A DNA stretch of 64,000 bases from Catellatospora vulcania (lineage in GTDB: Bacteria > Actinomycetota > Actinomycetes > Mycobacteriales > Micromonosporaceae): the NCBI RefSeq assembly GCF_009720385.1, contig NZ_WARX01000007.1, positions 310,001-374,000 on the forward strand, written 5' to 3'. This document shows, piece by piece, positions 1-64,000 of this stretch. How positions within the stretch are numbered: position 1 is the first letter of the stretch; each line of letters starts with the position of its first letter. Under the pieces are notes generated by a model, which worked only from the letters and a program-made list of their open reading frames with translations, made no database searches and was not told the origin of the DNA. A program made the translations under genes and the position numbers.

Positions 1-642
1 GGTCACGCCCAGCCGGGCGGCGCTCTCCGGCGCGTTGACGCCCGGCAGCGACACCGGCGCGGCCAGCAGCCGTCCGGCGCGGTCGAAGTGCAGCAGGTAC
101 GGCCCGAACTCGTCGCCGATCCAGTAGCTGCCGTCCTTGGCCTTGACGATCGACTCGACGTCGAAGTCGGCGCCGGTCAGCACCCGGTCGGGGCGGGTCA
201 GCGGCCACGGCACGAGCCCGGCCGGGTCGGTGAGGTTGACGCCGCCGACGGCGTCGACGGCGCGGGTGCCGAAGTCGGGGATGAGGCGCTGGATGCGCAG
301 CACGAAGTCGCCGCTGTTGTTGATGTTGCCGTAGCCGTTGTCCGACAGCACGTCGTAGCTGCCGTCGCTGTTGCGGGCGATGCCGCTGAAGCCCTGCACG
401 GGCTGGTCGGCGAAAGGCGGCGTCACCCCGTTGACCGGGGTGGTGCCGAGCAGCGAGCCGGACGGGTCGCTGGCGGGCACGAAGGTCAGCGCGGGCAGCG
501 CGGCGAAGCCGGTGAGCACGGCCGGCCCGAAGTCACCGGACCGCTCCGCCTCGGCCGGGGCGGCCGAACCGCCGGTGGGCAGGGCGACCGCCAGGGTCAG
601 CACGGTGAGGCCGGTGAGGGCCAGCCGGGGCAGACGTGTCAT
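1..642 (-). CDS. Secreted esterase-like activity of phytase family protein (partial)
   Basis: The gene runs off the left edge, so only the first 214 codons are present. The start is an ATG at 642 preceded by a strong GAGGAGGA ribosome site. Residues 1-32 form a Sec signal peptide (basic MTRLPRLAL, then a hydrophobic stretch ending GGSAAPAEA). The mature part carries the repeated small-propeller signatures of the phytase-like family (PF13449): FSGIARNSDGSYDVLSDNGY and DVESIVKAKDGSYWIGDEFG, in which a residential-type loop reports a value and then its context. Family members are extracytoplasmic six-bladed propellers with poorly defined phosphoesterase or alkaline phosphatase-like roles. The substrate cannot be told here. 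The reading frame is open to the window edge, with no sign of damage. Confidence 0.8.
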   Translation of the reverse strand, partial: MTRLPRLALTGLTVLTLAVALPTGGSAAPAEAERSGDFGPAVLTGFAALPALTFVPASDPSGSLLGTTPVNGVTPPFADQPVQGFSGIARNSDGSYDVLSDNGYGNINNSGDFVLRIQRLIPDFGTRAVDAVGGVNLTDPAGLVPWPLTRPDRVLTGADFDVESIVKAKDGSYWIGDEFGPYLLHFDRAGRLLAAPVSLPGVNAPESAARLGVT

Positions 643-760
643 GAATCCTCCTCGAACGGGTAATCGACCCGGACGTTAGACATCCCGGTTGAACCCGCCG
701 AGAACGTCCGCTCAACGGCGTATGGAGATCACCGTGCGGAGGAGGCGTTCGGCGACCCTG

Positions 761-1132
761 TCAGGCGTTGTGCACCCGCGCCTGCATGGTGAGTTTGTGT
801 TGCAGATCCCGCAGGGTCTTCATCGTCTCCTCGTCGGTCAGGCCGGTGGTGGTCGACCACTCGTAGCCTGATCCGAAGATGTCGCTGGCGAAGACGATTT
901 CCGTGGCGATCAGCGACCGTCGCCAGTCCCGCCGGCTGAGCGGCTGCCCGGCCTGGATGGACGTTCTGAGACGGCGGACCTGCTGGTACATGTCCTCGAC
1001 GTCCTCGAAACCCATGGCCACCGCAAGCGCGTCGGTGGCGTGGGCGGGTCCGCCCCATTCGTGGAAGCCGCGGACGAGCAGGTGGCGTTCGGCGTCGGTC
1101 AGGTCGATCGCCACTGGATCATCAATGGTCAC
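761..1132 (-). CDS. Hypothetical protein, 123 aa
   Basis: Small cytoplasmic protein of unknown function, rich in acidic and charged residues and without a signal or membrane segment. It is predicted helical: LTDAERHLLVRGFHEWGG near the N terminus, then VEDMYQQVRRLRTSI and a final EETMKTLRDLQHKL helix. Codon use is normal for the window. I chose GTG 1132; a TTG at 1150 would add six residues (MRDHHD) and neither has a convincing ribosome site. It lies upstream of and in the opposite orientation to nothing obvious; the SseB-like gene ends 56 bases upstream on the same strand, so they could be co-transcribed. No function is assigned. Confidence 0.6.
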   Translation of the reverse strand: MTIDDPVAIDLTDAERHLLVRGFHEWGGPAHATDALAVAMGFEDVEDMYQQVRRLRTSIQAGQPLSRRDWRRSLIATEIVFASDIFGSGYEWSTTTGLTDEETMKTLRDLQHKLTMQARVHNA

Positions 1133-1187
1133 GTCATGATGATCCCGCAAACCCTCGACGACCGCGGGGGCGACGGCTGCTGCGGGC

Positions 1188-1628
1188 TCAGCGCCGCTTC
1201 CACCAGGGTCGCGGGGGCGGGGCCGCGGCGGGCGGCGCGATCAGCGCCTGCGCCATCTCCTTGCTGATCACCTGCGCGATCTCCCTGGTGGCGCAGTTGA
1301 CGAGGATGCCGTGGCAGTCCGGAGCGCCGGCGGCCATCCGCAGCACGTCCTCGCCGCGCAGCCCGGCGTCGAAGCGCGGGCCGTAGGTACGCAGGAAGAC
1401 CTCCGGGTCGGCGAAGGTCAGAATCCGGGAGCGTCCGTCGTTGAAGGACGTGCTCGCGATGGTGAGCCGGCCGCCGGACACCACTGCGGCGCCCCTGGCC
1501 GCCATCATCTTGTCGGACATCACGCCGACCATGGAGGCGCGGAAGATCGTGGCGAACCGGTCGAAGGTCTCCGGGTTGGGATCTTCGGCGTGTGCCACCA
1601 GGGCGTCGGACAGCGGGGTGTCGGTCAT
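1188..1628 (-). CDS. SseB-like family protein
   Basis: 147 codons starting at ATG 1628 (MTDTPLSDALVAH). An upstream in-frame start at 1700 would give a low-complexity leader that overlaps the divergent gene at 1693, so the inner start is preferred. The protein matches the general layout of SseB N-terminal domains: a beta strand TFADPEVFLRTYG, then GEDVLRMAAGAPDCHGILVN, a position where SseB proteins often have GIVVNP. The C-terminal tail is proline-rich (IAPPAAAPPPRPWWKRR). SseB-like proteins in actinobacteria are cytoplasmic and of unknown role; the link to type III secretion is only by name. Family assignment is moderately sure. Confidence 0.65.
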   Translation of the reverse strand: MTDTPLSDALVAHAEDPNPETFDRFATIFRASMVGVMSDKMMAARGAAVVSGGRLTIASTSFNDGRSRILTFADPEVFLRTYGPRFDAGLRGEDVLRMAAGAPDCHGILVNCATREIAQVISKEMAQALIAPPAAAPPPRPWWKRR

Positions 1629-1692
1629 GGCGAGAGACGATAATGGAGATCCGCTCGGCCCGTGAGCCGGCGGCCTCGGCATACTCTGCCGG

Positions 1693-2175
1693 ATGAGCAC
1701 TCTCTACCTTGCCCGGGTGCTGGGGCACGAGCCGGTGGTCGCGGTCGAATGCGTGACCGTGCATCCCGACGCGGGACTGCCGCCTCATGCCGCTGACCAG
1801 CAGAGCCGCGCCGCCGAGCGGAGGTTCGTGCTGCGGCTGCTCATCGACGGTGACGAGGCGGGCGACGACGAGGACGTGGAGCAGGCCATGGCGCGCCAGG
1901 ACGCCGCCGCCGAAGACGGCTTCGTCGAGGAGGCCGTGCCCGATGTCCGGCGGGTGCGGGTGCTGGACATCGGGTTCGACGACAGGTTCTGGCGGGAGCA
2001 CCGCGATCAGTGGTGGGCCACGGCCGAGGTGGTGCCGGGTGTGCCAGTGCGGGAATGGCTGGCGGAGCCCAGCGACTCGTGCCCGTACCAGGTGGCGGTG
2101 TTCGAGGCGGTGGTGCGCCCGGGTGTGCTGCGCAGGCCGCGCCGGGAGGCGTACGGCAGCGCCGCGTACTGGTGA
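1693..2175 (+). CDS. Hypothetical protein, 160 aa
   Basis: Divergent from the SseB-like gene (64-base gap, presumably a shared promoter region) and convergent with the phospholipase D gene, whose stop lies 5 bases away. The start is ATG 1693. The protein opens with a beta-rich segment (LYLARVLGHEPVVAVECVTV), followed by a strongly acidic helix (DGDEAGDDEDVEQAMARQD), and carries several Trp and aromatic residues (DRFWREHRDQWWATAEVVPG). There is no signal peptide or membrane segment. I do not recognise a family; normal codon use and tight packing with neighbours support it as a real gene. Confidence 0.6.
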   Translation: MSTLYLARVLGHEPVVAVECVTVHPDAGLPPHAADQQSRAAERRFVLRLLIDGDEAGDDEDVEQAMARQDAAAEDGFVEEAVPDVRRVRVLDIGFDDRFWREHRDQWWATAEVVPGVPVREWLAEPSDSCPYQVAVFEAVVRPGVLRRPRREAYGSAAYW

Positions 2176-2179
2176 GCGG

Positions 2180-3739
2180 TCAGAAGCGGTTGCGCACGCG
2201 CATGGTGCTGGGGCGTCCGTCCGGGTCGCAGATCAGCTCGTAGACGAGCCGGGCGGGCAGCCGCCGCAGGCCGCGTACCTTCGGCGGCTCGTAGCGGCGC
2301 AGCCGGGTCCGCGGGCGCGGGCCGACCTGCCCGGACGCGTGCCAGTCGTCCAGTTCCTTCGCCGCGGCGGCGAACAGGTCGAACGCGGTACGCGGATCGG
2401 CCAGCCGCTGATCCAGCGCGTCCCCGCCGAGGTGCTCGCTCATCAGCTCCAGCCGCAGGTCGCGGGCGTACGCCGGGTCAGCCGACTCGTCCACCACGGC
2501 GCAGGTCAGTTCCGAGTCGTAGGTCCACGAGCGCAGGTTGAAGTTGTCCGACCCGACCGTCGCCCAGGCGTCGTCGACGACGCATGACTTGGCGTGTACG
2601 TAGATCGGCGTCCCGGCGGCGTTCTCCAGGCCGTACACCGCGACCCGGTCGCCGCCCGCCTTGCCCAGCACCTTCATGGCCTGCTTGCGCCCCCACGACT
2701 CGGCCCGCGAGATGGCGGGTGAGGCGGCGTCGGGCGCGAGCGGCACCACGCAGATCAGCCGCAACTCGGGGTTGTTGCGCAGCGCCTCGGCGAACGGGCG
2801 GATGACTCGGGCCGACCACAGGTACTGGTCCTCGACGTAGATGATCTTCTCGGCGCGGGCCAGCGCCTTGAGGTAACCGCGGGCGATGCTGCGCTCGCCG
2901 CGCGGCGCGAACGGGTAGCGCCCGAGCCGCCGCCGCGGGTACGTGCGCAGTGTCTGCACGCTGTGCGTGCCGCAGACCGGCGGGTCGGGCAGCGGCGCGG
3001 GCAGTGCCGGGACCTCGGTGCGCAGCCGGGACAGCTTGTCGCGGATCCAGTCGACCAGGTTGAGGGACAGCGCGCTGGGGTCCTCCCAGCGTTCCCGGAA
3101 CACGTGCTCGATGTCGCCGACGGCCGGGCCGCGCAGGGCGAGCTGGATGTCGTGCCAGGGCGGGTTCGGCCCGTAGACCTCGGCCATGGGCGGGGCGAGC
3201 GGGTCGCCGGCGTGCTCGGCGTCGTCGTTGCGGCCCCGGCACAGGTCGATGCCGCCGACGTAGGCGACGTCGAGATGGGGGCGGCCGGGGTGGCGTACCA
3301 CGAAGAGCTTCTGGTGGTGCGAGCCGCCGAAGCGGACCCGCATGTCGAGCAGCACGTGCGCCCCGGCGGCCTGCAGCTCCTCGGCGAGCTGGCGGTTCTG
3401 CGGCGAGCTGAAGTGCAGCCAGTCCGGGTGTGAGCGCCACAGCAGCCCGTACACCTGCACGCCGCGTCTGGCGGCGTCGCCGAGCACCTTGGTGACCTGG
3501 GTGCGCGGCCCGTCGAGCTTCTCGTCCGGGTCGCCGCGCCAGTCGGTGAACATCACGACGTCGCCGGCCTGCGTGCCGTCGAGCACCTCGGCCAGCTCGC
3601 GGAAGTACGCCGCCCCGTGCACCAGCGGGCGGGCCAGGTTTCCCGGACTCCAGGCGAGTCCGTCGGCGTGGCGGCGGTCGATACCGGTGGCCGGGTTGCC
3701 GCGCTCGTCGGCGGCCAGGAACCAGGAGTCGGGGGTCAC
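2180..3739 (-). CDS. Phospholipase D family protein
   Basis: 519 residues with two HKD half-sites. The first is HHQKLFVV near residue 142 followed by GGIDLCRGRND; the second is VHAKSCVVDD near 385 followed by ATVGSDNFNLRSW. In this superfamily the paired HxKxxxxD motifs form one active site and the histidine makes a phospho-enzyme intermediate. Members hydrolyse or transfer phosphodiesters (phospholipids, cardiolipin synthesis). No signal peptide or membrane segment is visible, so this version is probably cytoplasmic or peripheral, unlike secreted Streptomyces PLD. The first HKD site ends in an R-H-P-G loop before GGID, which fits the cardiolipin synthase/PLD-like group. Substrate is not determined. 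Start ATG 3739. Confidence 0.88.
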   Translation of the reverse strand: MTPDSWFLAADERGNPATGIDRRHADGLAWSPGNLARPLVHGAAYFRELAEVLDGTQAGDVVMFTDWRGDPDEKLDGPRTQVTKVLGDAARRGVQVYGLLWRSHPDWLHFSSPQNRQLAEELQAAGAHVLLDMRVRFGGSHHQKLFVVRHPGRPHLDVAYVGGIDLCRGRNDDAEHAGDPLAPPMAEVYGPNPPWHDIQLALRGPAVGDIEHVFRERWEDPSALSLNLVDWIRDKLSRLRTEVPALPAPLPDPPVCGTHSVQTLRTYPRRRLGRYPFAPRGERSIARGYLKALARAEKIIYVEDQYLWSARVIRPFAEALRNNPELRLICVVPLAPDAASPAISRAESWGRKQAMKVLGKAGGDRVAVYGLENAAGTPIYVHAKSCVVDDAWATVGSDNFNLRSWTYDSELTCAVVDESADPAYARDLRLELMSEHLGGDALDQRLADPRTAFDLFAAAAKELDDWHASGQVGPRPRTRLRRYEPPKVRGLRRLPARLVYELICDPDGRPSTMRVRNRF

Positions 3740-3801
3740 GCCAGCGACCGTATCCGCCCCGGCCGCCCGGCGGCAGTGGCGAATATCGCGCCGGGGGCGT
3801 G

Positions 3802-3866
3802 AAGATCGCTGTTTCCGGTCGGAACATGCGGTCTGGCTGCGCTTTCCGACCGGAAACAGCGATCTT
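3802..3866. repeat. Family B long inverted repeat, copy 1 (terminator-like)
   Basis: Two perfect 23-base arms, 3802-3824 and 3844-3866, flank a 19-base spacer. The outer ends read AAGATCGCTGTTTC and its complement. It starts 7 bases past the stop of the GH43-like gene (minus strand) and 62 bases before the start of the PLD gene, so it would fold in the GH43-like transcript. The same arm length, spacer length and outer sequence occur at 52572-52636. Probably a terminator or a REP-type element used as one. Confidence 0.75.
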
Positions 3867-3872
3867 GCCCGC

Positions 3873-4856
3873 CTAAACGGCCCGAGCCACCGCGATGGTC
3901 GCGTCGAGCCGGGGACCGGCCTCGTAGAACATGTACTCGACGCCGCCGTCGGTGCCGAAGCTCGCCGCGGCGCTGCGGCCCCGGTCGGGCCCGCCGTCCA
4001 GGGCGTAGTGGAAGACGCCGAGGTGGACCTCGCGGTCGAAGCTGTTGCCGACCTCGGTGAGGTACATGTCGCCGCCGTTGCCGTGGTAGACGACGTACGT
4101 CGTGCCGTTGCGCTTGAGCACGTGCGGCGCGGCGATGTCGACCTGCCCGTCGGGGCCGGGCGTGACCAGCGGCGTCGGGTCGTAGGACCAGGTCTTGCCG
4201 TCGTTCGACCAACCCCAGAAGATCTTCCGGGTACCCGAGGTGACGCCCATGAACACCATCACGTACTTGTTGCCCAGGCCGGGCACGGCGTGCTCGAAGA
4301 CGCGGGCGTACGACGTCTCGGTGCAGTTGGGGATGACCCCGGTGTGCAGCACCCGCCCGAAGTAGGTGAAGTTGACGCCGTCGGTGGACCAGGCCATCCG
4401 GGTGGTGGTGTTCTCGCCGTGGAAGTACAGGTAGAACTTCCTGTTCTCGGCGTTCCAGATGACATGCGAGCTGGACACGTGGCTGACCGAGTAGTGCGGG
4501 GCCCAGTTGTTCGAGATGATCGGGTTGTTCGCGTACTCGGTGAACTGGCCGCTCAGGGAGTTGCCGTAGGCCAGGCAGATGCCGCCGGGCGAGTCGTGCG
4601 GGGCGTAGTACAGGTAGTACCTGCCCAGCGGTGAGGCGATCTTGTCGTACACCCCGCGGATGCACGGGAAGATCAGCTCGCCGGTGGGGTTGTAGCGCAG
4701 GTTGGCCTTGTTGAACGGGGTCCCGAGGTACTGGTAGGTCGGGAATCCCGCGGGGGCGGCGTGGGCCGGGCTGCCCAGGACCGTCCCGGTGAGCCCGCCT
4801 GCCGCCGCGGCTGCGCCCGCGACCAGCAGTTGCCGGCGGTTGAGGAGCGGTTGCAT
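3873..4856 (-). CDS. Tat-exported five-bladed beta-propeller protein, GH43-like
   Basis: 327 residues from ATG 4856, which has a GGGAGG site 10 bases upstream; a longer frame to 4913 lacks one and would run into the regulatory region. Residues 5-35 are a twin-arginine signal (NRRQLLVAG, then an Ala/Gly-rich core ending AHA). The mature protein has the repeated blade pattern of GH43/GH32/GH68-type propellers, e.g. YYLYYAPHDSPGGICLAYG, KFYLYFHGENTTTRMAWS, KYVMVFMGVTSG and DIAAPHVLKRNGTTYVVYHG. Such proteins cleave arabinoxylan-type substrates or only bind glycans; the acidic catalytic trio cannot be placed by eye. It is divergent from a LacI gene with operator palindromes between them, so it probably acts on the polysaccharide whose fragments the adjacent ABC system imports. 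Confidence 0.75.
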   Translation of the reverse strand: MQPLLNRRQLLVAGAAAAAGGLTGTVLGSPAHAAPAGFPTYQYLGTPFNKANLRYNPTGELIFPCIRGVYDKIASPLGRYYLYYAPHDSPGGICLAYGNSLSGQFTEYANNPIISNNWAPHYSVSHVSSSHVIWNAENRKFYLYFHGENTTTRMAWSTDGVNFTYFGRVLHTGVIPNCTETSYARVFEHAVPGLGNKYVMVFMGVTSGTRKIFWGWSNDGKTWSYDPTPLVTPGPDGQVDIAAPHVLKRNGTTYVVYHGNGGDMYLTEVGNSFDREVHLGVFHYALDGGPDRGRSAAASFGTDGGVEYMFYEAGPRLDATIAVARAV

Positions 4857-4933
4857 CGGTGGTGCCTCCCATCGATGGACATAACCGAAAGTAACGGTGA
4901 GTCTCGGCCGCACGGCGCGCGGGCGTCAAGGGG

Positions 4934-4947
4934 CTAATACGAATTAG
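4934..4947. promoter_or_regulatory. LacI-family operator, distal copy
   Basis: CTAATACGAATTAG, an imperfect palindrome with a central CG typical of LacI-family sites. It lies 78 bases upstream of the GH43-like start, just upstream of a minus-strand TTGACG (4929-4924). It shares the consensus CTAATNCGNATTAG with the copy at 5033. Confidence 0.7.
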
Positions 4948-4985
4948 TTCAGGAACTTCTGCGCGAGCAAATTTCGTTTCGGGTC

Positions 4986-5014
4986 TTGACGAAGCGCTCG
5001 GAAGGACGCAGGAT
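4986..5014 (+). promoter_or_regulatory. Candidate promoter for the lacI-led operon
   Basis: TTGACG at 4986-4991, 17 bases, then CAGGAT at 5009-5014. The fit to actinobacterial sigma-70-type promoters is reasonable at -35 and moderate at -10. The proximal operator at 5033 would lie just downstream of the start site, where a bound repressor would block elongation or opening. Confidence 0.4.
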
Positions 5015-5032
5015 CTCATCTCATCGAAACAA

Positions 5033-5046
5033 CTAATGCGCATTAG
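5033..5046. promoter_or_regulatory. LacI-family operator, proximal copy
   Basis: CTAATGCGCATTAG, a perfect 14-base palindrome 21 bases upstream of the GTG start of the LacI gene. Centre-to-centre distance to the distal copy is 99 bases. Two sites in one divergent region suggest autoregulation and joint control of both transcription units, possibly by looping. Confidence 0.75.
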
Positions 5047-5067
5047 CCCGAGGATTGGACACGCACC

Positions 5068-6105
5068 GTGACCGGAGCCCGCAGGCGGGTGACCCAGCAG
5101 GACATCGCCCGCATGACCGGCGTCAGCCAGGCGACCGTCTCGCTCGTCCTCAACGGACGGTCCGACGCCGACGTCAAGCTCTCGGCCGAGACCCGCGAGA
5201 AGGTGCTGCGGGCCATCGCCGAGACCGGCTACGTGGCCGACCCGATCGCCCGGCGGCTGGCCGCGCGGCACAACCGGATCATCGGCGTGTTCACCTACGA
5301 GCCGGTGTTCCCCAGCGCGAACAGCGACTTCTACCACCCGTTCCTGGTCGGCATCGAGCAGCAGGCCGAGGTCCTCGGCTGCGACCTGCTGCTGATGACC
5401 AGCACGCCGGTGGTCGACGGGCGGCGGCGGCTCTTCCAGGGCGACAACCGGCTGCGGCTGGCCGACGGCAGCATCCTGCTCGGTCGCACCATCGACCGCG
5501 CCGACCTGGCCCGGCTGCTCGCCGAGGAGATCCCGTTCGTGTCCATCGGCCGACGCGACGACGCCGGCGGCCCGGTGCCCTACGTCGGCGCGGACTACGC
5601 CGCCGCGACCGCCGAGATCGTGCGTCGCGCCGTGGCCCTGGGCCACGACCGCCTGGCCTACCTGGGCCTGGGCGCGGGCCCGGAATCGTGGGCCGACCGT
5701 GGCCGCGGCTTCCGCGAGGCCGTCGCGTCGGCCGGGGTGTACGGCGGCCACTTCGCGCCCCCGGCCGAGGGCGAACCCGTGCGGGACACCGCCGCGGTGC
5801 TCGACGCGGCGCTGGCCGCTGGCGTCACCGCAGTGGTGGCCGAGGAGCACGCCGACGGGGTCGCGCTGTTCGAGCTGGCCCGCTCGCGCGGGGTGGCGCT
5901 GTCGGTGGCCACGCTCGGGGAACCGACCCGGGCCGCGCTGCCGACCGCGGTGGAGTTCACCAGCCTGCGCATCCCGCGCCAGGCCATGGGCGCGCAGGCC
6001 GTCGAGGTCCTGACCGCCCTGATCGAGGGCACCCCCGGCGACCGGCAGCGGCTGCTGCCGTGCGAGGTCGTGTCCGGCGAGACGCTCAGCGAAAGAGGTA
6101 ACTGA
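5068..6105 (+). CDS. LacI family transcriptional regulator
   Basis: 345 residues with an N-terminal LacI helix-turn-helix (VTQQDIARMTGVSQATVSLV, residues 8-27) and hinge (PIARRLAARHNRIIGVF, where LacI proteins have the minor-groove helix). The remainder is a periplasmic-binding-type effector domain (residues 65-340). The start is GTG 5068; GTG 5089 is an in-frame alternative closer to a GGAG. The first gene of a five- or six-gene run on the plus strand, it ends 1 base before the FAD oxidoreductase. The two CTAATNCGNATTAG palindromes upstream are its likely targets, so it probably represses its own operon and the divergent propeller gene until an oligosaccharide binds. Confidence 0.93.
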   Translation: MTGARRRVTQQDIARMTGVSQATVSLVLNGRSDADVKLSAETREKVLRAIAETGYVADPIARRLAARHNRIIGVFTYEPVFPSANSDFYHPFLVGIEQQAEVLGCDLLLMTSTPVVDGRRRLFQGDNRLRLADGSILLGRTIDRADLARLLAEEIPFVSIGRRDDAGGPVPYVGADYAAATAEIVRRAVALGHDRLAYLGLGAGPESWADRGRGFREAVASAGVYGGHFAPPAEGEPVRDTAAVLDAALAAGVTAVVAEEHADGVALFELARSRGVALSVATLGEPTRAALPTAVEFTSLRIPRQAMGAQAVEVLTALIEGTPGDRQRLLPCEVVSGETLSERGN

Positions 6106-6106
6106 C

Positions 6107-7681
6107 ATGCGGGCCGAGATTCTGGTGGTCGGGGGCGGCCTCGGCGGGGTGGCCGCGGCGCTGGGCGCGCTGCGGGCCGGGCGCCGGGTGGTGCTCACCG
6201 AGGAGTACGACTGGCTCGGCGGGCAGCTGACCAGCCAGGCCGTGCCGCCGGACGAGCACAGCTGGGTGGAGCAGTTCGGCGTCACCGCGAGCTACCGCGC
6301 GCTGCGTGAGGGCATCCGCGACTACTACCGGGCGCACTACCCGCTGATCCCGGCCGCACGGGCCTGGCGCGAGCTGAACCCGGGCGGCGGCCACGTCAGC
6401 CGGCTGTGCCACGAGCCCCGGGTCGCCGTCGCGGTGATCGAGGCGATGCTGGCCCCGTACCGGTCGTCGGGCCGGCTGACGGTGCTGCAGCCGTACCGGC
6501 CGGTGGCCGCCGACACCGACGGCGACCGGGTCACCGCGGTGACCGTCGAGCACGTGCGCACCGGCGACCGGCTCACGATCGAGGCGGCGTACACCCTCGA
6601 CGCGACCGAGACCGGCGAGCTGCTGCCGCTGACCGGCACCGAGTACGTCACCGGGTTCGAGTCGCAGCACGAGACCGGTGAGCCGAGCGCGCCGGACGCG
6701 GCGCAGCCGATGAACATGCAGGCAGTGTCGGTGTGCTTCGCGGTAGACCACGTCGACGGCGACAACACCATCGACAAGCCGGCGCAGTACGACTTCTGGC
6801 GCACGTACCAGCCCGACTTCTGGGGCGACCGGCTGCTGTCGTTCCGCTCGCCGAACCCGCGCACCCTGGCCATCAGCGAGCGCAGCTTCACCCCGAACCC
6901 CGACGACGACCCGCTGTCGGTCGTCGCCGACCAGCGGGTCAACCCCGGTGACGGCAACCTGTGGACGTTCCGGCGCATCGCGGCCCGCAAGCTGTTCACC
7001 CCCGGGGCCTACGAGAGCGACATCTGCCTGGTCAACTGGCCGATGATCGACTACTTCGAGAGCCCGGTCATCGACGTGCCCGACGTCGACACGCACCTCG
7101 CCAACGCGAAGCAGCTGTCGCTGTCGGTCCTCTACTGGCTGCAGACCGAGGCGGGCTTTCCCGGCCTGCGGCTGCGCGGCGACGTCACCGGCGGCGCGGA
7201 CGGCCTGGCCATGGCCCCCTACATCCGGGAGTCACGGCGGATCCGGGCCGAGTACACGGTGGTAGAGCAGGACCTGTCGCTGGCCGTACGCGGCGACAAG
7301 GGCGCGGTCGAGTACCCCGACGCGGTCGGGGTCGGCATGTACCGCATCGACCTGCACCCCTCGACCGGCGGCGACAACTACATCGACGTCGGCTCGTGTC
7401 CCTTCGAGATCCCGCTCGGCGCGCTCATCCCGCGCCGCATGGAGAACCTCCTGCCCGCGGGCAAGAACATCGGCACCACGCACATCACCAACGGCTCGTA
7501 CCGGCTGCACCCGGTCGAGTGGAACGTGGGCGAGGTGGCGGGGGCGCTCGCGGCGTACTGCCTGAACCAGGGCCAGACGCCGCGCGGCGTGCGCAACACC
7601 CCGGAGCACCTGTCCGGGTTCCAGGCACAGCTCATCCGGGACGGCGTGGAACTGCGCTGGCCCGACGTCTCCGGCTACTGA
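6107..7681 (+). CDS. FAD-dependent oxidoreductase (FAD_oxidored, PF12831 type)
   Basis: 524 residues. The N-terminal dinucleotide-binding site is EILVVGGGLGGVAAA (residues 3-17), followed by EEYDWLGGQLTSQ, a hallmark of this group (acidic residue at the end of beta 2, then GGQ). The C terminus has GKNIGTTHITNGSYRLHPVE followed by WNVGEVAGALAA, the closing FAD contact. Members are cytoplasmic and often occur in polysaccharide-use loci of bacteria without an assigned reaction; sugar or uronate oxidation is a guess from context. It starts 1 base after the LacI stop and 26 bases before the binding-protein gene, so it is certainly in the operon. Confidence 0.85.
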   Translation: MRAEILVVGGGLGGVAAALGALRAGRRVVLTEEYDWLGGQLTSQAVPPDEHSWVEQFGVTASYRALREGIRDYYRAHYPLIPAARAWRELNPGGGHVSRLCHEPRVAVAVIEAMLAPYRSSGRLTVLQPYRPVAADTDGDRVTAVTVEHVRTGDRLTIEAAYTLDATETGELLPLTGTEYVTGFESQHETGEPSAPDAAQPMNMQAVSVCFAVDHVDGDNTIDKPAQYDFWRTYQPDFWGDRLLSFRSPNPRTLAISERSFTPNPDDDPLSVVADQRVNPGDGNLWTFRRIAARKLFTPGAYESDICLVNWPMIDYFESPVIDVPDVDTHLANAKQLSLSVLYWLQTEAGFPGLRLRGDVTGGADGLAMAPYIRESRRIRAEYTVVEQDLSLAVRGDKGAVEYPDAVGVGMYRIDLHPSTGGDNYIDVGSCPFEIPLGALIPRRMENLLPAGKNIGTTHITNGSYRLHPVEWNVGEVAGALAAYCLNQGQTPRGVRNTPEHLSGFQAQLIRDGVELRWPDVSGY

Positions 7682-7707
7682 CCGGCCACCTTGAGTTGGA
7701 GTTATCG

Positions 7708-8985
7708 ATGAAGATACGCGCACTTCTCGCCGCCGCGACCGCCGGCGTGCTTTCTCTCGGCCTGGCCGCCTGTGGCGGTGAGGAGGAGCCGAGCACCGGC
7801 CCGGTTTCGCTGCGGATGACGGTGTGGTCCTCGAACGAGGCGCACCTGAAGCTGTTCAACGAGATCGCCGACGCCTACAAGGCGAAGAACCCCCGGGTCA
7901 CCGAGATCAAGTTCGACCCCATCCCGTTCGAGAGCTACACCACCACCCTGACCACGCAGATCGCGGGCGGCAACGGCCCGGACCTGGCCTGGCTGCTGGA
8001 GAATTCGGCCCCGGACTTCGTGAACTCGGGCGCGCTGGTGCCGCTGGACGACACGCTGGGCAAGGCCGAGGGCTACAACGCCGCCGACCTCAGCACGTCG
8101 GCGACGAAGCTGTGGAAGGCCGACGGCAAGCTGTTCGCCTACCCGTTCTCGACCTCGCCGTTCGGCGTGTTCGTCAACACCGACATGGTCAAGGCCGCCG
8201 GTCAGCAGACCCCGGCCGAGCTGATCGCCGCCAACCAGTGGACCTGGGAGAAGGCGGTCGCGGTCGCGGCGGCGTCGTCGGCCAAGAGCGGCAAGTCCGG
8301 TCTGGTCGTACGCGACTTCGACTACAAGGGCTGGGACAACCTGTCCACCGTGTGGGCCGGCTGGGGCGCGGAGGCGTGGACCGCCGACGGCAAGGGCTGC
8401 GGGTTCGACCAGCAGCCGATGGTCGACGCGATGACGTTCCTGCACAAGGCGATCTTCACGGACAAGGCGTTGCCCGGCCCCGGCACCACGGCCGACTTCT
8501 TCGCCGGTGAGGCCGCCATGACGATCACCCAGATCTCCCGGGCGTCGCTGCTCAAGGAGGCCAAGTTCGGCTGGGACCTGGTCCCGCTGCCGACCGGCCC
8601 GAAGGGCGAGTACTCGGTGATCGGCCAGGCCGGGCTCGGCGCGCTGAAGAAGGGCAAGAACGCCGACGTCGCCGCCGACTTCCTCGCCTTCTTCACCAAC
8701 CCCGGCAACTCCGCGAAGCTCGCGGCGTACTTCCCGCCGCCGCGCACCTCGCTGCTCACCGCCGAGACACTGGCCAAGACCAACCCGCTGCTCAAGCCCG
8801 AGCAGCTGCAGCAGGTCGTCATCGACGGCATCTCCACCGGCATCGTCAAGCCCAGCCACACCGGCCAGGCCGAGATCGCCCAGGCAGTGCGGGCCGCCCT
8901 CGACCCGCTGTGGAAGCCCGACGCCGACGTCAAGACGGTCCTCGGCGGCGTGTGCTCGGCCATCAACCCCCTCTTGGCCAAGTGA
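7708..8985 (+). CDS. ABC sugar transporter, solute-binding lipoprotein
   Basis: 425 residues from ATG 7708 with a TTGGAG site. The signal peptide ends in a lipobox (GLAACGGEE, Cys 22), so the protein is a membrane-anchored lipoprotein. The rest is a cluster-B/family 1 extracellular binding protein: LRMTVWSSNEAHLKLFNEIA, GNGPDLAWLLENSAPDFVNSG and GEAAMTITQISRASLLKE. Such proteins capture mono- to oligosaccharides for import. It overlaps the first permease by GTGA. The ligand is probably a fragment released by the locus's secreted enzymes. Confidence 0.93.
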   Translation: MKIRALLAAATAGVLSLGLAACGGEEEPSTGPVSLRMTVWSSNEAHLKLFNEIADAYKAKNPRVTEIKFDPIPFESYTTTLTTQIAGGNGPDLAWLLENSAPDFVNSGALVPLDDTLGKAEGYNAADLSTSATKLWKADGKLFAYPFSTSPFGVFVNTDMVKAAGQQTPAELIAANQWTWEKAVAVAAASSAKSGKSGLVVRDFDYKGWDNLSTVWAGWGAEAWTADGKGCGFDQQPMVDAMTFLHKAIFTDKALPGPGTTADFFAGEAAMTITQISRASLLKEAKFGWDLVPLPTGPKGEYSVIGQAGLGALKKGKNADVAADFLAFFTNPGNSAKLAAYFPPPRTSLLTAETLAKTNPLLKPEQLQQVVIDGISTGIVKPSHTGQAEIAQAVRAALDPLWKPDADVKTVLGGVCSAINPLLAK

Positions 8986-9875
8986 GCACTCGCTTCTGGA
9001 CGGGTAGCCGGCGGGACACCCTCGCCGGCTACCTGTTCATCGCCCCTCAGCTGCTCGGCTCGCTGCTGTTCGTGTTCGTGCCGCTGGGCCTGGTGTTCTG
9101 GTACAGCCTGCACGAGTGGAACGTGCTCGCCGACACCTTCACCTTCGTCGGCGGCGAGAACTACCAGGCCCTGGCCGACGACCCCAAGCTCGCCGACGCG
9201 CTGGTCGCCACCGGGTTCTTCTCCGCCGGGCTGGTCGTGCTCAACCTCAGCCTGGCGCTGCTGCTGGCGGTGCTGCTCAACCAGCGGCTGCGCGGCACGG
9301 TGTTCTTCCGGACCGTGTTCTTCTCGCCGGTCGTGGTGAGCCTGGTCGCCTGGACCATCGTGTGGAACTTCCTGCTCCAGGACAACGGCGGCATCAACGG
9401 GCTGCTGGAGACCGTCGGCGTCGACGGGCCGAACTGGCTGCGTGGCGAGGGCACCGCCATGATCGCGGTGATCGTGGTGCAGGTGGTCAAGAACGTCGGC
9501 CTGAACATGGTGCTGTTCCTGGCCGCGCTGCAGGGCGTGCCCGCCAACCTGTACGAGGCGGCCACCGTCGACGGCGCCAGCCGCCGCCGGCAGTTCCTCA
9601 GCATCACCGTGCCGATGATCAGCCCGACCATCCTGCTCACGTCGATCATCACGGTGGTCGGCTCGCTGCAGGTGTTCGCGCAGATCGCGGTGCTCACCCA
9701 GGGCGGCCCGGGGACCTCCACCACGGTGCTCGTCTACTACCTCTACCAGCAGGCGTTCCAGTTCCACCACTTCGGATACGGGGCCACCCTGTCCGTGCTG
9801 CTGTTCGTGATCGTGCTGCTGCTGACCCTGGTGCAGTGGCGTATGCGCCGGAAGTGGGTGTTCCATGAGTCGTAG
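8982..9875 (+). CDS. ABC sugar transporter permease (MalF/UgpA type)
   Basis: 297 residues from GTG 8982, overlapping the binding-protein stop (GTGA). Six membrane helices are evident, the first being AGYLFIAPQLLGSLLFVFVP. The EAA loop that contacts the ATPase is YEAATVDGASRRRQFLSITV (residues 190-209). It overlaps the second permease by 11 bases. No ATP-binding gene is in the operon, so the importer probably uses a shared MsiK-type ATPase encoded elsewhere, as is known in Streptomyces. Confidence 0.93.
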   Translation: MSTRFWTGSRRDTLAGYLFIAPQLLGSLLFVFVPLGLVFWYSLHEWNVLADTFTFVGGENYQALADDPKLADALVATGFFSAGLVVLNLSLALLLAVLLNQRLRGTVFFRTVFFSPVVVSLVAWTIVWNFLLQDNGGINGLLETVGVDGPNWLRGEGTAMIAVIVVQVVKNVGLNMVLFLAALQGVPANLYEAATVDGASRRRQFLSITVPMISPTILLTSIITVVGSLQVFAQIAVLTQGGPGTSTTVLVYYLYQQAFQFHHFGYGATLSVLLFVIVLLLTLVQWRMRRKWVFHES

Positions 9876-10695
9876 GGCCAAGACCGCCGTGTACGGCGTG
9901 CTGTGCCTGCTGGCGCTGCCGTTCCTGTTCCCGACCTGGTGGATGGTGACCTCGTCGCTCAAGCCGGTCGCCGACGTCTTCGCGTTCCCGCCGACGCTGT
10001 GGCCGGCCGACGTCAGCTTCGACGCGTACGCCAAGGCCTTCGAGCTGCAGCCGTTCGCCCGGCAGTACTTCAACAGCATGTACATCGCCGCACTGGTCAC
10101 CGTGGGCACGCTCGCGGTGGCGTCGCTGGCCGGGTACGCGTTCGCGCGGATCAGGTTCCGGGGCGCGAACGCCTGGTTCGTGGTGATCCTGGTCGGCCTG
10201 CTCATCCCGAGCGAGGTCACCATCGTGCCGCTGTTCAAGATGTTCGACGCGTGGGGCATGGTCGACACGCACTGGCCGCTGATCCTGGTGCCGATCTTCG
10301 GCGCGCCCAGCGTGCTGGCCACCTTCATCATGCGGCAGTTCTTCCTCGCGCTGCCCGGCGAGCTGGAGGAGGCCGCGAAGGTCGACGGCCTCGGCCGCTT
10401 CGCGATCTTTCGGCTGATCGCGCTGCCGCTGGCCCGCCCGGCCCTGGGCGCGGTCGCCATCTTCACCTTCCTGCACAGCTGGAACCTGTACCTGGAACCG
10501 ATCGTGTTCCTGTCCAGTTCGGAGATGTTCACCCTGCCGCAGGCGCTGACCCAGTTCGTCGACGCGTACGGCGGCCCGATGTGGGACATCCAGCTGAGCG
10601 CGGCGTCGCTGACGGCCCTGCCGGTGCTGGTGGTGTTCGTGATCGCGCAACGCCAGTTCATCGAGGGACTGGCCCACACGGGCCTCAAGGGATAA
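9865..10695 (+). CDS. ABC sugar transporter permease (MalG/UgpE type)
   Basis: 276 residues, six membrane helices, with the EAA loop ELEEAAKVDGLGRFAIFRLI (residues 170-189). The start ATG 9865 lies inside the 3' end of the first permease, as is usual for coupled MalF/MalG pairs. The stop is 2 bases before the esterase start, so all are translated from one message. It forms the membrane channel with the upstream permease. Confidence 0.93.
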   Translation: MSRRAKTAVYGVLCLLALPFLFPTWWMVTSSLKPVADVFAFPPTLWPADVSFDAYAKAFELQPFARQYFNSMYIAALVTVGTLAVASLAGYAFARIRFRGANAWFVVILVGLLIPSEVTIVPLFKMFDAWGMVDTHWPLILVPIFGAPSVLATFIMRQFFLALPGELEEAAKVDGLGRFAIFRLIALPLARPALGAVAIFTFLHSWNLYLEPIVFLSSSEMFTLPQALTQFVDAYGGPMWDIQLSAASLTALPVLVVFVIAQRQFIEGLAHTGLKG

Positions 10696-10697
10696 CG

Positions 10698-11651
10698 ATG
10701 CCGATCACCGAGCCGAACCCGGGGGAGTACCGCAGCGCGCTGCGGGCGCCGGACGACTTCGACGAGTACTGGGCGCGCACGCTCACCGAGGCGGACGCGT
10801 TCGCGCTGGACGCGCGGTTCACCCCCGCGTGGCGGCGCACGATCGAGGTTCACGACGTCACCTTCGCCGGGTTCGGCGGGCACCCCGTCAAGGCCTGGCT
10901 GGCCCTGCCCGCCGGGACCACCGAGCCGCTGCCCTGCGTGGTCGAGTTCCCCGGCTACGGCGGCGGCCGCGGGCTGGCACACGAGTGCCTGCTCTACGCC
11001 GCCGCCGGCTACGCCCACCTGTTCATGGACGTACGCGGCCAGGGCAGCGGCTGGCGGCACGGCGACACCCCCGACCCGGCGGGCACCGGCCCGCAGCATC
11101 CCGGGTTCATGACCCGCGGCGTGCTCGACCCCGACACCCACTACTACCGCCGGGTCATCACCGACGCGGTCCGCGCGGTCGCCGCCGCCCGCGCATTCCC
11201 GCTGGTGGACGCGTCACGGGTCGCGGTCACGGGCGAGAGCCAGGGCGGCGGCCTCGCCCTGGCCGTCGGCGCCCTCGTGCCGGACCTGGCCGCCGTCGCG
11301 CCGGACGTGCCGTTCCTGTGCGACCACCGGCGCGGCGCGGAGCTGGCCACCGCCGGGCCGTACCGGGAGGTCACCGCCTATCTGGCGGTGCACCGCGACC
11401 ACCAGGAGCAGGTGTTGCGCACACTGTCCTACAGCGACGGGGTGCTGTTCGCCGAACGGGCGACCGCACCCGCGCTGTTCAGCGTCGCGCACATGGACGC
11501 GAGCTGCCCGCCCTCGACGGTCTACGCCGCCTACCACCGCTACGCGGGCCCCAAGCGCATCGAGGTGTACCCCTTCAACGGCCACGAGGGCGGCGAAGCC
11601 GTCCAGGACGCCGCCCGCCTCACCTTCCTCGACGACGTCTTCGCCCGCTGA
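10698..11651 (+). CDS. Acetylxylan esterase / cephalosporin-C deacetylase family (CE7)
   Basis: 317 residues with an alpha/beta hydrolase fold. The nucleophile elbow is TGESQGGGLAL (Ser in GESQGG, near residue 180); the acid is likely in VAHMDASCPP and the base His in PFNGHEGG near the C terminus. The N-terminal oxyanion region has EFPGYGGGRG and DVRGQGSG, both typical of CE7 (AXE1, PF05448). There is no signal peptide, so it is intracellular and would remove acetyl groups from imported oligosaccharides. It is the last gene of the operon and the strongest hint that the substrate is an acetylated hemicellulose or pectin fragment. Confidence 0.9.
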   Translation: MPITEPNPGEYRSALRAPDDFDEYWARTLTEADAFALDARFTPAWRRTIEVHDVTFAGFGGHPVKAWLALPAGTTEPLPCVVEFPGYGGGRGLAHECLLYAAAGYAHLFMDVRGQGSGWRHGDTPDPAGTGPQHPGFMTRGVLDPDTHYYRRVITDAVRAVAAARAFPLVDASRVAVTGESQGGGLALAVGALVPDLAAVAPDVPFLCDHRRGAELATAGPYREVTAYLAVHRDHQEQVLRTLSYSDGVLFAERATAPALFSVAHMDASCPPSTVYAAYHRYAGPKRIEVYPFNGHEGGEAVQDAARLTFLDDVFAR

Positions 11652-11759
11652 CCGCACCGCCGCGGCAGCGGCCGCCGCAGTATCGGGGAGGCGCAATCAC
11701 CGACCCGACAGGTGCGGCCACCCCGAAACTGCACGCGGGGTGGGCGCACTGTGGCGCGG

Positions 11760-12413
11760 TCACCAGCCGCGCGGGCGGTCCCAGCCGGGTGGCGGCGCGT
11801 CGGGCGTCTCGGCTCCCCACGCCGGGTCGGGCCGGAAGTCGCACCAGGTCCCGTCGAACGGGAACGCGGCCGCTTCGACCAGGTCGATGATCTCCCGCCC
11901 GGCCCGCCGCACCCGGGCCTCGTCGTCGACCCAGTAGTGCTCCGGCTGGGTCAGGCGCTCGGCGAACACCTCTTCGTCCTTCCAGCGCCAGGCGCGGTCG
12001 GCGTCGATCCAGACGTCGAGGTCCCAGTCGGCTGTGTCGAGGCCGGCCAGCGCCGGGTCGCGCCAGGCGACGCCGGGCCGCTCCAGGTTGGCGTACCAGT
12101 TGCGGAAGCGCCCGTCGGCGTCGAAGAACCAGCGGACCGAGTAGTCGGCGCCGGTGGGGTGCCAGGACAGCAGGCCGTGCCGGGCGGCGAAGGCCATCGG
12201 CCGCTTCGGTCCGGTGACCCACTCGGCCAGCGGCACGTGCGACATGTGCCGGTCGTCGAGGCGGTTCAGGTGCCAGCCGTGGGTGCCGTGGCTGCACCAG
12301 AGCAGCAGGCCGCGCTCGTCGTGCCGCACCGCCCGCATCGGGTACAGCCCACCGACCTGCAGGTTCTGGAAGTGGCGGACGCAGACCAGCTCACCCGGCT
12401 CGAAGGTCACCAT
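11760..12413 (-). CDS. DUF402 domain protein
   Basis: 217 residues. The central and C-terminal parts match the DUF402/FomD-like fold: SVRWFFDADGRFRNWYANLE and WDLDVWIDADRAWRWKDEEV, followed by a helical end. Family members hydrolyse nucleoside diphosphates or act on cytidylyl-phosphonates (FomD) using metal bound by D/E residues in the W-Y-N-L and D-L-D-V-W/V-V motifs, all seen here. The protein is cytoplasmic and not clustered with a recognisable pathway. It is convergent with the esterase operon (108-base gap, no strong hairpin seen). Confidence 0.8.
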   Translation of the reverse strand: MVTFEPGELVCVRHFQNLQVGGLYPMRAVRHDERGLLLWCSHGTHGWHLNRLDDRHMSHVPLAEWVTGPKRPMAFAARHGLLSWHPTGADYSVRWFFDADGRFRNWYANLERPGVAWRDPALAGLDTADWDLDVWIDADRAWRWKDEEVFAERLTQPEHYWVDDEARVRRAGREIIDLVEAAAFPFDGTWCDFRPDPAWGAETPDAPPPGWDRPRGW

Positions 12414-12454
12414 CCGGGCACCGTAGCCGACCCGGGTGGCGGATGCCGGCAGGC

Positions 12455-12492
12455 GCGGCGGCCGGACCCCGGGTCGCGGGTCGGGCCGCCGC
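12455..12492 (-). terminator. GC-rich hairpin between two minus-strand genes
   Basis: Arms 12455-12469 and 12478-12492 pair over 15 bases with one mismatch (GCGGCGGCC against GGCCGCCGC outside, GACCC against GGGTC inside) around an 8-base loop. It starts about 10 bases after the stop of the mannosyltransferase gene (12503) on its strand. There is no U-run, which is common in high-GC terminators. Confidence 0.45.
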
Positions 12493-12502
12493 GGCGGGCA
12501 GG

Positions 12503-13768
12503 TCAGCCGACGAAGCTGCCCCTGATGAAGAGCAGGAGCAGCCCGGCCTGGATCGGCACGGCCGCGAGCAGGTAAGCCTCCCGGGCCGACCGGCGGTGCA
12601 GCATCTTCGCGAGCACCATGAACGCCGGGATGACCGCTATCGCGAACCGGTTGAGCGACAGCAGCGGCGTGTTGCCGTACGGCAGCGGCTGGCAGAGCGC
12701 GAAGAGGAACGGCAGCGCGCCGAAGATGATCAGGAAGAACTGGTCACGGCGCAGCTTCCAGGGCCCGACGAGAGCGAGCGCCAGCAGCGCGGTCATGCCG
12801 ATCGCGGTGACGACGTCCATGATGTTGCGCATCGCCAGGGTGCGGTTGGCCTCGAAGTCGATCGCCTGGATCGCGTACCGGACGCCGCTCCACGGGGGCG
12901 CGGTCCGCCGTCCCCAGAGCGACTGCACCTCGATGAAGACGAGCGGGTTGCCGTAGGCACGCCACAGGAAGATCATGTAGAGCGCCAGGCCGGCCGGCAC
13001 CAGCGCGACCGCGAGCACGTCCAGCCGGACCTTGCGCCAGTCGAACCCGCGCCGCCGCAGGTACTCGTAGAGCAGCGCGAGCGCGAGCACCAGCCCGATC
13101 ACCCGGGTGGCGCCGGCCAGCGCGCCGGCGAGCCCGGCCAGCCACCAGCGCTCGCGGCGGGCGAGGTAGAGGCAGGTGACGGAGAACAGCAGGAAGGTCG
13201 ACTCGCTGTAGCCGGCGGCGAGGAACATCGCGGCCGGGAACGCGGCGAACATCAGCACCGCGCGGTTGCCGGGTTCGACGCCGAGCTCGGTCTGCATCAG
13301 CCGGGCCAGCATGATCATCAGGGCGAGCGCTGCCACGTTGGACGCGATCACGGTGGCGAGCACCGCCGATCCGGGCAGGATCAGGTCGAATCCACGGGTG
13401 AGCAGGGGGAAGACGGGCGGCCACGCGGTGTACGCCTCGGCAGGCCAGCCGGGATTCAACAGGGTCTCCGTGCCCGCGCGCGGATACCCCTGGATCGCGA
13501 TCGCCGCGTAGTTGCAGGAGTCGAACTGGGCGAGCTGGTGGAGCAGGTCGCCGAGCACGCCGTGGCGGGTGGTGTCCCAGTTGCAGTGGCCGGTCGTCCG
13601 GTTGACGGCCAGCGCCACGAACTCGACGGCGGCGACGAGAATCCGCCCGACGAGCCAGTAGGCCAGACCCGCGCGGACCGCACTCTTCCAGTGCGGGTCG
13701 GCGGGTGAAGTGTTCGGGTGTTCTGCGGCAGATGTGGCGCTTTCCCCGTTGTTGATCTTGATCTGCAC
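12503..13768 (-). CDS. Mannosyltransferase family membrane protein (PIG-V/GT-C like)
   Basis: 421 residues with about 9-10 membrane helices. The first extracytoplasmic loop holds the family motif FDSCNYAAIAIQGYP (near residue 85), corresponding to the WDS-xxY-xxIA-xxGY pattern of PF04188-like enzymes, in which the Asp is catalytic. These enzymes transfer a sugar from a polyprenyl-phosphate donor, in actinobacteria usually to lipoglycans. The N terminus is a short, charged cytoplasmic tail. The gene stands alone. The start ATG 13768 is followed by MQIKINNGES; the tail is not conserved-looking, so a later start is possible. Confidence 0.8.
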   Translation of the reverse strand: MQIKINNGESATSAAEHPNTSPADPHWKSAVRAGLAYWLVGRILVAAVEFVALAVNRTTGHCNWDTTRHGVLGDLLHQLAQFDSCNYAAIAIQGYPRAGTETLLNPGWPAEAYTAWPPVFPLLTRGFDLILPGSAVLATVIASNVAALALMIMLARLMQTELGVEPGNRAVLMFAAFPAAMFLAAGYSESTFLLFSVTCLYLARRERWWLAGLAGALAGATRVIGLVLALALLYEYLRRRGFDWRKVRLDVLAVALVPAGLALYMIFLWRAYGNPLVFIEVQSLWGRRTAPPWSGVRYAIQAIDFEANRTLAMRNIMDVVTAIGMTALLALALVGPWKLRRDQFFLIIFGALPFLFALCQPLPYGNTPLLSLNRFAIAVIPAFMVLAKMLHRRSAREAYLLAAVPIQAGLLLLFIRGSFVG

Positions 13769-13856
13769 TTTCTGAAGCTAGCAGATTCACGTTACGGGCG
13801 GGGGGCGGTGAGGAGGCCGAGCGGCTCAGATCACCCTCGGGGCGGGCGTCGGCTTG

Positions 13857-13880
13857 ATAGGCAAGTGGTTACTTGCCTAT
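13857..13880. promoter_or_regulatory. ArsR-type operator at the ArsR-VOC unit
   Basis: A perfect inverted repeat, ATAGGCAAGT and ACTTGCCTAT, separated by GGTT. It ends 1 base before the GTG used as the start of the ArsR gene. ArsR-family proteins commonly bind such sites to repress themselves. The repeat leaves no room for a Shine-Dalgarno site, which suggests a leaderless or near-leaderless message. Confidence 0.7.
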
Positions 13881-13881
13881 A

Positions 13882-14178
13882 GTGGCTGACGTGGGCGACG
13901 TCTTCAAGGCACTGGCTGATCCGACCCGCCGGTACATCCTCGACGAGCTGGCCGAACGCGACGACCAGACCCTGTTCGAGATCTGCGTCCGGCTGACCGG
14001 CAAGTACCAGCTCACCTCCTCGCGCCAGGCGATCTCGCAGCACCTGGAGCTGCTCGAGGCCGCCGGCCTGGTGCGTACGCGCCGCGAGGGGCGCTACAAG
14101 TTCCACACCCTCGACACCCGCCCGCTCGAGCAGATCGCCGAGCGCTGGATCCGGAACAAACCACAGGAGAACCCATGA
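13882..14178 (+). CDS. ArsR family (winged helix) repressor
   Basis: 98 residues with a winged helix-turn-helix: VFKALADPTRRYILDELAER (residues 6-25), SSRQAISQHLELLEAAGLVR as the recognition helix and REGRYKFHTL as the wing. No cysteine metal-binding cluster is obvious, so this is the SdpR/YczG-type group rather than a metal sensor. GTG 13882 is preferred because TTG 13873 would put the operator inside the gene; GTG 13891 is also possible. It overlaps the VOC gene by 4 bases (ATGA), so the two are co-translated. Confidence 0.88.
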   Translation: MADVGDVFKALADPTRRYILDELAERDDQTLFEICVRLTGKYQLTSSRQAISQHLELLEAAGLVRTRREGRYKFHTLDTRPLEQIAERWIRNKPQENP

Positions 14179-14561
14179 GGATCAACGTCATGAGCATCAT
14201 GGTCGACGACCAGGACAAAGCTCTGGCCTTCTACACCGACGTGCTCGGCTTCGTGAAGAAGACCGAGTTCCCGGCTGGGGAGTACCGGTGGCTCACGGTC
14301 GTCTCGCCGGAGGACCCGGACGGCGTCGAGCTGTCGCTGGAGCCCGACCAGCACCCGGCGGCCAAGCCGTTCAAGACGGCGCTGGTCGACGACGGCATCC
14401 CGTACACCTCGTTCGCCGTGCCCGACGTGCACGCCGAGTACGAGCGGCTGACCAAGCTCGGCGTCGTCTTCACCCAGGCCCCGCTGGAGATGGGCGTCGT
14501 CACCACCGCCGTCTTCGACGACACCTGCGGCAACCTCATCCAGATCGCCCACCTGAGCTGA
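14175..14561 (+). CDS. VOC family (glyoxalase-like) protein
   Basis: 128 residues with two beta-alpha-beta-beta-beta modules of the vicinal oxygen chelate fold: MSIMVDDQDKALAFYTDVLG at the N terminus and TSFAVPDVHAEYERLTKLGV in the second half, ending VFDDTCGNLIQIAHL. Family members use a metal bound by His/Glu to process diverse small molecules or sequester drugs. The usual first metal His is replaced by Ser/Met (MSIMVDD), so catalysis is uncertain. Coupled to the ArsR gene, it is probably its regulated target. A detoxification role is only an inference. Confidence 0.88.
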   Translation: MRINVMSIMVDDQDKALAFYTDVLGFVKKTEFPAGEYRWLTVVSPEDPDGVELSLEPDQHPAAKPFKTALVDDGIPYTSFAVPDVHAEYERLTKLGVVFTQAPLEMGVVTTAVFDDTCGNLIQIAHLS

Positions 14562-14579
14562 CCCGGCCCGTGGGCCCCC

Positions 14580-14658
14580 AAGGTCGCTCGACTTGCCTGG
14601 CACCTGTGCGTATCTTGCAGTGCCTTTCGCCCATGTGCCAGGCAAGTCCGACGATCTT
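14580..14658. repeat. Family B long inverted repeat, copy 2 (terminator-like)
   Basis: Arms of 24 bases, 14580-14603 and 14635-14658, with a 14-base perfect core (GACTTGCCTGGCAC at 14590-14603 against 14635-14648) and a 31-base spacer. The outer right end reads CGATCTT, as in the copies at 3802 and 52572. It begins 19 bases after the stop of the VOC gene, consistent with a terminator for the ArsR-VOC message. Confidence 0.6.
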
Positions 14659-14743
14659 CGGCACGGGTGTCGGATTGGCGCGAACCGGTGGCGGAGACGG
14701 TTAGGCGACTGAGGTGGCGGGCGGGCACGCCTACGCTGCCGGC

Positions 14744-15430
14744 ATGCGCCGTACCCCTCGCCTTCTGCTGACCGCCGCTCTCGTGCTGGCCGCCGGCACC
14801 GCCTGCGGCTCCGACAAGGACGACCCGGTCACCGCGCCCACCTTCTCCAGCGTGGTCAGCCCGACGGCGGCCCCGGCCGAGTCCGCGACCCCGACACCCG
14901 CGCGCTCCTCCGCGCGCCCGTCGCCCGCCGCGCCGTCGTGGCCGTCGCCGTCGGACTGCGTCTCCTACAACCCGAACAACCTGACCGTGCAGTACGAGGC
15001 CGGCATCCACCAGGTCATGGACGGTTCGAAGATCGTCGCGCGACTGCACGGCGGCCCCGGCGAGAACATCGGCGACCAGGGACTGGCCCTGGCACAGCGC
15101 TACAAGCGGCACTGCTTCATCGGTCGCGGCAACGACCGCGAGGACGCCAACGCCTACATCTTCGACTACTGGCGCGACTCGTCCGGCAAGCGCACCACCA
15201 TCCCGGGCGAGGACGACGCCTGCTCCTCGTACGACCGGGGCAACCTGCAGGTCAACGACATGGGCGGCGGGCAGGGCTGGCGGGTCAAGGACGACGACAA
15301 CGTGCTGCACGTCTTCGACGACGAGTCCGACGCCCGCGACGGCCGCCTGGTCCTGGCCAAGTACAGCCGGATCTGCCGCCTGGGCAACCCGCCCGACGAC
15401 GACCAGGACTACGTCACGTACGGGAAGTGA
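14744..15430 (+). CDS. Putative lipoprotein, unknown function
   Basis: 228 residues from ATG 14744. A signal peptide ends in a lipobox LAAGTACGSDKD (Cys 18), so the protein is likely lipid-anchored. It has a Thr/Ser/Pro/Ala-rich linker (residues 25-65), then a domain with four cysteines and acidic, glycine-rich loops (SDCVSYNPNNLTVQYEAGIH, GENIGDQGLALAQRY, CFIGRGNDREDANAYIFDYW, DARDGRLVLAKYSRICRLG). The pattern of LTVQY...VRL, IGD...ALAQRY and FIGR-N resembles surface-exposed binding domains seen in actinobacterial lipoproteins of unknown role. Its 3' end overlaps the convergent hydrolase gene by 17 bases. Confidence 0.75.
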   Translation: MRRTPRLLLTAALVLAAGTACGSDKDDPVTAPTFSSVVSPTAAPAESATPTPARSSARPSPAAPSWPSPSDCVSYNPNNLTVQYEAGIHQVMDGSKIVARLHGGPGENIGDQGLALAQRYKRHCFIGRGNDREDANAYIFDYWRDSSGKRTTIPGEDDACSSYDRGNLQVNDMGGGQGWRVKDDDNVLHVFDDESDARDGRLVLAKYSRICRLGNPPDDDQDYVTYGK

Positions 15431-16106
15431 GAAACTCCCGTACGGCGGCGACGAACTCGGCCGGCCGGTCCTGGTGCACCATGTGCCCGGCGTCGATGAC
15501 GGTCAGCTCGCCGTGCGGCAGGGCCTGCGCCAGCTCGGTGATCGTCTCCTGGCGTACGTAACTGGCCGGGCCGCCGGAGACCAGCAGCGTCGGCACGGTG
15601 ATGCCGCGCGCCTCGTCGCGCCAGCGCGGATCGGGCTCGTCGATCTGCGAGCGCAGCGCGAGCACGGCGTGCCAGTCGAAGGACAGCTCGCCTTCGGGGC
15701 GCTGCGGCGGCACGGGGGTGCGCGGGTACATCAGCCCCGCGTCCTCCACGACCAGCGCCTCGACCCGCTCCGGGAACCGGGCCGCGAACAGGTACGCCAC
15801 CACGCCGCCGAGGGAGTGCCCGAGCAGGGCGACACGCTTGAGCCCGAGCGCGTCCAGCAGCCCGGCGACATCGGCCACGAGCAGGTCGATCGCGTAGGCA
15901 GATGTGCGGTCGGCGCGTCCGTGGCCGCGCTGGTCCACGGCGTACACCCGCCACCGGTCGGCGAGATGTTCCGCGACGGTGTCCCAGTCGCCCGGCCCGC
16001 CGCCGCCGATCCCGTGCAGCAGCACCACGGGAGGCGCGTCCGGCTCGCCCCAGGTCCGGTACGCCAGCCGCACCCCGCCGACATCGACGTGCTCGTAGTG
16101 GTTCAT
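15414..16106 (-). CDS. Alpha/beta hydrolase
   Basis: 230 residues with an alpha/beta hydrolase fold: oxyanion HGIGGGG (residues 31-37), DQRGHGRAD, nucleophile elbow LLGHSLGG (Ser near 95) and final His in DAGHMVHQDRP (near 210). The acid is probably in VSGGPAS or nearby. No signal peptide is seen. Substrate is not inferable; esterase, lactonase or haloperoxidase-like members look the same. It overlaps the lipoprotein gene tail by 17 bases in convergent orientation. Confidence 0.88.
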   Translation of the reverse strand: MNHYEHVDVGGVRLAYRTWGEPDAPPVVLLHGIGGGGPGDWDTVAEHLADRWRVYAVDQRGHGRADRTSAYAIDLLVADVAGLLDALGLKRVALLGHSLGGVVAYLFAARFPERVEALVVEDAGLMYPRTPVPPQRPEGELSFDWHAVLALRSQIDEPDPRWRDEARGITVPTLLVSGGPASYVRQETITELAQALPHGELTVIDAGHMVHQDRPAEFVAAVREFLTSRT

Positions 16107-16134
16107 CAGCCGAACCTATCCCGCCCGGCTCCGT

Positions 16135-16719
16135 TCACAGGTCGGGCAGCGTCTCCCCGGGCCGGCGGTCCCTCCGGTGGTCGAGCCAGAACGAGTAGCG
16201 GCGCAGGTGGTCCTCCAGGCCGTGCTCGATGTAGCGCCGGTATTCGGCGAGTCCGGCGAACTGGTCCCGTTCCAGCCGGTGCGTGCCGTCCCGCCATTCG
16301 TCGCGGCCTTGGCGGATGGACTCCAGGACACGGCCGCGGTCACGCCACCAGGCACGTACCGCGTCAGGTGTCCAGTGGTCGTCGCCGTCGGCCCCATAGC
16401 CGAGAAACGTCTCCTCCTCGGCCGCCATGAGCAGCCGGTACACGGCAGCCTGATCGGTGGGCTGCCGGTAGACGAACTCCTGTCCGCCCTCGTCGTAGAG
16501 CACCAGATCCGCAGCATGCAGGCGGCCCGTCAAGCAGGTGTCCGTCTGGGCGCCGTAGAACGGGCCGGGGACGTTGCGCCAGTTCCGCTCGGACCAGACG
16601 CCGCGGAAGGTCGTGTCCAACGGCGCCACGAGCACCTTCCGGTACGGGCCGTCGTCGTATGGCGTGCCCACGGCGGCACGCGCCGTGGGCAGCGGATCCC
16701 AGTAGTCGCGCTCCGTCAC
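16135..16719 (-). CDS. Hypothetical protein, 194 aa
   Basis: Cytoplasmic, Trp- and Arg-rich protein. N terminus MTERDYWDPLPTARAAVGTP; middle EETFLGYGADGDDHWTPDAV; C terminus a basic helix, LEDHLRRYSFWLDHRRDRRP. No family is recognised. Codon use fits the window and the frame is intact. It stands alone on the minus strand, 28 bases beyond the start of the hydrolase gene. No function is assigned. Confidence 0.6.
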   Translation of the reverse strand: MTERDYWDPLPTARAAVGTPYDDGPYRKVLVAPLDTTFRGVWSERNWRNVPGPFYGAQTDTCLTGRLHAADLVLYDEGGQEFVYRQPTDQAAVYRLLMAAEEETFLGYGADGDDHWTPDAVRAWWRDRGRVLESIRQGRDEWRDGTHRLERDQFAGLAEYRRYIEHGLEDHLRRYSFWLDHRRDRRPGETLPDL

Positions 16720-16824
16720 GCATCCCCACTTCTTCCGGCTCGGCGCCCAGGGCCGGCCCTCGGCTGCGGGGGTGAGTGCCGGATTCCCGCCGCGCAGCCT
16801 ACGCCGACCCGCCGCGGCGGGTGC

Positions 16825-17547
16825 TCACCACGGCAGGGGGTTGCCGTGGCGGAAGAAGCCGCCGGTCGGGCCGTCGTCGGGCAGGTCGGCGGCCCACAAT
16901 ACGGAGGCCGCGCCGTCGGCGATCGGGCCGCCGCCGGAGCCGCCCATGTCGGTGGCGATCCAGCCGGGGCAGACGGAGTTGACGAGGATGCCGTCGGCCG
17001 CGAGCCCTGCGGCCAGCTGCCTGGTGAGGGCGTTGAGGGCGGCCTTCGAGACCGAGTACGCAGGTGTGGCGTCGCCCATTCTCGTCAGCGAGCCGCTCTC
17101 GCTGGACACGTTGACGATGCGCGGGCTGTGCCCGGCTTTCAGCAGCGGCAGCAGGGCCAGCGCGGTCTGCCACGCGCCGAACAGGTTCGTCTCCAGCGCC
17201 GAGCGCACCACGTCCAGGTCGGCGCTGGTCGGGGTCTGCCACGTGTCGTACAGGATGGCCGCATTGTTGATCAGCACGTCCACCCGCCCGAAGCGCTCGC
17301 CCAGTTCGGCGGCGGCGGCCCGCAGCGCGATCGGATCGGTGACGTCCAGCCGCAGCGCGACGACCTGCCCGGGGCCGGTCGCGGCGGTGAGCTCCTCGGC
17401 GGCGCTGAGCCCCTTGGCCAGGTCGCGGGAGCCGAGCACGGCCGTGTCGCCGCGTGCGTACAGCTGGCGGACGACCTCATGGCCGATGCCCCGGTTGGCG
17501 CCGGTCACCACGACGATCCTGGGTTCATCCTGCGTCACGTGCCCCAT
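16825..17547 (-). CDS. Short-chain dehydrogenase/reductase (SDR)
   Basis: 240 residues from ATG 17547 (a longer frame to 17580 lacks support). Rossmann cofactor loop TGANRGIGHE (residues 15-24), LDVTDP for adenine ribose, NNAAILYD, active-site Ser in VNVSSESGS and YSVSKAALN (Tyr and Lys). Classical SDR of about 240-250 residues; NADP(H) preference is likely from the basic GSRDLAK after beta 2. The substrate, probably a carbonyl or short alcohol, is unknown. It sits next to a TetR gene that has a second SDR on its other side. A 14-base perfect palindrome (CCCGCCGCGGCGGG, 16808-16821) lies just after its stop. Confidence 0.9.
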   Translation of the reverse strand: MGHVTQDEPRIVVVTGANRGIGHEVVRQLYARGDTAVLGSRDLAKGLSAAEELTAATGPGQVVALRLDVTDPIALRAAAAELGERFGRVDVLINNAAILYDTWQTPTSADLDVVRSALETNLFGAWQTALALLPLLKAGHSPRIVNVSSESGSLTRMGDATPAYSVSKAALNALTRQLAAGLAADGILVNSVCPGWIATDMGGSGGGPIADGAASVLWAADLPDDGPTGGFFRHGNPLPW

Positions 17548-17589
17548 CCTGCCCGCTTGACGGCCCGCCCGGGGCGACATGCCGGGGTT

Positions 17590-18165
17590 TCAGCGGGCGG
17601 GGCGCAGCCCTTCCCGGACGACTTCGAGCACGCGGGTCGGCGCGGTGTCCCCGCCGTAGCGCTGCATGGCCTGGCAGCCGACCATCAGGGTCTTGACGTC
17701 GGCGACCGTGACGTCGGCGCGGACCGCGCCGGCGGCCTGCGCGCGGACCAGCAGTTCGCGCATCGCGTCCTTGAACGCCTGCTCGTGCTCGGGTATCGCG
17801 GCCTCGATGTCGAAGCCCTCCCCGGCCAGCGCGTCGACCAGGCCTTTGTCGGTCGCGCCCGCGGTCGTCATCAGGTCGAAGAAGCCGAAGAACGCCTCCC
17901 CCGGGTCGGCGGACTCGGCCAGCTCGCGGGCCGTGCCGACGAGGTGCTCCACCCGGTCGACCACGATCGCCTGGTACAGCGCCTCCTTGGTGGGAAAGTG
18001 CCGGTAGACGGTGCCCGCGCCGACCCCGGCCCGCCGGGCGATCTCGTCGATGGGCACCCCGAGGCCCTCGGCCGCGAAGACCTCGTAGGCGGTCTGCAGC
18101 ACCTTGGCACGGTTGCGGCGGGCGTCGGCGCGCAGTGGCCGTGCCGCGCCGGAGGTGCTCGTCAT
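17590..18165 (-). CDS. TetR family transcriptional regulator
   Basis: 191 residues. The N-terminal helix-turn-helix is GVGAGTVYRHFPTKEAL (residues 48-64), preceded by RAKVLQTAYEVFAAEGL, where TetR proteins have their first helix. The C-terminal ligand-binding domain is helical and of normal length. It is divergent from the SDR at 18271 with 105 bases between, where two copies of GGGGCGCACGTTCCG flank a shared -10 region, so it probably represses itself and that SDR. It may also control the SDR at 16825 downstream on the same strand (42-base gap). Confidence 0.92.
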   Translation of the reverse strand: MTSTSGAARPLRADARRNRAKVLQTAYEVFAAEGLGVPIDEIARRAGVGAGTVYRHFPTKEALYQAIVVDRVEHLVGTARELAESADPGEAFFGFFDLMTTAGATDKGLVDALAGEGFDIEAAIPEHEQAFKDAMRELLVRAQAAGAVRADVTVADVKTLMVGCQAMQRYGGDTAPTRVLEVVREGLRPAR

Positions 18166-18205
18166 CGTGCGTCCCGGCGGGGGAGACGTGGGTCACTGGC
18201 TAACC

Positions 18206-18245
18206 GGGGCGCACGTTCCGTATAGTAAGTGGGGCGCACGTTCCG
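18206..18245. promoter_or_regulatory. Divergent promoter with duplicated TetR operator-like repeat
   Basis: Two identical copies of GGGGCGCACGTTCCG, at 18206-18220 and 18231-18245, are spaced 25 bases start to start. Between them lies TATAGTA, which serves as a -10 (TATAGT) on the plus strand and TACTAT on the minus strand. This is a natural arrangement for a repressor that shuts both the TetR and SDR genes. The repressor binding is inferred. Confidence 0.6.
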
Positions 18246-18270
18246 ATTATATGCACGCCGAGGAGACGCC

Positions 18271-19203
18271 ATGAACGCCACAGCCACCAGGGCGGGCCGC
18301 TGGACCGCCGCGGACGTGCCCGACCAGACCGGCCGGGTAGCCGTGATCACCGGCGCGAACACCGGCATCGGCTTCGAGGCCGCCAAGGTGCTCGCCGCCC
18401 GCGGCGCGACCGTGGTGCTGGCCTGCCGCAACCCCGACCGGGCCGGCGACGCGCTCGCCCGGCTCACCGCGACGGCCCCGGGCGCCCGCGCCGAGTTCCT
18501 GCGCCTGGACCTGTCCTCGCTCGCGTCGATCCGCGAGGCCGCCGCCGAGCTGCGCGGCCGCCACCCCGAGATCGACCTGCTGGTCAACAACGCGGGCGTG
18601 ATGTGGCCGCCGCGTTCGACCACCGCCGACGGCTTCGAGCTGCAGTTCGGCACCAACCATCTGGGCCACTTCGCCTTCACCGGACTGGTGCTCGACCGCC
18701 TGCTGCCGGTCGTCGGCTCCCGCGTGGTCACCATCAGCAGCATGGGCCACCGCACCGGGCAGCTCGACTTCGACGACCTGCAGTCCGAGCAGTCCTACGG
18801 CCGCCACCGCGCCTACGCGGCCTCGAAGCTGGCCAACCTGATGTTCACATACGAGCTGCAGCGCCGCCTGGAGACCGTCGCCGCGCACACCGCCGCGGTC
18901 GCCGCCCACCCCGGCGGCGCGGGCACCGAACTCATCCGCAACTCCCCGCCGCTGATCCGGTTCCTGTACCCGCTGCTCGGCTCGCTGGTCACGCAGAGCG
19001 CCGAGCGGGGCGCGCTGCCGACGCTGCGCGCGGCGACCGACCCGCTCGTGCGCGGCGGGGAATACTACGGACCAGACGGTCTCGGCGAGATCAAAGGCTT
19101 CCCGAAGCGCGTCGGCTCCACCGCCCGCTCGCACGACAAGCTCGCCCAGCGCCGCCTCTGGCAGGAGTCACTGCAGCTCACCGGCGTCACCTTCCCCGTC
19201 TGA
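18271..19203 (+). CDS. Short-chain dehydrogenase/reductase (retinol dehydrogenase-like SDR)
   Basis: 310 residues from ATG 18271 with a GAGGAG site. Motifs: TGANTGIGFEAAKVLAARG (cofactor), LACRNPDRA, LDLSSLAS, NNAGVMWPP, FGTNHLGHFAFTGLVLDRL, TISSMGHRT (Ser) and YAASKLANL (Tyr, Lys). The N-H-L-G-H-F signature and 300-residue length match the retinol dehydrogenase/WW-domain oxidoreductase-like group, common in actinobacteria and of unknown substrate. It is divergent from the TetR gene and 28 bases upstream of a metallo-hydrolase, so the two plus-strand genes probably form one operon. Confidence 0.9.
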   Translation: MNATATRAGRWTAADVPDQTGRVAVITGANTGIGFEAAKVLAARGATVVLACRNPDRAGDALARLTATAPGARAEFLRLDLSSLASIREAAAELRGRHPEIDLLVNNAGVMWPPRSTTADGFELQFGTNHLGHFAFTGLVLDRLLPVVGSRVVTISSMGHRTGQLDFDDLQSEQSYGRHRAYAASKLANLMFTYELQRRLETVAAHTAAVAAHPGGAGTELIRNSPPLIRFLYPLLGSLVTQSAERGALPTLRAATDPLVRGGEYYGPDGLGEIKGFPKRVGSTARSHDKLAQRRLWQESLQLTGVTFPV

Positions 19204-19231
19204 CCGACCACCCACCACTAAGGACACGCAG

Positions 19232-20269
19232 ATGCCGGCCATCCTCGCCGCGCTGGGCGCCACACCCAGCGGAGCCCGCGCCGAGCGGGTACGCCAGTCG
19301 CCGCACTTCCGCGACGGCTCCTTCCAGAACAGCACGCCCACCCGCACCATGGTCGGCGGCGAGAGCCGTCCCAGCGTGCGCGAGTTCCTCACCGGCGGCG
19401 AGCGCCGCCGCCCGAGCGCCCCGGTGCCCCTGGTCACCGGCGTGCCCGCGACCTCTGCCGACGGGCTGCACCTGACCTGGTACGGCCACGCCACCGTGCT
19501 GGTCGAGATAGAGGGCGCCCGGGTGCTGCTCGATCCCGTGTGGAGCGACCGGTGCTCGCCGACTCCCGGCATCGGCCCGAAGCGGCTGCACCCGATGCCC
19601 GTCGCGCTGGCCGACCTGCCCCGGATCGACGCGATCGTCATCTCGCACGACCACTACGACCACCTGGACATGCCGACCGTGCAGGCGCTGACCCGCAGCC
19701 AGCAGGCCCCGTTCCTGGTGCCGCTGGGCGTGGGCGCGCACCTGGAACGCTGGGGCGTGCCGGACTCCCGGATCATCGAGCTGGACTGGGAGGAGAGCGC
19801 CGACGTCGCCGGCCTGACCCTCACCGCCACCGAGGCCCGCCACTTCTCCGGCCGCACCCTGCGCCGCAACGGCACCCTGTGGAGCTCCTGGGTGATCGCC
19901 GGCGAGCAGCGCCGGGTCTTCTACACCGGCGACTCCGGCTACTTCGACGGCTACGCCGCCATCGGCGAACGCCACGGTCCTTTCGACGCGACCCTGATGC
20001 AGATCGGCGCGTACGACAAGGGCTGGCCCGACATCCACATGTTCCCCGAGGAGGCTGTCGCCGCCCACCTCGACCTGCGCGGCGACCTGCTCATCCCGGT
20101 CCACTGGGCCACCTTCAACCTGGCCCTGCACCCGTGGACCGAGCCCGTCGACCGGCTCTGGGCCGAAGCCAAGGCCCACAACGTCAACCTCGCCGTCCCC
20201 CGCCCCGGCGAGCGCGTCGACGTCACCACCCCGCCACCCCTCGACCCCTGGTGGCAAGCCCTCGGCTGA
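19232..20269 (+). CDS. MBL-fold metallo-hydrolase (NAPE-PLD/UlaG-like)
   Basis: 345 residues with ATG 19232 and an AAGGA site. The metallo-beta-lactamase motif is SHDHYDHLD (residues 138-146); further metal ligands are in ARHFSGR, TGDSGYFDG and PVHWATFNLALHPW. The wide spacing and the C-terminal HWATFNL-HPW pattern match the group that includes N-acyl phosphatidylethanolamine phospholipase D and UlaG lactonase (PF12706). No signal is seen, so it is cytosolic. It follows the SDR by 28 bases and ends 4 bases before a family A hairpin. Lipid amide or lactone hydrolysis is possible. Confidence 0.88.
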   Translation: MPAILAALGATPSGARAERVRQSPHFRDGSFQNSTPTRTMVGGESRPSVREFLTGGERRRPSAPVPLVTGVPATSADGLHLTWYGHATVLVEIEGARVLLDPVWSDRCSPTPGIGPKRLHPMPVALADLPRIDAIVISHDHYDHLDMPTVQALTRSQQAPFLVPLGVGAHLERWGVPDSRIIELDWEESADVAGLTLTATEARHFSGRTLRRNGTLWSSWVIAGEQRRVFYTGDSGYFDGYAAIGERHGPFDATLMQIGAYDKGWPDIHMFPEEAVAAHLDLRGDLLIPVHWATFNLALHPWTEPVDRLWAEAKAHNVNLAVPRPGERVDVTTPPPLDPWWQALG

Positions 20270-20273
20270 GAAC

Positions 20274-20325
20274 GAAGGAAGGGCACCTTCTTATCGCTCC
20301 GCGTATAAGAAGGTGCCCTTCTTAA
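20274..20325. terminator. Family A hairpin, copy 1
   Basis: Perfect 16-base arms AAGGGCACCTTCTTAT (20279-20294) and its complement (20305-20320), loop CGCTCCGCGT, flanked by GAAGGA and CTTAAC. It starts 4 bases after the metallo-hydrolase stop. The T-rich right flank fits intrinsic termination. The same element occurs at 23371, 34016, 34737 and 56806. Confidence 0.8.
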
Positions 20326-20363
20326 CTGCATCCACCGGCTGAGCAGGCCGTCCGCGGCCGCTG

Positions 20364-21737
20364 GTGCGTCCGGCCGGGCAGCCCCGGACGTTTGCCCGGT
20401 GCCGCGGCCGCACGCCCCCGGGTACGTTCAGGGCGCGAACCGACGGGGGGGAGGCGGCGCTGACGGAGACGAGCCCGGCCACCGAACGCGGGCGCGGCCT
20501 GTGGCCCCTGCTGGTGGCGCAGACGATGTCCGCCCTCGGGGACTCGTTCTCGTACGTCGCGATCCCGCTGCTCGTCCTGCACACCACCGGCTCGGTCGCG
20601 CAGATGGGCGTGGTCACCGCGCTCGGTGGCGCGGCGGCGCTGGTCACCGGCGTGTTCGCCGGAGTCGTCGTGGACCGCTTCGACCGCAGGCGCCTGCTCG
20701 TCGGCTGCGACCTGGCCAGACTCCTGCTGTACGCGAGCATCCCGCTGGCCTGGCTCGCCGGGCCACAGGCGTGGCTGCTCTACCTGGTGCTGCCGCTGGC
20801 GAGCGCCTTCGGCATGGTCTTCCGGGTGGCACATGTGACCGTCGTGCCGAGCCTCGTGCCCGCCGAGGAGATCACCCGCGCCAACAGCCGCCTGTTCGCG
20901 GCATCCTCCACGGCGTACCTCGTCGGCCCGGCCCTGGCCGGTCTGCTGTCCGGCCGGTTCGGCCCGACCACGGCGATCGCGTTCGACGCGGCCACCTTCG
21001 CCGTGTCCGCGGCGGTGCTGGTCCTGCTCCGCCTGCGGCCCACCGGCGGGCCCACCCGCCCCGCGGAAGGCGAGCGGCCGATGGACGTGCTGCTCGCCGG
21101 GGCCCGGTTCATCGCCCGGCACCCGCTGCTGCGGCCGCTGACGGTGCTGCTGACCGTGCTGAGCAGCCTGACCTTCGGCCTCACCGACGTGGTCATCTAT
21201 CGCCTGAAGCACGACCTCGGCCAGAGCGACGGCACCGTCGGCTACGTGCTCGCGGTCGGCATCGTGGGCACGCTGCTGGGTTCGGTCGCGGTCACCAGGC
21301 TGCGGGGGCGGTACGGCTTCGCGCCCACCTGGACGGGCGCATGGGCGCTGTGCGGAGTCGCCATGGCCGCCGTCGGCCTGGCCGGCCGCGTGCCGCTGGT
21401 GGCCGCTGCGGCGACCGCCGTGCTCGGCTGCACCGCGGTGGCGGGCATCGTGTCGATGTCGCTGCGGCAGGAGGTGACCCCCGCTCCGCTGCTCGGCCGG
21501 GTCACCTCGGCCTTCTGGACCCTGCACTCGGCGCTGACCCCGCTGGGCGCGGCCGCGCTGACCGCGGCGGCCGCCGGGTACGGTTCCTCGGCGACCCTGA
21601 TCGCGGCGGGCGCACTGTGTACGGCCACCGCCGCGACCGCACTGTGGACGCCGCTGTTCCGCACGTCGCCGCAGACGAACCGGGGCATTGCGGGTCCGGA
21701 CGCACTGTCGGGGCGGGAAGAGGCCGACGCCGTATGA
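20364..21737 (+). CDS. MFS transporter (exporter type)
   Basis: Up to 457 residues, about 12 membrane helices. The first is LWPLLVAQTMSALGDSFSYV, and the MFS loop signature is DRFDRRRLLVGCD between helices 2 and 3. The fold and short loops match the macrolide/enterobactin exporter-like group (MefA/EntS), so drug or siderophore export is likely, though not proven. The frame is open from GTG 20364, but the first 32 residues look non-coding and an excellent GGGGGGAGG site sits 6 bases before a CTG at 20460, giving a 425-residue protein starting at TETSPATERG. I keep the longer span because CTG starts are rare. Confidence 0.88.
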   Translation: MRPAGQPRTFARCRGRTPPGTFRARTDGGEAALTETSPATERGRGLWPLLVAQTMSALGDSFSYVAIPLLVLHTTGSVAQMGVVTALGGAAALVTGVFAGVVVDRFDRRRLLVGCDLARLLLYASIPLAWLAGPQAWLLYLVLPLASAFGMVFRVAHVTVVPSLVPAEEITRANSRLFAASSTAYLVGPALAGLLSGRFGPTTAIAFDAATFAVSAAVLVLLRLRPTGGPTRPAEGERPMDVLLAGARFIARHPLLRPLTVLLTVLSSLTFGLTDVVIYRLKHDLGQSDGTVGYVLAVGIVGTLLGSVAVTRLRGRYGFAPTWTGAWALCGVAMAAVGLAGRVPLVAAAATAVLGCTAVAGIVSMSLRQEVTPAPLLGRVTSAFWTLHSALTPLGAAALTAAAAGYGSSATLIAAGALCTATAATALWTPLFRTSPQTNRGIAGPDALSGREEADAV

Positions 21738-21789
21738 GCGCAGCTCGGCACTCGCATGCTCAGGCTTTCAACCCGGCCGCCGGCGCGGT

Positions 21790-22251
21790 TCAGGTCTTCG
21801 CGACCATGCGGATGACGCTGGCGCCACTGTGGGAACCGGACTGCTCGGTGACCGACGTGACGAGGTTGTACAGGCCCGGCGCGGCGGTCGCCGGGATCTG
21901 GATGACGCTTACCGGCTGCTCCCCGGGCTGACCGGCCGGGCGGACCGTTTCCGCGGTGAACGTGGCACCGCCCGCAGCGTCCTTGCCGGACGGCGATTTC
22001 AGGCCGCTGACGGCCGCGTACGGCCCGGTCAAGCGCGCGTGCAGTTCGACCGGGCCGCCGACGCCGGGTTCTCCGGGCACGACGATCCATTGCACGGTCA
22101 GGGTTTGACCCGGCTGGTACTCCCGGTCGACATCCGCTGCGTCGCAGCACGTGTATGCGGTTCCGGCCCGGGTCGGCGGCGACGCGGTGGCCGTGCACGA
22201 AGTCATCGCCAGCAGGAGGCAGCCGATGACCGCAGCGCGATAGACCTTCAC
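21790..22251 (-). CDS. Putative lipoprotein, unknown function
   Basis: 153 residues. The signal peptide ends in lipobox LLLAMTSCTATA (Cys 19). The rest is a single beta-rich domain: QTLTVQWIVVPGEPGVGGPV, LHARLTGPYAAVSGLKSP and YNLVTSVTEQSGSHSGASV, resembling an immunoglobulin-like fold. No family is recognised. It lies between the MFS gene (convergent) and a minus-strand DUF1877-like gene; the promoter would lie in 22252-22300, too short to tell much. Confidence 0.7.
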   Translation of the reverse strand: MKVYRAAVIGCLLLAMTSCTATASPPTRAGTAYTCCDAADVDREYQPGQTLTVQWIVVPGEPGVGGPVELHARLTGPYAAVSGLKSPSGKDAAGGATFTAETVRPAGQPGEQPVSVIQIPATAAPGLYNLVTSVTEQSGSHSGASVIRMVAKT

Positions 22252-22300
22252 AGCCGAGGAGCGTAGCGGGCACGGCCAAGCGTGGGCTCGCCTTGGTCAA

Positions 22301-22552
22301 TCACTGGTCCACGACGAACGGCGTCACCCAGCCTGCTTCGGCGGCCCGCAGGTAGAACGCGGTGACATCCGCCAGATTCGACGTCAGGTACTCAAGGCCG
22401 CCGCCGTCGTCGAGCGGCACGCCGTACTCCTCAGGATCGATCGTCCGGTAGATCGCGACGAACCGGTCCATGTCGAGGTCGGACAACGCGGTGGCGACGT
22501 CGCGGACCTCGGCCGGCGGGTTGTGGCTGACGACAAAGTGGAGCGGCGACAC
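22301..22552 (-). CDS. DUF1877-like small protein
   Basis: 83 residues from GTG 22552. The pattern LHFVVSHNPPAEVRDVATAL, then LDMDRFVAIYRTIDPEEYG and a C-terminal FYLRAAEAGWVTPFVVDQ resembles the C-terminal half of the DUF1877/YfbM family, which is usually about 160 residues. The N-terminal half of the family is missing, so this may be a natural short form or a decayed remnant; no upstream frame on the minus strand supplies the rest. Function is unknown. Confidence 0.5.
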   Translation of the reverse strand: MSPLHFVVSHNPPAEVRDVATALSDLDMDRFVAIYRTIDPEEYGVPLDDGGGLEYLTSNLADVTAFYLRAAEAGWVTPFVVDQ

Positions 22553-22631
22553 AGCGATCGACGGAGGGGCCGGTGTCGAGGCGACGCGGGTAGCGTGGCG
22601 GCCGACATCCGCGCGTCTAAGGGGGACCGTC

Positions 22632-23309
22632 GTGGATCGACGTGCCGAAGTGCTGGCTGAGCTCGCCCGTCATGTCGTCGCCGTACGCAGGCCGCATCCG
22701 GTCCGGGTGGGCGTCGACGGGAGCTCGGCGGCGGGCAAGTCCACGCTCACCGACGAACTCGCCGAGGCGGTCCGGGCCGTCACCGATCGGCCGGTGATCC
22801 GGGTCGGCATCGACCACTTCAAACGCCGTGTCGACCTGCGTACGCAGTATCCGCCGGACTCGCCCGAGAGCTACTACCGCGATTCGTGGGACAACGCGGC
22901 CATCCGCGATCAGCTGCTGGTGCCGCTCGGCCCGGCCGGCAGCCGCCGTTACCGCGACGCGGTCATGAACCTGCCCGGCACCGAAGCCGTCGACGGCCCG
23001 GTCCACATCGCGCCCGACGATGCGATCCTGCTGGCCGACGGGGCATTCCTGCAGCGCCCGGCGCTGGATCCGTACTGGGATCTGCGGATCTACCTGGAGA
23101 TCGGCTTCGACGTCGTACTGAGCCGGGGCATCGCCCGTGACCAGGCGTGGATGGGCGACGCGGCCAAGGTTGAGCACCGCTACCGCACCAAGTACATCCC
23201 GGGTGAGCAGCTCTACGTCGCCGAGGTCCGCCCGCAGGAGCGTGCCGACCTGGTCGTCGACAACACCGACTTCGCGGCACCGGTCCTGCGCGTACGACAG
23301 GCCGGCTGA
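22632..23309 (+). CDS. P-loop kinase, uridine kinase-like
   Basis: 225 residues from GTG 22632 with an AAGGGGGA site. Walker A is GVDGSSAAGKSTL (residues 26-38); the acceptor-site Asp region is VIRVGIDHFKRR. YYRDSWDNAAIRDQLLVPLG is typical of the group related to uridine/cytidine kinases and phosphoribulokinases. DDAILLADGAFLQRPALDPY holds the second acidic strand. The C-terminal EHRYRTKYIPGEQLYV is the lid. It probably phosphorylates a nucleoside or sugar; uridine kinase is only the nearest well-known relative. The gene is convergent with the lyase gene across a family A hairpin. Confidence 0.85.
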   Translation: MDRRAEVLAELARHVVAVRRPHPVRVGVDGSSAAGKSTLTDELAEAVRAVTDRPVIRVGIDHFKRRVDLRTQYPPDSPESYYRDSWDNAAIRDQLLVPLGPAGSRRYRDAVMNLPGTEAVDGPVHIAPDDAILLADGAFLQRPALDPYWDLRIYLEIGFDVVLSRGIARDQAWMGDAAKVEHRYRTKYIPGEQLYVAEVRPQERADLVVDNTDFAAPVLRVRQAG

Positions 23310-23370
23310 GCGCCTGGCGCACACAGCCGGCCGTCGCCGAAACAGCGCAGGTCACCCGCCCGAGGAGTTT

Positions 23371-23418
23371 GGAAGGGCACCTTCCTCTACGTATGGCGAT
23401 GGGAAGGTGCCCTTCCTT
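23371..23418. terminator. Family A hairpin, copy 2 (between convergent genes)
   Basis: Arms 23371-23385 and 23402-23416 pair perfectly over 15 bases (GGAAGGGCACCTTCC). The 16-base loop contains ACGTATGGCGAT. It lies 61 bases after the kinase stop and 2 bases before the lyase stop on the other strand, so it can serve both genes. Confidence 0.78.
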
Positions 23419-23420
23419 CG

Positions 23421-25688
23421 TCAGCGGAGGTAGATGTTGGGGGTCGGGGGTGTGGTCATGCCGTCGCCGATGAAGAAGCTGGGGTGTGGGGGCTGGTTGT
23501 AGGCGGTGTTTTGCCAGGCGATGGCGACTCGGTACATCGGGTCGTGCATCAGGGTGTGGATGCGGCGGTCGGTGGTGTTGGTGGTGGCGTAGATGCGCAG
23601 GGCGGTGTTGCCGCTGGTGCGCCAGATGACTTCTTCGCGCCAGTCGCCGAACAGGTCGGCCGACAGGGCGGGGGTGGATTTGGTGCCGTTGTTGGAGGCG
23701 ACGCCGCTGCCGGTGAGCAGCCGGGTGTCTCCGCTGGTGCCGTACTTGTCGATGTGCGTGCCGTCGAGCAGTTCGCGCACCGGGTCGCCGTCCCACCAGA
23801 CCAGGAAGTTGATCGAGCTGGGCTCCCGGCCGAGGGACGCCCCGTTGGCCGTGTTGCGCAGGGTGGTGTCGCTGGCCGACCAGGCTTCCGCGCCGGGGCT
23901 GCCGGCCCAGATGTCGCCCGCGACCCCGCGGCCGTTGTCCGCGCCGGAGGCGGTGCTCCAGAGGACCTGGCCGGTACGCGCGTCGGCGAGCCACGAGCCG
24001 GGCTGGCTGGTCGACTCGCTGACCTTGAAGACCTCCAGCCCGGCCCGGCTCGGGACCAGGTCGCCGACGTGCATGGCGTCGCCGTGGCCGCGGCCGGTGT
24101 TCCACAGCGGGGTGCCGTTGTCGTTGATGGTCATCGCGCCGAAGATGATCTCGTCGCGGCCGTCGGCATCGACGTCGCCGATGGACAGCTGGTGGTTGCC
24201 CTGCCCGGCGTACGCGCTGCCGGCGCTGTTGGAGTCGAACGTCCAGCGCCGGGTCAGCGAGCCGTTGCGGAAGTCCCAGGCCACGATGACGGTGCGGGTG
24301 TAGTACCCGCGCGACATGATCAGGGACGGGCGCACGCCGTCGAGGTAGGCCGTGCCGGCCAGGAACCGGTCGACGCGGTTGCCGTAGCTGTCGCCCCAGG
24401 ACGAGACCGTGCCGCGGGCCGGTTCGTAGCTGACCGTGGACAGGGCCGCGCCGTTGAGGCCGTTGAACATGGTCAGGTATTCGGGCCCGGCCAGCACGTA
24501 GCCGTCGGCGTTGCGGTGGTCGGCGCTCGCATTGCCGATGACGGCGCCGACGCCGTCGCGGGTGGCGTCGGCGGTCTTCATGGCGACTTCGGCGCGGCCG
24601 TCGCCGTCGTAGTCGTACACCTGGAACTGGGTGTAGTGGGCTCCGGCGCGGATGTTGCGACCGAGGTCGATGCGCCACAGCCGGGTGCCGTTGAGCCGGT
24701 AGGCGTCGACGTAGACGTTGCCGGTGACGCCGGCCTGCGAGTTGTCCTTGGCGTTGTCGGGGTCCCACTTGAGGACGATCTCATACTGGCCGTCGCCGTC
24801 GAGGTCGCCGACGGAGGCGTCGTTGGCAGAGTAGCCGCTCGCCGGTGCGGAGATCGGCACGTCGAGGTAGTTGCCGCCGCTGAACCGCAGTGACGTCTCG
24901 GACGCGGCCTGTTCGACCCCGCCGACGACGGCGCGCACGGTGTAGGAGGCGTCGGCCGCGGCCCCGCTGTCCAGGTAGTTGGTCGAGTTGGTGATCGGCG
25001 AGGAGTTCACCTTCGTGCCGGCGCGGTACACGTTGAAGCCGGTGCTGTAGGACTCGGTGCCCAGCAGCCGCCAGGAGACCAGGTTGGCGCTGCCGGAGCG
25101 GACGCTGACCAGGCCCCGGTTGAGGTCCTCCATCTGCTTGGCCCCGGACGGCGGCGGGCCGGACGGCGACGGGCTCGGCGAGGCGGGGGCGGACGGTGAC
25201 ACCGACGGCGAGGCCGACGGCCGCGGGGACGCCGATGTGGACGGCGACGGTGCGGCCGAGGTCGGCGCGGGCGCGCCGGTGCAGGTGGTGCCGTTGAGGG
25301 CGAAGCTCGCCGGGGCCGGGTTCGACGCGTTGTTCCAGGACGCGTTGAAGCCGAAGGCAGTGCTCGCGTTGGTGGCGATGGGGGCGTTGTAGCCGGCGTC
25401 GGTGACGGAGACGTTCGCGCCGGACTGGGTGAAGCTGCCGTTCCAGAGCTGAGTGACGGCCTGACCGGCGGTGAATGCCCAGGTCAGGGTCCAGCCGTTG
25501 ACGGGGTCGCCGAGGTTGGTGATGGTGACGTTGGCGCCGAAGCCGCCGCCCCACTGGTTGGTGACGGCGTAGTCGACGCGGCAGCCTGCGGCCGCCTGGG
25601 CGCTGACCGCGGTCACGACGCCCGCGGTCAGGACGGTGACGGTGGCGGCGGCGAGCACCGCGAGCCGTCGTCGGGTACGAGTGGGCAT
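23421..25688 (-). CDS. Secreted rhamnogalacturonan lyase (PL11) with N-terminal CBM2
   Basis: 755 residues. Signal peptide 1-33 (RTRRRLAVLAAATVTVLTAG, ending AQAAA). Residues 35-138 form a CBM2 with cysteines at both ends (GCRVDYAVTNQWGGGFGANV to NGTTCTG) and the Trp pattern of cellulose binders. A Pro/Ser/Ala linker follows (about 140-195). Residues 198-755 match YesW/YesX-type lyases: an Fn3-like start (NLVSWRLLGTESYSTGFNVY), then an eight-bladed propeller with calcium loops such as DASVGDLDGDGQYEIVLKW, VYDYDGDGRAEVAMKTADAT and IGDVDADGRDEIIFGAM. PL11 enzymes cleave the rhamnogalacturonan I backbone by beta-elimination outside the cell. CBM2 would tether it to cellulose in plant walls. No defect is seen. 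Confidence 0.94.
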   Translation of the reverse strand: MPTRTRRRLAVLAAATVTVLTAGVVTAVSAQAAAGCRVDYAVTNQWGGGFGANVTITNLGDPVNGWTLTWAFTAGQAVTQLWNGSFTQSGANVSVTDAGYNAPIATNASTAFGFNASWNNASNPAPASFALNGTTCTGAPAPTSAAPSPSTSASPRPSASPSVSPSAPASPSPSPSGPPPSGAKQMEDLNRGLVSVRSGSANLVSWRLLGTESYSTGFNVYRAGTKVNSSPITNSTNYLDSGAAADASYTVRAVVGGVEQAASETSLRFSGGNYLDVPISAPASGYSANDASVGDLDGDGQYEIVLKWDPDNAKDNSQAGVTGNVYVDAYRLNGTRLWRIDLGRNIRAGAHYTQFQVYDYDGDGRAEVAMKTADATRDGVGAVIGNASADHRNADGYVLAGPEYLTMFNGLNGAALSTVSYEPARGTVSSWGDSYGNRVDRFLAGTAYLDGVRPSLIMSRGYYTRTVIVAWDFRNGSLTRRWTFDSNSAGSAYAGQGNHQLSIGDVDADGRDEIIFGAMTINDNGTPLWNTGRGHGDAMHVGDLVPSRAGLEVFKVSESTSQPGSWLADARTGQVLWSTASGADNGRGVAGDIWAGSPGAEAWSASDTTLRNTANGASLGREPSSINFLVWWDGDPVRELLDGTHIDKYGTSGDTRLLTGSGVASNNGTKSTPALSADLFGDWREEVIWRTSGNTALRIYATTNTTDRRIHTLMHDPMYRVAIAWQNTAYNQPPHPSFFIGDGMTTPPTPNIYLR

Positions 25689-26150
25689 GTGCCTCTCCGA
25701 GGATGGGTGCGAAACCGGGTGGACCCGGCCTGGCTCGGATGCATGCCCGGTGCATCCGTTTCGCCCATATCGCGGTAGCGTGCCCTGCTCCCGACAGGGA
25801 TGTTAGACCCGTCGATGGATGGCCACAAGCGGAGGGGTCCGAAGTGGCCGGACGCCTTACTCCGCGCGCGGAATAGCGAATTCCTGTGCCATTGGTCAAT
25901 GGCGGAAACCGGACAGCGCGTGAATGGCCATTCTCTGCTGTGGACACTGCTTCGCAACAATGCTGTCACCTGTCGCTCGTAACGTGATTCGACGCTGCCT
26001 CCACATTGGCGTCGCGATCAACGTCGAGGCTGGTCGGCATGCACCGAGTGGAATGTAAACGAACGACGAGTGAACGGTTCGCAATTCGTTAACAACTAGT
26101 TCAAGGGATGGCCGAATGGCTATCCGGCGGGCATCCGAAAAGGTGAGGGA
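25689..26150. other. Intergenic region (462 bases) between lyase and GtrA genes
   Basis: No convincing gene; a 60-codon frame at 25800 lacks coding-like codon bias and a ribosome site. The stretch 25890-26110 is less GC-rich than the surroundings and probably holds the promoters for the two divergent units. A small inverted repeat lies at 25737-25757 and palindromic motifs GTTAAC and ACTAGT at about 26087-26100. Confidence 0.6.
25737..25757. promoter_or_regulatory. Candidate operator upstream of the lyase gene
   Basis: GGATGCA, 7 bases, then TGCATCC: a perfect inverted repeat 49 bases upstream of the lyase start. The position suits a repressor site near the promoter, but there is no other copy in the window to support it. 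Confidence 0.35.
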
Positions 26151-26600
26151 ATGGTTGTGTCGGCGCTGTTTCGGCGATGGCATTGGTGGCGTTTCGCGGC
26201 CGTCGGCGTGGTGTGTTTCGGCGCGCAGACCGCGGTCCTGGTGCCGCTGGAGCGGGCCGGGATGGCGGCAGCCTTCGCCAACGCCACCGGGTTCTGGCTG
26301 TCGGCGCAGCTGAACTTCGTGCTGAGTTCCCTGTTCACCTGGCGCGACCGGCCGGCCCGCGGGACCCGGGCGGTGCTGGCCCGGTGGTGGCAGTACCAGG
26401 GCATGGCCTACCTGTCGCTCGCCATGAACTCGCTCGTCTTCGTGGCGGCCGAGCCGGTGACCGGGCAGCTGTCCGCGTCGGCGATCGGCGTGCTCATCGG
26501 CGCGTGCTTCTCGTACGCCGTCAGCAAGTTCCTGATCTTCCGGCCGGCTCGCGCCACGGCGCTCCCGCCGGCCGCACACCGCGAGGAGATGATGGCGTGA
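26151..26600 (+). CDS. GtrA family membrane protein
   Basis: 149 residues, ATG 26151 with AGGTGAGGGA upstream. Four membrane helices: WWRFAAVGVVCFGAQTAVLV, ATGFWLSAQLNFVLSSLF, AYLSLAMNSLVFVAA and IGVLIGACFSYAVSKFLIF, with the basic cytoplasmic ends usual in GtrA. GtrA-like proteins act as flippases or carriers for polyprenyl-phosphate-linked sugars, often beside a GT2 enzyme that makes the donor. It overlaps the next gene by GTGA, giving the same donor-synthase plus flippase pairing seen in Shigella gtrA-gtrB and mycobacterial lipoarabinomannan work. Confidence 0.9.
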   Translation: MVVSALFRRWHWWRFAAVGVVCFGAQTAVLVPLERAGMAAAFANATGFWLSAQLNFVLSSLFTWRDRPARGTRAVLARWWQYQGMAYLSLAMNSLVFVAAEPVTGQLSASAIGVLIGACFSYAVSKFLIFRPARATALPPAAHREEMMA

Positions 26601-28933
26601 CCGAGGTCGCGTTGCGCAGCACCGTGCGGGCACTGCCCGCCTACGAGGACGGCCTGGTGGTCGTCATGCCCGCCTACCGGGAGGGCGAGAACCTCGCCGC
26701 GACGGTCACCGACTTCCTGCAAACGCTGGAGTCGGCGCACGTGCCGCACGCGGTGGTGGTCGTCGACGACGGCAGCCCCGACGACACCGGGACTGTGCTC
26801 GACGAGCTGGCCGCCGCGCACCCCGGCCGGGTCCTGCCGGTGCGGCACGAGCAGAACCGCGGCTACGGCGCCGCGGTGCGCAGCGGCATCGCGGCCGCGC
26901 TGGAGCGCACCCGGCTGCGGCACATCCTGCTGACCGACTCCGACGGCCAGTTCCGGGCCGCCGACGTGCTGGACTTCCTGGAGGTGGCCCAGCGCGAGCG
27001 GGCCGACGCGGTGATCGGCTACCGCAAGCACCGGGCCGATCCGTGGCGGCGGCGGGTGAACGCCTGGATCTGGACCCGCCTGTGCGGAGTCGTGCTGCGG
27101 CTGCGCAGCCGCGACGTGGACTGCGCGTACAAGCTGATCGACCGCAGGCTGCTGGAGGGCGTCGAGCTGAACGGCGAGGCGGCGGCGATCTCGCCGGAGC
27201 TGCTTGCCAAGATCAGAGTGGGCGGGTCCCGGGTGATCGAGCATCCGGTCAGCCACTACCCGCGGGTGCACGGCGAGCAGACCGGGGCGAACCTGCTGGT
27301 GGTGCTGCGCTCGCTGCTCAGCCTGGCCGGGGTATACCTGCAGCTGGTGCGGGAGTCGCACAAGCAGCGCTGGCTGCGCGGCCTGCTGCGGCCGGCCGAC
27401 CCGGCGCTGGTGCTGGTGACGCTCGCGGTCACCGCGCTGTCCGTGGGGGCCTACCTGTACTTCCTGCAGCAGGACGCGGTGCTGGCGTACAAGGACGCCA
27501 ACTCGCACCTGCTCATCGCGCGCCGGGTGCTGGAGAGCCCGACGGCGGGCCTGGCCCAGCTCGGCGGGGTGTGGCTGCCGCTGCCGCACCTGCTGGCGCT
27601 GCCCCTGGTATGGCATGACGGGCTGTACGAATCCGGCCTGGCCGGGGCGCTGATCTCGATGATCGCGTTCGTGGTCACCGCGCGTTACCTGTACCGGCTC
27701 GGCACGTCGCTGGCCGACAGCCGGTTCGCCGGGGTCGCGACGGCGCTGCTGTTCGCGGTCAACGCCAACGCGCTCTACCTGCAGTCCACCGCGATGACCG
27801 AGAGCCTGCTGTTCGCCTGCATCGCCGCCACCACCTACCACCTGCACCGGTGGTGCCGGTTCGGGCACTACCGCGACCTGGTCGCGACGTCGGCGGCGGT
27901 GCTGTTCGCCACCGTCACCCGCTACGAGGGCTGGGTGCTGTGCCTGGCCGCCCTGATCGTGGTGCTGACGACCGAGTTCCGCCGGCACCGCGACGTCATC
28001 CGGGTCGAGGCGGCGCTGATCTTCTACGGCTTCATCGCGTTCGCCGGCATCGGCGGCTGGCTGCTGTGGAACACCGCCATCTTCGGCGACCCGATGTACT
28101 GGCGCAGCGGCGAGTACGCCGACTCGACGCTTTGGGTCAAGGAGGGCGAGGCGGCCGTCGGCTCGCTGGACGTGTCCGCGTCCACGTACTGGCTGGCCGT
28201 CGAGCACAACATCGGCCTGGTCAGCCTCATCCTCGGCCTGCTCGGCGTCATCGCGTACGCGGTCCGGCACCGGCTGCGCGCCGAGCACGTCGCGGTCTAC
28301 CCGCTGCTGCTGTTCGGCGCGTTCTTCGTGTACGCCCTCTACTCCGGCCAGCGCCCGCTGCACGTGCGGGAGTACGGCGGCGAGCTGTACAACGTCCGGT
28401 TCGGACTGATCATGCTGCTGCCCGCTGCGGTGTTCGCCGGATACCTGGTGAGCCTGGCTCCGGCGCTGGCCGAGCGGCTGAACCGGCCCGCGCTGGCGCG
28501 GGTGGCCAAGGGCGTGGTCGCCGCGGGCGTGCTGTCCACCGCGCTGGCGGTGCCCGGCGTGATCACGCTCGACGAGGCCCGGGACTTCCGCAACAGCGCC
28601 TGGGAGGCCGCCAACGCGTCCGCCTCGGGCTGGCTGCGCGGCAACCACCACGGCGAGCTGACGCTGATGATGTCGTTCGAGAACGAGTCGGTCACCTTCG
28701 ACTCGCGCATCCCCACCGAGGCCATCGTCTACGAGGGCAGCTACCAGCTCTGGGAGCGGGCGCTGGCCGACCCGGCCGCGTCGGACATCGAGTGGATCTA
28801 CATGCGCGCGCTGCCCGGCCAGGAGGACCAGGTGTGGCGTGAGCTGCACGGCACCCGGCAGCTGGAACAGCACTACGCGCTGGTCTACGAGCACGAGCAC
28901 CGCCTCATCTACCGACGGAAGGACAAGCCGTGA
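26597..28933 (+). CDS. GT2 polyprenyl-phosphate sugar synthase fused to a GT-C-like membrane domain
   Basis: 778 residues from GTG 26597. Residues 15-250 are a DPM1/GtrB-type GT2: VVVMPAYREGENL, VVVVDDGSPDDTG and LTDSDGQFRAAD (the DxD), ending IEHPVSHYPRVHGEQTG. From about residue 260 it becomes a polytopic region with about 9-10 helices: ALVLVTLAVTALSVGAYLYF, then GALISMIAFVVTARYLYRLG and TMTESLLFACIAATTYHLHR, with an extracytoplasmic loop and a C-terminal soluble part ending in a sequence on MRALPGQEDQVWRELHG. The second half resembles GT39/PMT-like enzymes by helix layout, with loop YKDANSHLLIARRVLESPTA. Such enzymes add the lipid-linked sugar to an outside acceptor. Fusion of donor synthesis and transfer domains is unusual. 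Confidence 0.82.
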   Translation: MTEVALRSTVRALPAYEDGLVVVMPAYREGENLAATVTDFLQTLESAHVPHAVVVVDDGSPDDTGTVLDELAAAHPGRVLPVRHEQNRGYGAAVRSGIAAALERTRLRHILLTDSDGQFRAADVLDFLEVAQRERADAVIGYRKHRADPWRRRVNAWIWTRLCGVVLRLRSRDVDCAYKLIDRRLLEGVELNGEAAAISPELLAKIRVGGSRVIEHPVSHYPRVHGEQTGANLLVVLRSLLSLAGVYLQLVRESHKQRWLRGLLRPADPALVLVTLAVTALSVGAYLYFLQQDAVLAYKDANSHLLIARRVLESPTAGLAQLGGVWLPLPHLLALPLVWHDGLYESGLAGALISMIAFVVTARYLYRLGTSLADSRFAGVATALLFAVNANALYLQSTAMTESLLFACIAATTYHLHRWCRFGHYRDLVATSAAVLFATVTRYEGWVLCLAALIVVLTTEFRRHRDVIRVEAALIFYGFIAFAGIGGWLLWNTAIFGDPMYWRSGEYADSTLWVKEGEAAVGSLDVSASTYWLAVEHNIGLVSLILGLLGVIAYAVRHRLRAEHVAVYPLLLFGAFFVYALYSGQRPLHVREYGGELYNVRFGLIMLLPAAVFAGYLVSLAPALAERLNRPALARVAKGVVAAGVLSTALAVPGVITLDEARDFRNSAWEAANASASGWLRGNHHGELTLMMSFENESVTFDSRIPTEAIVYEGSYQLWERALADPAASDIEWIYMRALPGQEDQVWRELHGTRQLEQHYALVYEHEHRLIYRRKDKP

Positions 28934-30417
28934 CCGAGGTGTCGACCCATACCGCCGTCCCCAGCCGGGTGGCCGCCCCACGCCAGGTGGCCCCGCTGCC
29001 GCCGGAGCTCAGCGCCCAGACCCTGCTCAGCCGGGGCCAGGTGGTGACCGCGTCCGTGCTGCTCGGCGGGATCGCGGCCCTGCTGGTGCTGCATCTGACG
29101 ACCGGCCTCGGCCCGTCGCCGCTGTGGTGGGGGCAGTTCGCCGTGGTCGCGGTGACGGTCGCGTACGTCGCCGTCATCGCGTTCAAGCTGGCCATGGTGT
29201 TCCGGGCCGGCGGCGCGGCGGTGGTGCGCTTCCAGCCCGCCGACCTGGCCGTCATCCGCGACGTCGACCTGCCCGTGTACACGGTGCTGGTGCCGCTGCA
29301 CCGCGAGGCGCAGGTGCTGCCGCACCTGGTCCGGCGGCTGACCGAGCTGGACTACCCGGCCGCGAAGCTGCAGATCCTGCTGCTCATCGAGGAGGACGAC
29401 GCGCAGACCCGAGGGGCGCTGGACAACCTGGACCTGCCCGCGCAGTTCGAGACGGTGCTGATCCCGCACTCGACGCCCAAGACCAAGCCCAAGGCCTGCA
29501 ACGTCGGCCTGGCTCGCGCGGTCGGCGAGTTCTGCGTCATCTACGACGCCGAGGACCGGCCCGACCCGGACCAGCTGCGCAAGGCGGTGCTCGCGTTCCG
29601 GGTGCTGCCCGACCGGGTCGTCTGCGTGCAGGCCGAGCTGCAGTACTGGAACCCCTGGACGAACTGGCTGACCCGGTGCTTCGCGGCGGAGTACGCGACG
29701 AACTTCAGCCTGTCGCTGCGCGGCCTGGACCGGCACCGGCTGGCCATCCCGCTGGGCGGCACCTCGAACCACTTCCGCACCGACGCCCTCGCCGAGCTGG
29801 GCGGGTGGGACCCGTTCAACGTCACCGAGGACGCCGACCTGGGCATCCGCATCGCCCGGCGGGGCTGGGACGTGCGCATGATGGTGTCGGTCACCGAGGA
29901 GGAGGCCAACAGCCGGCTGGGCAACTGGGTCCGCCAGCGCAGCCGCTGGATCAAGGGCTACCTGCAGACCTGGCTGGTGCACACCCGCCACCCGATCCGG
30001 CTGTGGCGCGAGCTGGGCGCCAAGCGCACCCTGGCCATGCACCTGACGCTGGGGCTGTCCACGGTCACCTCGCTGATCAACCCGGTGTTCTGGCTGATGA
30101 CGCTGAGCTACCTGGTGTTCGGGCCGCGCTACCTGGAGCCGTTCTTCCCCGGCGTGACCCTGTACGTCGGCGTGCTGACCATGCTCATCGGCAACGCGAT
30201 GATGGCGTACTGCCTGATGAACGGGTGCATGGAGCGCGGCCTGCACCGGGCCGTGCGGGCCATGCTCAGCGTGCCCCTGTACTGGGGCCTGATGAGCGTC
30301 GCCGCCTACAAGGCCCTGTTCCAGCTGATGCGCCCGAGCCGGCGCCACTTCTGGGAGCTGACCGAACACGGCCTGGTCGAGCAGGACCAGCCGCCGGCCA
30401 TCCCCGCCCCCCGCTGA
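28930..30417 (+). CDS. Cellulose synthase-like processive glycosyltransferase (GT2, BcsA-like)
   Basis: 495 residues from GTG 28930, overlapping the previous stop by 4 bases. Two N-terminal membrane helices (TASVLLGGIAALLVLHL; FAVVAVTVAYVAVIAFKLAM), then a GT2 catalytic domain: YTVLVPLHREAQVLPHLVRR, VIYDAEDRPDPDQL (the DxD region), NVTEDADLGIRIARRGW (catalytic Asp) and WVRQRSRWIKGYLQTW (QxxRW). Four more helices follow. All processive-synthase motifs are present. No PilZ domain is visible, so cyclic-di-GMP control is not supported. It would make and push out a linear beta-glycan; its product cannot be named. Confidence 0.88.
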   Translation: MTEVSTHTAVPSRVAAPRQVAPLPPELSAQTLLSRGQVVTASVLLGGIAALLVLHLTTGLGPSPLWWGQFAVVAVTVAYVAVIAFKLAMVFRAGGAAVVRFQPADLAVIRDVDLPVYTVLVPLHREAQVLPHLVRRLTELDYPAAKLQILLLIEEDDAQTRGALDNLDLPAQFETVLIPHSTPKTKPKACNVGLARAVGEFCVIYDAEDRPDPDQLRKAVLAFRVLPDRVVCVQAELQYWNPWTNWLTRCFAAEYATNFSLSLRGLDRHRLAIPLGGTSNHFRTDALAELGGWDPFNVTEDADLGIRIARRGWDVRMMVSVTEEEANSRLGNWVRQRSRWIKGYLQTWLVHTRHPIRLWRELGAKRTLAMHLTLGLSTVTSLINPVFWLMTLSYLVFGPRYLEPFFPGVTLYVGVLTMLIGNAMMAYCLMNGCMERGLHRAVRAMLSVPLYWGLMSVAAYKALFQLMRPSRRHFWELTEHGLVEQDQPPAIPAPR

Positions 30418-30438
30418 CCGACAGAAGGACCCCTTCCG

Positions 30439-33400
30439 ATGCCGTTCACCTACCGACGCGCGGCCGCCGCCGCGGCGAGCGCGCTCGTGCTCGCCGCGGT
30501 CAGCGCGGCCGCGCCGCTGCCCGCGCACGCCGGGCCGCCGGCCGAGTTCGACAAGACCGTGCTCACCGCCGACCTGGAGGAGCCGACAGCTTTCCGGTTC
30601 ACGCACGACGGCGCCATCCTGATCGCCGAGAAGAAGGGCACCATCCGGCTGTACGCCCACGGCGAGCTGCACGACGAGCCGGTGCTGAGCCTGCCCACGG
30701 CCAGCACCGACGAGCGCGGCCTGCTCGGACTGGAACTCGACCCCGACTTCGCGACGAACAAGTGGTTCTACGTCGCGTACACCCACGCCGACAACCTCGA
30801 CCGGCTCAGCCGCTTCACGATGACCGGCGAGCACACCGCCGACCCCGCCTCCGAGGTGATCCTGCTGCGCTCCAACCAGCAGGCCAACGTCTTCCACCAC
30901 GGCGGTGAGGTGCGGTTCGGGCCCGACGGCAAGCTGTACTGGTCGCTGGGGATCAACGTCTACCACCCGAACGCGCCGAACCTGGGCACGCTGCACGGCA
31001 AGGTGCTGCGGATCAACAGGAACGGCACGATCCCGGCGGACAACCCGTTTGTCGGCATGCCCGGCGCGGAACCCGCGATCTGGGCGTACGGGCTGCGCAA
31101 CACGTTCCGCTTCGACGTGGTGCCCGACGGGCCGAACGCGGGCCGGCTGCTCGGCGGCGACGTGGGCGGCTCGGAGCAGGAGGAGCTGAACCTCATCGAG
31201 CGCGGGGCCGACTACGGCTGGCCCTACGCCGAGGGCGTGTGCGCGGGCTGCGGGTACGCCCAGCCGGTGTACACCTACCCGCACACGGCTCCGCCGGCCA
31301 GCGCCGGGTCGATCAGCGCGGTGGAGGTTTACGACGGCGAGCTGTTCCCGGCCGCGTACGACCATGTCGTGTTCTTCGGCGACTACACGCTCGGGTTCGT
31401 CAAATACCTGGTCATGGATCCGAGTTACACCAGTGTCATCGCGGTGCACGACTTCGACCTGGACGCGGGCACGCCGGTGCAGCTGACGACCGGCCCCGAC
31501 GGGGCGCTGTACCAGCTGAACATCTACCCGGGCGCGCTCTACCGGATCGCGCCGTCGGGCGGCAACCGCACGCCGGTCGCGCGCGCCACGGCGACCCCGG
31601 ACAACGGCCTCGCGCCGCTGCCGGTGCAGTTCTCCTCGACCGGATCGGCGGACCCCGACGGCACGCCGCTGAGCTACCTGTGGACCTTTCCCGACGGCAC
31701 CACCTCGACTGCCGCGAACCCGCAGAAGACGTTCACGGCCAACGGGGTGCACAACGTGACCCTGCGCGTCAGCGACGGTGACAAATCGGACACGACCACG
31801 GTGCCGGTGCAGGTCGGCAACCGGCGTCCCACCGGCGTCATCACCGCTCCGGTCGCCGAGTCCGGCTACGACGCCGGGAACGTGATCACATACGCGGGCG
31901 CCGCGACCGACCCGGACTCCGGCCCGCTGCCGGCGAGCGCCTACTCGTGGTCGGTGATCTTCCACCATGCCGAGCACGTGCACCCGTTCCTCGGGCCGAT
32001 CACCGGGGTGACCGGCGGAAACTTCACCATCCCGCGCATCGTCGACAACATCGACACCACCTGGTACGAGATCCAGCTGACGGTCACCGACGCGGGCGGG
32101 CTGAAGCACACGTCGTCGGCGCACATCCGGCCGCACCTGGTGACGCTAACGTTCGGCGCGTCCACGCCGGGGCTGCAGTACACGGTCGACGGCATCCCGT
32201 ACACGGGCACCCGGACCGAGCGGGCCGTGGTCGGGGTGGAGCGCACCCTCGGCGCGGTGTCGCCGCAGTGGGTCGGCGGGCTGCAGTACCTGTACGGCGG
32301 CTGGTCCGACGGCGGGGCGCAGACCCACGTGATCACCACGCCCGCCCAGGACGCCGCGTACACGGTGGACTTCGCGCAGATCAACCCGCCGCCCGCGCCG
32401 TGGGATAGCGACGACATCGGCACCCGCACCATCGCCGGGCTGTCGTCCTACGACGACGGCGTGTTCACGGTGAAGGGCGGTGGCCACGACATCTGGGACG
32501 CCACCGACGAGTTCCGCTACGTGCACCAGCCGCTGGTCGGGGACGGCGCCATCGTCGCCCGGCTGACGAGCCAGAGCGAGACCTACGAGTGGGCCAAGGC
32601 CGGTGTGATGATCAAGGAGTCGGCCACGGAGGGTGCGTCGTACGCGGCCCTCGCGGTGACGCCCGACCACGGCGTGCACTTCCAGGCCGACTTCGACGAG
32701 GACGATGGGGAGTTCGCGTACACCCTGCCGAACGCCTGGTTGAAGCTCACCCGCACCGGGGCGACGATCGAGGGCTTCCTGTCCGTCGACGGGCAGGCCT
32801 GGACGCCGATCGGGACCACGCAGCTGGCGCTGTCCGCGACCGCGACCATCGGCCTGTTCGTGACCTCGCACGACAACGCGGTGCTGTCCACGGCGACGTT
32901 CGACCACGTCACCGTGTCCGGCGATGCCGACCCGTCGCTGCCCGCCCCGTGGGTCCACCAGGACGTGGGCACGCCCGCGATCGCCGGTGGGGCCACGGAG
33001 ATCGGCGGCGTCTTCAGCGTCACCGGCGCGGGCGGCGACATCTGGGGCGAGGCGGACCAGTTCCACTTCGTGCACCAGCCGCTGACCGGCAACGGCACGC
33101 TCATCGCGCGGGTCGCCGGCCAGCAGGACACCGAGGAGTGGGCCAAGGCCGGTCTCATGATCAAGGACGGCACGGCGGCAGGGGCGACGTACGCGCTGCT
33201 CGCGGTCACCCCGGAGCGCGGCGTACACCTGCAGGCGAACTTCGCCACCGACCTGGCCGGCAGCGCCTCGGCCGCGCCGCGCTGGCTGAAACTGACCCGT
33301 ATCGGCACCACCGTCACCGGCCACGAGTCAGCCGACGGCAACGCCTGGACGCTCATCGGCTCGGTGCAACTGCCGGCGCTGCCCGCCACCGCCCAGCTCG

Positions 33401-34008
33401 GCCTGTTCGTCACCTCGCACGACGCAGGGCAGGCCGGCCTGGCCGTATTCGAGCACGTCAGCGTCACCGCGGCCGCGCCGTCCCTGCCCGCCGGATGGTC
33501 GCAGACGGACGTCGGCGCGCCGGCCCTGCTCGGCTCGGCCGGCGTCACCAACTCAACCTGGACGGTGTCCGGCGCGGGCAACGACATCTGGGCCGACACC
33601 GACCAGTTCCACTACGTGTACCGGGCACTACCCGGCGACGGCACCATCACGGCGCGGGTCCTCACCCAGGCCGGCACCAACGACTGGGCCAAATCCGGCG
33701 TCATGATCAAAGAATCGACGACGGCGATGTCGCCGTACGCGGCGGTGTTCCTCACCCCCGGGCACGGCATCCACTTCCAGCACGGCTTCACCGCCGACGT
33801 CGACGGCGGCGCAGGAAGCGTCCGCACCTGGCTGCGGCTGGTCCGCACCGGGGCCCTCGTCACCGCCTACCGCTCCGCCGACGGCGCCACCTGGACCACC
33901 ATCGGCACGGCAACCGTCACCGGTCCGGCGACCGCGGGCCTGTTCGTCACCTCCCACAACGGCAGCACCCTCAACACCACCACCTTCGACCAGGTCTCCC
34001 TCACCTGA
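30439..34008 (+). CDS. Secreted PQQ-type sugar dehydrogenase with PKD and three ConA-like repeats
   Basis: 1189 residues. Signal peptide 1-33 (ending LPAHAGPP). Residues 36-376 are a soluble glucose/sorbosone dehydrogenase propeller: LEEPTAFRFTHDGAILIAEK, STDERGLLGLELDPDF, HHGGEVRFGPDGKLYWSLG and PAIWAYGLRNTFRFDVVP. Residues 378-465 are a PKD domain (LPVQFSSTGSADPDGTPLSY); another beta domain follows to about 640. Three repeats of about 180 residues (654-835, 836-1016, 1018-1189) each contain GGHDIWDATDEFRYVHQPL and EWAKAGVMIKES variants, like DUF1349/ConA-type lectin domains. Starting 21 bases after the synthase, it ends the operon and has a hairpin after it. PQQ dependence is from the family, not from the operon. 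Confidence 0.9.
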   Translation: MPFTYRRAAAAAASALVLAAVSAAAPLPAHAGPPAEFDKTVLTADLEEPTAFRFTHDGAILIAEKKGTIRLYAHGELHDEPVLSLPTASTDERGLLGLELDPDFATNKWFYVAYTHADNLDRLSRFTMTGEHTADPASEVILLRSNQQANVFHHGGEVRFGPDGKLYWSLGINVYHPNAPNLGTLHGKVLRINRNGTIPADNPFVGMPGAEPAIWAYGLRNTFRFDVVPDGPNAGRLLGGDVGGSEQEELNLIERGADYGWPYAEGVCAGCGYAQPVYTYPHTAPPASAGSISAVEVYDGELFPAAYDHVVFFGDYTLGFVKYLVMDPSYTSVIAVHDFDLDAGTPVQLTTGPDGALYQLNIYPGALYRIAPSGGNRTPVARATATPDNGLAPLPVQFSSTGSADPDGTPLSYLWTFPDGTTSTAANPQKTFTANGVHNVTLRVSDGDKSDTTTVPVQVGNRRPTGVITAPVAESGYDAGNVITYAGAATDPDSGPLPASAYSWSVIFHHAEHVHPFLGPITGVTGGNFTIPRIVDNIDTTWYEIQLTVTDAGGLKHTSSAHIRPHLVTLTFGASTPGLQYTVDGIPYTGTRTERAVVGVERTLGAVSPQWVGGLQYLYGGWSDGGAQTHVITTPAQDAAYTVDFAQINPPPAPWDSDDIGTRTIAGLSSYDDGVFTVKGGGHDIWDATDEFRYVHQPLVGDGAIVARLTSQSETYEWAKAGVMIKESATEGASYAALAVTPDHGVHFQADFDEDDGEFAYTLPNAWLKLTRTGATIEGFLSVDGQAWTPIGTTQLALSATATIGLFVTSHDNAVLSTATFDHVTVSGDADPSLPAPWVHQDVGTPAIAGGATEIGGVFSVTGAGGDIWGEADQFHFVHQPLTGNGTLIARVAGQQDTEEWAKAGLMIKDGTAAGATYALLAVTPERGVHLQANFATDLAGSASAAPRWLKLTRIGTTVTGHESADGNAWTLIGSVQLPALPATAQLGLFVTSHDAGQAGLAVFEHVSVTAAAPSLPAGWSQTDVGAPALLGSAGVTNSTWTVSGAGNDIWADTDQFHYVYRALPGDGTITARVLTQAGTNDWAKSGVMIKESTTAMSPYAAVFLTPGHGIHFQHGFTADVDGGAGSVRTWLRLVRTGALVTAYRSADGATWTTIGTATVTGPATAGLFVTSHNGSTLNTTTFDQVSLT

Positions 34009-34015
34009 CCAAGAC

Positions 34016-34065
34016 GAAGGAAGGGCGCCTTCTTATCGCTCCGCGTATAAGAAGGCGCCCTTCTT
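34016..34065. terminator. Family A hairpin, copy 3 (with compensatory change)
   Basis: Arms AAGGGCGCCTTCTTAT (34021-34036) and its perfect complement (34047-34062), loop CGCTCCGCGT identical to copy 1. Relative to copy 1, an A-T pair is replaced by a G-C pair on both arms. It starts 8 bases after the dehydrogenase stop and ends with CTTGACT. Confidence 0.8.
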
Positions 34066-34086
34066 GACTCTGTAGGTGCCGGGTCG

Positions 34087-34118
34087 CGATGGGCGCCTCC
34101 GACCGGAGGCGCCCATCG
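34087..34118. terminator. Second hairpin downstream of the glycan operon
   Basis: CGATGGGCGCCTCC, loop GACC, then GGAGGCGCCCATCG: perfect 14-base arms with a 4-base loop. It lies 22 bases after the family A hairpin, giving a tandem terminator. No T-run follows. Confidence 0.6.
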
Positions 34119-34202
34119 CCGTCGGCCGGGGCAGGGCAGCGCGGCGGTCGGAAGTACGGGATCATGCCTGACGGTTCGGCTCGACGACCGATGGAATGAG
34201 GC

Positions 34203-34709
34203 ATGGGCTACACAGGACGAATAGTGGTGGGGCAGACCGAGCTGCCGCCGGCGAAGTCCGAGACGCTGCGCAAGTTCGGCGTCAAGTTGCTGTGGCATGG
34301 CTCGTACCAGGACGGCTGGTGGCAGGTGCAGCTCGACGGTGACGGCGAGCGTCCCGCCGCGACCCTTCGGGCACTCGTCGCCGAGACGGGCCGGCCGGTG
34401 CTGTCCGCGTTCGTGCTCGACAGCGATTTCGCCGAGGTGGTGGGCATGACACCGGGCGGCACGCGGTGGCGTGCGTACCTCAACGAGACGGCGGCGGCGG
34501 CATACGGCGCGCCGCCGTTGCCGTACCTGCAGGACGAGCTGCTGACGCAGATGCTCGGGTGGGCGGCCGAGGCGGGCCTGGCGGCCTCGGCCACGACCGT
34601 GGGCGAGGTGCTCTCCGTGAAACACGTCTTCGCCGAGGAGGCCGTCGACGCGCTGCTCAGTGCGCTCGGCCTGGTGCCGGTGGACGCGACGGCACGCGAG
34701 GCGTCGTAG
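34203..34709 (+). CDS. Hypothetical protein, 168 aa
   Basis: Cytoplasmic protein starting at ATG 34203 (MGYTGRIVVGQTELPPAKSE). Composition alternates beta strands and helices: FGVKLLWHGSYQDGWWQVQL, ALVAETGRPVLSAFVLDSDF, RWRAYLNETAAAAYGAPPLP and a helical C terminus. It has no signal or membrane segment. I do not recognise a family, though the Trp-rich beta start is like small enzymes or immunity-type proteins. It ends 27 bases before a family A hairpin. Confidence 0.65.
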   Translation: MGYTGRIVVGQTELPPAKSETLRKFGVKLLWHGSYQDGWWQVQLDGDGERPAATLRALVAETGRPVLSAFVLDSDFAEVVGMTPGGTRWRAYLNETAAAAYGAPPLPYLQDELLTQMLGWAAEAGLAASATTVGEVLSVKHVFAEEAVDALLSALGLVPVDATAREAS

Positions 34710-34736
34710 CGGCGCAGGTCCGCTCCCGGAAGGGTT

Positions 34737-34784
34737 AGGAAGGGCACCTTCTACAACGCATAGCGATGTGAAGGTGCCCTTCCT
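34737..34784. terminator. Family A hairpin, copy 4 (between convergent genes)
   Basis: Arms AGGAAGGGCACCTT (34737-34750) and AAGGTGCCCTTCCT (34771-34784), with an inner partial stem of ACAACGC and GCGATGT around ATA. It lies 27 bases past the plus-strand stop and touches the stop of the minus-strand permease at 34785. Confidence 0.78.
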
Positions 34785-35543
34785 TTACTTGATGAGCAGG
34801 TGGGTGAGGCGGCGGGTGGCGAGCCAGGTGCTGAACAGGGCCATCGTGAGGAGGTAGGCGACGGCGAGGAGCATGCCGGGGCCGAGCCGGCCGGTGGTGA
34901 GGCCGCGGAGGAGTTCGATGCTCTGGTAGAGGGGGAGGGCGGCGACCACGGGCTGGAGGGCGGCGGGGTAGACCGACAGCGGGTAGAAGGTGGTCGCGAA
35001 CAGGAACATCGGGAGCATGACCAGTTGCAGGTACTGCTGGTGGTGGAACTCGCGGATCACGGTGGTCGCGGCCATGCCCGCGGCGGAGAAGGCGTACGCG
35101 ATCAGCACGCAGGCGGGCAGCGCGAGCAGCGCCCACCACGAGTGGACCATCCCGAACGCGGCGATCACGACGAGGAAGCAGGCCGCGGACAGGGTGCTGC
35201 GCAGCACCGACGCGGCGATCTCGCCGTACGCGATGTCGCGCACGGTCAGCGGCGTGGTGATGATCGCGTCGTAGAACTTCTCGAAGCGCAGCCGCCACCA
35301 GACCGCGCCGGTGGTCTCCGCGATGGCCGAGTTCATGGCGGAGGTGGCCAGCAGCGCCGGGGCGACGAACGCGGCGTACGCGACCGCGCCGCCGTCGCCG
35401 TCGATGAGCTGTCCGATGCCGACGCCGATGGACATCAGGTACAGGAACGGTTCGAACACGCCGTTGACGGCGAGGTTCCACGGCCGGCCCTTGCGCAGCA
35501 CCCACAGGTGCCGCAGGACGATCACGTGCGCGGCGGGCATCAT
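34785..35543 (-). CDS. ABC-2 type exporter permease
   Basis: 252 residues from ATG 35543 (ATGATG, with AAGGGGA upstream; the long upstream frame is the shadow of the other permease). Six membrane helices of the ABC-2/DrrB type: AYAAFVAPALLATSAMNSAI, ASVLRSTLSAACFLVVIAAF, LLALPACVLIAYAFSAAGMA and FLFATTFYPLSVYPAALQPV. It lies 8 bases downstream of the second permease, and the two probably form a heterodimer with the ATPase gene. Substrate could be a drug, lipid or glycan. Confidence 0.9.
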   Translation of the reverse strand: MMPAAHVIVLRHLWVLRKGRPWNLAVNGVFEPFLYLMSIGVGIGQLIDGDGGAVAYAAFVAPALLATSAMNSAIAETTGAVWWRLRFEKFYDAIITTPLTVRDIAYGEIAASVLRSTLSAACFLVVIAAFGMVHSWWALLALPACVLIAYAFSAAGMAATTVIREFHHQQYLQLVMLPMFLFATTFYPLSVYPAALQPVVAALPLYQSIELLRGLTTGRLGPGMLLAVAYLLTMALFSTWLATRRLTHLLIK

Positions 35544-35551
35544 GGTCCCCT

Positions 35552-36339
35552 TCACGGGTGCAGGTGGCGGCGGAAGTTGCGCCGGGCGAGGAGGTAGCCG
35601 GCCAGCGCCATGGCCGACAGGTACCCGGTGTGGGTGAGGCTGCCCGCCCAGGTGGCGGTGCCGAGGGTGAGGGTGCGGCACAGCTCGACGCCGTGCCAGA
35701 GCGGAGTTAGCGCGACCAGGTGCTGCGCGGCCTCGGGCAGCTGGGTGGTGGCGAAGAACGTGCCGGAGAACAGGTACAGCGGCATAACCACCCACTTGAA
35801 CAGCGTCTGCACCGGGCGCACGTCGGGCAGCGTCACCGCCCAGGCGGTCACCGGCATCGCGAAGGCGAAGCCGGTCAGCGCCGCGGCGGGCAGGGTCAGC
35901 GCGGCCAGCGGCGAGGTGGCGACCCCGAACGCGAACATCACGGCGCAGAACGCGGCCGCGCCGATGGCGACCTTCACGGCCATGAACAGGGCGTGCCCGT
36001 TGAGCACGTCGACGGGTTCGAGCGGGGTCGCCACCGCGACCGGGTAGGCCCGGCCAGGCATACGGTGGTAGCTGACCGGGAACGCCGACTCGATCATGCC
36101 GTTCTGCATGGACGCGGCGGCGAGCATGCCGGGGGCGAAGAACGCCAGGTAGCTCACCCCGCCCAGGGCTGCGACGTCCGAGCCGACGAGCGTGCCCAGC
36201 CCGGCGCCGATGGCGATCAGGAACAGCAGCGGGTTGGCCACGCTGATGACGATGGTGCCCTTCCAGTTGCGCCGGTAGTGCAGCCAGCAGTAGCGGTAGA
36301 AGCGCAGGGCCATGCCCCGCGACACGGCGGACGTCGCCA

Positions 36340-36340
<1 letters not shown>
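35552..36340 (-). CDS. ABC-2 type exporter permease
   Basis: 262 residues from ATG 36340, overlapping the ATPase stop (ATGA). Six membrane helices: WKGTIVISVANPLLFLIAIG, SYLAFFAPGMLAAASMQNGM, KVAIGAAAFCAVMFAFGVAT, LTLPAAALTGFAFAMPVTAW and FKWVVMPLYLFSGTFFATTQ. It has the same layout as the downstream permease (related but not close in sequence), consistent with a DrrA-DrrB-DrrC style exporter with two different membrane subunits. Confidence 0.9.
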
Positions 36341-37293
<953 letters not shown>

Positions 37294-37317
37294 AGCCGCC
37301 AGCGTAGGAATGAGATG

Positions 37318-37338
37318 GTAAATCTGCAAGAAATTTAC
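37318..37338. promoter_or_regulatory. Dyad upstream of the ABC exporter operon
   Basis: GTAAAT, 9 bases, then ATTTAC, inside a short AT-rich patch (37318-37353) that is out of keeping with the local GC content. It lies 25 bases upstream of the preferred GTG and 23 bases before the stop of the alcohol dehydrogenase. Likely promoter and repressor site. Confidence 0.45.
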
Positions 37339-37360
37339 ATGCGCCAGCAAATTTCGAACT

Positions 37361-38359
37361 TCAGGGTATGAGCACCGCCGCCCCCTCGACCCGGTCCGCG
37401 GCCAGGTCGGCGAGCGCCTCGTCGGCCCGGTCGAACGGGTACGGCGTCACCGTCACCGACAGCGGGTGCGCCGCGGCCAGCGCCAGGAACTCGCGGCCGT
37501 CGTCGCGGGTGTTCGCGGCCACGCTGCGCAACTGCCGTTCCTCGAACAGGTGCTGCTCGTAGTTCAGCACCGGGATGTCGGTGAGGTGGATGCCCGCGAT
37601 CGCGAGGGTGCCGCCCCGGTCCAGGGCGGACAGTGCCGGCGGCACCAGGTCGCCGACCGGCGCGAACAGGATCGCCGCGTCCAGCGGAGCGGGCGGCGGC
37701 TCGTCCGCGCCGCCGGCCCAGGCCGCGCCCAGGCTCAGGCCCAGCTCTCGGGCGGCGGGCGAGCGGGTCATCACGTACACCGTCGCGCCCTGGGACAGCG
37801 CCACCTGCGCGGTGAGGTGCGCCGAGGAGCCGAAGCCGTAGATGCCCAGGGTGCCCCCGGGCGGCAGCTCGGCACGGCGCAGCGCCCGGTGGCCGATGAT
37901 GCCCGCGCACAGCAGCGGGGCCAGGTGCGCGTCGTCGTACCCGTCCGGCAGTCGGTAGGCGTAGTCGGCGGGCACCGTCGTGTACTCGGCGTAGCCGCCG
38001 TCGGCGTCCCAGCCCGTGTAGCGGGAGGCCGGGCACAGGTTCTCCTGACCGCGGCGGCAGTACACGCACGTCTGGTCGGTGTGGCGCAACCAGGCGATGC
38101 CCGCCCGGTCGCCGACCGCCCAGCCGGTCACCGCGTCGCCGTGCGCGGTGACCTCGCCGACGACCTGGTGGCCGGGGATCACCGGGCTGCGGTGCGGGGG
38201 CAGGTCGCCCTCGGCCACGTGCAGGTCGGTGCGGCACACGGCGCAGGCGCGCACGCGTACCAGCAGCTCGCCGGGGGCGGGTTCGGGCACCGGGCTTCGT
38301 ACCGCCCGCAGTGGCCGGGTCGCGATCGGCCCCGGCGCGGCGACCTCCCACGCGGCCAT
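37361..38359 (-). CDS. Zinc-dependent alcohol dehydrogenase family protein
   Basis: 332 residues from ATG 38359. It has the medium-chain dehydrogenase fold: [16 protein letters not shown] (catalytic zinc Cys), [18 protein letters not shown] (GHE replaced by GHQ), a structural zinc region [16 protein letters not shown] in which one of the four usual Cys appears to be Asp, and [20 protein letters not shown] (NAD(P) site GxGxxA). The group is related to the AdhA/cinnamyl-type enzymes of actinobacteria. Substrate unknown. It is convergent-adjacent to nothing obvious and reads into the ABC operon region 23 bases on. Confidence 0.88.
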
Positions 38360-38423
38360 GGTCTCCACACCCTCCATCATCGTCGTGCCCGACGCCGTCG
38401 GGGTGCTGATCTACCATCGGGCC

Positions 38424-38633
38424 ATGAGCGCAGCGGCAGGCGACGAGATCCCCAAGATCAGCGCACCGGCGAACCGGGCCCTGGACCTGGCGGGTCACAC
38501 CACCCTTGCCGCGATCTCGCAGCTGACCAAGAAAGACCTGCTCGACCTGCACGGCGTCGGGCCCAAGGCGATCCGGATCCTGCGTGAGGCGCTCGCCGAG
38601 CACGGCCTGACCTTCGCCGACGAGCGGAAATGA
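38424..38633 (+). CDS. Small helix-hairpin-helix protein
   Basis: 69 residues from ATG 38424. The whole protein is one helix-hairpin-helix or RNA polymerase alpha-CTD-like fold: PANRALDLAGHTTLAAISQL, then LTKKDLLDLHGVGPKAIRIL and REALAEHGLTFADE. The GVGPKAI hairpin contacts DNA in such folds. Small proteins of this type are common in actinobacteria, with DNA-binding assumed but no defined function. It is divergent from the dehydrogenase (64-base gap) and 43 bases ahead of the kinase-like gene. Confidence 0.75.
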   Translation: MSAAAGDEIPKISAPANRALDLAGHTTLAAISQLTKKDLLDLHGVGPKAIRILREALAEHGLTFADERK

Positions 38634-38676
38634 TCATCCGCCGGTAGTCTCCCGTCACACGACGGGGAGGACGACC

Positions 38677-39762
38677 ATGGAACCGGCACCCGGGCCCGGC
38701 GGCCTGGCCTACGGCGCGCGGCTGGCGCGCCACTACTCGGCCTCGGCCGCACTGGCGCTGCTCAGCGACGCCGAACTCGCCGACCGGGTGGCCGCGGCAG
38801 AGGCCGTCGGCGCGGGTATCGGCGGCGTCACGGCCCGGCTCGACGTCGGCGGGACGCCGGTGTTCCTCAAACGCATCCCGCTGACCGATCTGGAACGCCG
38901 TCCCGAGCACGTGCGCTCGACCGCGAACCTGCACGGCCTGCCCCCGCACTGCCAGTACGGCATCGTCTCGCCCGGCTTCGGGGCCTGGCGCGAGCTGGCC
39001 GCGAACACCCTCGCGACCAACTGGGTGCTGGCCGGCCGGAACCAGGGATTCGCGCTGATGTACCACTGGCGCGTGCTGCCCGGCGCCCCGGTCGTGGCCG
39101 CGGAACACGCCGACGTCGAGGCCGCGGTGGCGTTCCTGGGCGGCGACCCCGCCGTCCGTGACCGTCTGGCGGCGCTGGCGTCGGCCTCGGCGAGCCTGGT
39201 CCTGTTCCTCGAACACCTCCCGTACCGGCTCGGCGACTGGCTGGCCGGACCGGCTGCGGCGGGCGGTGACGAACTCGTCGCGGCCTGCCGGATGGTGGAG
39301 CAGAGCCTGGTCGACGGCGTGGACTTCCTGCTGGCTCGCGACCTGCACCACTTCGACGCGCACCTGGGCAACCTGCTGACCGACGGCCGCCGCGTCTACT
39401 TCGTCGACTTCGGGCTGGCGGTGTCGCCCCGGTTCGCGCTGTCGCCGCAGGAGTCGGCTTTCCTGACCCGCCACGCCACCCACGACGCCGGGTACGTACG
39501 GATGAGGCTGGTCAACTGGCTCGTCCAGCACGTGGTCGGCGTGTCCGTGCCGGACGTCGGCGGGCCCGTCGAGCGCAACGCCTACATCCGGGAGTGCGCC
39601 GCGGGCAGGCGGCCGGACGGCGTCAGGCCGGAGCTGGCCGACATGATCGTCCGGCACGCGCCGGTCGCCGCGCTGATGAACGACTTCTACTGGCAGCTGT
39701 TCGACGGCGCGATGGACACGCCGTACCCGGCGGACGAGGTGGCACGCGCACTGACCCGATGA
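38677..39762 (+). CDS. Protein kinase-like (PKL) fold protein
   Basis: 361 residues with ATG 38677 and GGGGAGGA upstream. Catalytic elements of the kinase-like fold: VFLKRIPL (candidate ATP Lys), HHFDAHLGNLL (catalytic Asp loop, about residue 228) and VYFVDFGLAV (DFG). The C-terminal helical region resembles aminoglycoside phosphotransferase or Fructosamine/choline kinase-like proteins. No Hanks-type regulatory segment or membrane anchor is visible. It probably phosphorylates a small molecule; the substrate is unknown. The protein has a distinct N-terminal part (residues 1-70). Confidence 0.75.
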   Translation: MEPAPGPGGLAYGARLARHYSASAALALLSDAELADRVAAAEAVGAGIGGVTARLDVGGTPVFLKRIPLTDLERRPEHVRSTANLHGLPPHCQYGIVSPGFGAWRELAANTLATNWVLAGRNQGFALMYHWRVLPGAPVVAAEHADVEAAVAFLGGDPAVRDRLAALASASASLVLFLEHLPYRLGDWLAGPAAAGGDELVAACRMVEQSLVDGVDFLLARDLHHFDAHLGNLLTDGRRVYFVDFGLAVSPRFALSPQESAFLTRHATHDAGYVRMRLVNWLVQHVVGVSVPDVGGPVERNAYIRECAAGRRPDGVRPELADMIVRHAPVAALMNDFYWQLFDGAMDTPYPADEVARALTR

Positions 39763-39768
39763 CTCGGC

Positions 39769-39788
39769 GCGTGCAAACACTTGCACGC
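39769..39788. promoter_or_regulatory. Palindrome upstream of the GH71/99-like gene
   Basis: GCGTGCAAACACTTGCACGC: perfect 8-base arms around ACAC. It follows the kinase stop by 6 bases, so it could be a short terminator, but its sequence (GTGCAA...TTGCAC) looks like a LacI-type operator. It lies 220 bases before the next start. Confidence 0.4.
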
Positions 39789-39825
39789 AACGTTGCCACA
39801 AACGGTGAGGTTGCGAGTCGGTTTT

Positions 39826-39837
39826 GGAAATGTTTCC
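39826..39837. promoter_or_regulatory. LacI-type operator-like site
   Basis: GGAAATGTTTCC, perfect 5-base arms around TG, in an AT-richer stretch 171 bases upstream of the GH71/99-like start. It resembles GGAAACGTTTCC-type sites of sugar repressors. Candidate only. Confidence 0.4.
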
Positions 39838-40008
39838 GTCGACATCTTGCCGTGCCCGGGGCGCGGGCATAGGGTTTTGCCAATCCCCGCCCGGGGATGC
39901 GGTCCCGCTCACCGCCGTTCGCTGCCGGACACATCCGATGTCCGGCGACGGAGGGTGTCACGCTCCCCGCGCCACGCACCCTCCGGCTGTGCAGGAAGGG
40001 AGTGCGTC

Positions 40009-42411
40009 ATGGCAGTATCCCGGCGGAGGTTCGTCACCTCCGTGGCGTCCGGGTCAGCGCTGGCCGCCACCGGCGGAGCCGTCGCAGGAGGACTCACCGC
40101 GGCGAGTCCCGCCGCTGCGGCCAGCCCGCCCGGCGACGTCGTCGGCAAGATCTCGGTCGGCTACCAGGGGTGGTTCGCGGCCACCGGCGACGGAGCCCCG
40201 ATCAACGGCTGGTGGCACTGGAGCAACAACTGGGGCCAGCCGCCCTCGCCGAGCAACAACGCGATCGTGTCCTGGCCGGACATGCGCGACTACCCCGCCC
40301 AGTACCAGACCGCCTACGCCAACCTCGGCAGCGGCCAGCCCGCGAAGCTGTTCTCCTCCTACGACCAGTCCACGGTGAACCTGCACTTCCAGTGGATGCA
40401 GCAGCACGGCTGCGACACCGCGGCGCTGCAGCGGTTCAACCCGTTCGGCGGCGAGGGCCCGACCCGCGACGCGATGGCAGCCAAGGTGCGCACCGCGGCC
40501 GAGGCCACCGGACGCAAGTTCTACATCATGTACGACGTCACCAACTGGACGAACATGCAGTCGGAGCTGAAGACCGACTGGACCACCAAGATGTCCGCGT
40601 ACACCTCGTCCCCGGCGTACGCCCGCCAGAACGGCAAGCCGGTCGTGTGCATCTGGGGCTTCGGCTTCAACGACCCGGGCCGCCCGTTCGCGCCCGCGGT
40701 CTGCCTGGAGGTCCTGAACTGGTTCAAGGCCCAGGGCTGCTACGTCATCGGCGGTGTGCCCACCTACTGGCGGCAGGGCATCAACGACTCCCGGGCCGGC
40801 TTCTTCGACGTGTACACGGCGTTCAACATGATCTCGCCGTGGATGGTCGGCCGCACCGGCGACGTCAACGGCCTGGACTGGTTCTACACCAACGTCAACG
40901 TGCCCGACCAGGCCGAGTGCAACAACCGGGGCATCGACTACCAGCCCTGCGTGATGCCCGGTGACCTGTCCTCGCACCACCGCTTCCACGGCGACTTCTA
41001 CTGGCGGCACCTCTACAACATGATCCGCGTCGGCGCGCAGGGCCTGTACGTGTCGATGTTCGACGAGTACAACGAGGGCAACCAGATCGCCAAGACCGCC
41101 GAGAACGCCTCGCAGGTGCCCACCAACTCCGGCATCGTCACCCTCGACGAGGACGGCACGGTCTGCTCGTCGGACTACTACCTGCGCATCACCGCCGACG
41201 GCGGCCGCATGCTCAAGGGCCAGCTCGCGCTGACCGCGGTCCGGCCCACCCAGCCCGTCGTCGGCGGCGGGCAGCCGCCCGTCGACAGCGACCTGGCGCT
41301 GAACAAGCCGGTCACGGCCAGCAGCGTCAACGCGAGCTTCGTGCCGCAGAACGCGGTCGACGGCAATCCGGCGACCTACTGGGAGAGCGTCAACAACGCG
41401 TTCCCGCAGTGGCTGCAGGTCGACCTCGGCGCGGCGGCCACCGTCAGCCGGGTCGTGCTCAAGCTGCCAGCCGGCTGGGGCAGCCGCGTGCAGACGCTGT
41501 CCGTGCAGGGCAGCACCAACGGCTCGACCTTCAGCACCCTGTCGGGCTCGACCGGGCGCACCTTCGACCCCGGTGCGGCCAACACGGTCTCGATCACGTT
41601 CACGGCCGCGACCGCGCGGTATGTGCGGATCAACGTCACCGGCAACACCGGCTGGCCCGCAGCCCAGCTCTCGGGGCTGGAGGTGTACGGCACGACGCAG
41701 CCGCCGCAGGGCGACACGCAGGCACCCAGCGCGCCGGGCAACCTGACCGTCACCGGGCAGACCAGCAGCAGCGTGTCGCTGTCCTGGCAGGCGTCCACGG
41801 ACAACGTCGGCGTCACCGGATACCAGGTGCGCCAGGCGGGCAACGTGGTCGCGGGCGCGACCGGGACGTCGTACACCGTCACGGGGCTGAGCCCGTCGAC
41901 GACGTACGGCTTCACCGTGACCGCCCAGGACGCGGCCGGCAACACCTCGTCGCCGTCCAACACCGCCACCGCGACGACCAGCGCCGCTCCGGCGTCCAAC
42001 CTGGCCCGCAACAAACCCACCCAGGCCAGCAGCTACACCCAGAACTACGGGCCGGGCAACACCGTCGACGGCAACGCCGACACGTACTGGGAGAGCGCCA
42101 ACAACGCGTTCCCGCAGTGGCTGCAGGTCGACCTCGGCGCGGCGACCACGATCAGCCGCGTCGTGCTCAAGCTGCCGCCGCCCGCGGCCTGGGCCAGCCG
42201 CACGCAGACCCTGTCCGTGCAGGGCAGCGCCAACGGCTCGACGTTCAGCACGGTGGTGAACTCGGCCGGCTACACGTTCAACCCGTCCTCGGGCAACACC
42301 GTGACCATCACCTTCCCGGCGACCTCCACCCGGTACGTGCGGCTGAACTTCACCGGCAACACCGGCTGGCCCGCCGGGCAGCTCTCGGAATTCGAGGTCT
42401 GGGCCGGCTGA
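40009..42411 (+). CDS. Secreted GH71/99-like glycoside hydrolase with CBM32, Fn3, CBM32
   Basis: 800 residues from ATG 40009 (GGAAGGGA upstream). Tat signal RRRFVTSVAS, ending AAAASPP (about residue 38). Residues 44-400 resemble GH71/GH99 domains: ISVGYQGWFAATGDGAPING, HWSNNWGQPP, LFSSYDQSTVNLHFQWMQQH and the acidic VSMFDEYNEGNQI, at the place where GH99 enzymes have their catalytic Glu residues. Residues 424-560 and 663-800 are F5/8-type (CBM32) domains, each with PVTASS/PTQASS, AVDGN/TVDGN, YWES and FPQWLQVDLG; residues 572-660 are an Fn3 domain. Members cut alpha-mannan or alpha-1,3-glucan; the substrate here may be a fungal wall or yeast glycan. Confidence 0.85.
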   Translation: MAVSRRRFVTSVASGSALAATGGAVAGGLTAASPAAAASPPGDVVGKISVGYQGWFAATGDGAPINGWWHWSNNWGQPPSPSNNAIVSWPDMRDYPAQYQTAYANLGSGQPAKLFSSYDQSTVNLHFQWMQQHGCDTAALQRFNPFGGEGPTRDAMAAKVRTAAEATGRKFYIMYDVTNWTNMQSELKTDWTTKMSAYTSSPAYARQNGKPVVCIWGFGFNDPGRPFAPAVCLEVLNWFKAQGCYVIGGVPTYWRQGINDSRAGFFDVYTAFNMISPWMVGRTGDVNGLDWFYTNVNVPDQAECNNRGIDYQPCVMPGDLSSHHRFHGDFYWRHLYNMIRVGAQGLYVSMFDEYNEGNQIAKTAENASQVPTNSGIVTLDEDGTVCSSDYYLRITADGGRMLKGQLALTAVRPTQPVVGGGQPPVDSDLALNKPVTASSVNASFVPQNAVDGNPATYWESVNNAFPQWLQVDLGAAATVSRVVLKLPAGWGSRVQTLSVQGSTNGSTFSTLSGSTGRTFDPGAANTVSITFTAATARYVRINVTGNTGWPAAQLSGLEVYGTTQPPQGDTQAPSAPGNLTVTGQTSSSVSLSWQASTDNVGVTGYQVRQAGNVVAGATGTSYTVTGLSPSTTYGFTVTAQDAAGNTSSPSNTATATTSAAPASNLARNKPTQASSYTQNYGPGNTVDGNADTYWESANNAFPQWLQVDLGAATTISRVVLKLPPPAAWASRTQTLSVQGSANGSTFSTVVNSAGYTFNPSSGNTVTITFPATSTRYVRLNFTGNTGWPAGQLSEFEVWAG

Positions 42412-42412
42412 C

Positions 42413-42476
42413 CCCGCCGTCCCCGGCGGGCCTTGACCGGCCCGCGGTACGCGACGCCGACGCGGACCGCGGGCCG
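42413..42476. terminator. Inverted repeats after the GH71/99-like gene
   Basis: A short hairpin CCCGCCG-TCCC-CGGCGGG (42413-42430, 18 bases, the first base directly after the stop) and a second pair, CGGCCCGCGGT (42438-42448) with ACCGCGGGCCG (42466-42476). Several further GC-rich dyads follow up to 42540. Together they look like a terminator cluster between convergent genes. Confidence 0.45.
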
Positions 42477-42642
42477 CACACCGCGGCCGCCGTGCCGGAC
42501 TGCCCTGCCCCGGGCGGCCCCGGCACGGCGGCCGCGCTCGTGCTGCTCAGGCGAGGGGCAGCACGCGTTTCGCGCCGTTGCGTCGCGATGCGAGCCTCCG
42601 CGGCTGGGCACGCCGCAGCGCGGGCCGGCGGGAGCTGCGGCG

Positions 42643-43596
42643 TCACGTTGCGAGGTGGTCGCCGCGTTCGGTGCGCAGGTGCAGTACGACCCGGCCGTCG
42701 CGGTGCGTGGTCACCAGACGCGCTGCCCGTAGCACGTTGAGGTGCTGGGACACCGCGGCGGCGGTGACGTCCAGCCGGGCGGCGAGGTCGCCGGTGGTGG
42801 CGGGTTGCGCCAGCGCGACCAGCAGCGCCGCCCGGGTGCGGCCGAGCAGGTTCGCGAGCGCGTCCGGAACCGGTTCTGGTTCGTGCCACAGTGCAGCCAC
42901 CCCGCGGGCCGGGTAGCGCAGCGTGCCGTCGGCGACGGGCCGGGTGCCGACCGCGACCCGCGGCCAGCAGAACACGCTCGGGCACAGCACCATGCCGTGC
43001 CCGAGCAGGGTGAGCGGCTCCGGGGCGTACGGTGCGCGGCTGTGGTGCACCGTCAGCTCTCCGCCGGACCAGCGCACCTCGTCATGCAGATCGGCGAACA
43101 GCCGCTCCGCGCCGCCGACCGCGAGCAGACCCGCCCGGTAGGTGATGTCGGCCTCCAGGATCCGCCGCACCCGGGTCCAGTACGGCGCGATCAGCTCGGC
43201 ATAGCAGGTGCGCAGTCCCTCGACGACGGCCCGCAGGCCGTCGCGGGGGTCGGCGGCCATCTCCTGAAGCGGTCCGAGCCGGGCGCGGCGCAGTCCGGCG
43301 ATCTCCGTCCGGACCCGTGCCGACGGTGTGGAGCCGACCCGTCGCAACTCGTGCTCCAGGTCCGGCAGCCGGGAATCCGGCGGCGGCAGCAGGAACGAGG
43401 GTTTGACAGTGTCGTCGTGCAGCAGGTCCATGAGCAGGCGGAGGTGCGGCACGTCCGCCGGGCGCCATGTCACCTGGTCGACCCACGGCAGGTGCACGGC
43501 GTGCACCCCGGGCCGCAGCAGCGCGTCCAGTGCCATGACCGTCTCGTACACCGGTGACAGGGCGAAACGGACGCGGGCCATCTCGGCGCCGCCCAT
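42643..43596 (-). CDS. ArsR family regulator with DUF5937-type domain
   Basis: 317 residues. The C-terminal winged helix is ATTGDLAARLDVTAAAVSQH followed by LNVLRAARLVTTHRDGRVVL (residues 245-300). The N-terminal two-thirds (VRFALSPVYETVMALDALLR to WPRVAVGTRPVADGTLRYPA) match the DUF5937 domain often joined to ArsR helices in actinobacteria. ATG 43596 is used; ATG 43581 (MARVRF) is possible. It is divergent from an MFS gene (81-base gap), whose expression it probably represses in response to a small ligand. Confidence 0.85.
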   Translation of the reverse strand: MGGAEMARVRFALSPVYETVMALDALLRPGVHAVHLPWVDQVTWRPADVPHLRLLMDLLHDDTVKPSFLLPPPDSRLPDLEHELRRVGSTPSARVRTEIAGLRRARLGPLQEMAADPRDGLRAVVEGLRTCYAELIAPYWTRVRRILEADITYRAGLLAVGGAERLFADLHDEVRWSGGELTVHHSRAPYAPEPLTLLGHGMVLCPSVFCWPRVAVGTRPVADGTLRYPARGVAALWHEPEPVPDALANLLGRTRAALLVALAQPATTGDLAARLDVTAAAVSQHLNVLRAARLVTTHRDGRVVLHLRTERGDHLAT

Positions 43597-43677
43597 CCTG
43601 ATCACCGTGGCCACCACGAGAATGTAGCGGTGGCTTAATCGTGGCCCGTGCCCGGACACGGCCCCGACGATGCGCCC

Positions 43678-44898
43678 ATGAACTCCACACCCGCTACCAC
43701 GATGACTGCTGCGGAGCCGGGCCTGGGCAGAGACTGGCACCTGCTGATCAGCGCCGGGACGGTCTCCATGCTCGGCGACGGGGCGTTCCTCGCCGCGCTG
43801 CCGCTGCTGGCGGCCACCATGACCCACGATCCGGGCGTGATCGCCGGGATCACCGTCTGGGGCAGCCTGCCGTGGCTGCTCGCGGCGCTGCCGATGGGCG
43901 CGTTCGCCGACCGGTACGACGCCCGCCGCACCGCGACCGCGGCACAGGTGGTCCAGGCCGCGCTGGTCGCCCTGCTGGCGGGTGCGGCGACGGTGGGGGC
44001 GGGCGGCATCACCCTGGTGTACGCCGTCGCGTTCGCGGTCGGGCTTGCCGAGACGTTGGCGCACATCAGCCTGCAGAAACTCGTGCCGGCAGTGGTGCCG
44101 GCCGCACGCCTGGAGGCCGCCAACGGCCGACAGCACGCGGCGCTGTTCAGCAGCAGGCAATTCGTCGGCCCGCCGCTCGGCGCGCTGCTGTTCACGGTCG
44201 CCGTCGGGCTGCCGTTCTGGGTCGACGCGTTCACCTTCGCGGTCTCCGCGGTGCTGGTCTGGCGGATCCGCGCCACGACCCCCGTGACGCGTCGCGAAAC
44301 CTCGCTGCTGGCCGGCATCGGCGAGGGCGTGCGGTGGCTGGCCGGGAACCGGCTGCTGCGTACCCTGGCGCTGCTGTCCGGGGTGGCCAACCTGGCCAAC
44401 TTCCTGGCCATGGCGACGTTCGTGCTGTTCGCGAAGCAGGTGCTGGGCCTCGACGACATCGGCTACGGCGTGGTGCTCGGCCTGATGGCGGTCGGTGGGA
44501 TCACCGGCGCGCTGATCAGCGGACGCGCCGTCGGCTGGGCGGGCGGGCGACGTACGGTGACCTTCACTCTGTTCGCGACGCCGCTTGCGATGCTGGCGGT
44601 GGGCCTGTTCGCCCGGGATGTGGTGACGGTTGCCGCGCTGGCCTTCGTCACGTCGTTCGGCGCCGCACTGTGGAACGTCGCCGCGGGCTCGCTGCGCCAG
44701 CGGACCGTCCCCGGTGCACTGCTCGGCCGGGTGAGCAGCGCGGGCCTGATGGTGACGTGGGGCGCGCAGCCGCTGGGGGCATACCTCGGCGGGCTGACCG
44801 CGACCTGGTGGGGCCTGTCCGCGGTGTGGGTCGTCGCGGCACTGCTACGCCTGCTCGCCGCCACGGCGGCACTGCCCGCGCTGCGCGAATGGCGGTGA
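43678..44898 (+). CDS. MFS transporter (exporter type)
   Basis: 406 residues from ATG 43678; the frame extends to 43648 but the inner ATG is better placed. About 12 membrane helices, the first being LLISAGTVSMLGDGAFLAAL; the MFS signature is GAFADRYDARRTATAAQVVQ. The overall pattern is that of the MefA/EntS-like exporters and is related to the MFS gene at 20364. It is divergent from the DUF5937-ArsR gene and probably its target. A drug-efflux role is an inference. The gap of 81 bases holds the dyad GCCACC-N13-GGTGGC (43610-43634). Confidence 0.9.
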   Translation: MNSTPATTMTAAEPGLGRDWHLLISAGTVSMLGDGAFLAALPLLAATMTHDPGVIAGITVWGSLPWLLAALPMGAFADRYDARRTATAAQVVQAALVALLAGAATVGAGGITLVYAVAFAVGLAETLAHISLQKLVPAVVPAARLEAANGRQHAALFSSRQFVGPPLGALLFTVAVGLPFWVDAFTFAVSAVLVWRIRATTPVTRRETSLLAGIGEGVRWLAGNRLLRTLALLSGVANLANFLAMATFVLFAKQVLGLDDIGYGVVLGLMAVGGITGALISGRAVGWAGGRRTVTFTLFATPLAMLAVGLFARDVVTVAALAFVTSFGAALWNVAAGSLRQRTVPGALLGRVSSAGLMVTWGAQPLGAYLGGLTATWWGLSAVWVVAALLRLLAATAALPALREWR

Positions 44899-44955
44899 GG
44901 CGTGCTGTCGGTCGGAGGACAGCGCGGCGACCGTCCGCATGGGACCCTGGTCGCG

Positions 44956-46107
44956 ATGCGAACCTCCGCGCTGCTCCGGGTTGCGCTGCCGCTGCTGGTC
45001 GCGGCGGCGTCCGTGGTCGTGGCGTCACCGGCCCGCGCCGAGGTCGGCCGGATCTCGGTGCGCGCCGGGACCGCCGAGTTCGGCCCCGGCGCTGCGCCGC
45101 AGCAGTACACGGTGCCCTGCGCGCCGGAGGAGCAGCTGCTCAGCGGCGGCTACGCGGGCAGTGACCCACAGCTGAGGATCGTTTCGAGCCACCCCTCCGA
45201 CGGCCAGGGCACCCCGGTCACCGACGGCGCCGCGCCGCGAGCGTGGACGATCGGCGTGGTCAACACCGGGCAGGCCGTGCGCACCCTGCGGGTCTTCGCC
45301 ACCTGCCTGACCGGCGGCGACAGCACCGCCGGGGTGTACGCGGGCACCCAGTCCACGCCGTTCGACCCGTCCGTCGAGGCGGTCTGCCCGCAAGGCACGG
45401 TGCGCACCGGTGGGGGCTACTGGGCGGTCTGGTATGCCCGTCTCGGCGCGGCCAGGGTCAGCGGCAGCCATCCCGCCGGCGCGCGGGGCTGGGCCCTTGA
45501 TTTCACCGCGCCCGCGAATCTGCCGGCCCGCTCCGCGGTGACCGCCCTCGTGGTGTGCCACAGCGGGCCGGTGGTCGCGGTAGCGGCCGAGCCCACGGAG
45601 TTCGACCTGCGGTCAGCCTCGCCATTGTGCGTGGTCGGCTCTGCCGCGAACTTGTGCGTGGTGCCGCGCTCCGGGTCCGGCGCCGCCCGCTGCCCAGGTG
45701 GCGCGGTCCTGACCGGTGGCGGCTACCGGGCCGTGACCGGAGGTCCGCTCATCGGGCCGGCCGCGCTGGTGGACGGACCGGCGTCGGCGGGCGTATGGAC
45801 CGTCAGCCTGAGCGGGACCACGGCGCAGGACACCCCGGTGCGGGTGCGGGTCGAGCCGCTCTGCCTCGGGGCCGTCGCCGCGCCGAGCGAGCCGCCCAGC
45901 GACCTGCTCCCGGACAGCGGTGCGCGGGTGAACAAGGCGCTGGCACTCGGCGGCGGCCTGCTCGGGTCACTGCTGCTGATCCTGCTGGTGGTGCTGGCCC
46001 TGCGCCGGGCCCGCCGCCACCGCCCGCCACCGGTGCCGGGTATCGAGGTCGTGGTCCGGACGGTCCGCTTCCGCTACCGCGACGACGCCTACCGGGAGGA
46101 CGTGTGA
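44956..46107 (+). CDS. Surface protein with three CPxG-GGY repeats and C-terminal membrane anchor
   Basis: 383 residues from ATG 44956 (GTG 44902 is possible). Signal peptide 1-30 (LLRVALPLLVAAASVVVASP, ending ARA). Three copies of a short motif appear: CAPEEQLLSGGYAGSD, CPQGTVRTGGGYWAVWY and CPGGAVLTGGGYRAVTG, each followed by a beta segment, suggesting three related extracytoplasmic repeats with a Cys near each. A membrane helix (ALGGGLLGSLLLILLVVLAL, about residues 332-352) and a basic tail RRARRHRPPP follow, then a cytoplasmic end of about 20 residues. No named family is recognised. It overlaps the next gene by 4 bases, so the two are coupled. Confidence 0.7.
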   Translation: MRTSALLRVALPLLVAAASVVVASPARAEVGRISVRAGTAEFGPGAAPQQYTVPCAPEEQLLSGGYAGSDPQLRIVSSHPSDGQGTPVTDGAAPRAWTIGVVNTGQAVRTLRVFATCLTGGDSTAGVYAGTQSTPFDPSVEAVCPQGTVRTGGGYWAVWYARLGAARVSGSHPAGARGWALDFTAPANLPARSAVTALVVCHSGPVVAVAAEPTEFDLRSASPLCVVGSAANLCVVPRSGSGAARCPGGAVLTGGGYRAVTGGPLIGPAALVDGPASAGVWTVSLSGTTAQDTPVRVRVEPLCLGAVAAPSEPPSDLLPDSGARVNKALALGGGLLGSLLLILLVVLALRRARRHRPPPVPGIEVVVRTVRFRYRDDAYREDV

Positions 46108-46763
46108 CGACCGTCCGGGAGATCGTCTTCGGGGAGTTCATCCCCGGCAGACCCGGCCAGGCCGCCGGGGAGGTCGAGGCCGCCGCCGTTCGGCTGGCCG
46201 GGGCCGGGGTCGTCGCCGACGGGCCGCAGGCGCCCGCGGCGGCGCTGGCGCGCGCGGTGCTGACGAAGGTCGCCGAGCTGCTGGACATCGAGATCTCCGA
46301 CGTGTTCGTCGGCGCGTGGAAGACCAGGTCGGCCCTGGTAGCGGCGGCCCGGGAGACGCACGCGACACCCGGCCTGCGTCGGGAGGTGAGCATCCGCAGC
46401 TTCACCATGCCCTGGGAGTACGAGGCCGAAGTGGACGTGGCCGTCAACGGCTCCGTCGTCACCACGCTGACCGCGGCGGTGACGTTGCAGCTGACCGTCA
46501 CCGCGCTGGCGGCCGTCGTCGAGGCGGGCCGCCTCACCGCGCTCACCGCGGGCGACGCCACGGCACGCGGTGAGCTGCGGGTGCGCTGCTCGTCGCCGGA
46601 GGCCGAACACGTGGTGGCCGAACGCGAGCAGCCGGTCGACCTGCGGCGCGAGCTGCGCCTCGGCGGTGGCGGCGTGGCGCTGGTCGACGAGGCCGGTGAC
46701 GCTCCCGCGCAGCGGCCCACGCGCTCCGACATGTCCGTCATGCCGGAGCCGCCGCCTGCCTAG
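46104..46763 (+). CDS. Hypothetical protein coupled to the GGY-repeat protein
   Basis: 219 residues from GTG 46104 (overlaps the previous stop). Cytoplasmic, no membrane segment. VREIVFGEFIPGRPGQAAGE starts it; EISDVFVGAWKTRSALVAAA and a beta-rich centre, VSIRSFTMPWEYEAEVDVAV and TLTAAVTLQLTVTALAAVVE, follow. Its sequence pattern suggests a soluble domain of alternating strands and helices. The end overlaps the convergent SRPBCC gene by 4 bases. The coupling suggests it works with the cytoplasmic tail of the membrane protein; no family is recognised. Confidence 0.65.
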   Translation: MTTVREIVFGEFIPGRPGQAAGEVEAAAVRLAGAGVVADGPQAPAAALARAVLTKVAELLDIEISDVFVGAWKTRSALVAAARETHATPGLRREVSIRSFTMPWEYEAEVDVAVNGSVVTTLTAAVTLQLTVTALAAVVEAGRLTALTAGDATARGELRVRCSSPEAEHVVAEREQPVDLRRELRLGGGGVALVDEAGDAPAQRPTRSDMSVMPEPPPA

Positions 46764-47245
46764 GCGGCGATCAGGGCGTCGATCTGGTTGATCGCCAGCG
46801 AGGCGCCCTCGACTACGCCCATGTCGAGCACCTGCTGCAGCTGCTCGGCGGACTCGTAGGCGCCCACGTAGGTCGCGCGGGTGCCGCCGTCGTGCGCGGT
46901 GAACGTGTAGACGTTCTGGGAGACGGGCAGTTGCCGGTTCGGGGTGAAGTCCAGGTCGGCGAAGCCGTCCTCGAAGGCGAAACTGGTCGGCTCGTCGACG
47001 GCCGTGACGATCCAGTACCCGGCGTGCTTGTCGCCCTCGGGGCCGGTCATGAAGTAGTTCACCCGTCCGCCGGGGCGCAGGTCGTGGTCGACCACGGTCG
47101 CGGGGTAGGTCGGCGGGCCCCACACCTTCTCCAGCTGGCGCGGGTCGGCGTAGACCTGCCAGATCCGCTCCACCGGCGCGGCGAAGTCGGCGACCAGGGT
47201 CAGGGTCAGCTTGTCGAGGTCGTGCTGTACGTCGATGACGGGCAT
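46760..47245 (-). CDS. SRPBCC / AHSA1-like protein
   Basis: 161 residues with the helix-grip fold of the Aha1/START-like group: LTLTLVADFAAPVERIWQVY, ADPRQLEKVWGPPTYPATVV, RPGGRVNYFMTGPEGDKHAG and a final long helix VVEGASLAINQIDALIA. These bind lipophilic ligands. It lies 3 bases after the stop of the ArsR gene on the same strand, a very common ArsR-SRPBCC pairing in which the ArsR controls the ligand-binding protein. Function is unknown but stress or ligand sensing is typical. Confidence 0.9.
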   Translation of the reverse strand: MPVIDVQHDLDKLTLTLVADFAAPVERIWQVYADPRQLEKVWGPPTYPATVVDHDLRPGGRVNYFMTGPEGDKHAGYWIVTAVDEPTSFAFEDGFADLDFTPNRQLPVSQNVYTFTAHDGGTRATYVGAYESAEQLQQVLDMGVVEGASLAINQIDALIAA

Positions 47246-47248
47246 GGT

Positions 47249-47590
47249 TCAGTCCTCCCGGACGGGATCGGATGCGATGAGTTCGTCGATGCGGGCGATG
47301 CGGCCGCGCCAGACCTGCTCCAGTTCGGCGAGCAGGGACGCCACCGAGCGCACCGCCTGCACGTCGCCGCTGACCAGCTGCTCGCGTCCGCTGCGCAGCT
47401 TGGTGAGCAGGCCGGCCTTCTCCAGCACGGCGACGTGTTTCTGCACCGCGGCGAAGCTCATGTCGTACTTCGCGGCGAGCGCGGAGACCGAGTGCTGTCC
47501 GGCCAGCACCCGGCGCATGATGTCGCGCCGGGTGCGGTCGGCCAGGGCGTGGAAGAAGGCGTCCGCCTGGTCCTCGCTGCGCTCGGTCAC
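47249..47590 (-). CDS. ArsR family repressor paired with SRPBCC protein
   Basis: 113 residues from GTG 47590. Winged helix: FFHALADRTRRDIMRRVLAG, then SVSALAAKYDMSFAAVQKHV with recognition helix and AGLLTKLRSGREQLVSG as the wing. There are no obvious metal-binding Cys. A TTG at 47605 would put part of the operator inside the gene. The SD-like GGGAG is directly against the start codon, so the message may be leaderless. Likely represses itself and the SRPBCC gene through the 11-base inverted repeat just upstream. Confidence 0.9.
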   Translation of the reverse strand: MTERSEDQADAFFHALADRTRRDIMRRVLAGQHSVSALAAKYDMSFAAVQKHVAVLEKAGLLTKLRSGREQLVSGDVQAVRSVASLLAELEQVWRGRIARIDELIASDPVRED

Positions 47591-47596
47591 CTCCCA

Positions 47597-47622
47597 AACA
47601 TACAACCAATCGGTTGTATGTT
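47597..47622. promoter_or_regulatory. ArsR-type operator at the ArsR-SRPBCC unit
   Basis: AACATACAACC, spacer AATC, then GGTTGTATGTT: a perfect 11-base inverted repeat with a 4-base spacer, 7 bases ahead of the GTG. The layout matches the ArsR-VOC operator at 13857 (10-base arms, 4-base spacer) but the sequence differs. Confidence 0.75.
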
Positions 47623-47637
47623 GTCAAGTCCCGCAGT

Positions 47638-49008
47638 TCACGGGCGGATGTTCTGGTTGAGGTGGAACAGGTTGTCCGGGTCGTAGGCGCGCTTGACCTC
47701 GACGAGCCGGTCGTAGTTGCCGCGGTAGTTGGCCCGGATCCGGTCCTGGTCGTCACCGGCCATGAAGTTGATGTACCCGCCCTCCTCGGACAGCGGGGCC
47801 GTGTCGGCGTAGTAGTCGCGCACCCAGGCGGTGTTGGCATCGTTCTCCGCCGGATCGGGCCACATCCCGGCGATGACCACGGCGAAGTTCGCGTCCCGGT
47901 ACGCGAACGCGGTCGCGTCGGGCGCCACCCGGTGGCACGCCCCGTTGATCGGGTAGATGTGCACCGTCGAGTTCAGCGCGGGCACCTTCGGCCCGTGCGC
48001 CACGTGGGCGGTGATCGCCTCGTCGGTCAGCTCCTTGACGAAGCTGGCCTTCCAGTAGTGCTGCAGCCCCGCCGGGACCAGCCCGTCGAAAGCGGTGTTC
48101 AGCGCCGCGTACGGCATCGGGCCGATCATCTCGGCGACCGGCGGCGCGACCGCCCGGATCCGGTCGATGATGCGCTCGCCGTCGGCCGTCGACCCGGTCC
48201 AGCAGTTCACCATCGCGATGAACGGCTCGCCGTGGCGGTCCGCGGGGATGAACGGCAGCGGCGGCGCGATCTGGAACGCGGGGAAGCCGCCGTACTGTTC
48301 CGGCGCGTCGGCGATGAAGTCGCGGAAGAAGCTCAGGATGTCGGCCACGTGTGCCAGCTCGAAGAACATCGGCCCGCCGTAGATCTCGCCGACCGGGCTC
48401 AGCGCGAACTCGAACGAGGTCACCGCGCCGAAGTTGCCGCCGCCGCCGCGCAGCGCCCAGAACAGGTCGTCGTGCTCCTTCTCGCTGGCCAGCACCGCCC
48501 GCCCGTCGGCCGTGACGACCTCGGCGGACAGCAGGTTGTCGCAGGAGAACCCCAGGGCGCGGGCGAGGTAGCCGATGCCGCCGCCGAGGGTCAGCCCGCC
48601 GACGCCGGTGGTGGAGATGATGCCCCCGGTCGCGGCCAGGCCGTGCTCGCCCGTCGCGGCGTTGAAGTCGCCCCAGGTCGCGCCCCCGCCGGCGTGGGCG
48701 GTGCGGGCGTGCGGGTCGACGGTGACGGCGCGCATGCCGGACAGGTCCGCCACGATCCCGTCGTCGACCGTGCCGAACCCGGGCACGCTGTGCCCGCCGC
48801 CGCGTACCGCCAGGTCCAGGCCGTTCTCGCGGGCGAAGTCGACGACCGCCTGCACGTCGGCGGTGCTCGTGCAGCGCACCACCGCCTGGGGCCGCCGGTC
48901 GAACATGGCGTTGTGCACGGTGCGGGCCGTGTCGTAGTCCGCGTCCCCGGGCGTGATCACCTGTCCGGCCACCCGGGCCCGCAGCTGTTCGAGAGTCGAT
49001 CCGGCCAT
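47638..49008 (-). CDS. FAD-binding oxidoreductase, BBE (berberine bridge enzyme-like) family
   Basis: 456 residues. The PP-loop LAVRGGGHSVPGFGTVDDG carries the His that covalently binds FAD; TTGVGGLTLGGGIGYLARAL is the second FAD segment and lacks the Cys used for a second covalent bond. The C terminus YDPDNLFHLNQNIRP is the BBE motif. Members oxidise sugars, alkaloids or polyketides with O2. No signal peptide is visible, so it is probably cytoplasmic. It is divergent from an LLM flavin gene (249-base gap); substrate is unknown. Confidence 0.92.
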   Translation of the reverse strand: MAGSTLEQLRARVAGQVITPGDADYDTARTVHNAMFDRRPQAVVRCTSTADVQAVVDFARENGLDLAVRGGGHSVPGFGTVDDGIVADLSGMRAVTVDPHARTAHAGGGATWGDFNAATGEHGLAATGGIISTTGVGGLTLGGGIGYLARALGFSCDNLLSAEVVTADGRAVLASEKEHDDLFWALRGGGGNFGAVTSFEFALSPVGEIYGGPMFFELAHVADILSFFRDFIADAPEQYGGFPAFQIAPPLPFIPADRHGEPFIAMVNCWTGSTADGERIIDRIRAVAPPVAEMIGPMPYAALNTAFDGLVPAGLQHYWKASFVKELTDEAITAHVAHGPKVPALNSTVHIYPINGACHRVAPDATAFAYRDANFAVVIAGMWPDPAENDANTAWVRDYYADTAPLSEEGGYINFMAGDDQDRIRANYRGNYDRLVEVKRAYDPDNLFHLNQNIRP

Positions 49009-49257
49009 GGCGCTGCCCCCGTCCCGTAGTCACGATGGGACCGCGTGGTGCTGAGTCGTCGAGGTGGCCGTACGCTCGCGGCGCGCGGCCCGAGGGCTGT
49101 GCGCGACGGCGGGTGGCCCGGTGATCCGCGGCCCTTTGCCAACGCTACCGGCCGATCACGCTTGATCATGTGGAAACGGCAACGGCAGCCAGCGTCTGGC
49201 AGCCGCTGCGCAGCGTCACGTCAGGCCCATTCCCCTCACCGCCTCCGCTGCGCCATC

Positions 49258-50166
49258 ATGATCAGCGTGACCGAGTCGAATGCGCGACCTGAGACCAGAG
49301 TGGGTGCGGTGTTCGTGCCGCAGTTGCCGCCGGAGCGGCTGCGGTCGGTGGCCCGGGCCGCCGACCAGGCCGGGCTCGACGAGCTGTGGCTGTGGGAGGA
49401 CTGCTTCCTGGAGAGCGGCATCACCGCGACCGTGGCGGCGCTGGCCTGGACCGAGCGGCTCACCGTCGGGGTCGGCCTGCTGCCCGTGCCGCTGCGCAAT
49501 GTCGCGATCACCGCGATGGAGCTGGCGACCCTGCACCGGCTGTTCCCCGGCCGGGCCCGGGTCGGCGTCGGGCACGGCGTGCAGGACTGGATGGGCCAGG
49601 TCGGCGCACGCGCCGAATCGCCGATGGCGCTGCTGCGCGAGTACCTGACCGCGTTGCAGGCGCTGCTGTCCGGGCAGCGTGTCACGACCGAGGGCCGCTA
49701 CGTCCGGCTCGACGGCGTCGCGCTGGACTGGCCGCCGCCGCAGCCACCCGAGCTGCTGGCCGGGGCGACCGGCGACCGTACGCTGCGGCTGTCCGGCGAG
49801 GTCGCCGACGGCACCATCCTCACCGGCGGCACCACCGTCGAGCAGGTGCGCCGGGCGCGGGGACTGATCGACGAGGGCCGGGCCAGGGGCGGGCGCACCG
49901 GATACCACCCGGTCGTGATCTACCTGCACGCGGCGACCGGCCCGGACGCGGCGGCGCGGCTGGAGGCCGAGCGGGTCCGGTGGGGCTACGACACCATGGA
50001 CGGCCACGGCGTCGCCGGGGGCGCGGAGGCGGTGGCCGAGGCGGTCCGCACCTGGGCCGCGGCCGGCGTGGACACGGTGGTGCTGCAACCGACGCCCGAC
50101 GATCCCGACCCGGAGGGTTTCATGGCCTTCGCCGCGCAGGAGGTCGCCCCGCTCGTGCGGAACTGA
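49258..50166 (+). CDS. LLM class flavin-dependent oxidoreductase
   Basis: 302 residues from ATG 49258 (MISVTESNARPE); GTG 49267 is an alternative. TIM-barrel luciferase-like family: VGAVFVPQLPPERLRSVARA, GLDELWLWEDCFLESGITAT, VGVGLLPVPLRNVAITAMEL and RARVGVGHGVQDWMGQVGA. F420 or FMN dependence cannot be decided. TILTGGTTVEQVRRARGLID is the usual C-terminal helix region. The upstream gap of 249 bases (49009-49257) holds no clear gene or strong hairpin. Confidence 0.92.
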   Translation: MISVTESNARPETRVGAVFVPQLPPERLRSVARAADQAGLDELWLWEDCFLESGITATVAALAWTERLTVGVGLLPVPLRNVAITAMELATLHRLFPGRARVGVGHGVQDWMGQVGARAESPMALLREYLTALQALLSGQRVTTEGRYVRLDGVALDWPPPQPPELLAGATGDRTLRLSGEVADGTILTGGTTVEQVRRARGLIDEGRARGGRTGYHPVVIYLHAATGPDAAARLEAERVRWGYDTMDGHGVAGGAEAVAEAVRTWAAAGVDTVVLQPTPDDPDPEGFMAFAAQEVAPLVRN

Positions 50167-50263
50167 CCGCGCCGCGGCCCGATCCGGGAGACGCTGATGG
50201 CGTGAGCGAGCACAGCGGGCCGGCCGGTCGGCGGGCCCACCGCGCGGGACGCGGGGCGGCCGG

Positions 50264-52429
50264 GTGAGCCGGTGGCGTGCGCTGTGGTCGCCGACTGCCG
50301 CGGTCCGGGCGGTCCGGGCGGCGGTACTGGTCCCGGCGCTGTTCGCGTTCGCGCTGCTGGTGATCAAGTCGCCGCAGGTGGCGACGTTCACGGCGTTCGG
50401 CGGCTTCGCGAGCCTGGTGCTGGCCGCGTTCGGCGGCACCCGCCGGGACCGGGCCGTGGCGCACACCATGCTCACCGCCGTGGGCGCGGTGCTGATCGTG
50501 ATCGGCACCCTGGTCAGCCACTCCGTCGTGGCAGCCGCGATCGCCACTGCGGTGGTCGCGTTCACCTCGTACTTCGCCGCCGTCATCGGCCCCAATGACG
50601 CCTCCGGCGCGGCCGCGGCGATGCTGCCCTACATGCTGGCGGCCTCGGCGGCCGCCCCGCCCGGCGTCATCGGCGACCGGGTCGCCGGCTGGTTGCTCGC
50701 GACCGGGGTCGGCGGCCTCGCCGTGGTGCTGATGGCACCGCGCTCGGCGGGCGCGGAGCTGCGCCAGGCCACCGCCACACTGGCGGTCGGGCTGGCCGAC
50801 CTGCTGGAGGCGGGGGCCCGCCGGGCCGCACTGCCGGAGCTGCGGGCCGCCGTCACCGACGCCACGCACCGGATGATGGCGCTGTTCGTGTCGACGCCGT
50901 ACCGGCCGAGCGGGCTGGTCATCGCCGACCAGGCCATGGCCGGGGCGGTCAACCAGCTGGAGTGGTGCAAGGGCCTGGTCAGCGACGGCATCGACCGCTG
51001 CGGCGACCTGCGGGACACCCCCTTGGCGCAGCGGGCCCCGCTGGAGGCGTCGGCGAAGGTGCTGCGCGAGGCGGCCGCGGTGCTGCTCGGCGCGCCGGTC
51101 GATCCGGACCTGAAGGGGCTGGAGCAGGCGCGGGTCGACAGCGTGGCCCGGCTGACCGGCCCGGGGCAGCCCGACGCGGACGCGATGGAGCTGGTCGTCG
51201 CCTTCTACGGCCAGACCACCGCCAACTGCGTGCGCGCGTTCGCCACCGACGTGCTCATCGCCACCCGCGGGGCCGACCCGCTGACCGCGGCCAGCAGCGT
51301 GCGCCGCTGGTACGGCCTGGCCCGGCCGAACCGGCCGCCGCTGCGCCGCCTGGTCACGCCCGCCGGGGTGGCCGGCATCGTGCTGCGCAACGCGAGCCTG
51401 CGCTCGGTGTGGTTCGTCAACGCGCTGCGCGGCGCCCTGGCGCTGTCCGCGGCGGTGGTGATCGTGCAGCTCAGCGGGGTGCGCAGCGGGTTCTGGGTGC
51501 TGCTGGGGGCGCTGTCGGTGCTGCGTACCAGCGCCGCGTCGACGGGCACGCAGGCGGTCAAGGCGATCGTCGGCACGGCGGCCGGGGTCGCGGCCGGCGC
51601 GGCACTGCTGCCGCTGCTGGGGCCGTCGCCGTGGGCGAGCTGGGGTGCGCTGGCGGTCGCGGTGTTCGTGGTGGCGTACGGGCCGGGCAAGCTGCCGGAC
51701 ATCGCGAGCCAGGCGGCGTTCACCGTGGTGATCCTGGTGCTCTACAACATCCTCGCGCCGACCGGCTGGACGCTGGGCCTGGTGCGGCTGCAGGACGTCG
51801 CGATCGGCTGCCTGGTCAGCCTGGTCGCCGGGTTGCTGGTCTGGCCGCGCGGGGCCGGTGACCTGGTGCGCGACGACGTCGCCGAGATGTTCCGCGAGGG
51901 CGGGGTGCACCTGACCGAGGCGGTGGCGTGGGCGCTGGGACGCCGACGGCAGCCGCCCGACCTGGAGGTGCGCGCCGCCGCGTCGGCGTTCCGGCTGGAG
52001 GACGCGTTGCGCGGCTACCTCGCCGAACCCGGTTCGAAGCGGATGGACCGGCAGGGCCTGTGGCGGCTGGTCATCTCCGGGGTGCGGCTGCGGCAGACCG
52101 CGAACGCGCTCGACGACCTGACGCCGCGCGACGCCGCCCCGGACCCGCAATGCGACGCGCTGCTGCAGCACGCCGACGCGCTCGCCGCGTTCTACGCCGG
52201 GCTCGCCGAGCAGGTCGGCAAGCCGTCGGGGCCGATGCCACCGCTGCTGGCGCCGCCGAGCCCGCCCGACGACGAGGTGCTCGGCTCGGGTGGCGACGGC
52301 ACCCCCCTGCACCGCCTGCGCCGCCGCTGGGTCGGCGAGCACCTGCGCCACCTGGAACTGCACCTGGCCGACCTGGTCGCCCCGGCCCACGCCCTGGCCG
52401 ACCAGCGCCGCCGCCCCTGGTGGCGCTGA
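50264..52429 (+). CDS. FUSC family membrane protein
   Basis: 721 residues with a duplicated membrane block: residues 20-165 (VLVPALFAFALLVIKSPQVA, AVGAVLIVIGTLVSHSVVAA, MLPYMLAASAAAPPGVIGDR) and 395-535 (RGALALSAAVVIVQLSGVRS, GFWVLLGALSVLRTSAASTG, QAAFTVVILVLYNILAPTGW). A long helical cytoplasmic part lies between (FUSC domain). Such proteins act in aromatic-acid or fusaric-acid efflux and are often without a partner in actinobacteria. It follows the LLM gene by 97 bases, so the two could share a message. Confidence 0.88.
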   Translation: MSRWRALWSPTAAVRAVRAAVLVPALFAFALLVIKSPQVATFTAFGGFASLVLAAFGGTRRDRAVAHTMLTAVGAVLIVIGTLVSHSVVAAAIATAVVAFTSYFAAVIGPNDASGAAAAMLPYMLAASAAAPPGVIGDRVAGWLLATGVGGLAVVLMAPRSAGAELRQATATLAVGLADLLEAGARRAALPELRAAVTDATHRMMALFVSTPYRPSGLVIADQAMAGAVNQLEWCKGLVSDGIDRCGDLRDTPLAQRAPLEASAKVLREAAAVLLGAPVDPDLKGLEQARVDSVARLTGPGQPDADAMELVVAFYGQTTANCVRAFATDVLIATRGADPLTAASSVRRWYGLARPNRPPLRRLVTPAGVAGIVLRNASLRSVWFVNALRGALALSAAVVIVQLSGVRSGFWVLLGALSVLRTSAASTGTQAVKAIVGTAAGVAAGAALLPLLGPSPWASWGALAVAVFVVAYGPGKLPDIASQAAFTVVILVLYNILAPTGWTLGLVRLQDVAIGCLVSLVAGLLVWPRGAGDLVRDDVAEMFREGGVHLTEAVAWALGRRRQPPDLEVRAAASAFRLEDALRGYLAEPGSKRMDRQGLWRLVISGVRLRQTANALDDLTPRDAAPDPQCDALLQHADALAAFYAGLAEQVGKPSGPMPPLLAPPSPPDDEVLGSGGDGTPLHRLRRRWVGEHLRHLELHLADLVAPAHALADQRRRPWWR

Positions 52430-52476
52430 CCCGCCTGCCCGCCCGGTGCCGATTCGCCGCCGCCCGCGGAGGTGGC

Positions 52477-52575
52477 CGCTGCCCGTGCCAAGGCTGGCGC
52501 CGCCGAGCCAAGGCCGCCGCTGCCCGCGCCAAGGCCGGTGCCGCCGCGCCAAGGCCGGCGCTGCCCGCGCCAAGA
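52477..52575. repeat. 41-base tandem repeat, 2.4 copies
   Basis: Copies at 52477-52517 and 52518-52558, with a partial third at 52559-52575, each opening CGCTGCCCG and containing GCCAAGGC twice. Only about 5 positions differ between the first two copies. The third runs directly into the family B inverted repeat, which begins at 52572. The unit length is not a multiple of 3, and no reading frame uses it. Confidence 0.7.
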
Positions 52576-52636
52576 TCGCTGTTTCGTGTCGAAAACTGGG
52601 GTCCGACCACAGATTTCGACACGAAACGGCGATCTT
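52572..52636. repeat. Family B long inverted repeat, copy 3 (terminator-like)
   Basis: Arms 52572-52594 and 52614-52636, 23 bases with one mismatch, spacer 19 bases, exactly the layout of the copy at 3802. The outer 14 bases AAGATCGCTGTTTC are identical to that copy; the inner bases differ but pair with each other. It sits between the convergent FUSC and TolB-like genes. Confidence 0.75.
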
Positions 52637-52664
52637 GACCCGGTGCCGACCCCGGCCGCGCCGA

Positions 52665-53645
52665 TCAGCCGAGGGCGGCGGGGGATTCGGCCTGGTTGAG
52701 GAGGAGGGTCGGTTGGCCGGTGCCGTCGGCGGGGACGGACCAGATCGACGGGGTGCCGTCGGGGCCGCGCAGGGTGTATGCGACCGTGCGGTCGTCGAGC
52801 CACGCCGCCTGGTCGTCGACGCTGGTCGTCTCGGCCAGGTTGGTCACCGCCATGGTGGCCAGGTCCAGCACGGACAGCCGCCAGCCGCGCTGCGGGTCGC
52901 CGCCGACCGCCTGCTTGAACGCGATCCGGGTGCCGTCGGGCGACAGCGACGGGCATTCGACGTTGTCGGTGATCGTGCGCACCGTGCGGTCGGCGAAGTC
53001 GCCGAGGACCAGGTAGCGCTTGCCGCCGGTGGCCATGGTCGCGTAGAACGCGTTGTCGTCGGCGGTGAAGGTCACGCCCCAGAAGTTGACGTCGACATTG
53101 CGGTAGCCGCGCCCTTCCCGGGTGACGGCGAACTCCTCCAGCGTGCTGACCAGCGTGCCGGTGCGGGTGTCCAGGATGCCGGTGCGGGTGGAGAAGCCGC
53201 CGCTGCTGTAGGAGTCGCCGCCGACGAAGGTGGTCCAGGCGACCATCCGGCCGCTGGCTGACACCCGGGCGCGGTTGGGCAGTCCGGGCACCGCGAACGA
53301 GCGGGTCGGCCGCAGCTCGCGGTCCAGCACCACCAGCTGGTACGACCAGGCCGTTTCCGGCTGGATGCACACTCCGGTCCCGGCGGCGGCGTAGACGCGT
53401 ACACACTCCACGCCGGACACCTGCCGGGCACCGGACGGTTCGCCGCGCGCGACGGTGGCCGCGCGGCGGTCGGTGACGACCAGCAGCCGCGGCCCGGGGT
53501 CCAGGGTGACCGCCGCGGCCGGAACGGTGTCCGGGCCGTCGGCCCGGTCCTTGGCGAGGTGTATGTACCCGATGGCGACGGCGGCCAGCAGCACCGTGGT
53601 GGCGGCGGCGAGCGTGACCCGGGCGCGCGTGGTGAGTTCGGTCAT
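52665..53645 (-). CDS. TolB-like beta-propeller protein with N-terminal membrane anchor
   Basis: 326 residues from ATG 53645, overlapping the MFS stop (ATGA). A signal/anchor (VTLAAATTVLLAAVAIGYIH, residues 8-28) is followed by a WD/TolB-type propeller: LPNRARVSASGRMVAWTTFV, SLSPDGTRIAFKQAVGGDPQ, LDLATMAVTNLAETTSVDDQ and WLDDRTVAYTLRGPDGTPSI. A DPG-RLLVVTDRR start and two Cys (VECVRVYAAAGTGVCI) appear early. It presents an extracytoplasmic domain that binds protein or glycan; the role is unknown. It is translationally coupled to the MFS gene. Confidence 0.82.
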   Translation of the reverse strand: MTELTTRARVTLAAATTVLLAAVAIGYIHLAKDRADGPDTVPAAAVTLDPGPRLLVVTDRRAATVARGEPSGARQVSGVECVRVYAAAGTGVCIQPETAWSYQLVVLDRELRPTRSFAVPGLPNRARVSASGRMVAWTTFVGGDSYSSGGFSTRTGILDTRTGTLVSTLEEFAVTREGRGYRNVDVNFWGVTFTADDNAFYATMATGGKRYLVLGDFADRTVRTITDNVECPSLSPDGTRIAFKQAVGGDPQRGWRLSVLDLATMAVTNLAETTSVDDQAAWLDDRTVAYTLRGPDGTPSIWSVPADGTGQPTLLLNQAESPAALG

Positions 53646-55068
53646 CGCCGGGCCCCCGTATTGCGTCCGGCCCGGTCCGTGCCGGCCGGTGCCGCGGGCG
53701 TCGTGCCGGGGTGTGCCGGAGAGGTCGCGCCGGAGCGTGCAGGCGGTGTCGGATCGGTCGGGTCGGTCGGGTCGGTGTCGGTCGGATCGCCGGGTTCGGG
53801 CGGTGCGGCGGCCGCGGGGCGTGGACTGCCGGGCCGCCGCCGCAGCAGGAGCAGGGTCGCGGCCACGGCGGCGACGACTGCGGCGGCCGCGACGCGGGAC
53901 GCGGTGGCCGGTCCCCAGGTCTGCCAGGCGAGGCCGAACAGGACCGAGGAGACCAGGTAGGCCAGCGCCTGGCCGGTCTGGATCAGCGCGATGCCGGTGG
54001 TGCGCAGCCGGTCCGGCAGCACCGGCCCGGCCAGCGCCATCAGGATCCCGTCGGTCGCGGCGTAGAACAGGCCGTACAGGCCGAGGGTCACCACCAGCAG
54101 CGGCGTTCCGCCCAGCGGGCCGAACAGCAGCAGGTACGCCGCGGTCAGCGCGACGTAGCCGCCGAGCATCACGGGCAGCCGGCCGACCTTGTCGGCGAGC
54201 ACGCCCAGCGGGGCGGCCAGCAGCAGGTAGCCGAGGCTGGTCCCGGCGGCCAGCAGCGGGAACCACACGGTGCTCAGCTCCTCGCGCCGCTGCAGCAGCA
54301 GGTACACGAAGCCGTCACCGATGGTGGCCAGGCCGAGCAGGCAGGCGGCGATCACGAGCCGCCGCACGGGGGCGTCGCGCAGCAGCGTCGCGGCTTCGCG
54401 TACGGACACCTTCGCGGTGGCGGGCACCGCCTCGCGGCGGTCCCGGACGAACAGCACCAGCACCATCACGCCCAGGGCCGCGACGCAGAAGCTGACCACG
54501 AACACGGCGTCGAACGAGTTCGCGGCCAGCGCCAGCACACCGAGCGCGACCAGCGGCCCGAGGAACGCCCCGACACTGTCCATGGCCCGGTGCACGCCGA
54601 ATGCGCGGCCCAGCGCCTCCGGCGGCGTGGACAGCGTGATCATGGCGTCGCGCGGTGCGGCGCGCAGGCCCTTGCCGGTGCGGTCGGCGGCGATGACCAG
54701 CCCGATCGCGGGCACCGAGCGGCCCGCGGCCAGCAGCGCGAGTTTCGCCACGGCGGACAGGCCGTAGCCGAGGACCGCCACGTTCTTGCGGCGGCGGGTG
54801 CGGTCGGCGACGTAGCCGCCGACCAGCCTCAGCAGCGCGGTCGCTCCGGTGTAGACGCCGTCGATCATGCCGTACGCGAGCGGGCTCAGTTGCAGGCCCA
54901 GCACAGGTACAGCGGCAGGATCGCGGTGACCATCTCGGACGAGACGTCGGTGATCAGGCTGACCGTGCCCAGCGCGAAGACGTTCGCGCCGACCTTGGCG
55001 AAGCGGCGTCGTCCGGATCTGTCCGCCGGGGGTGTGGCGGCCGGACTGGTGACGGTGGACAGGTACAC
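53642..55068 (-). pseudogene. MFS transporter gene with apparent one-base frameshift
   Basis: The N-terminal part is read from GTG 55068 (GGGAGGAG upstream): FALGTVSLITDVSSEMVTAI then LPLYL. At about 54899-54905 the frame breaks: it continues as CWACN and stops, while a second frame reads on as LGLQLSPLAYGMIDGVYTGA to the stop at 53642. Inserting one base (C on the plus strand near 54904) restores LPLYLVLGLQLSPLAYG. The joined protein would be about 475 residues with 12 membrane helices and MFS features (VGGYVADRTRRRKNVAVLG, ADRTGKGLRAAPRDAMI). Either a real recent mutation or a sequencing or assembly error; everything else is intact and coupled to the TolB-like gene. The C-terminal tail is Pro/Thr/Asp-rich. 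Confidence 0.82.
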
Positions 55069-55400
55069 GCGGTGACGCTCCTCCCGCGGCTGGCGTCCGC
55101 GACGGCGATGCAGGTGGCCGACCCGGACCGTCCGTCGGCCACCGCTGTCGCGGCACGCCGCGGGCACCCCGCGTCGGGCACATCCTGAGCCGCCCGCGGT
55201 ACGCAGGGCCCTCGCGCACACCACCACGGGGCGTGCTTCCGATGAACAGACGGTGTCACGGCAGCCGGTCGGCTGTGGACGCTCATCCGACTCACCCATG
55301 CTGTTCACCCGAACGTGTGCCGCCTGTTTCCGGGCCTCCCTACATTCCTCGCACGGCTGTGCCGATCGCGCAGCCGTACACCCCCAGAAGGGCTCGAGTC

Positions 55401-56798
55401 ATGGGAATCCGCAAGGGCCGCCTGGCCTTGACGGCGGGCACGGCGCTCGTGCTGACCGCCGCCACGGTCGCCACGGTGCTGACGGTGTCGGCGCAGACCG
55501 CCAGCGCCGCGACGTCCACCTTCACCCCGGCGGCCGACACCTACGTGCAGGCCGACACTGCGTCGACCAACTACGGCACCTCCGTGCAGATCACCGTCGA
55601 CAGCTCGCCGCAGCGGCAGATGTTCCTGCGCTTCACGGTCAGCGGTGTCAGCGGCACGGTGACCAGCGCGAAGCTGCGGCTGCGGCACATCAGCGGCAAC
55701 GACGGCAGCGTCGCCGGCGGCACGTTCCGCGCGATGTCGAACACGTCGTGGTCGGAGACCTCCACGACCTGGAACAACAAGCCGGCCCTGGACGGGGTGT
55801 CGCTGGGCAGCCTCGGCTCCGTCGTCGCCAACGGCTGGTACGAGGTCGACGTGACCTCGTACGTCACCGGCAACGGCTCGTTCAGCATCGGCGCCAGCTC
55901 GACCAACAGCGACGGCGCGTACTACGACACCCGGGAGTCCGGAGCGGACTCGCCGCAGCTGGTGGTGACCACCGGCACGACGCCGTCGCCGAGCCCGTCG
56001 ACGCCGCCGTCCGGTGACCCGGTGCTGGTCGGCGCGGGTGACATCGCGGACTCCGGCTCGGGCGACACCGCGACCGCGGCGCTGCTGGACGGCATCTCCG
56101 GCACGGTCTTCACCACCGGCGACAACGTCTACACCAACGGCACCGCCTCGGAGTTCAGCAGCTACTACAACCCGACCTGGGGCCGCCACAAGGCGCGCAC
56201 CCGGCCCGCGCCCGGCAACCACGACTACAACACCTCGGGCGCGACCGGCTACTACAACTACTTCGGCTCGGTCGCCGGTCCGTCGGGTCAGGGGTACTAC
56301 TCCTACGACCTGGGCAACTGGCACGTCGTGTCGCTGAACTCGAACATCAGCATGTCGGCGGGCTCGGCCCAGGAGACCTGGCTGCGCAACGACCTGGCCG
56401 CCAGCGGCAAGCCGTGCACGATCGCGTACTGGCACCACCCGCTGTTCACCTCGGGCGCCAACCACGCCCCGTCCACCTCGACCCGCCCGCTGTACCAGGC
56501 GCTGTACGACTACAACGCCGACGTCGTCGTCTGGGGTCACAACCACCAGTACGAGCGCTTCGCGCCGATGAACCCGAGCGGCGCGGCGGACAGTTCCCGC
56601 GGCATGCGCTCGTTCGTGGCGGGCATGGGCGGCGCGGGCTTCTACGGCTTCGGCACCATCGCGCCCAACAGCCAGGCCCGCAACAGCGACACCTGGGGCG
56701 TCCTGAAGTTCACCCTGCACGCCAACACCTACGACTGGCAGTTCGTCCCCCAGTCCGGCAAAACCTACAACGACACCGGCACCGGCACCTGCCACTGA
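55401..56798 (+). CDS. Secreted metallophosphoesterase with N-terminal DNRLRE (CBM96-like) domain
   Basis: 465 residues from ATG 55401 (AGAAGGG upstream). Signal peptide 1-36 (ending TASAA). Residues 38-195 are a DNRLRE domain: TPAADTYVQADTASTNYGTS, QMFLRFTVSGVSGTVTSAKL and WYEVDVTSYVTGNGSFSIGA, a fold that binds glycans or carries repeats on secreted proteins. After a Ser/Pro linker, residues 205-460 form a metallophosphoesterase: GDIADSG (metal Asp), TGDNVYTNG, PGNHDYNTS, WHHPLFTSG and VVWGHNHQYERFAP. It likely removes phosphate from extracellular organic phosphates, possibly glycan-linked. A family A hairpin follows. Confidence 0.9.
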   Translation: MGIRKGRLALTAGTALVLTAATVATVLTVSAQTASAATSTFTPAADTYVQADTASTNYGTSVQITVDSSPQRQMFLRFTVSGVSGTVTSAKLRLRHISGNDGSVAGGTFRAMSNTSWSETSTTWNNKPALDGVSLGSLGSVVANGWYEVDVTSYVTGNGSFSIGASSTNSDGAYYDTRESGADSPQLVVTTGTTPSPSPSTPPSGDPVLVGAGDIADSGSGDTATAALLDGISGTVFTTGDNVYTNGTASEFSSYYNPTWGRHKARTRPAPGNHDYNTSGATGYYNYFGSVAGPSGQGYYSYDLGNWHVVSLNSNISMSAGSAQETWLRNDLAASGKPCTIAYWHHPLFTSGANHAPSTSTRPLYQALYDYNADVVVWGHNHQYERFAPMNPSGAADSSRGMRSFVAGMGGAGFYGFGTIAPNSQARNSDTWGVLKFTLHANTYDWQFVPQSGKTYNDTGTGTCH

Positions 56799-56805
56799 CA
56801 AGCTG

Positions 56806-56856
56806 AAGGAAGGGCACCTTCACATCGCTCCGCGATGTAGAAGGTGCCCTTCTTAA
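56806..56856. terminator. Family A hairpin, copy 5
   Basis: Outer stem AAGGGCACCTTC (56810-56821) with GAAGGTGCCCTT (56840-56851); inner stem ACATCGC (56822-56828) with GCGATGT (56832-56838), loop TCC. The inner stem differs from copy 1 (TTAT with ATAA) but still pairs. It starts 7 bases after the phosphoesterase stop and ends CTTAACG. Confidence 0.8.
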
Positions 56857-56933
56857 CGCCTCACCCCGCGGATGCAGGAGTTGTCCGCGGCTCAGGCCGT
56901 GCGGGGAGCAGAACGGTCGTTTAGGGTGGCCCG

Positions 56934-58124
56934 ATGTCGATTCCCCGCAGATCCCTCCTGACCGGACTGATCGCCCTGCCCGCCGTCGGCGCGACCGGCG
57001 CCCTGATCGGCGCGAGCCCGGCCGCGGCAGCCCCCGCCTCGATCGACCGGACCGCGTTCAAGCTGCGCCGCCGCGCCGGCTCCTACGCCACGGCGATCGC
57101 CGGGCTGGACGCCGCCCTGCCCAACGTCAGCGTCCAGGCCGTCCTCGACGACGGCAACCGCGTCGCCACGCGGATCGCCGGGAGCGAGGGCACCGGCTTG
57201 GTCACCAACTTCGCCGCCGGCTTCCGCTTCGAGAGCGGCGACGACAACACCGCCGAATGGATCCCGCAGGGCATCACCACCAGCTCCGACGCGCTCGACG
57301 CCGGGGTGTACGAGGAGCGCAAGGCCGTGCTCGTCTCCTGGTACTCCACCGGCGTCGACGGGCAGAAGGGCGTACGCGTCAGCTTCGTCAACCGCACCGA
57401 CCCGGCCGCCCCGCGCTACCGGCACGTGCTGCTCGTGGAGCCGTACACCTCCGGCGGCGTGCACAGCTACCGCCCCGTCAACATCCACGCGGGCGGCATC
57501 GCCTGGTACGGACACCACCTCTACGTCGTCGACACCAGCAACGGCCTGCGCATCTTCGACCTGAACCACCTGTGGCAGGTGTCCAGCTCGGTGTCGACGG
57601 CGTGCGGTCGCCAGTCCGACGGCAGCTACCAGGCTTTCGGCTACAAGTACGTGCTCCCGCAGTCGCTGGCCTACGACCAGGTCGGCACGGGCGGCCTGCG
57701 CTTCTCGTTCATCTCCCTGGACCGCACCACCACGCCGGACAGCTTCCTGGTGGGGGAGTACGCCAACCCCGGCACGGGCACCCGCCTGGTCCGCTGGGGC
57801 GTCGACTACACCGACCGTGAGCTGGTCCACGACAGCGGCTCCACCACCGACGCGACCGCGAGCTGGGCCTACCGCGTGGACGTGACCTCGATGCAGGGCG
57901 CGCTCAGCCTCAACGGCAAGTACTTCCTGTCCACCAGCGACGGCGCGAGCAACGACGGCGACCTGGGCACCTGGACACCGGGCGGCAGCGTCGTCATGCA
58001 CTACGACACGCTGCCCATCGGCACCGAGGACTTCACCTACCGCAGCAACACCGACGAGCTCTGGACCGTCTCCGAGCACGCCGGCCACCGCATGGCGATC
58101 TCCGTCAAGGCGGGGGCCTTCTGA
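56934..58124 (+). CDS. Tat-exported beta-propeller-like secreted protein
   Basis: 396 residues from ATG 56934. Tat signal PRRSLLTGLIALP, ending AAAAPAS (about residue 34). The rest is a beta-rich domain with repeated blades, e.g. AEWIPQGITTSSDALDAGVY, KAVLVSWYSTGVDGQKGVRV, IHAGGIAWYGHHLYVVDTSN, SLAYDQVGTGGLRFSFISLD and YRVDVTSMQGALSLNGKYFL. The layout matches lactonase- or secreted-protein propellers of actinobacteria annotated as secreted of unknown function. Extracellular, substrate unknown. The gap upstream (56857-56933) holds no clear promoter motif. Confidence 0.78.
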   Translation: MSIPRRSLLTGLIALPAVGATGALIGASPAAAAPASIDRTAFKLRRRAGSYATAIAGLDAALPNVSVQAVLDDGNRVATRIAGSEGTGLVTNFAAGFRFESGDDNTAEWIPQGITTSSDALDAGVYEERKAVLVSWYSTGVDGQKGVRVSFVNRTDPAAPRYRHVLLVEPYTSGGVHSYRPVNIHAGGIAWYGHHLYVVDTSNGLRIFDLNHLWQVSSSVSTACGRQSDGSYQAFGYKYVLPQSLAYDQVGTGGLRFSFISLDRTTTPDSFLVGEYANPGTGTRLVRWGVDYTDRELVHDSGSTTDATASWAYRVDVTSMQGALSLNGKYFLSTSDGASNDGDLGTWTPGGSVVMHYDTLPIGTEDFTYRSNTDELWTVSEHAGHRMAISVKAGAF

Positions 58125-58142
58125 ACCCGGGGGTAAATGCGA

Positions 58143-58184
58143 TCTTGCGCGAGCTGCGGGTGTGCCCCGACAGCTCGCGCAAGA
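58143..58184. terminator. Hairpin after the Tat-exported propeller gene
   Basis: Perfect 14-base arms TCTTGCGCGAGCTG (58143-58156) and CAGCTCGCGCAAGA (58171-58184), loop 14 bases. It begins 19 bases after the stop. It contains the motif GATCTTG, reminiscent of the family B ends but inside out. Confidence 0.55.
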
Positions 58185-58247
58185 CGGTTCGCTGGTGGTG
58201 CGGTCACACCGGGTGCCCCGTGTTCCCGGTGTTGGGGTCATAACGCG

Positions 58248-58550
58248 TCAGGGGCGTGGGCAAAGCCGGATGGCGGCGGCCGGGATGGCCCGGCAAGCGG
58301 CCGCGGCGGTGTCGGGGCACCACTGCGCGACCTGCGGGCCACCGGCCCAGGGGTTGGCGGGCCATCGGAATTGCTGGTCGAGCACGCCGCTGACCTGGTG
58401 CCTCCGCGCCGCCAGGTACTTCGCGTGCCGTCCGGTGATCGTCCGTCCGGTCTCGACTCCGTTGCCGAGTTCGGGTGCGGCCTCGTCGAACAGCTGCCGG
58501 ATCTCGGCGAACCGGGTCTCGACGTAGGCCGGTGGATGTCGGTAGTTCAT
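58248..58550 (-). CDS. Hypothetical protein, 100 aa
   Basis: Reading from ATG 58550 (MNYRHPPAYVETRFAEIRQL). Contains TITGRHAKYLAARRHQVSGV and a C-terminal part with two Cys (QWCPDTAAAACRAIPAAAIR). There is no signal peptide, and no family is recognised. A longer frame reaches 58640 but lacks a ribosome site. It is a lone minus-strand gene and less certain than its neighbours, though codon use is normal. Confidence 0.5.
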   Translation of the reverse strand: MNYRHPPAYVETRFAEIRQLFDEAAPELGNGVETGRTITGRHAKYLAARRHQVSGVLDQQFRWPANPWAGGPQVAQWCPDTAAAACRAIPAAAIRLCPRP

Positions 58551-58817
58551 GGACCGAACGGTAGGACCACCGCACAAGCCTGTCGATGAATTTTCGGCCG
58601 CGGAGGCCACCGCGGGCGCATCCCGTGACGTAACTCCCATGAGGACGAGCCTCGGCCGCGTACTGTTACATTTTTTGTTTCATCAACGCGGCATTATGTT
58701 CCACCAATCCGTTGACACCCGAACGCGGGAAGTGTTGGCTGGCGGACGCCGTCGTGGCGATGAGGGCACTCGCGGCAGCACGTCCACACCATGCCGCGAC
58801 GCCCCAGGGAAGGCACC
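58551..58817. other. Intergenic region (267 bases) upstream of GH3
   Basis: An AT-rich patch at 58664-58700 contains TTACATTTTTTGTTTCAT, unusual for this window. A TTGACA at 58712-58717 followed after 17 bases by TTGGCT (58735-58740) is a candidate promoter for the GH3 gene, which would leave a leader of about 70 bases. No gene is seen. Confidence 0.45.
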
Positions 58818-60713
58818 ATGACCACGACCGTCACCGCCCCGCCGGCCGCGCCCCTGCCACCGCCGTCCCGCCGCCGCGGCCGCCTGCTCGCCGCGGGCCT
58901 CGTGCTCCTGCTGGCCGCTGCCGCCGCCGTCTACTGGCTGACCCGCGACACCGACGACGGCGCATACGATCCCGACGCGCCCTATCTCGACGCGTCGCGG
59001 CCGGTGGCCGAGCGGGTCGACGACCTGCTGGGCCGGATGACCCTCGACGAGAAGATCGGCCAGATGACGCAGGCCGAGCGCCGCGAGGTGACCACGGGCG
59101 ACGTCACCACGTACGCCCTTGGCTCGCTGCTGTCCGGCGGCGGCTCGGTGCCCGACGACAACAGCCCGCAGGGCTGGGCGCAGATGTACGACGGCTTCCA
59201 GACCGAGGCCCTGGCCACCCGCCTGCGCATCCCGATGATCTACGGCGTGGACGCCGTGCACGGCCACAACAACGTGCGCGGGGCCACGATCTTCCCGCAC
59301 AACATCGGCCTGGGCGCCACCCGCGACCCGCAGCTGGTGCGCCGGATCGGCGAGACCGTCGCCGTAGAGGTCGCCGCGACCGGCCTGGACTGGGACTTCG
59401 CCCCGTGCCTGTGCGTGGCCCGCGACGCCCGCTGGGGGCGCACCTACGAGTCCTTCGGCGAGGACCCGGAGATCGCCTCCTCGATGACCACGATCGTGAC
59501 CGGGCTGCAGGGGGAGAAACTGGGCGGGCCCAACTCCGTGCTGGCCACCGCCAAGCACTACGTCGGCGACGGCGCGACCCTGGACGGCAAGGACCAGGGC
59601 GACGCCCGCATCCCGGAGGAGGAGCTGCGCAAGATCCACCTACCGCCGTTCCAGGCGGCCGTGAAGGCCGGCGTCGGCTCCGTGATGGTCTCCTTCAGCT
59701 CGTTCAACGGCGAGAAGCTGCACGCCCACCGGTACCTGGTCACCGAGGTGCTCAAGGAGGAGCTGGGCTTCACCGGCTTCGTGGTCTCCGACTGGAACGC
59801 CATCGACCAGATCGACGGCGCGACCGGCTTCACCCCGGCCGAGGTCAGCGCGGCGATCAACGCCGGCATCGACATGGTGATGGTGCCCGAGCGCTGGCGG
59901 GAGTTCATCACGGTGCTGCGCGACGAGGTCGACGCGGGCACCGTGCCGATGGCGCGCATCGACGACGCGAACCGGCGCATCCTGGCCAAGAAGTTCGAGC
60001 TGGGCATGTTCGAGCACCCGATGGCCGACCGCTCGCAGTTCGACAAGGTCGGGTCGGCGGCCCACCGCGAGCTGGCCCGCCAGGCCGTACGGCAGTCGCA
60101 GGTGCTGCTGAAGAACAACGGCGGCATCCTCCCCCTCAAGCCGAAGACCGGCAAGGTGTTCGTGGCCGGCCGCAGCGCCGACGACATCGGCAACCAGTCC
60201 GGCGGCTGGACGCTGACCTGGCAGGGCAGCTCCGGCCCGATCACCGAGGGCACCACGATCCTGCAGGGCATCAAGGAGGCCGTCGAACCGGGCGGCACGG
60301 TGACCTACAGCGCCGACGGCTCCGGAGTGGACCGCGGCTACGACGTGGCGATCGCCGTGGTCGGCGAGACGCCGTACGCCGAGTACGAGGGCGACCGTCC
60401 CGACGGGGTCAAGCTCGACAAGGTCGACCTGGACACGCTGGCCACCCTGCGCAAGGCGGGCGTGCCCGTGGTGGTGGTGCTGGTCTCCGGCCGGCCGGTG
60501 GACGTCAGCGCACCGCTGCCGCAGGTGCAGGCGCTGGTGGCGGCGTGGCTGCCCGGCACCGAGGGGGCCGGCGTCGCCGACGTGCTGTTCGGCGCGTACG
60601 CGCCGACCGGCAAGCTGCCCATGTCCTGGCCCGCGACCGCCGCCCAGGAACCCGTCAACTCCGGCGACGAGAAGACACCGCTGTTCCCGTACGGATTCGG
60701 GCTCAGCTACTGA
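58818..60713 (+). CDS. GH3 beta-glucosidase-type glycoside hydrolase, membrane-anchored or secreted
   Basis: 631 residues, ATG 58818 with AGGGAAGG. A basic stretch SRRRGRLLAAGLVLLL and helix (about 20-42) form a signal or anchor. N-terminal GH3 barrel (70-400): LLGRMTLDEKIGQMTQAERR, RIPMIYGVDAVHGHNNVRGA, IGLGATRDPQLVRRIGETVA and VARDARWGRTYESFGEDPEI; the nucleophile Asp is in GFVVSDWNAIDQI (near residue 325). C-terminal domain (430-631): LARQAVRQSQVLLKNNGGIL and GKLPMSWPATAAQEP. Length is shorter than many GH3 because the last FnIII-like domain is absent. It acts outside the membrane on beta-linked oligosaccharides. Confidence 0.93.
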   Translation: MTTTVTAPPAAPLPPPSRRRGRLLAAGLVLLLAAAAAVYWLTRDTDDGAYDPDAPYLDASRPVAERVDDLLGRMTLDEKIGQMTQAERREVTTGDVTTYALGSLLSGGGSVPDDNSPQGWAQMYDGFQTEALATRLRIPMIYGVDAVHGHNNVRGATIFPHNIGLGATRDPQLVRRIGETVAVEVAATGLDWDFAPCLCVARDARWGRTYESFGEDPEIASSMTTIVTGLQGEKLGGPNSVLATAKHYVGDGATLDGKDQGDARIPEEELRKIHLPPFQAAVKAGVGSVMVSFSSFNGEKLHAHRYLVTEVLKEELGFTGFVVSDWNAIDQIDGATGFTPAEVSAAINAGIDMVMVPERWREFITVLRDEVDAGTVPMARIDDANRRILAKKFELGMFEHPMADRSQFDKVGSAAHRELARQAVRQSQVLLKNNGGILPLKPKTGKVFVAGRSADDIGNQSGGWTLTWQGSSGPITEGTTILQGIKEAVEPGGTVTYSADGSGVDRGYDVAIAVVGETPYAEYEGDRPDGVKLDKVDLDTLATLRKAGVPVVVVLVSGRPVDVSAPLPQVQALVAAWLPGTEGAGVADVLFGAYAPTGKLPMSWPATAAQEPVNSGDEKTPLFPYGFGLSY

Positions 60714-60770
60714 TCCCACCGCTCGCGGTCGGCAGGCCCTAGCCGGGTGTGTCGACCGCGAGCGGTGGGA
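60714..60770. terminator. Large inverted repeat overlapping the AI-2E gene end
   Basis: TCCCACCGCTCGCGGTCG (60714-60731) pairs perfectly with 60753-60770 across a 21-base spacer (18-base arms). It begins at the base after the GH3 stop. The right arm lies inside the last codons of the convergent AI-2E family gene, so the hairpin serves as a GH3 terminator while part of it encodes protein. Confidence 0.6.
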
Positions 60771-61812
60771 GGTCGCCGGGTCCCGCGTCGCCGCCGGGAA
60801 CGCCGCCGTCGCGGCGGGCCCGCAGCAGTTCGACGGTGTGCTGGATGATGGCGGCGGCGGGGGCGGCGAGCATGACGCCGAGGATCCCGGCCACCAGCCC
60901 GCCGACGACCGTGGCCAGCAGGATCGTCAGCGGACGCATGCGCAGCGCGGCCCCGTACGCGAACGGCTGGAGCATGGTCTGCAGCGTGCCGTTGGCCAGG
61001 AACACCACGATCATCATGATCACGGCCGTCTTCGCGCCGCCCGACGCGAGCGCGATGAGCACCGCGTACGCCCCGGCCACCCAGGCGCCCAGGTAGGGCA
61101 CGTAGTTGCCGAGCAGGGTGATGATCACGAGCGTGGCGATCAGGGGCACGCCCAGGAACAGCGCGCCCAGCCCGACCACCGCCGCGTTGAACGCCCCGAG
61201 CAGTGTCAGTCCGACCACGTATCCGCGGATGATCCGCCCGACCTGGTCCATCCACGGTCGGCCCAGCGGCATCCAGGGTTCGGCGGCGCGGGCCATGGAC
61301 GGTCCGTCCTTGAGCATGAAGAACGTGGTGAACAGGAAGACGAACGTGCCGATGAAGATGCTGGCGGTGGTGCCGGCCAGGTTGCCCAGCGCCGGCAGGA
61401 TCCCGGACACCAGCGTCGAGGTGCGGTCGTTCAGGTCGTCCCGGGCCGATTCCGCGTTGGAGCCCACCACGCCCAGCGAGGTGAGGATCTCGTGGAGCCG
61501 CTGCACCGCCTTGCCCAGCGCCTGGGTGAGCTCGCTCCACTGGCTGGCCAGCCCCTTGACCACCAGGAAGAACACGCCGACGCCGAGCGCGATCAGGAAC
61601 AGGACCCCGAGGGTGGCGCACAGCCCGCGGCGCATGCCCCGCCGCGCCAGCGCCTCGATGGCCGGAGACAGCGCCAGCGAGACGATCAACGCGCCGATCA
61701 GGGCGATCACCAGCGGCTTGAGCAGGATGATCAGGAACACGAGGACAGCGGCGGCCAGGGCGATCCCCACGATCGCCCACGCCTTGGAGCCGATTGTCCG
61801 GAGCGCGTCCAC
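60739..61812 (-). CDS. AI-2E family transporter
   Basis: 357 residues, GTG 61812. Seven or eight membrane helices of the PF01594 type: AIVGIALAAAVLVFLIILLK, PLVIALIGALIVSLALSPAI, GVLFLIALGVGVFFLVVKGL, FLFTTFFMLKD and IATLVIITLLGNYVPYLGAW (the GNYVPYLG signature loop). Family members are linked to quorum-signal export or ion transport with disputed functions. The last residues overlap the GH3 terminator. The gap to the divergent DUF1152 gene is 116 bases and contains an AT-rich patch (TTTTCATATTAGAAG) likely to hold promoters. Confidence 0.88.
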   Translation of the reverse strand: MDALRTIGSKAWAIVGIALAAAVLVFLIILLKPLVIALIGALIVSLALSPAIEALARRGMRRGLCATLGVLFLIALGVGVFFLVVKGLASQWSELTQALGKAVQRLHEILTSLGVVGSNAESARDDLNDRTSTLVSGILPALGNLAGTTASIFIGTFVFLFTTFFMLKDGPSMARAAEPWMPLGRPWMDQVGRIIRGYVVGLTLLGAFNAAVVGLGALFLGVPLIATLVIITLLGNYVPYLGAWVAGAYAVLIALASGGAKTAVIMMIVVFLANGTLQTMLQPFAYGAALRMRPLTILLATVVGGLVAGILGVMLAAPAAAIIQHTVELLRARRDGGVPGGDAGPGDLPPLAVDTPG

Positions 61813-61928
61813 CTGATCCGCCTTAGTGTGTTTGATCCGTTTTCATATTAGAAGACGGGTGTCAGATCATCCGGGCGTATGCGAATAAGCGGGTGCCCGC
61901 TTCGACACCGCGCACTACCGTGCCGGAC

Positions 61929-62888
61929 ATGCCCGCCGTCTTCGAGCCACCGCTGTCCCAGCGCCTGCGCCACGCGAAACATGTGCTGATCGCGGGCGCA
62001 GGCGGCGGCTTCGACGTGTACGCCGGACTCCCGCTCGCCCTCGCCCTGCGCAACGCCGGCACCCGGGTCACCCTGGCCAGCTACGCGGTCAGCGAACTCG
62101 GCGCGCTGAGCCCGGCGTCCTGGGTGCGCACCGGCCTGGCCGCGGTGCGACCCGACAGCGCCGGCAACGACCGGTACTTCCCGGAACGCACCCTGGCCCG
62201 CTGGCTGGCCGCCCAGGGCCACGACCCCGTCGTGTACGCCTTCGAGCGCACCGGGGTGCGCCCGCTGCGCGCCGCGTACCGGGCGCTGATCGAACGGCTC
62301 GGCATCGACGCGGTCGTGCTCGCCGACGGCGGCACCGACATCCTCATGCGCGGCGACGAGGCCGGCCTCGGCACGCCCGAGGAGGACATGACCAGCCTGG
62401 CCGCCGTCGCGGGACTGCCCGTGCCGCAGAAGCTGGTGGTCAGCCTCGGCTTCGGCATCGACTCCCACCACGGCATCTGCCACGCGCACGTGCTGGAGAA
62501 CCTGGCCGCGCTGCAGCGGGAGGGGGCGTACCTGGGCGCGTTCTCGATCCCGCCGGGCAGCGCGGAGGCCGCCGCCTACTGCGCCGCGGTCGCGCACGCC
62601 GCCGCCGTCACGCCGCATACCGCCAGCATCGTCAACACGCAGATCGCCTCGGCGGTGCGCGGCGAATTCGGCGACGTGCACACCCTGCCCCGCACCGAGG
62701 GCACGGAACTGTTCGTCAACCCGCTGATGGCGATGTACTTCACCGTCGACCTCGACGGGCTGGCCCGGCACGTGCACTACCTGCCGCGACTGGAGCACAC
62801 CCGGACCCGGGCCGAGGTCGCGCTCGCCATCGAGGAGTACCGCGGCGGCCTGGACCGTCCCCGGGCCCGCCGCCCGATCCCGCACTGA
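61929..62888 (+). CDS. DUF1152 domain protein
   Basis: 319 residues from ATG 61929 (MPAVFEPPLSQRLRHAKHVL). A nucleotide-binding-like glycine-rich start KHVLIAGAGGGFDVYAGLPL is followed by VVLADGGTDILMRGDEAGLG and SLGFGIDSHHGICHAHVLEN, all conserved-looking in DUF1152. The DGGTD and DSHHG motifs suggest metal or nucleotide binding. Cytoplasmic; enzymatic role unknown. It is divergent from the AI-2E gene. Confidence 0.85.
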   Translation: MPAVFEPPLSQRLRHAKHVLIAGAGGGFDVYAGLPLALALRNAGTRVTLASYAVSELGALSPASWVRTGLAAVRPDSAGNDRYFPERTLARWLAAQGHDPVVYAFERTGVRPLRAAYRALIERLGIDAVVLADGGTDILMRGDEAGLGTPEEDMTSLAAVAGLPVPQKLVVSLGFGIDSHHGICHAHVLENLAALQREGAYLGAFSIPPGSAEAAAYCAAVAHAAAVTPHTASIVNTQIASAVRGEFGDVHTLPRTEGTELFVNPLMAMYFTVDLDGLARHVHYLPRLEHTRTRAEVALAIEEYRGGLDRPRARRPIPH

Positions 62889-63011
62889 TCCACCCGTGCC
62901 CGGAGTACAGCCGCCGTATCGCGGCCGTACTCGGGGTGTTCGCGTGCGCCACATCGGACGTTCCTACCGTCGGAGTCCGTCCAGGGCAGTCTCGCGCAGG
63001 GAGGACCGACG

Positions 63012-64000
63012 ATGCTTCGGAACAGGGCAAGAACCGTGGGCCTGGGGGTGGCCGCGGCGACACTGCTGGCCGCGGTGGCCTTCACCGGCTCGGCGCAGGC
63101 CGCCGAGCCCTCGCAGTTCACCGTGGTCAACGGGGCGATCCGCACCGCGACCGGCACCCCGGTGCCCGCCTCGGGCACCCACGCCTCGCTGTGGGGCAAC
63201 TCCAGCTACGCCACCACCACGATCACCGGCTCCGGCCGGGTGCAGCTCGGCGCGATCGGCGACAACTGCGAGGGCTGGCCCACCGTGCAGGTGACCGTCG
63301 ACGGGACCGTCGCGGGCAGCACCACCATCGTCAGCGCCACCCAGTACGGCACCTACGGCGTCGGCCCGGCCCTCGCGGCGGGCACGCACAGCGTGAAGAT
63401 CCAGTTCGTCAACGACTTCAGCTCGTCCTCGTGCGACCGCAACGTGCACCTCGGGTACGCCCGGATGGAGTTCGCCACCACGGACCCGAAGTTCACCTTC
63501 GCCGTCCTGCCCGACACCCAGCAGGAGGTGCTCAACGCCTCCGACACCCGTTTCCGCAACCGCACCAACTGGCTGGTGAACAACCGCGCCGCGCTCGACC
63601 TGCGATTCGTGAGCCACTCCGGGGACGTGGTCAACTGGGACACCCCCGACCACTCCCAGTACGTGATCGCCCGGGACGCGATGCGGCCGCTGGAGACGGC
63701 GGGCATCCCGTACAACCTGGCCATCGGCAACCACGACACCCAGGCCACCGGCGTCGGCGGCTCGGCCCGCGACCCCGCCCGCACCCGTGAGCTGGTCCGC
63801 GACACGACCGTGTTCAACCAGTACTTCACCGCCGGCCAGTACGGCGCGGTGCGCGGCCAGTACGAGGCCGGCAAGGTCGACAACTCGTACAACACCTACC
63901 AGGCCGGCGGCGTGCAGTGGCTGGTCATGGTCCTGGAGTTGTGGCCCCGGACCGGTGTCGTGAACTGGGCCAAGAGCGTCGTCGCGGCCAACCCGCGGCA
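63012..64000 (+). CDS. Secreted metallophosphoesterase with CBM60-like carbohydrate-binding domain (partial)
   Basis: The gene continues beyond the right edge; about 330 residues are present. ATG 63012 follows AGGGAGGA. Signal peptide 1-31 (ending GSAQAAEPS). Residues 32-155 look like a CBM36/CBM60-type calcium-dependent sugar-binding domain: LWGNSSYATTTITGSGRVQL, then GDNCEGWPTVQVTVDGTVAG with the usual Asp-Asn-Cys-G segment, and CDRNVHLGYARMEF with the second Cys. From about 158 a metallophosphoesterase begins: FTFAVLPDTQQEV, SHSGDVVNWDTPDHSQYV, LAIGNHDTQATGVG and later WLVMVLELWPRTGVV. It lacks the end of the catalytic domain because of the window edge. Extracellular phosphate scavenging on glycans is possible. 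Confidence 0.85.
   Translation, partial: MLRNRARTVGLGVAAATLLAAVAFTGSAQAAEPSQFTVVNGAIRTATGTPVPASGTHASLWGNSSYATTTITGSGRVQLGAIGDNCEGWPTVQVTVDGTVAGSTTIVSATQYGTYGVGPALAAGTHSVKIQFVNDFSSSSCDRNVHLGYARMEFATTDPKFTFAVLPDTQQEVLNASDTRFRNRTNWLVNNRAALDLRFVSHSGDVVNWDTPDHSQYVIARDAMRPLETAGIPYNLAIGNHDTQATGVGGSARDPARTRELVRDTTVFNQYFTAGQYGAVRGQYEAGKVDNSYNTYQAGGVQWLVMVLELWPRTGVVNWAKSVVAANPR

Follow-up and report, generated by a model that had tools for sequence, protein, structure and literature searches.

What kind of glycan could be made by a GtrA-type membrane protein, a glycosyltransferase fusion, a BcsA-like synthase and a large secreted protein of a dehydrogenase family, when their genes lie end to end? This question is raised by a locus of Catellatospora vulcania located in the window, the 64,000-nucleotide stretch of DNA analysed here. 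A sequence-only reading of the window had proposed that the four genes build, flip, polymerise and then oxidise or hold an extracellular glycan.

Four adjacent genes likely form one transcription unit

Four ORFs encoded on the forward strand occupy positions 26151-34008. The first (26151..26600, 149 aa, PF04138) encodes a small membrane protein of the GtrA/DPMS-TM type, a proposed polyprenyl-P-sugar flippase. The second (26597..28933, GTG start, 778 aa) encodes a fusion between a GT2 domain of the polyprenyl-P-sugar synthase type (about residues 15-254) and a GT-C domain (about residues 265-778). The third (28930..30417, GTG start, 495 aa; PF13632, PF13641) encodes a BcsA-like, processive-type GT2 synthase without PilZ, and the fourth (30439..34008, ATG start, 1189 aa) a secreted-type protein with GSDH, PKD and three DUF1349 stretches, characterised by Pfam and an alignment of 15 orthologs. 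Genes 1 and 2 overlap by 4 bp at 26597, genes 2 and 3 by 4 bp at 28930, and a 21-base gap containing an imperfect palindrome (30418..30438, +) lies upstream of the secreted protein. ORF calling and Pfam searches agreed with the sequence-only reading on the four genes, both overlaps and the gap, and the Pfam domains supported its description of a GT2-GT-C fusion, a processive-type synthase lacking PilZ and a secreted-type multi-domain partner.

A perfect 17-bp inverted repeat (34018..34065, +) starts 11 bases 3' of the secreted-protein stop. The 61-nt stretch 34010-34070 has a predicted fold of -37.6 kcal/mol (z -7.67), and the hairpin is likely a terminator. A promoter scan found 0 against 0.5 expected, a result of little weight in an actinomycete. 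Collectively, the arrangement indicates that the four genes are likely transcribed as a single unit, as had been proposed from the sequence.

The inverted repeat is a variant of an element with paired palindromes, about 44 nt in length (GAAGGGCRCCTTC ... GAAGGYGCCCTTC), that is dispersed in the window, with copies at 20276-20323, 23370-23417, 34018-34065, 34737-34784 and 56807-56854. A single-arm pattern of this element, allowing up to 2 mismatches on both strands, gave 21 matches against 0.26 expected. The exact pattern GAAGGGCACCTTC-N10-24-GAAGGTGCCCTTC was found in 107 copies in the genome itself and in 1 to 192 copies in 10 other genomes of the genus; its reversed control had no copies genus-wide, and almost every copy listed has a length of 44 nt. 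The element appears to be terminator-like or REP-like.

Divergent from the operon, the window encodes a family 11 rhamnogalacturonan lyase with CBM2 (23421-25688, reverse strand; Pfam), for which no tblastn match was found in 21 related loci. Additional glycan-related genes in the window encode a PIG-V/GT87-like membrane transferase (12503-13768, reverse strand), a CBM96-metallophosphoesterase (55401-56798) and a GH3 glycosidase (58818-60713).

The gene order is conserved in a rare set of loci

We searched 300 genomes of the family with the fusion and found near full-length matches (E below 1e-280) in 14, including the genome that carries the window. The sequence-only reading had suggested looking for the same order in other genomes, and GtrA, fusion, synthase and GSDH protein were indeed found in this order in 13/13 other strong family relatives; the outcome by which that reading would have been refuted, an order kept in no relative, was thus not observed. 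A search of the same 300 genomes with the secreted protein (E up to 1e-100) gave 39 matches; the 14 genomes with a match above 1100 bits were exactly the 14 with a strong fusion match. In the class, 394 genomes were searched, and 4 in addition to the window's own matched at 1e-60 or better. In the order of G572, 20 of 249 genomes matched, two of which are also counted in those 4. The best 2-4 candidates per genome were scored in the family, class and order searches. The unit is rare, with 14/300 family genomes, 1/11 genomes of the genus (its own, by strong fusion match) and 4 others of the 394 class genomes.

A set of 36 loci was compared, comprising the window, 13 loci from the family and 22 from the class and order; eight more distant loci of the family (L051-L058; E between 1e-60 and 1e-111) were kept outside these counts. 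By tblastn, the fusion was followed by the synthase in 36/36 loci. GtrA was detected in 26/36, using the window's GtrA as a query that can miss divergent copies. The GSDH protein was detected in 23/36; the 13 loci without it include L096, in which the contig ends 79 bases past the synthase ORF and leaves no room to detect GSDH. L044 and L095 (87 GSDH residues, scored as present) are also cut by contig ends. Since GSDH was unseen in 13/36 loci and GtrA in 10/36, neither seems to be essential to the fusion-synthase core.

Overlaps at the other loci were described from available in-frame start codons, which are candidate starts. A start giving the -4 overlap between fusion and synthase was available in 31/36 loci. 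Where the window has a 21-base gap, 13/13 strong family relatives had an in-frame GSDH start available that gives an overlap of 8-14 bases with the synthase stop; an in-frame start lay 2-11 bases past the stop in 8 loci (L093 and L115-L121), and the first one in L095 lay 100 bases past it. At the level of sequence, these junctions speak against an expression of the secreted protein unrelated to that of the synthase, a possibility raised in the sequence-only reading. Flanking genes were called with a simple GC-bias caller, which misses genes such as GtrA, and were named by eye. Most Glycomyces-like loci had a ribosomal-protein/secY/adk/map side, other genes were found in L038 (Paractinoplanes tereljensis) and L040, in L039 and in L041, and the rhamnogalacturonan lyase flanks the operon in the window (by eye and Pfam). 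The flanking genes differ between loci, and the linkage is therefore maintained in different surroundings.

Pairwise distances of the four proteins correlated at 0.893-0.975 over 22 loci, against a maximum of 0.502 in 999 permutations per pair; these values were calculated from the best tblastn segment per gene, with relatedness still in the signal. The co-variation is as co-inheritance predicts, and shared ancestry alone gives the same. A cluster of envelope genes that arose by chance or through history, with no common pathway, would be compatible with the patchy and rare distribution of the unit. This explanation is largely contradicted by an order shared among all strong relatives in different settings, by overlapping frames and by gene fusions, and we consider it hardly credible.

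GtrA and the fusion likely decorate the product

GtrA matched PF04138 at 55.1 bits (cutoff 26.1). The N-terminal half of the fusion matched PF00535 (GT2) at 80.1 bits and the C-terminal half PF13231 (PMT_2, GT-C) at 37.0 bits (cutoff 26.1); the top NCBIfam-type score of the GT2 half was for PpgS, at 64.8 bits, far under the cutoff of 370. The predicted fold of the GT2 half resembles DPMS/ArnC/GtrB and that of the GT-C half STT3/PMT/ArnT/AftB, families that we take to use polyprenyl-linked donors. Among the best 120 of 686 homologues were 17 in which PF04138 forms one protein with GT2-GT-C; alignment A1 was made with 50 of the 120 listed homologues, picked by hand.

In the passages available from PMC8035078, GtrA, GT-A and GT-C proteins make up a recognised multi-component transmembrane glycosylation system. 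All three components, a GtrA-type protein, a GT-A fold polyprenyl-P-sugar synthase and a GT-C fold transferase, are found in genes 1 and 2, so that by analogy with this system the two genes would likely decorate the product instead of feeding the synthase. The build-flip-polymerise scheme proposed earlier was right about the fusion; its donor synthase feeding polymerisation is not retained, given that this set of components is known for decoration (PMC8035078, passages available).

The third gene encodes a BcsA-like synthase

The synthase matched PF13632 at 91.6 bits, PF13641 at 78.0 bits (Pfam) and PDB BcsA 5ej1 with an E value of 1.1e-12. The DAED, ED and QxxRW sequences, which we take to be the GT2 core Asp motifs and the QxxRW of BcsA type, were invariant among 18 aligned synthase sequences (alignment A3). 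No Pfam match to PilZ was found in the synthase, and the protein stops at 495 aa. CelA was still its best NCBIfam score, although the 56.7 bits obtained against the CelA equivalog did not reach the cutoff of 699.1. This score, the lack of PilZ and the lack of a BcsB partner ruled out that the enzyme is BcsA itself. Its best paralogues in the same genome matched at just 28% and 26%.

Several relatives of the synthase are labelled XagB by one source. XagB of Xanthomonas oryzae is tied to biofilm in the accessible part of PMC3609779, which gives no clue to the polymer here. Relatives P0074 (residues about 500-800) and, similarly, P0080 have a C-terminal extension made of one hydrophobic segment and about 250 residues, with an AFGDxGPxASPGVPL motif and no Pfam match beyond the GT2 families. 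This extension is possibly another extracellular partner domain, in this case a fused one.

Distant loci support a synthase/GT-C partnership

In the distant family loci L051-L058, synthase and GT-C are both present but differently ordered, and neither GtrA nor GSDH was matched at any of them. The synthase lies upstream of the fusion in L051-L053, and L054, L056 and L058 (3/3 distant loci tested) have the order synthase, GH113, GT-C. L058 was also observed to contain two successive synthase/GT-C pairs within one 20-kb stretch of the distant family genome. In their gene content, the distant loci support a partnership between synthase and GT-C.

In a plasmid search with the synthase, identity was under 60% in 10 of the 11 records returned. 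One synthase, 47% identical and encoded on a Geobacillus plasmid, lies between BcsB and a GT39 gene; this is a single case, in which the GT39 protein scored just under the PMT_2 cutoff and had no detectable similarity to the fusion. A Frigoribacterium plasmid with a 47% synthase had neither a GT-C nor a GSDH match nearby (tblastn; incomplete gene table), and gives no support for the synthase/GT-C pairing there. The spot beside the synthase is thus variably filled across loci, by the GSDH protein, by GH113 or by BcsB, and in L132 a GH9 cellulase lies downstream; the GH113 and BcsB cases go with synthases of 37-47% identity only.

The GT-C half could instead glycosylate proteins, as in PMT-like O-glycosylation, with the secreted GSDH protein as a conceivable target and the synthase making an independent polymer. 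The distribution of the genes argues against this: the fusion keeps with the synthase in the 13/36 loci without a detected GSDH gene, and a GT-C match is close to the synthase in 5/5 loci L054-L058, without a GSDH match. We consider protein glycosylation quite improbable. The glycosylation module is joined to the synthase, and remains so where GSDH or GtrA is unseen; we therefore infer that the acceptor of the GT-C transfer is the synthase product. On balance, we lean towards a synthase-coupled extracellular glycan decoration system, in which the GtrA, GT-A and GT-C module would act on the glycan of the adjacent synthase.

As a special case of this system, the product could resemble hemicellulose and be a heteromannan or glucomannan that bears single-sugar branches, which would make it the bacterial equivalent of galactomannan. 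GH113, a mannanase family, points in this direction by its place between the synthase and GT-C genes of the three distant loci named above. The synthases of the GH113 loci are only 37-40% identical to that of the window, the GH9 cellulase gene of L132 points to beta-1,4-glucan, and the best NCBIfam score is CelA; a heteromannan is accordingly a doubtful candidate.

The secreted protein carries a GSDH-family domain on a repeat array

The secreted protein has a signal-like N-terminus (by eye), followed by GSDH (residues 46-361), PKD (376-455), a His-rich segment (509-515) and three DUF1349 units (about 650-1189). Pfam searches gave 174.9 bits for GSDH (PF07995) and 68.4 for PKD_4, with DUF1349 in three stretches; orthologs have 2 such stretches in L041 and 4 in L093 and L121. 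H153 and R220-N221 are invariant in 15 orthologs and align with s-GDH His144 and Arg228-Asn229, which we take to be catalytic. The residue and repeat evidence makes it certain, by sequence, that a GSDH-family domain is joined to an array of repeats, and the term dehydrogenase is a family assignment only.

Lys377, Arg406 and Arg408 of s-GDH, which we assume to be its C-terminal basic PQQ contacts, align to Gly319, Pro346 and Gln348 (pairwise alignments with 2g8s and 7cdy; Gln348 is a gap in 7cdy), so that these alignments place no basic residue at the contact positions. The segment A343-V347, including Pro346, is invariant among the 15 orthologs. A pqqC search for PQQ biosynthesis found no match in any genome, control genomes among them. 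The propeller model has pLDDT <50 across much of residues 171-376.

These data bear on whether the secreted protein could act as a PQQ sugar dehydrogenase, oxidising either the polymer or sugars released from it by breakdown. The GSDH score and the invariant H153 and R220-N221 are in favour; the replacement of the assumed PQQ contacts, with Pro346 invariant, and the presence in the same family of HHIP, presumably a non-enzyme, are against, and we find such an activity rather unlikely. The earlier description as an exported sugar dehydrogenase is upheld for the GSDH family and fails for the PQQ contacts, and the oxidation of the glycan by a PQQ enzyme that it implied is disfavoured by the three assumed contact positions, which are not kept in the alignments.

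The secreted-protein model matched 3mep and 3o12, structures without an assigned function, over 171-188 columns (TMt 0.70-0.74), and GH43 enzymes and laminins more weakly. From its length, we take the 3mep/3o12 match to be a DUF1349 unit. At the level of predicted fold, the lectin-like repeats suggested by the sequence-only reading are plausible.

Two further features were noted in this protein. H509, H510, H513 and H515 (HH..H.H, between PKD and DUF1349) and the pair Cys268/Cys271 in the GSDH domain are invariant in the 15 orthologs; a metal site and a disulfide, respectively, are possible.

Stand-alone GSDH-PKD proteins, which have the N-terminal GSDH-PKD module in common with the operon protein, were found elsewhere in the family in 25 genomes (38-46% identity). 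Their matches reach at most 515 bits and lie within residues 3-686, corresponding to GSDH-PKD and the stretch up to the DUF1349 array. Six of these loci were opened and two had a usable frame; both proteins scanned (2/2) have PA14 repeats where the operon protein has DUF1349.

Proposed mechanism

In the decoration system that we favour, the GT2 half of the fusion would load one sugar onto polyprenyl phosphate on the cytoplasmic side, and GtrA would aid the membrane crossing of the polyprenyl-P-sugar. The BcsA-like protein would polymerise nucleotide sugar into a beta-linked backbone and extrude it, and the GT-C half would transfer the sugar from polyprenyl-P as a side branch to the emerging chain, which would place fusion and synthase side by side. 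The secreted GSDH-PKD-DUF1349 protein would bind and organise the product, like BcsB or GlxA, with or without redox chemistry. The chain is probably cellulose-like, with side sugars added outside the cell and a secreted partner protein. By analogy, we hold with moderate confidence that the GSDH protein is a working partner of the synthase in a GlxA-like role; it would occupy the place taken elsewhere by BcsB, GlxA or a glycan hydrolase. Computed support covers gene content, domain families, the predicted folds of the fusion, gene order, frame overlap and parallel divergence.

More tentatively, we can envisage one membrane complex of BcsA-like synthase and GT-A/GT-C fusion in which polymerisation and branching of the chain happen in one pass; the secreted protein, with a degenerate or repurposed GSDH propeller, would replace BcsB/GlxA and would receive and anchor the product. 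Actinomycetes would then have another type of synthase-dependent glycan machine.

The known synthase-dependent systems mostly extrude unbranched chains. GtrA/GT-C systems decorate other wall polymers (PMC8035078, in part). If true, a conserved unit coupling a synthase to GtrA/GT-C would give bacteria a way to make a branched polymer of the hemicellulose type. In the sections available from PMC11127046, direct evidence of flippase activity is still missing for the exporters discussed; if true, the unit would offer a compact system for testing the export of lipid-linked sugars.

Comparison with known systems

A literature search of openly licensed papers found no account of this gene combination. 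Each module is of a known kind, and the combination is conserved and was not found described; the earlier remark that the pathway was not recognised therefore holds for the combination and not for its modules. Multi-component transmembrane glycosylation systems (Gtr of O-antigen, CsbB-GtcA-YfhO) have the same three families, with GtrA adjoining the charging enzyme; here, in contrast, GT-A and GT-C are in one polypeptide, with frames overlapping those of a processive-type synthase. In M. tuberculosis, the galactosamine of arabinogalactan is tied to PpgS (Rv3631), Rv3632 and the GT-C Rv3779 in the accessible text of PMC3485146. PpgS gives the best score of our GT2 half, and as described there that system also has a small membrane partner and a GT-C passing a polyprenyl-P-sugar to a wall polysaccharide. 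The operon differs by its fused enzymes, the BcsA-like synthase alongside and a PpgS score far under the cutoff.

The gsf cluster of A. missouriensis, also an actinomycete and related, has a GtrA-dependent pathway in sporangium formation and exopolysaccharide modification, and combines GtrA with GT2 enzymes (PMC13390465, sections available). It has 11 genes and other enzymes, its proposed transferase is not GT-C according to its authors, and the retrieved text of PMC13390465 contains neither 'sorbosone' nor 'cellulose synthase'. The gsf cluster is a different GtrA-containing set, and identity with it was rejected. The BcsA-BcsB cellulose synthase has the GT2 core motifs in common with the operon, which lacks PilZ and BcsB.

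Streptomyces CslA-GlxA was also considered. No match to the GO-like E-set PF09118 was found in the four operon proteins (Pfam), and the genome's only match, a long ORF (1432 aa by a simple caller), has no synthase match within its 20 kb; the operon is therefore not CslA-GlxA. The likeness to CslA-GlxA-CslZ lies in the arrangement, in which translational coupling links a BcsA-like synthase to a partner outside the cell that belongs to an oxidase family (PMC11022532, in the passages available). According to the same passages, GlxA from which an extracellular segment had been removed still formed the complex, but activity was cut; a coupled oxidase outside the cell can therefore contribute to the work of a synthase. 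As far as that text describes the system, the operon differs in its partner, which is of the GSDH family and not a copper radical oxidase and begins with a signal-like segment in place of a TM anchor, and in its additional GtrA and GT2-GT-C genes. If true, our reading would add to the kinds of extracellular partner with which BcsA-like synthases work in Gram-positive bacteria.
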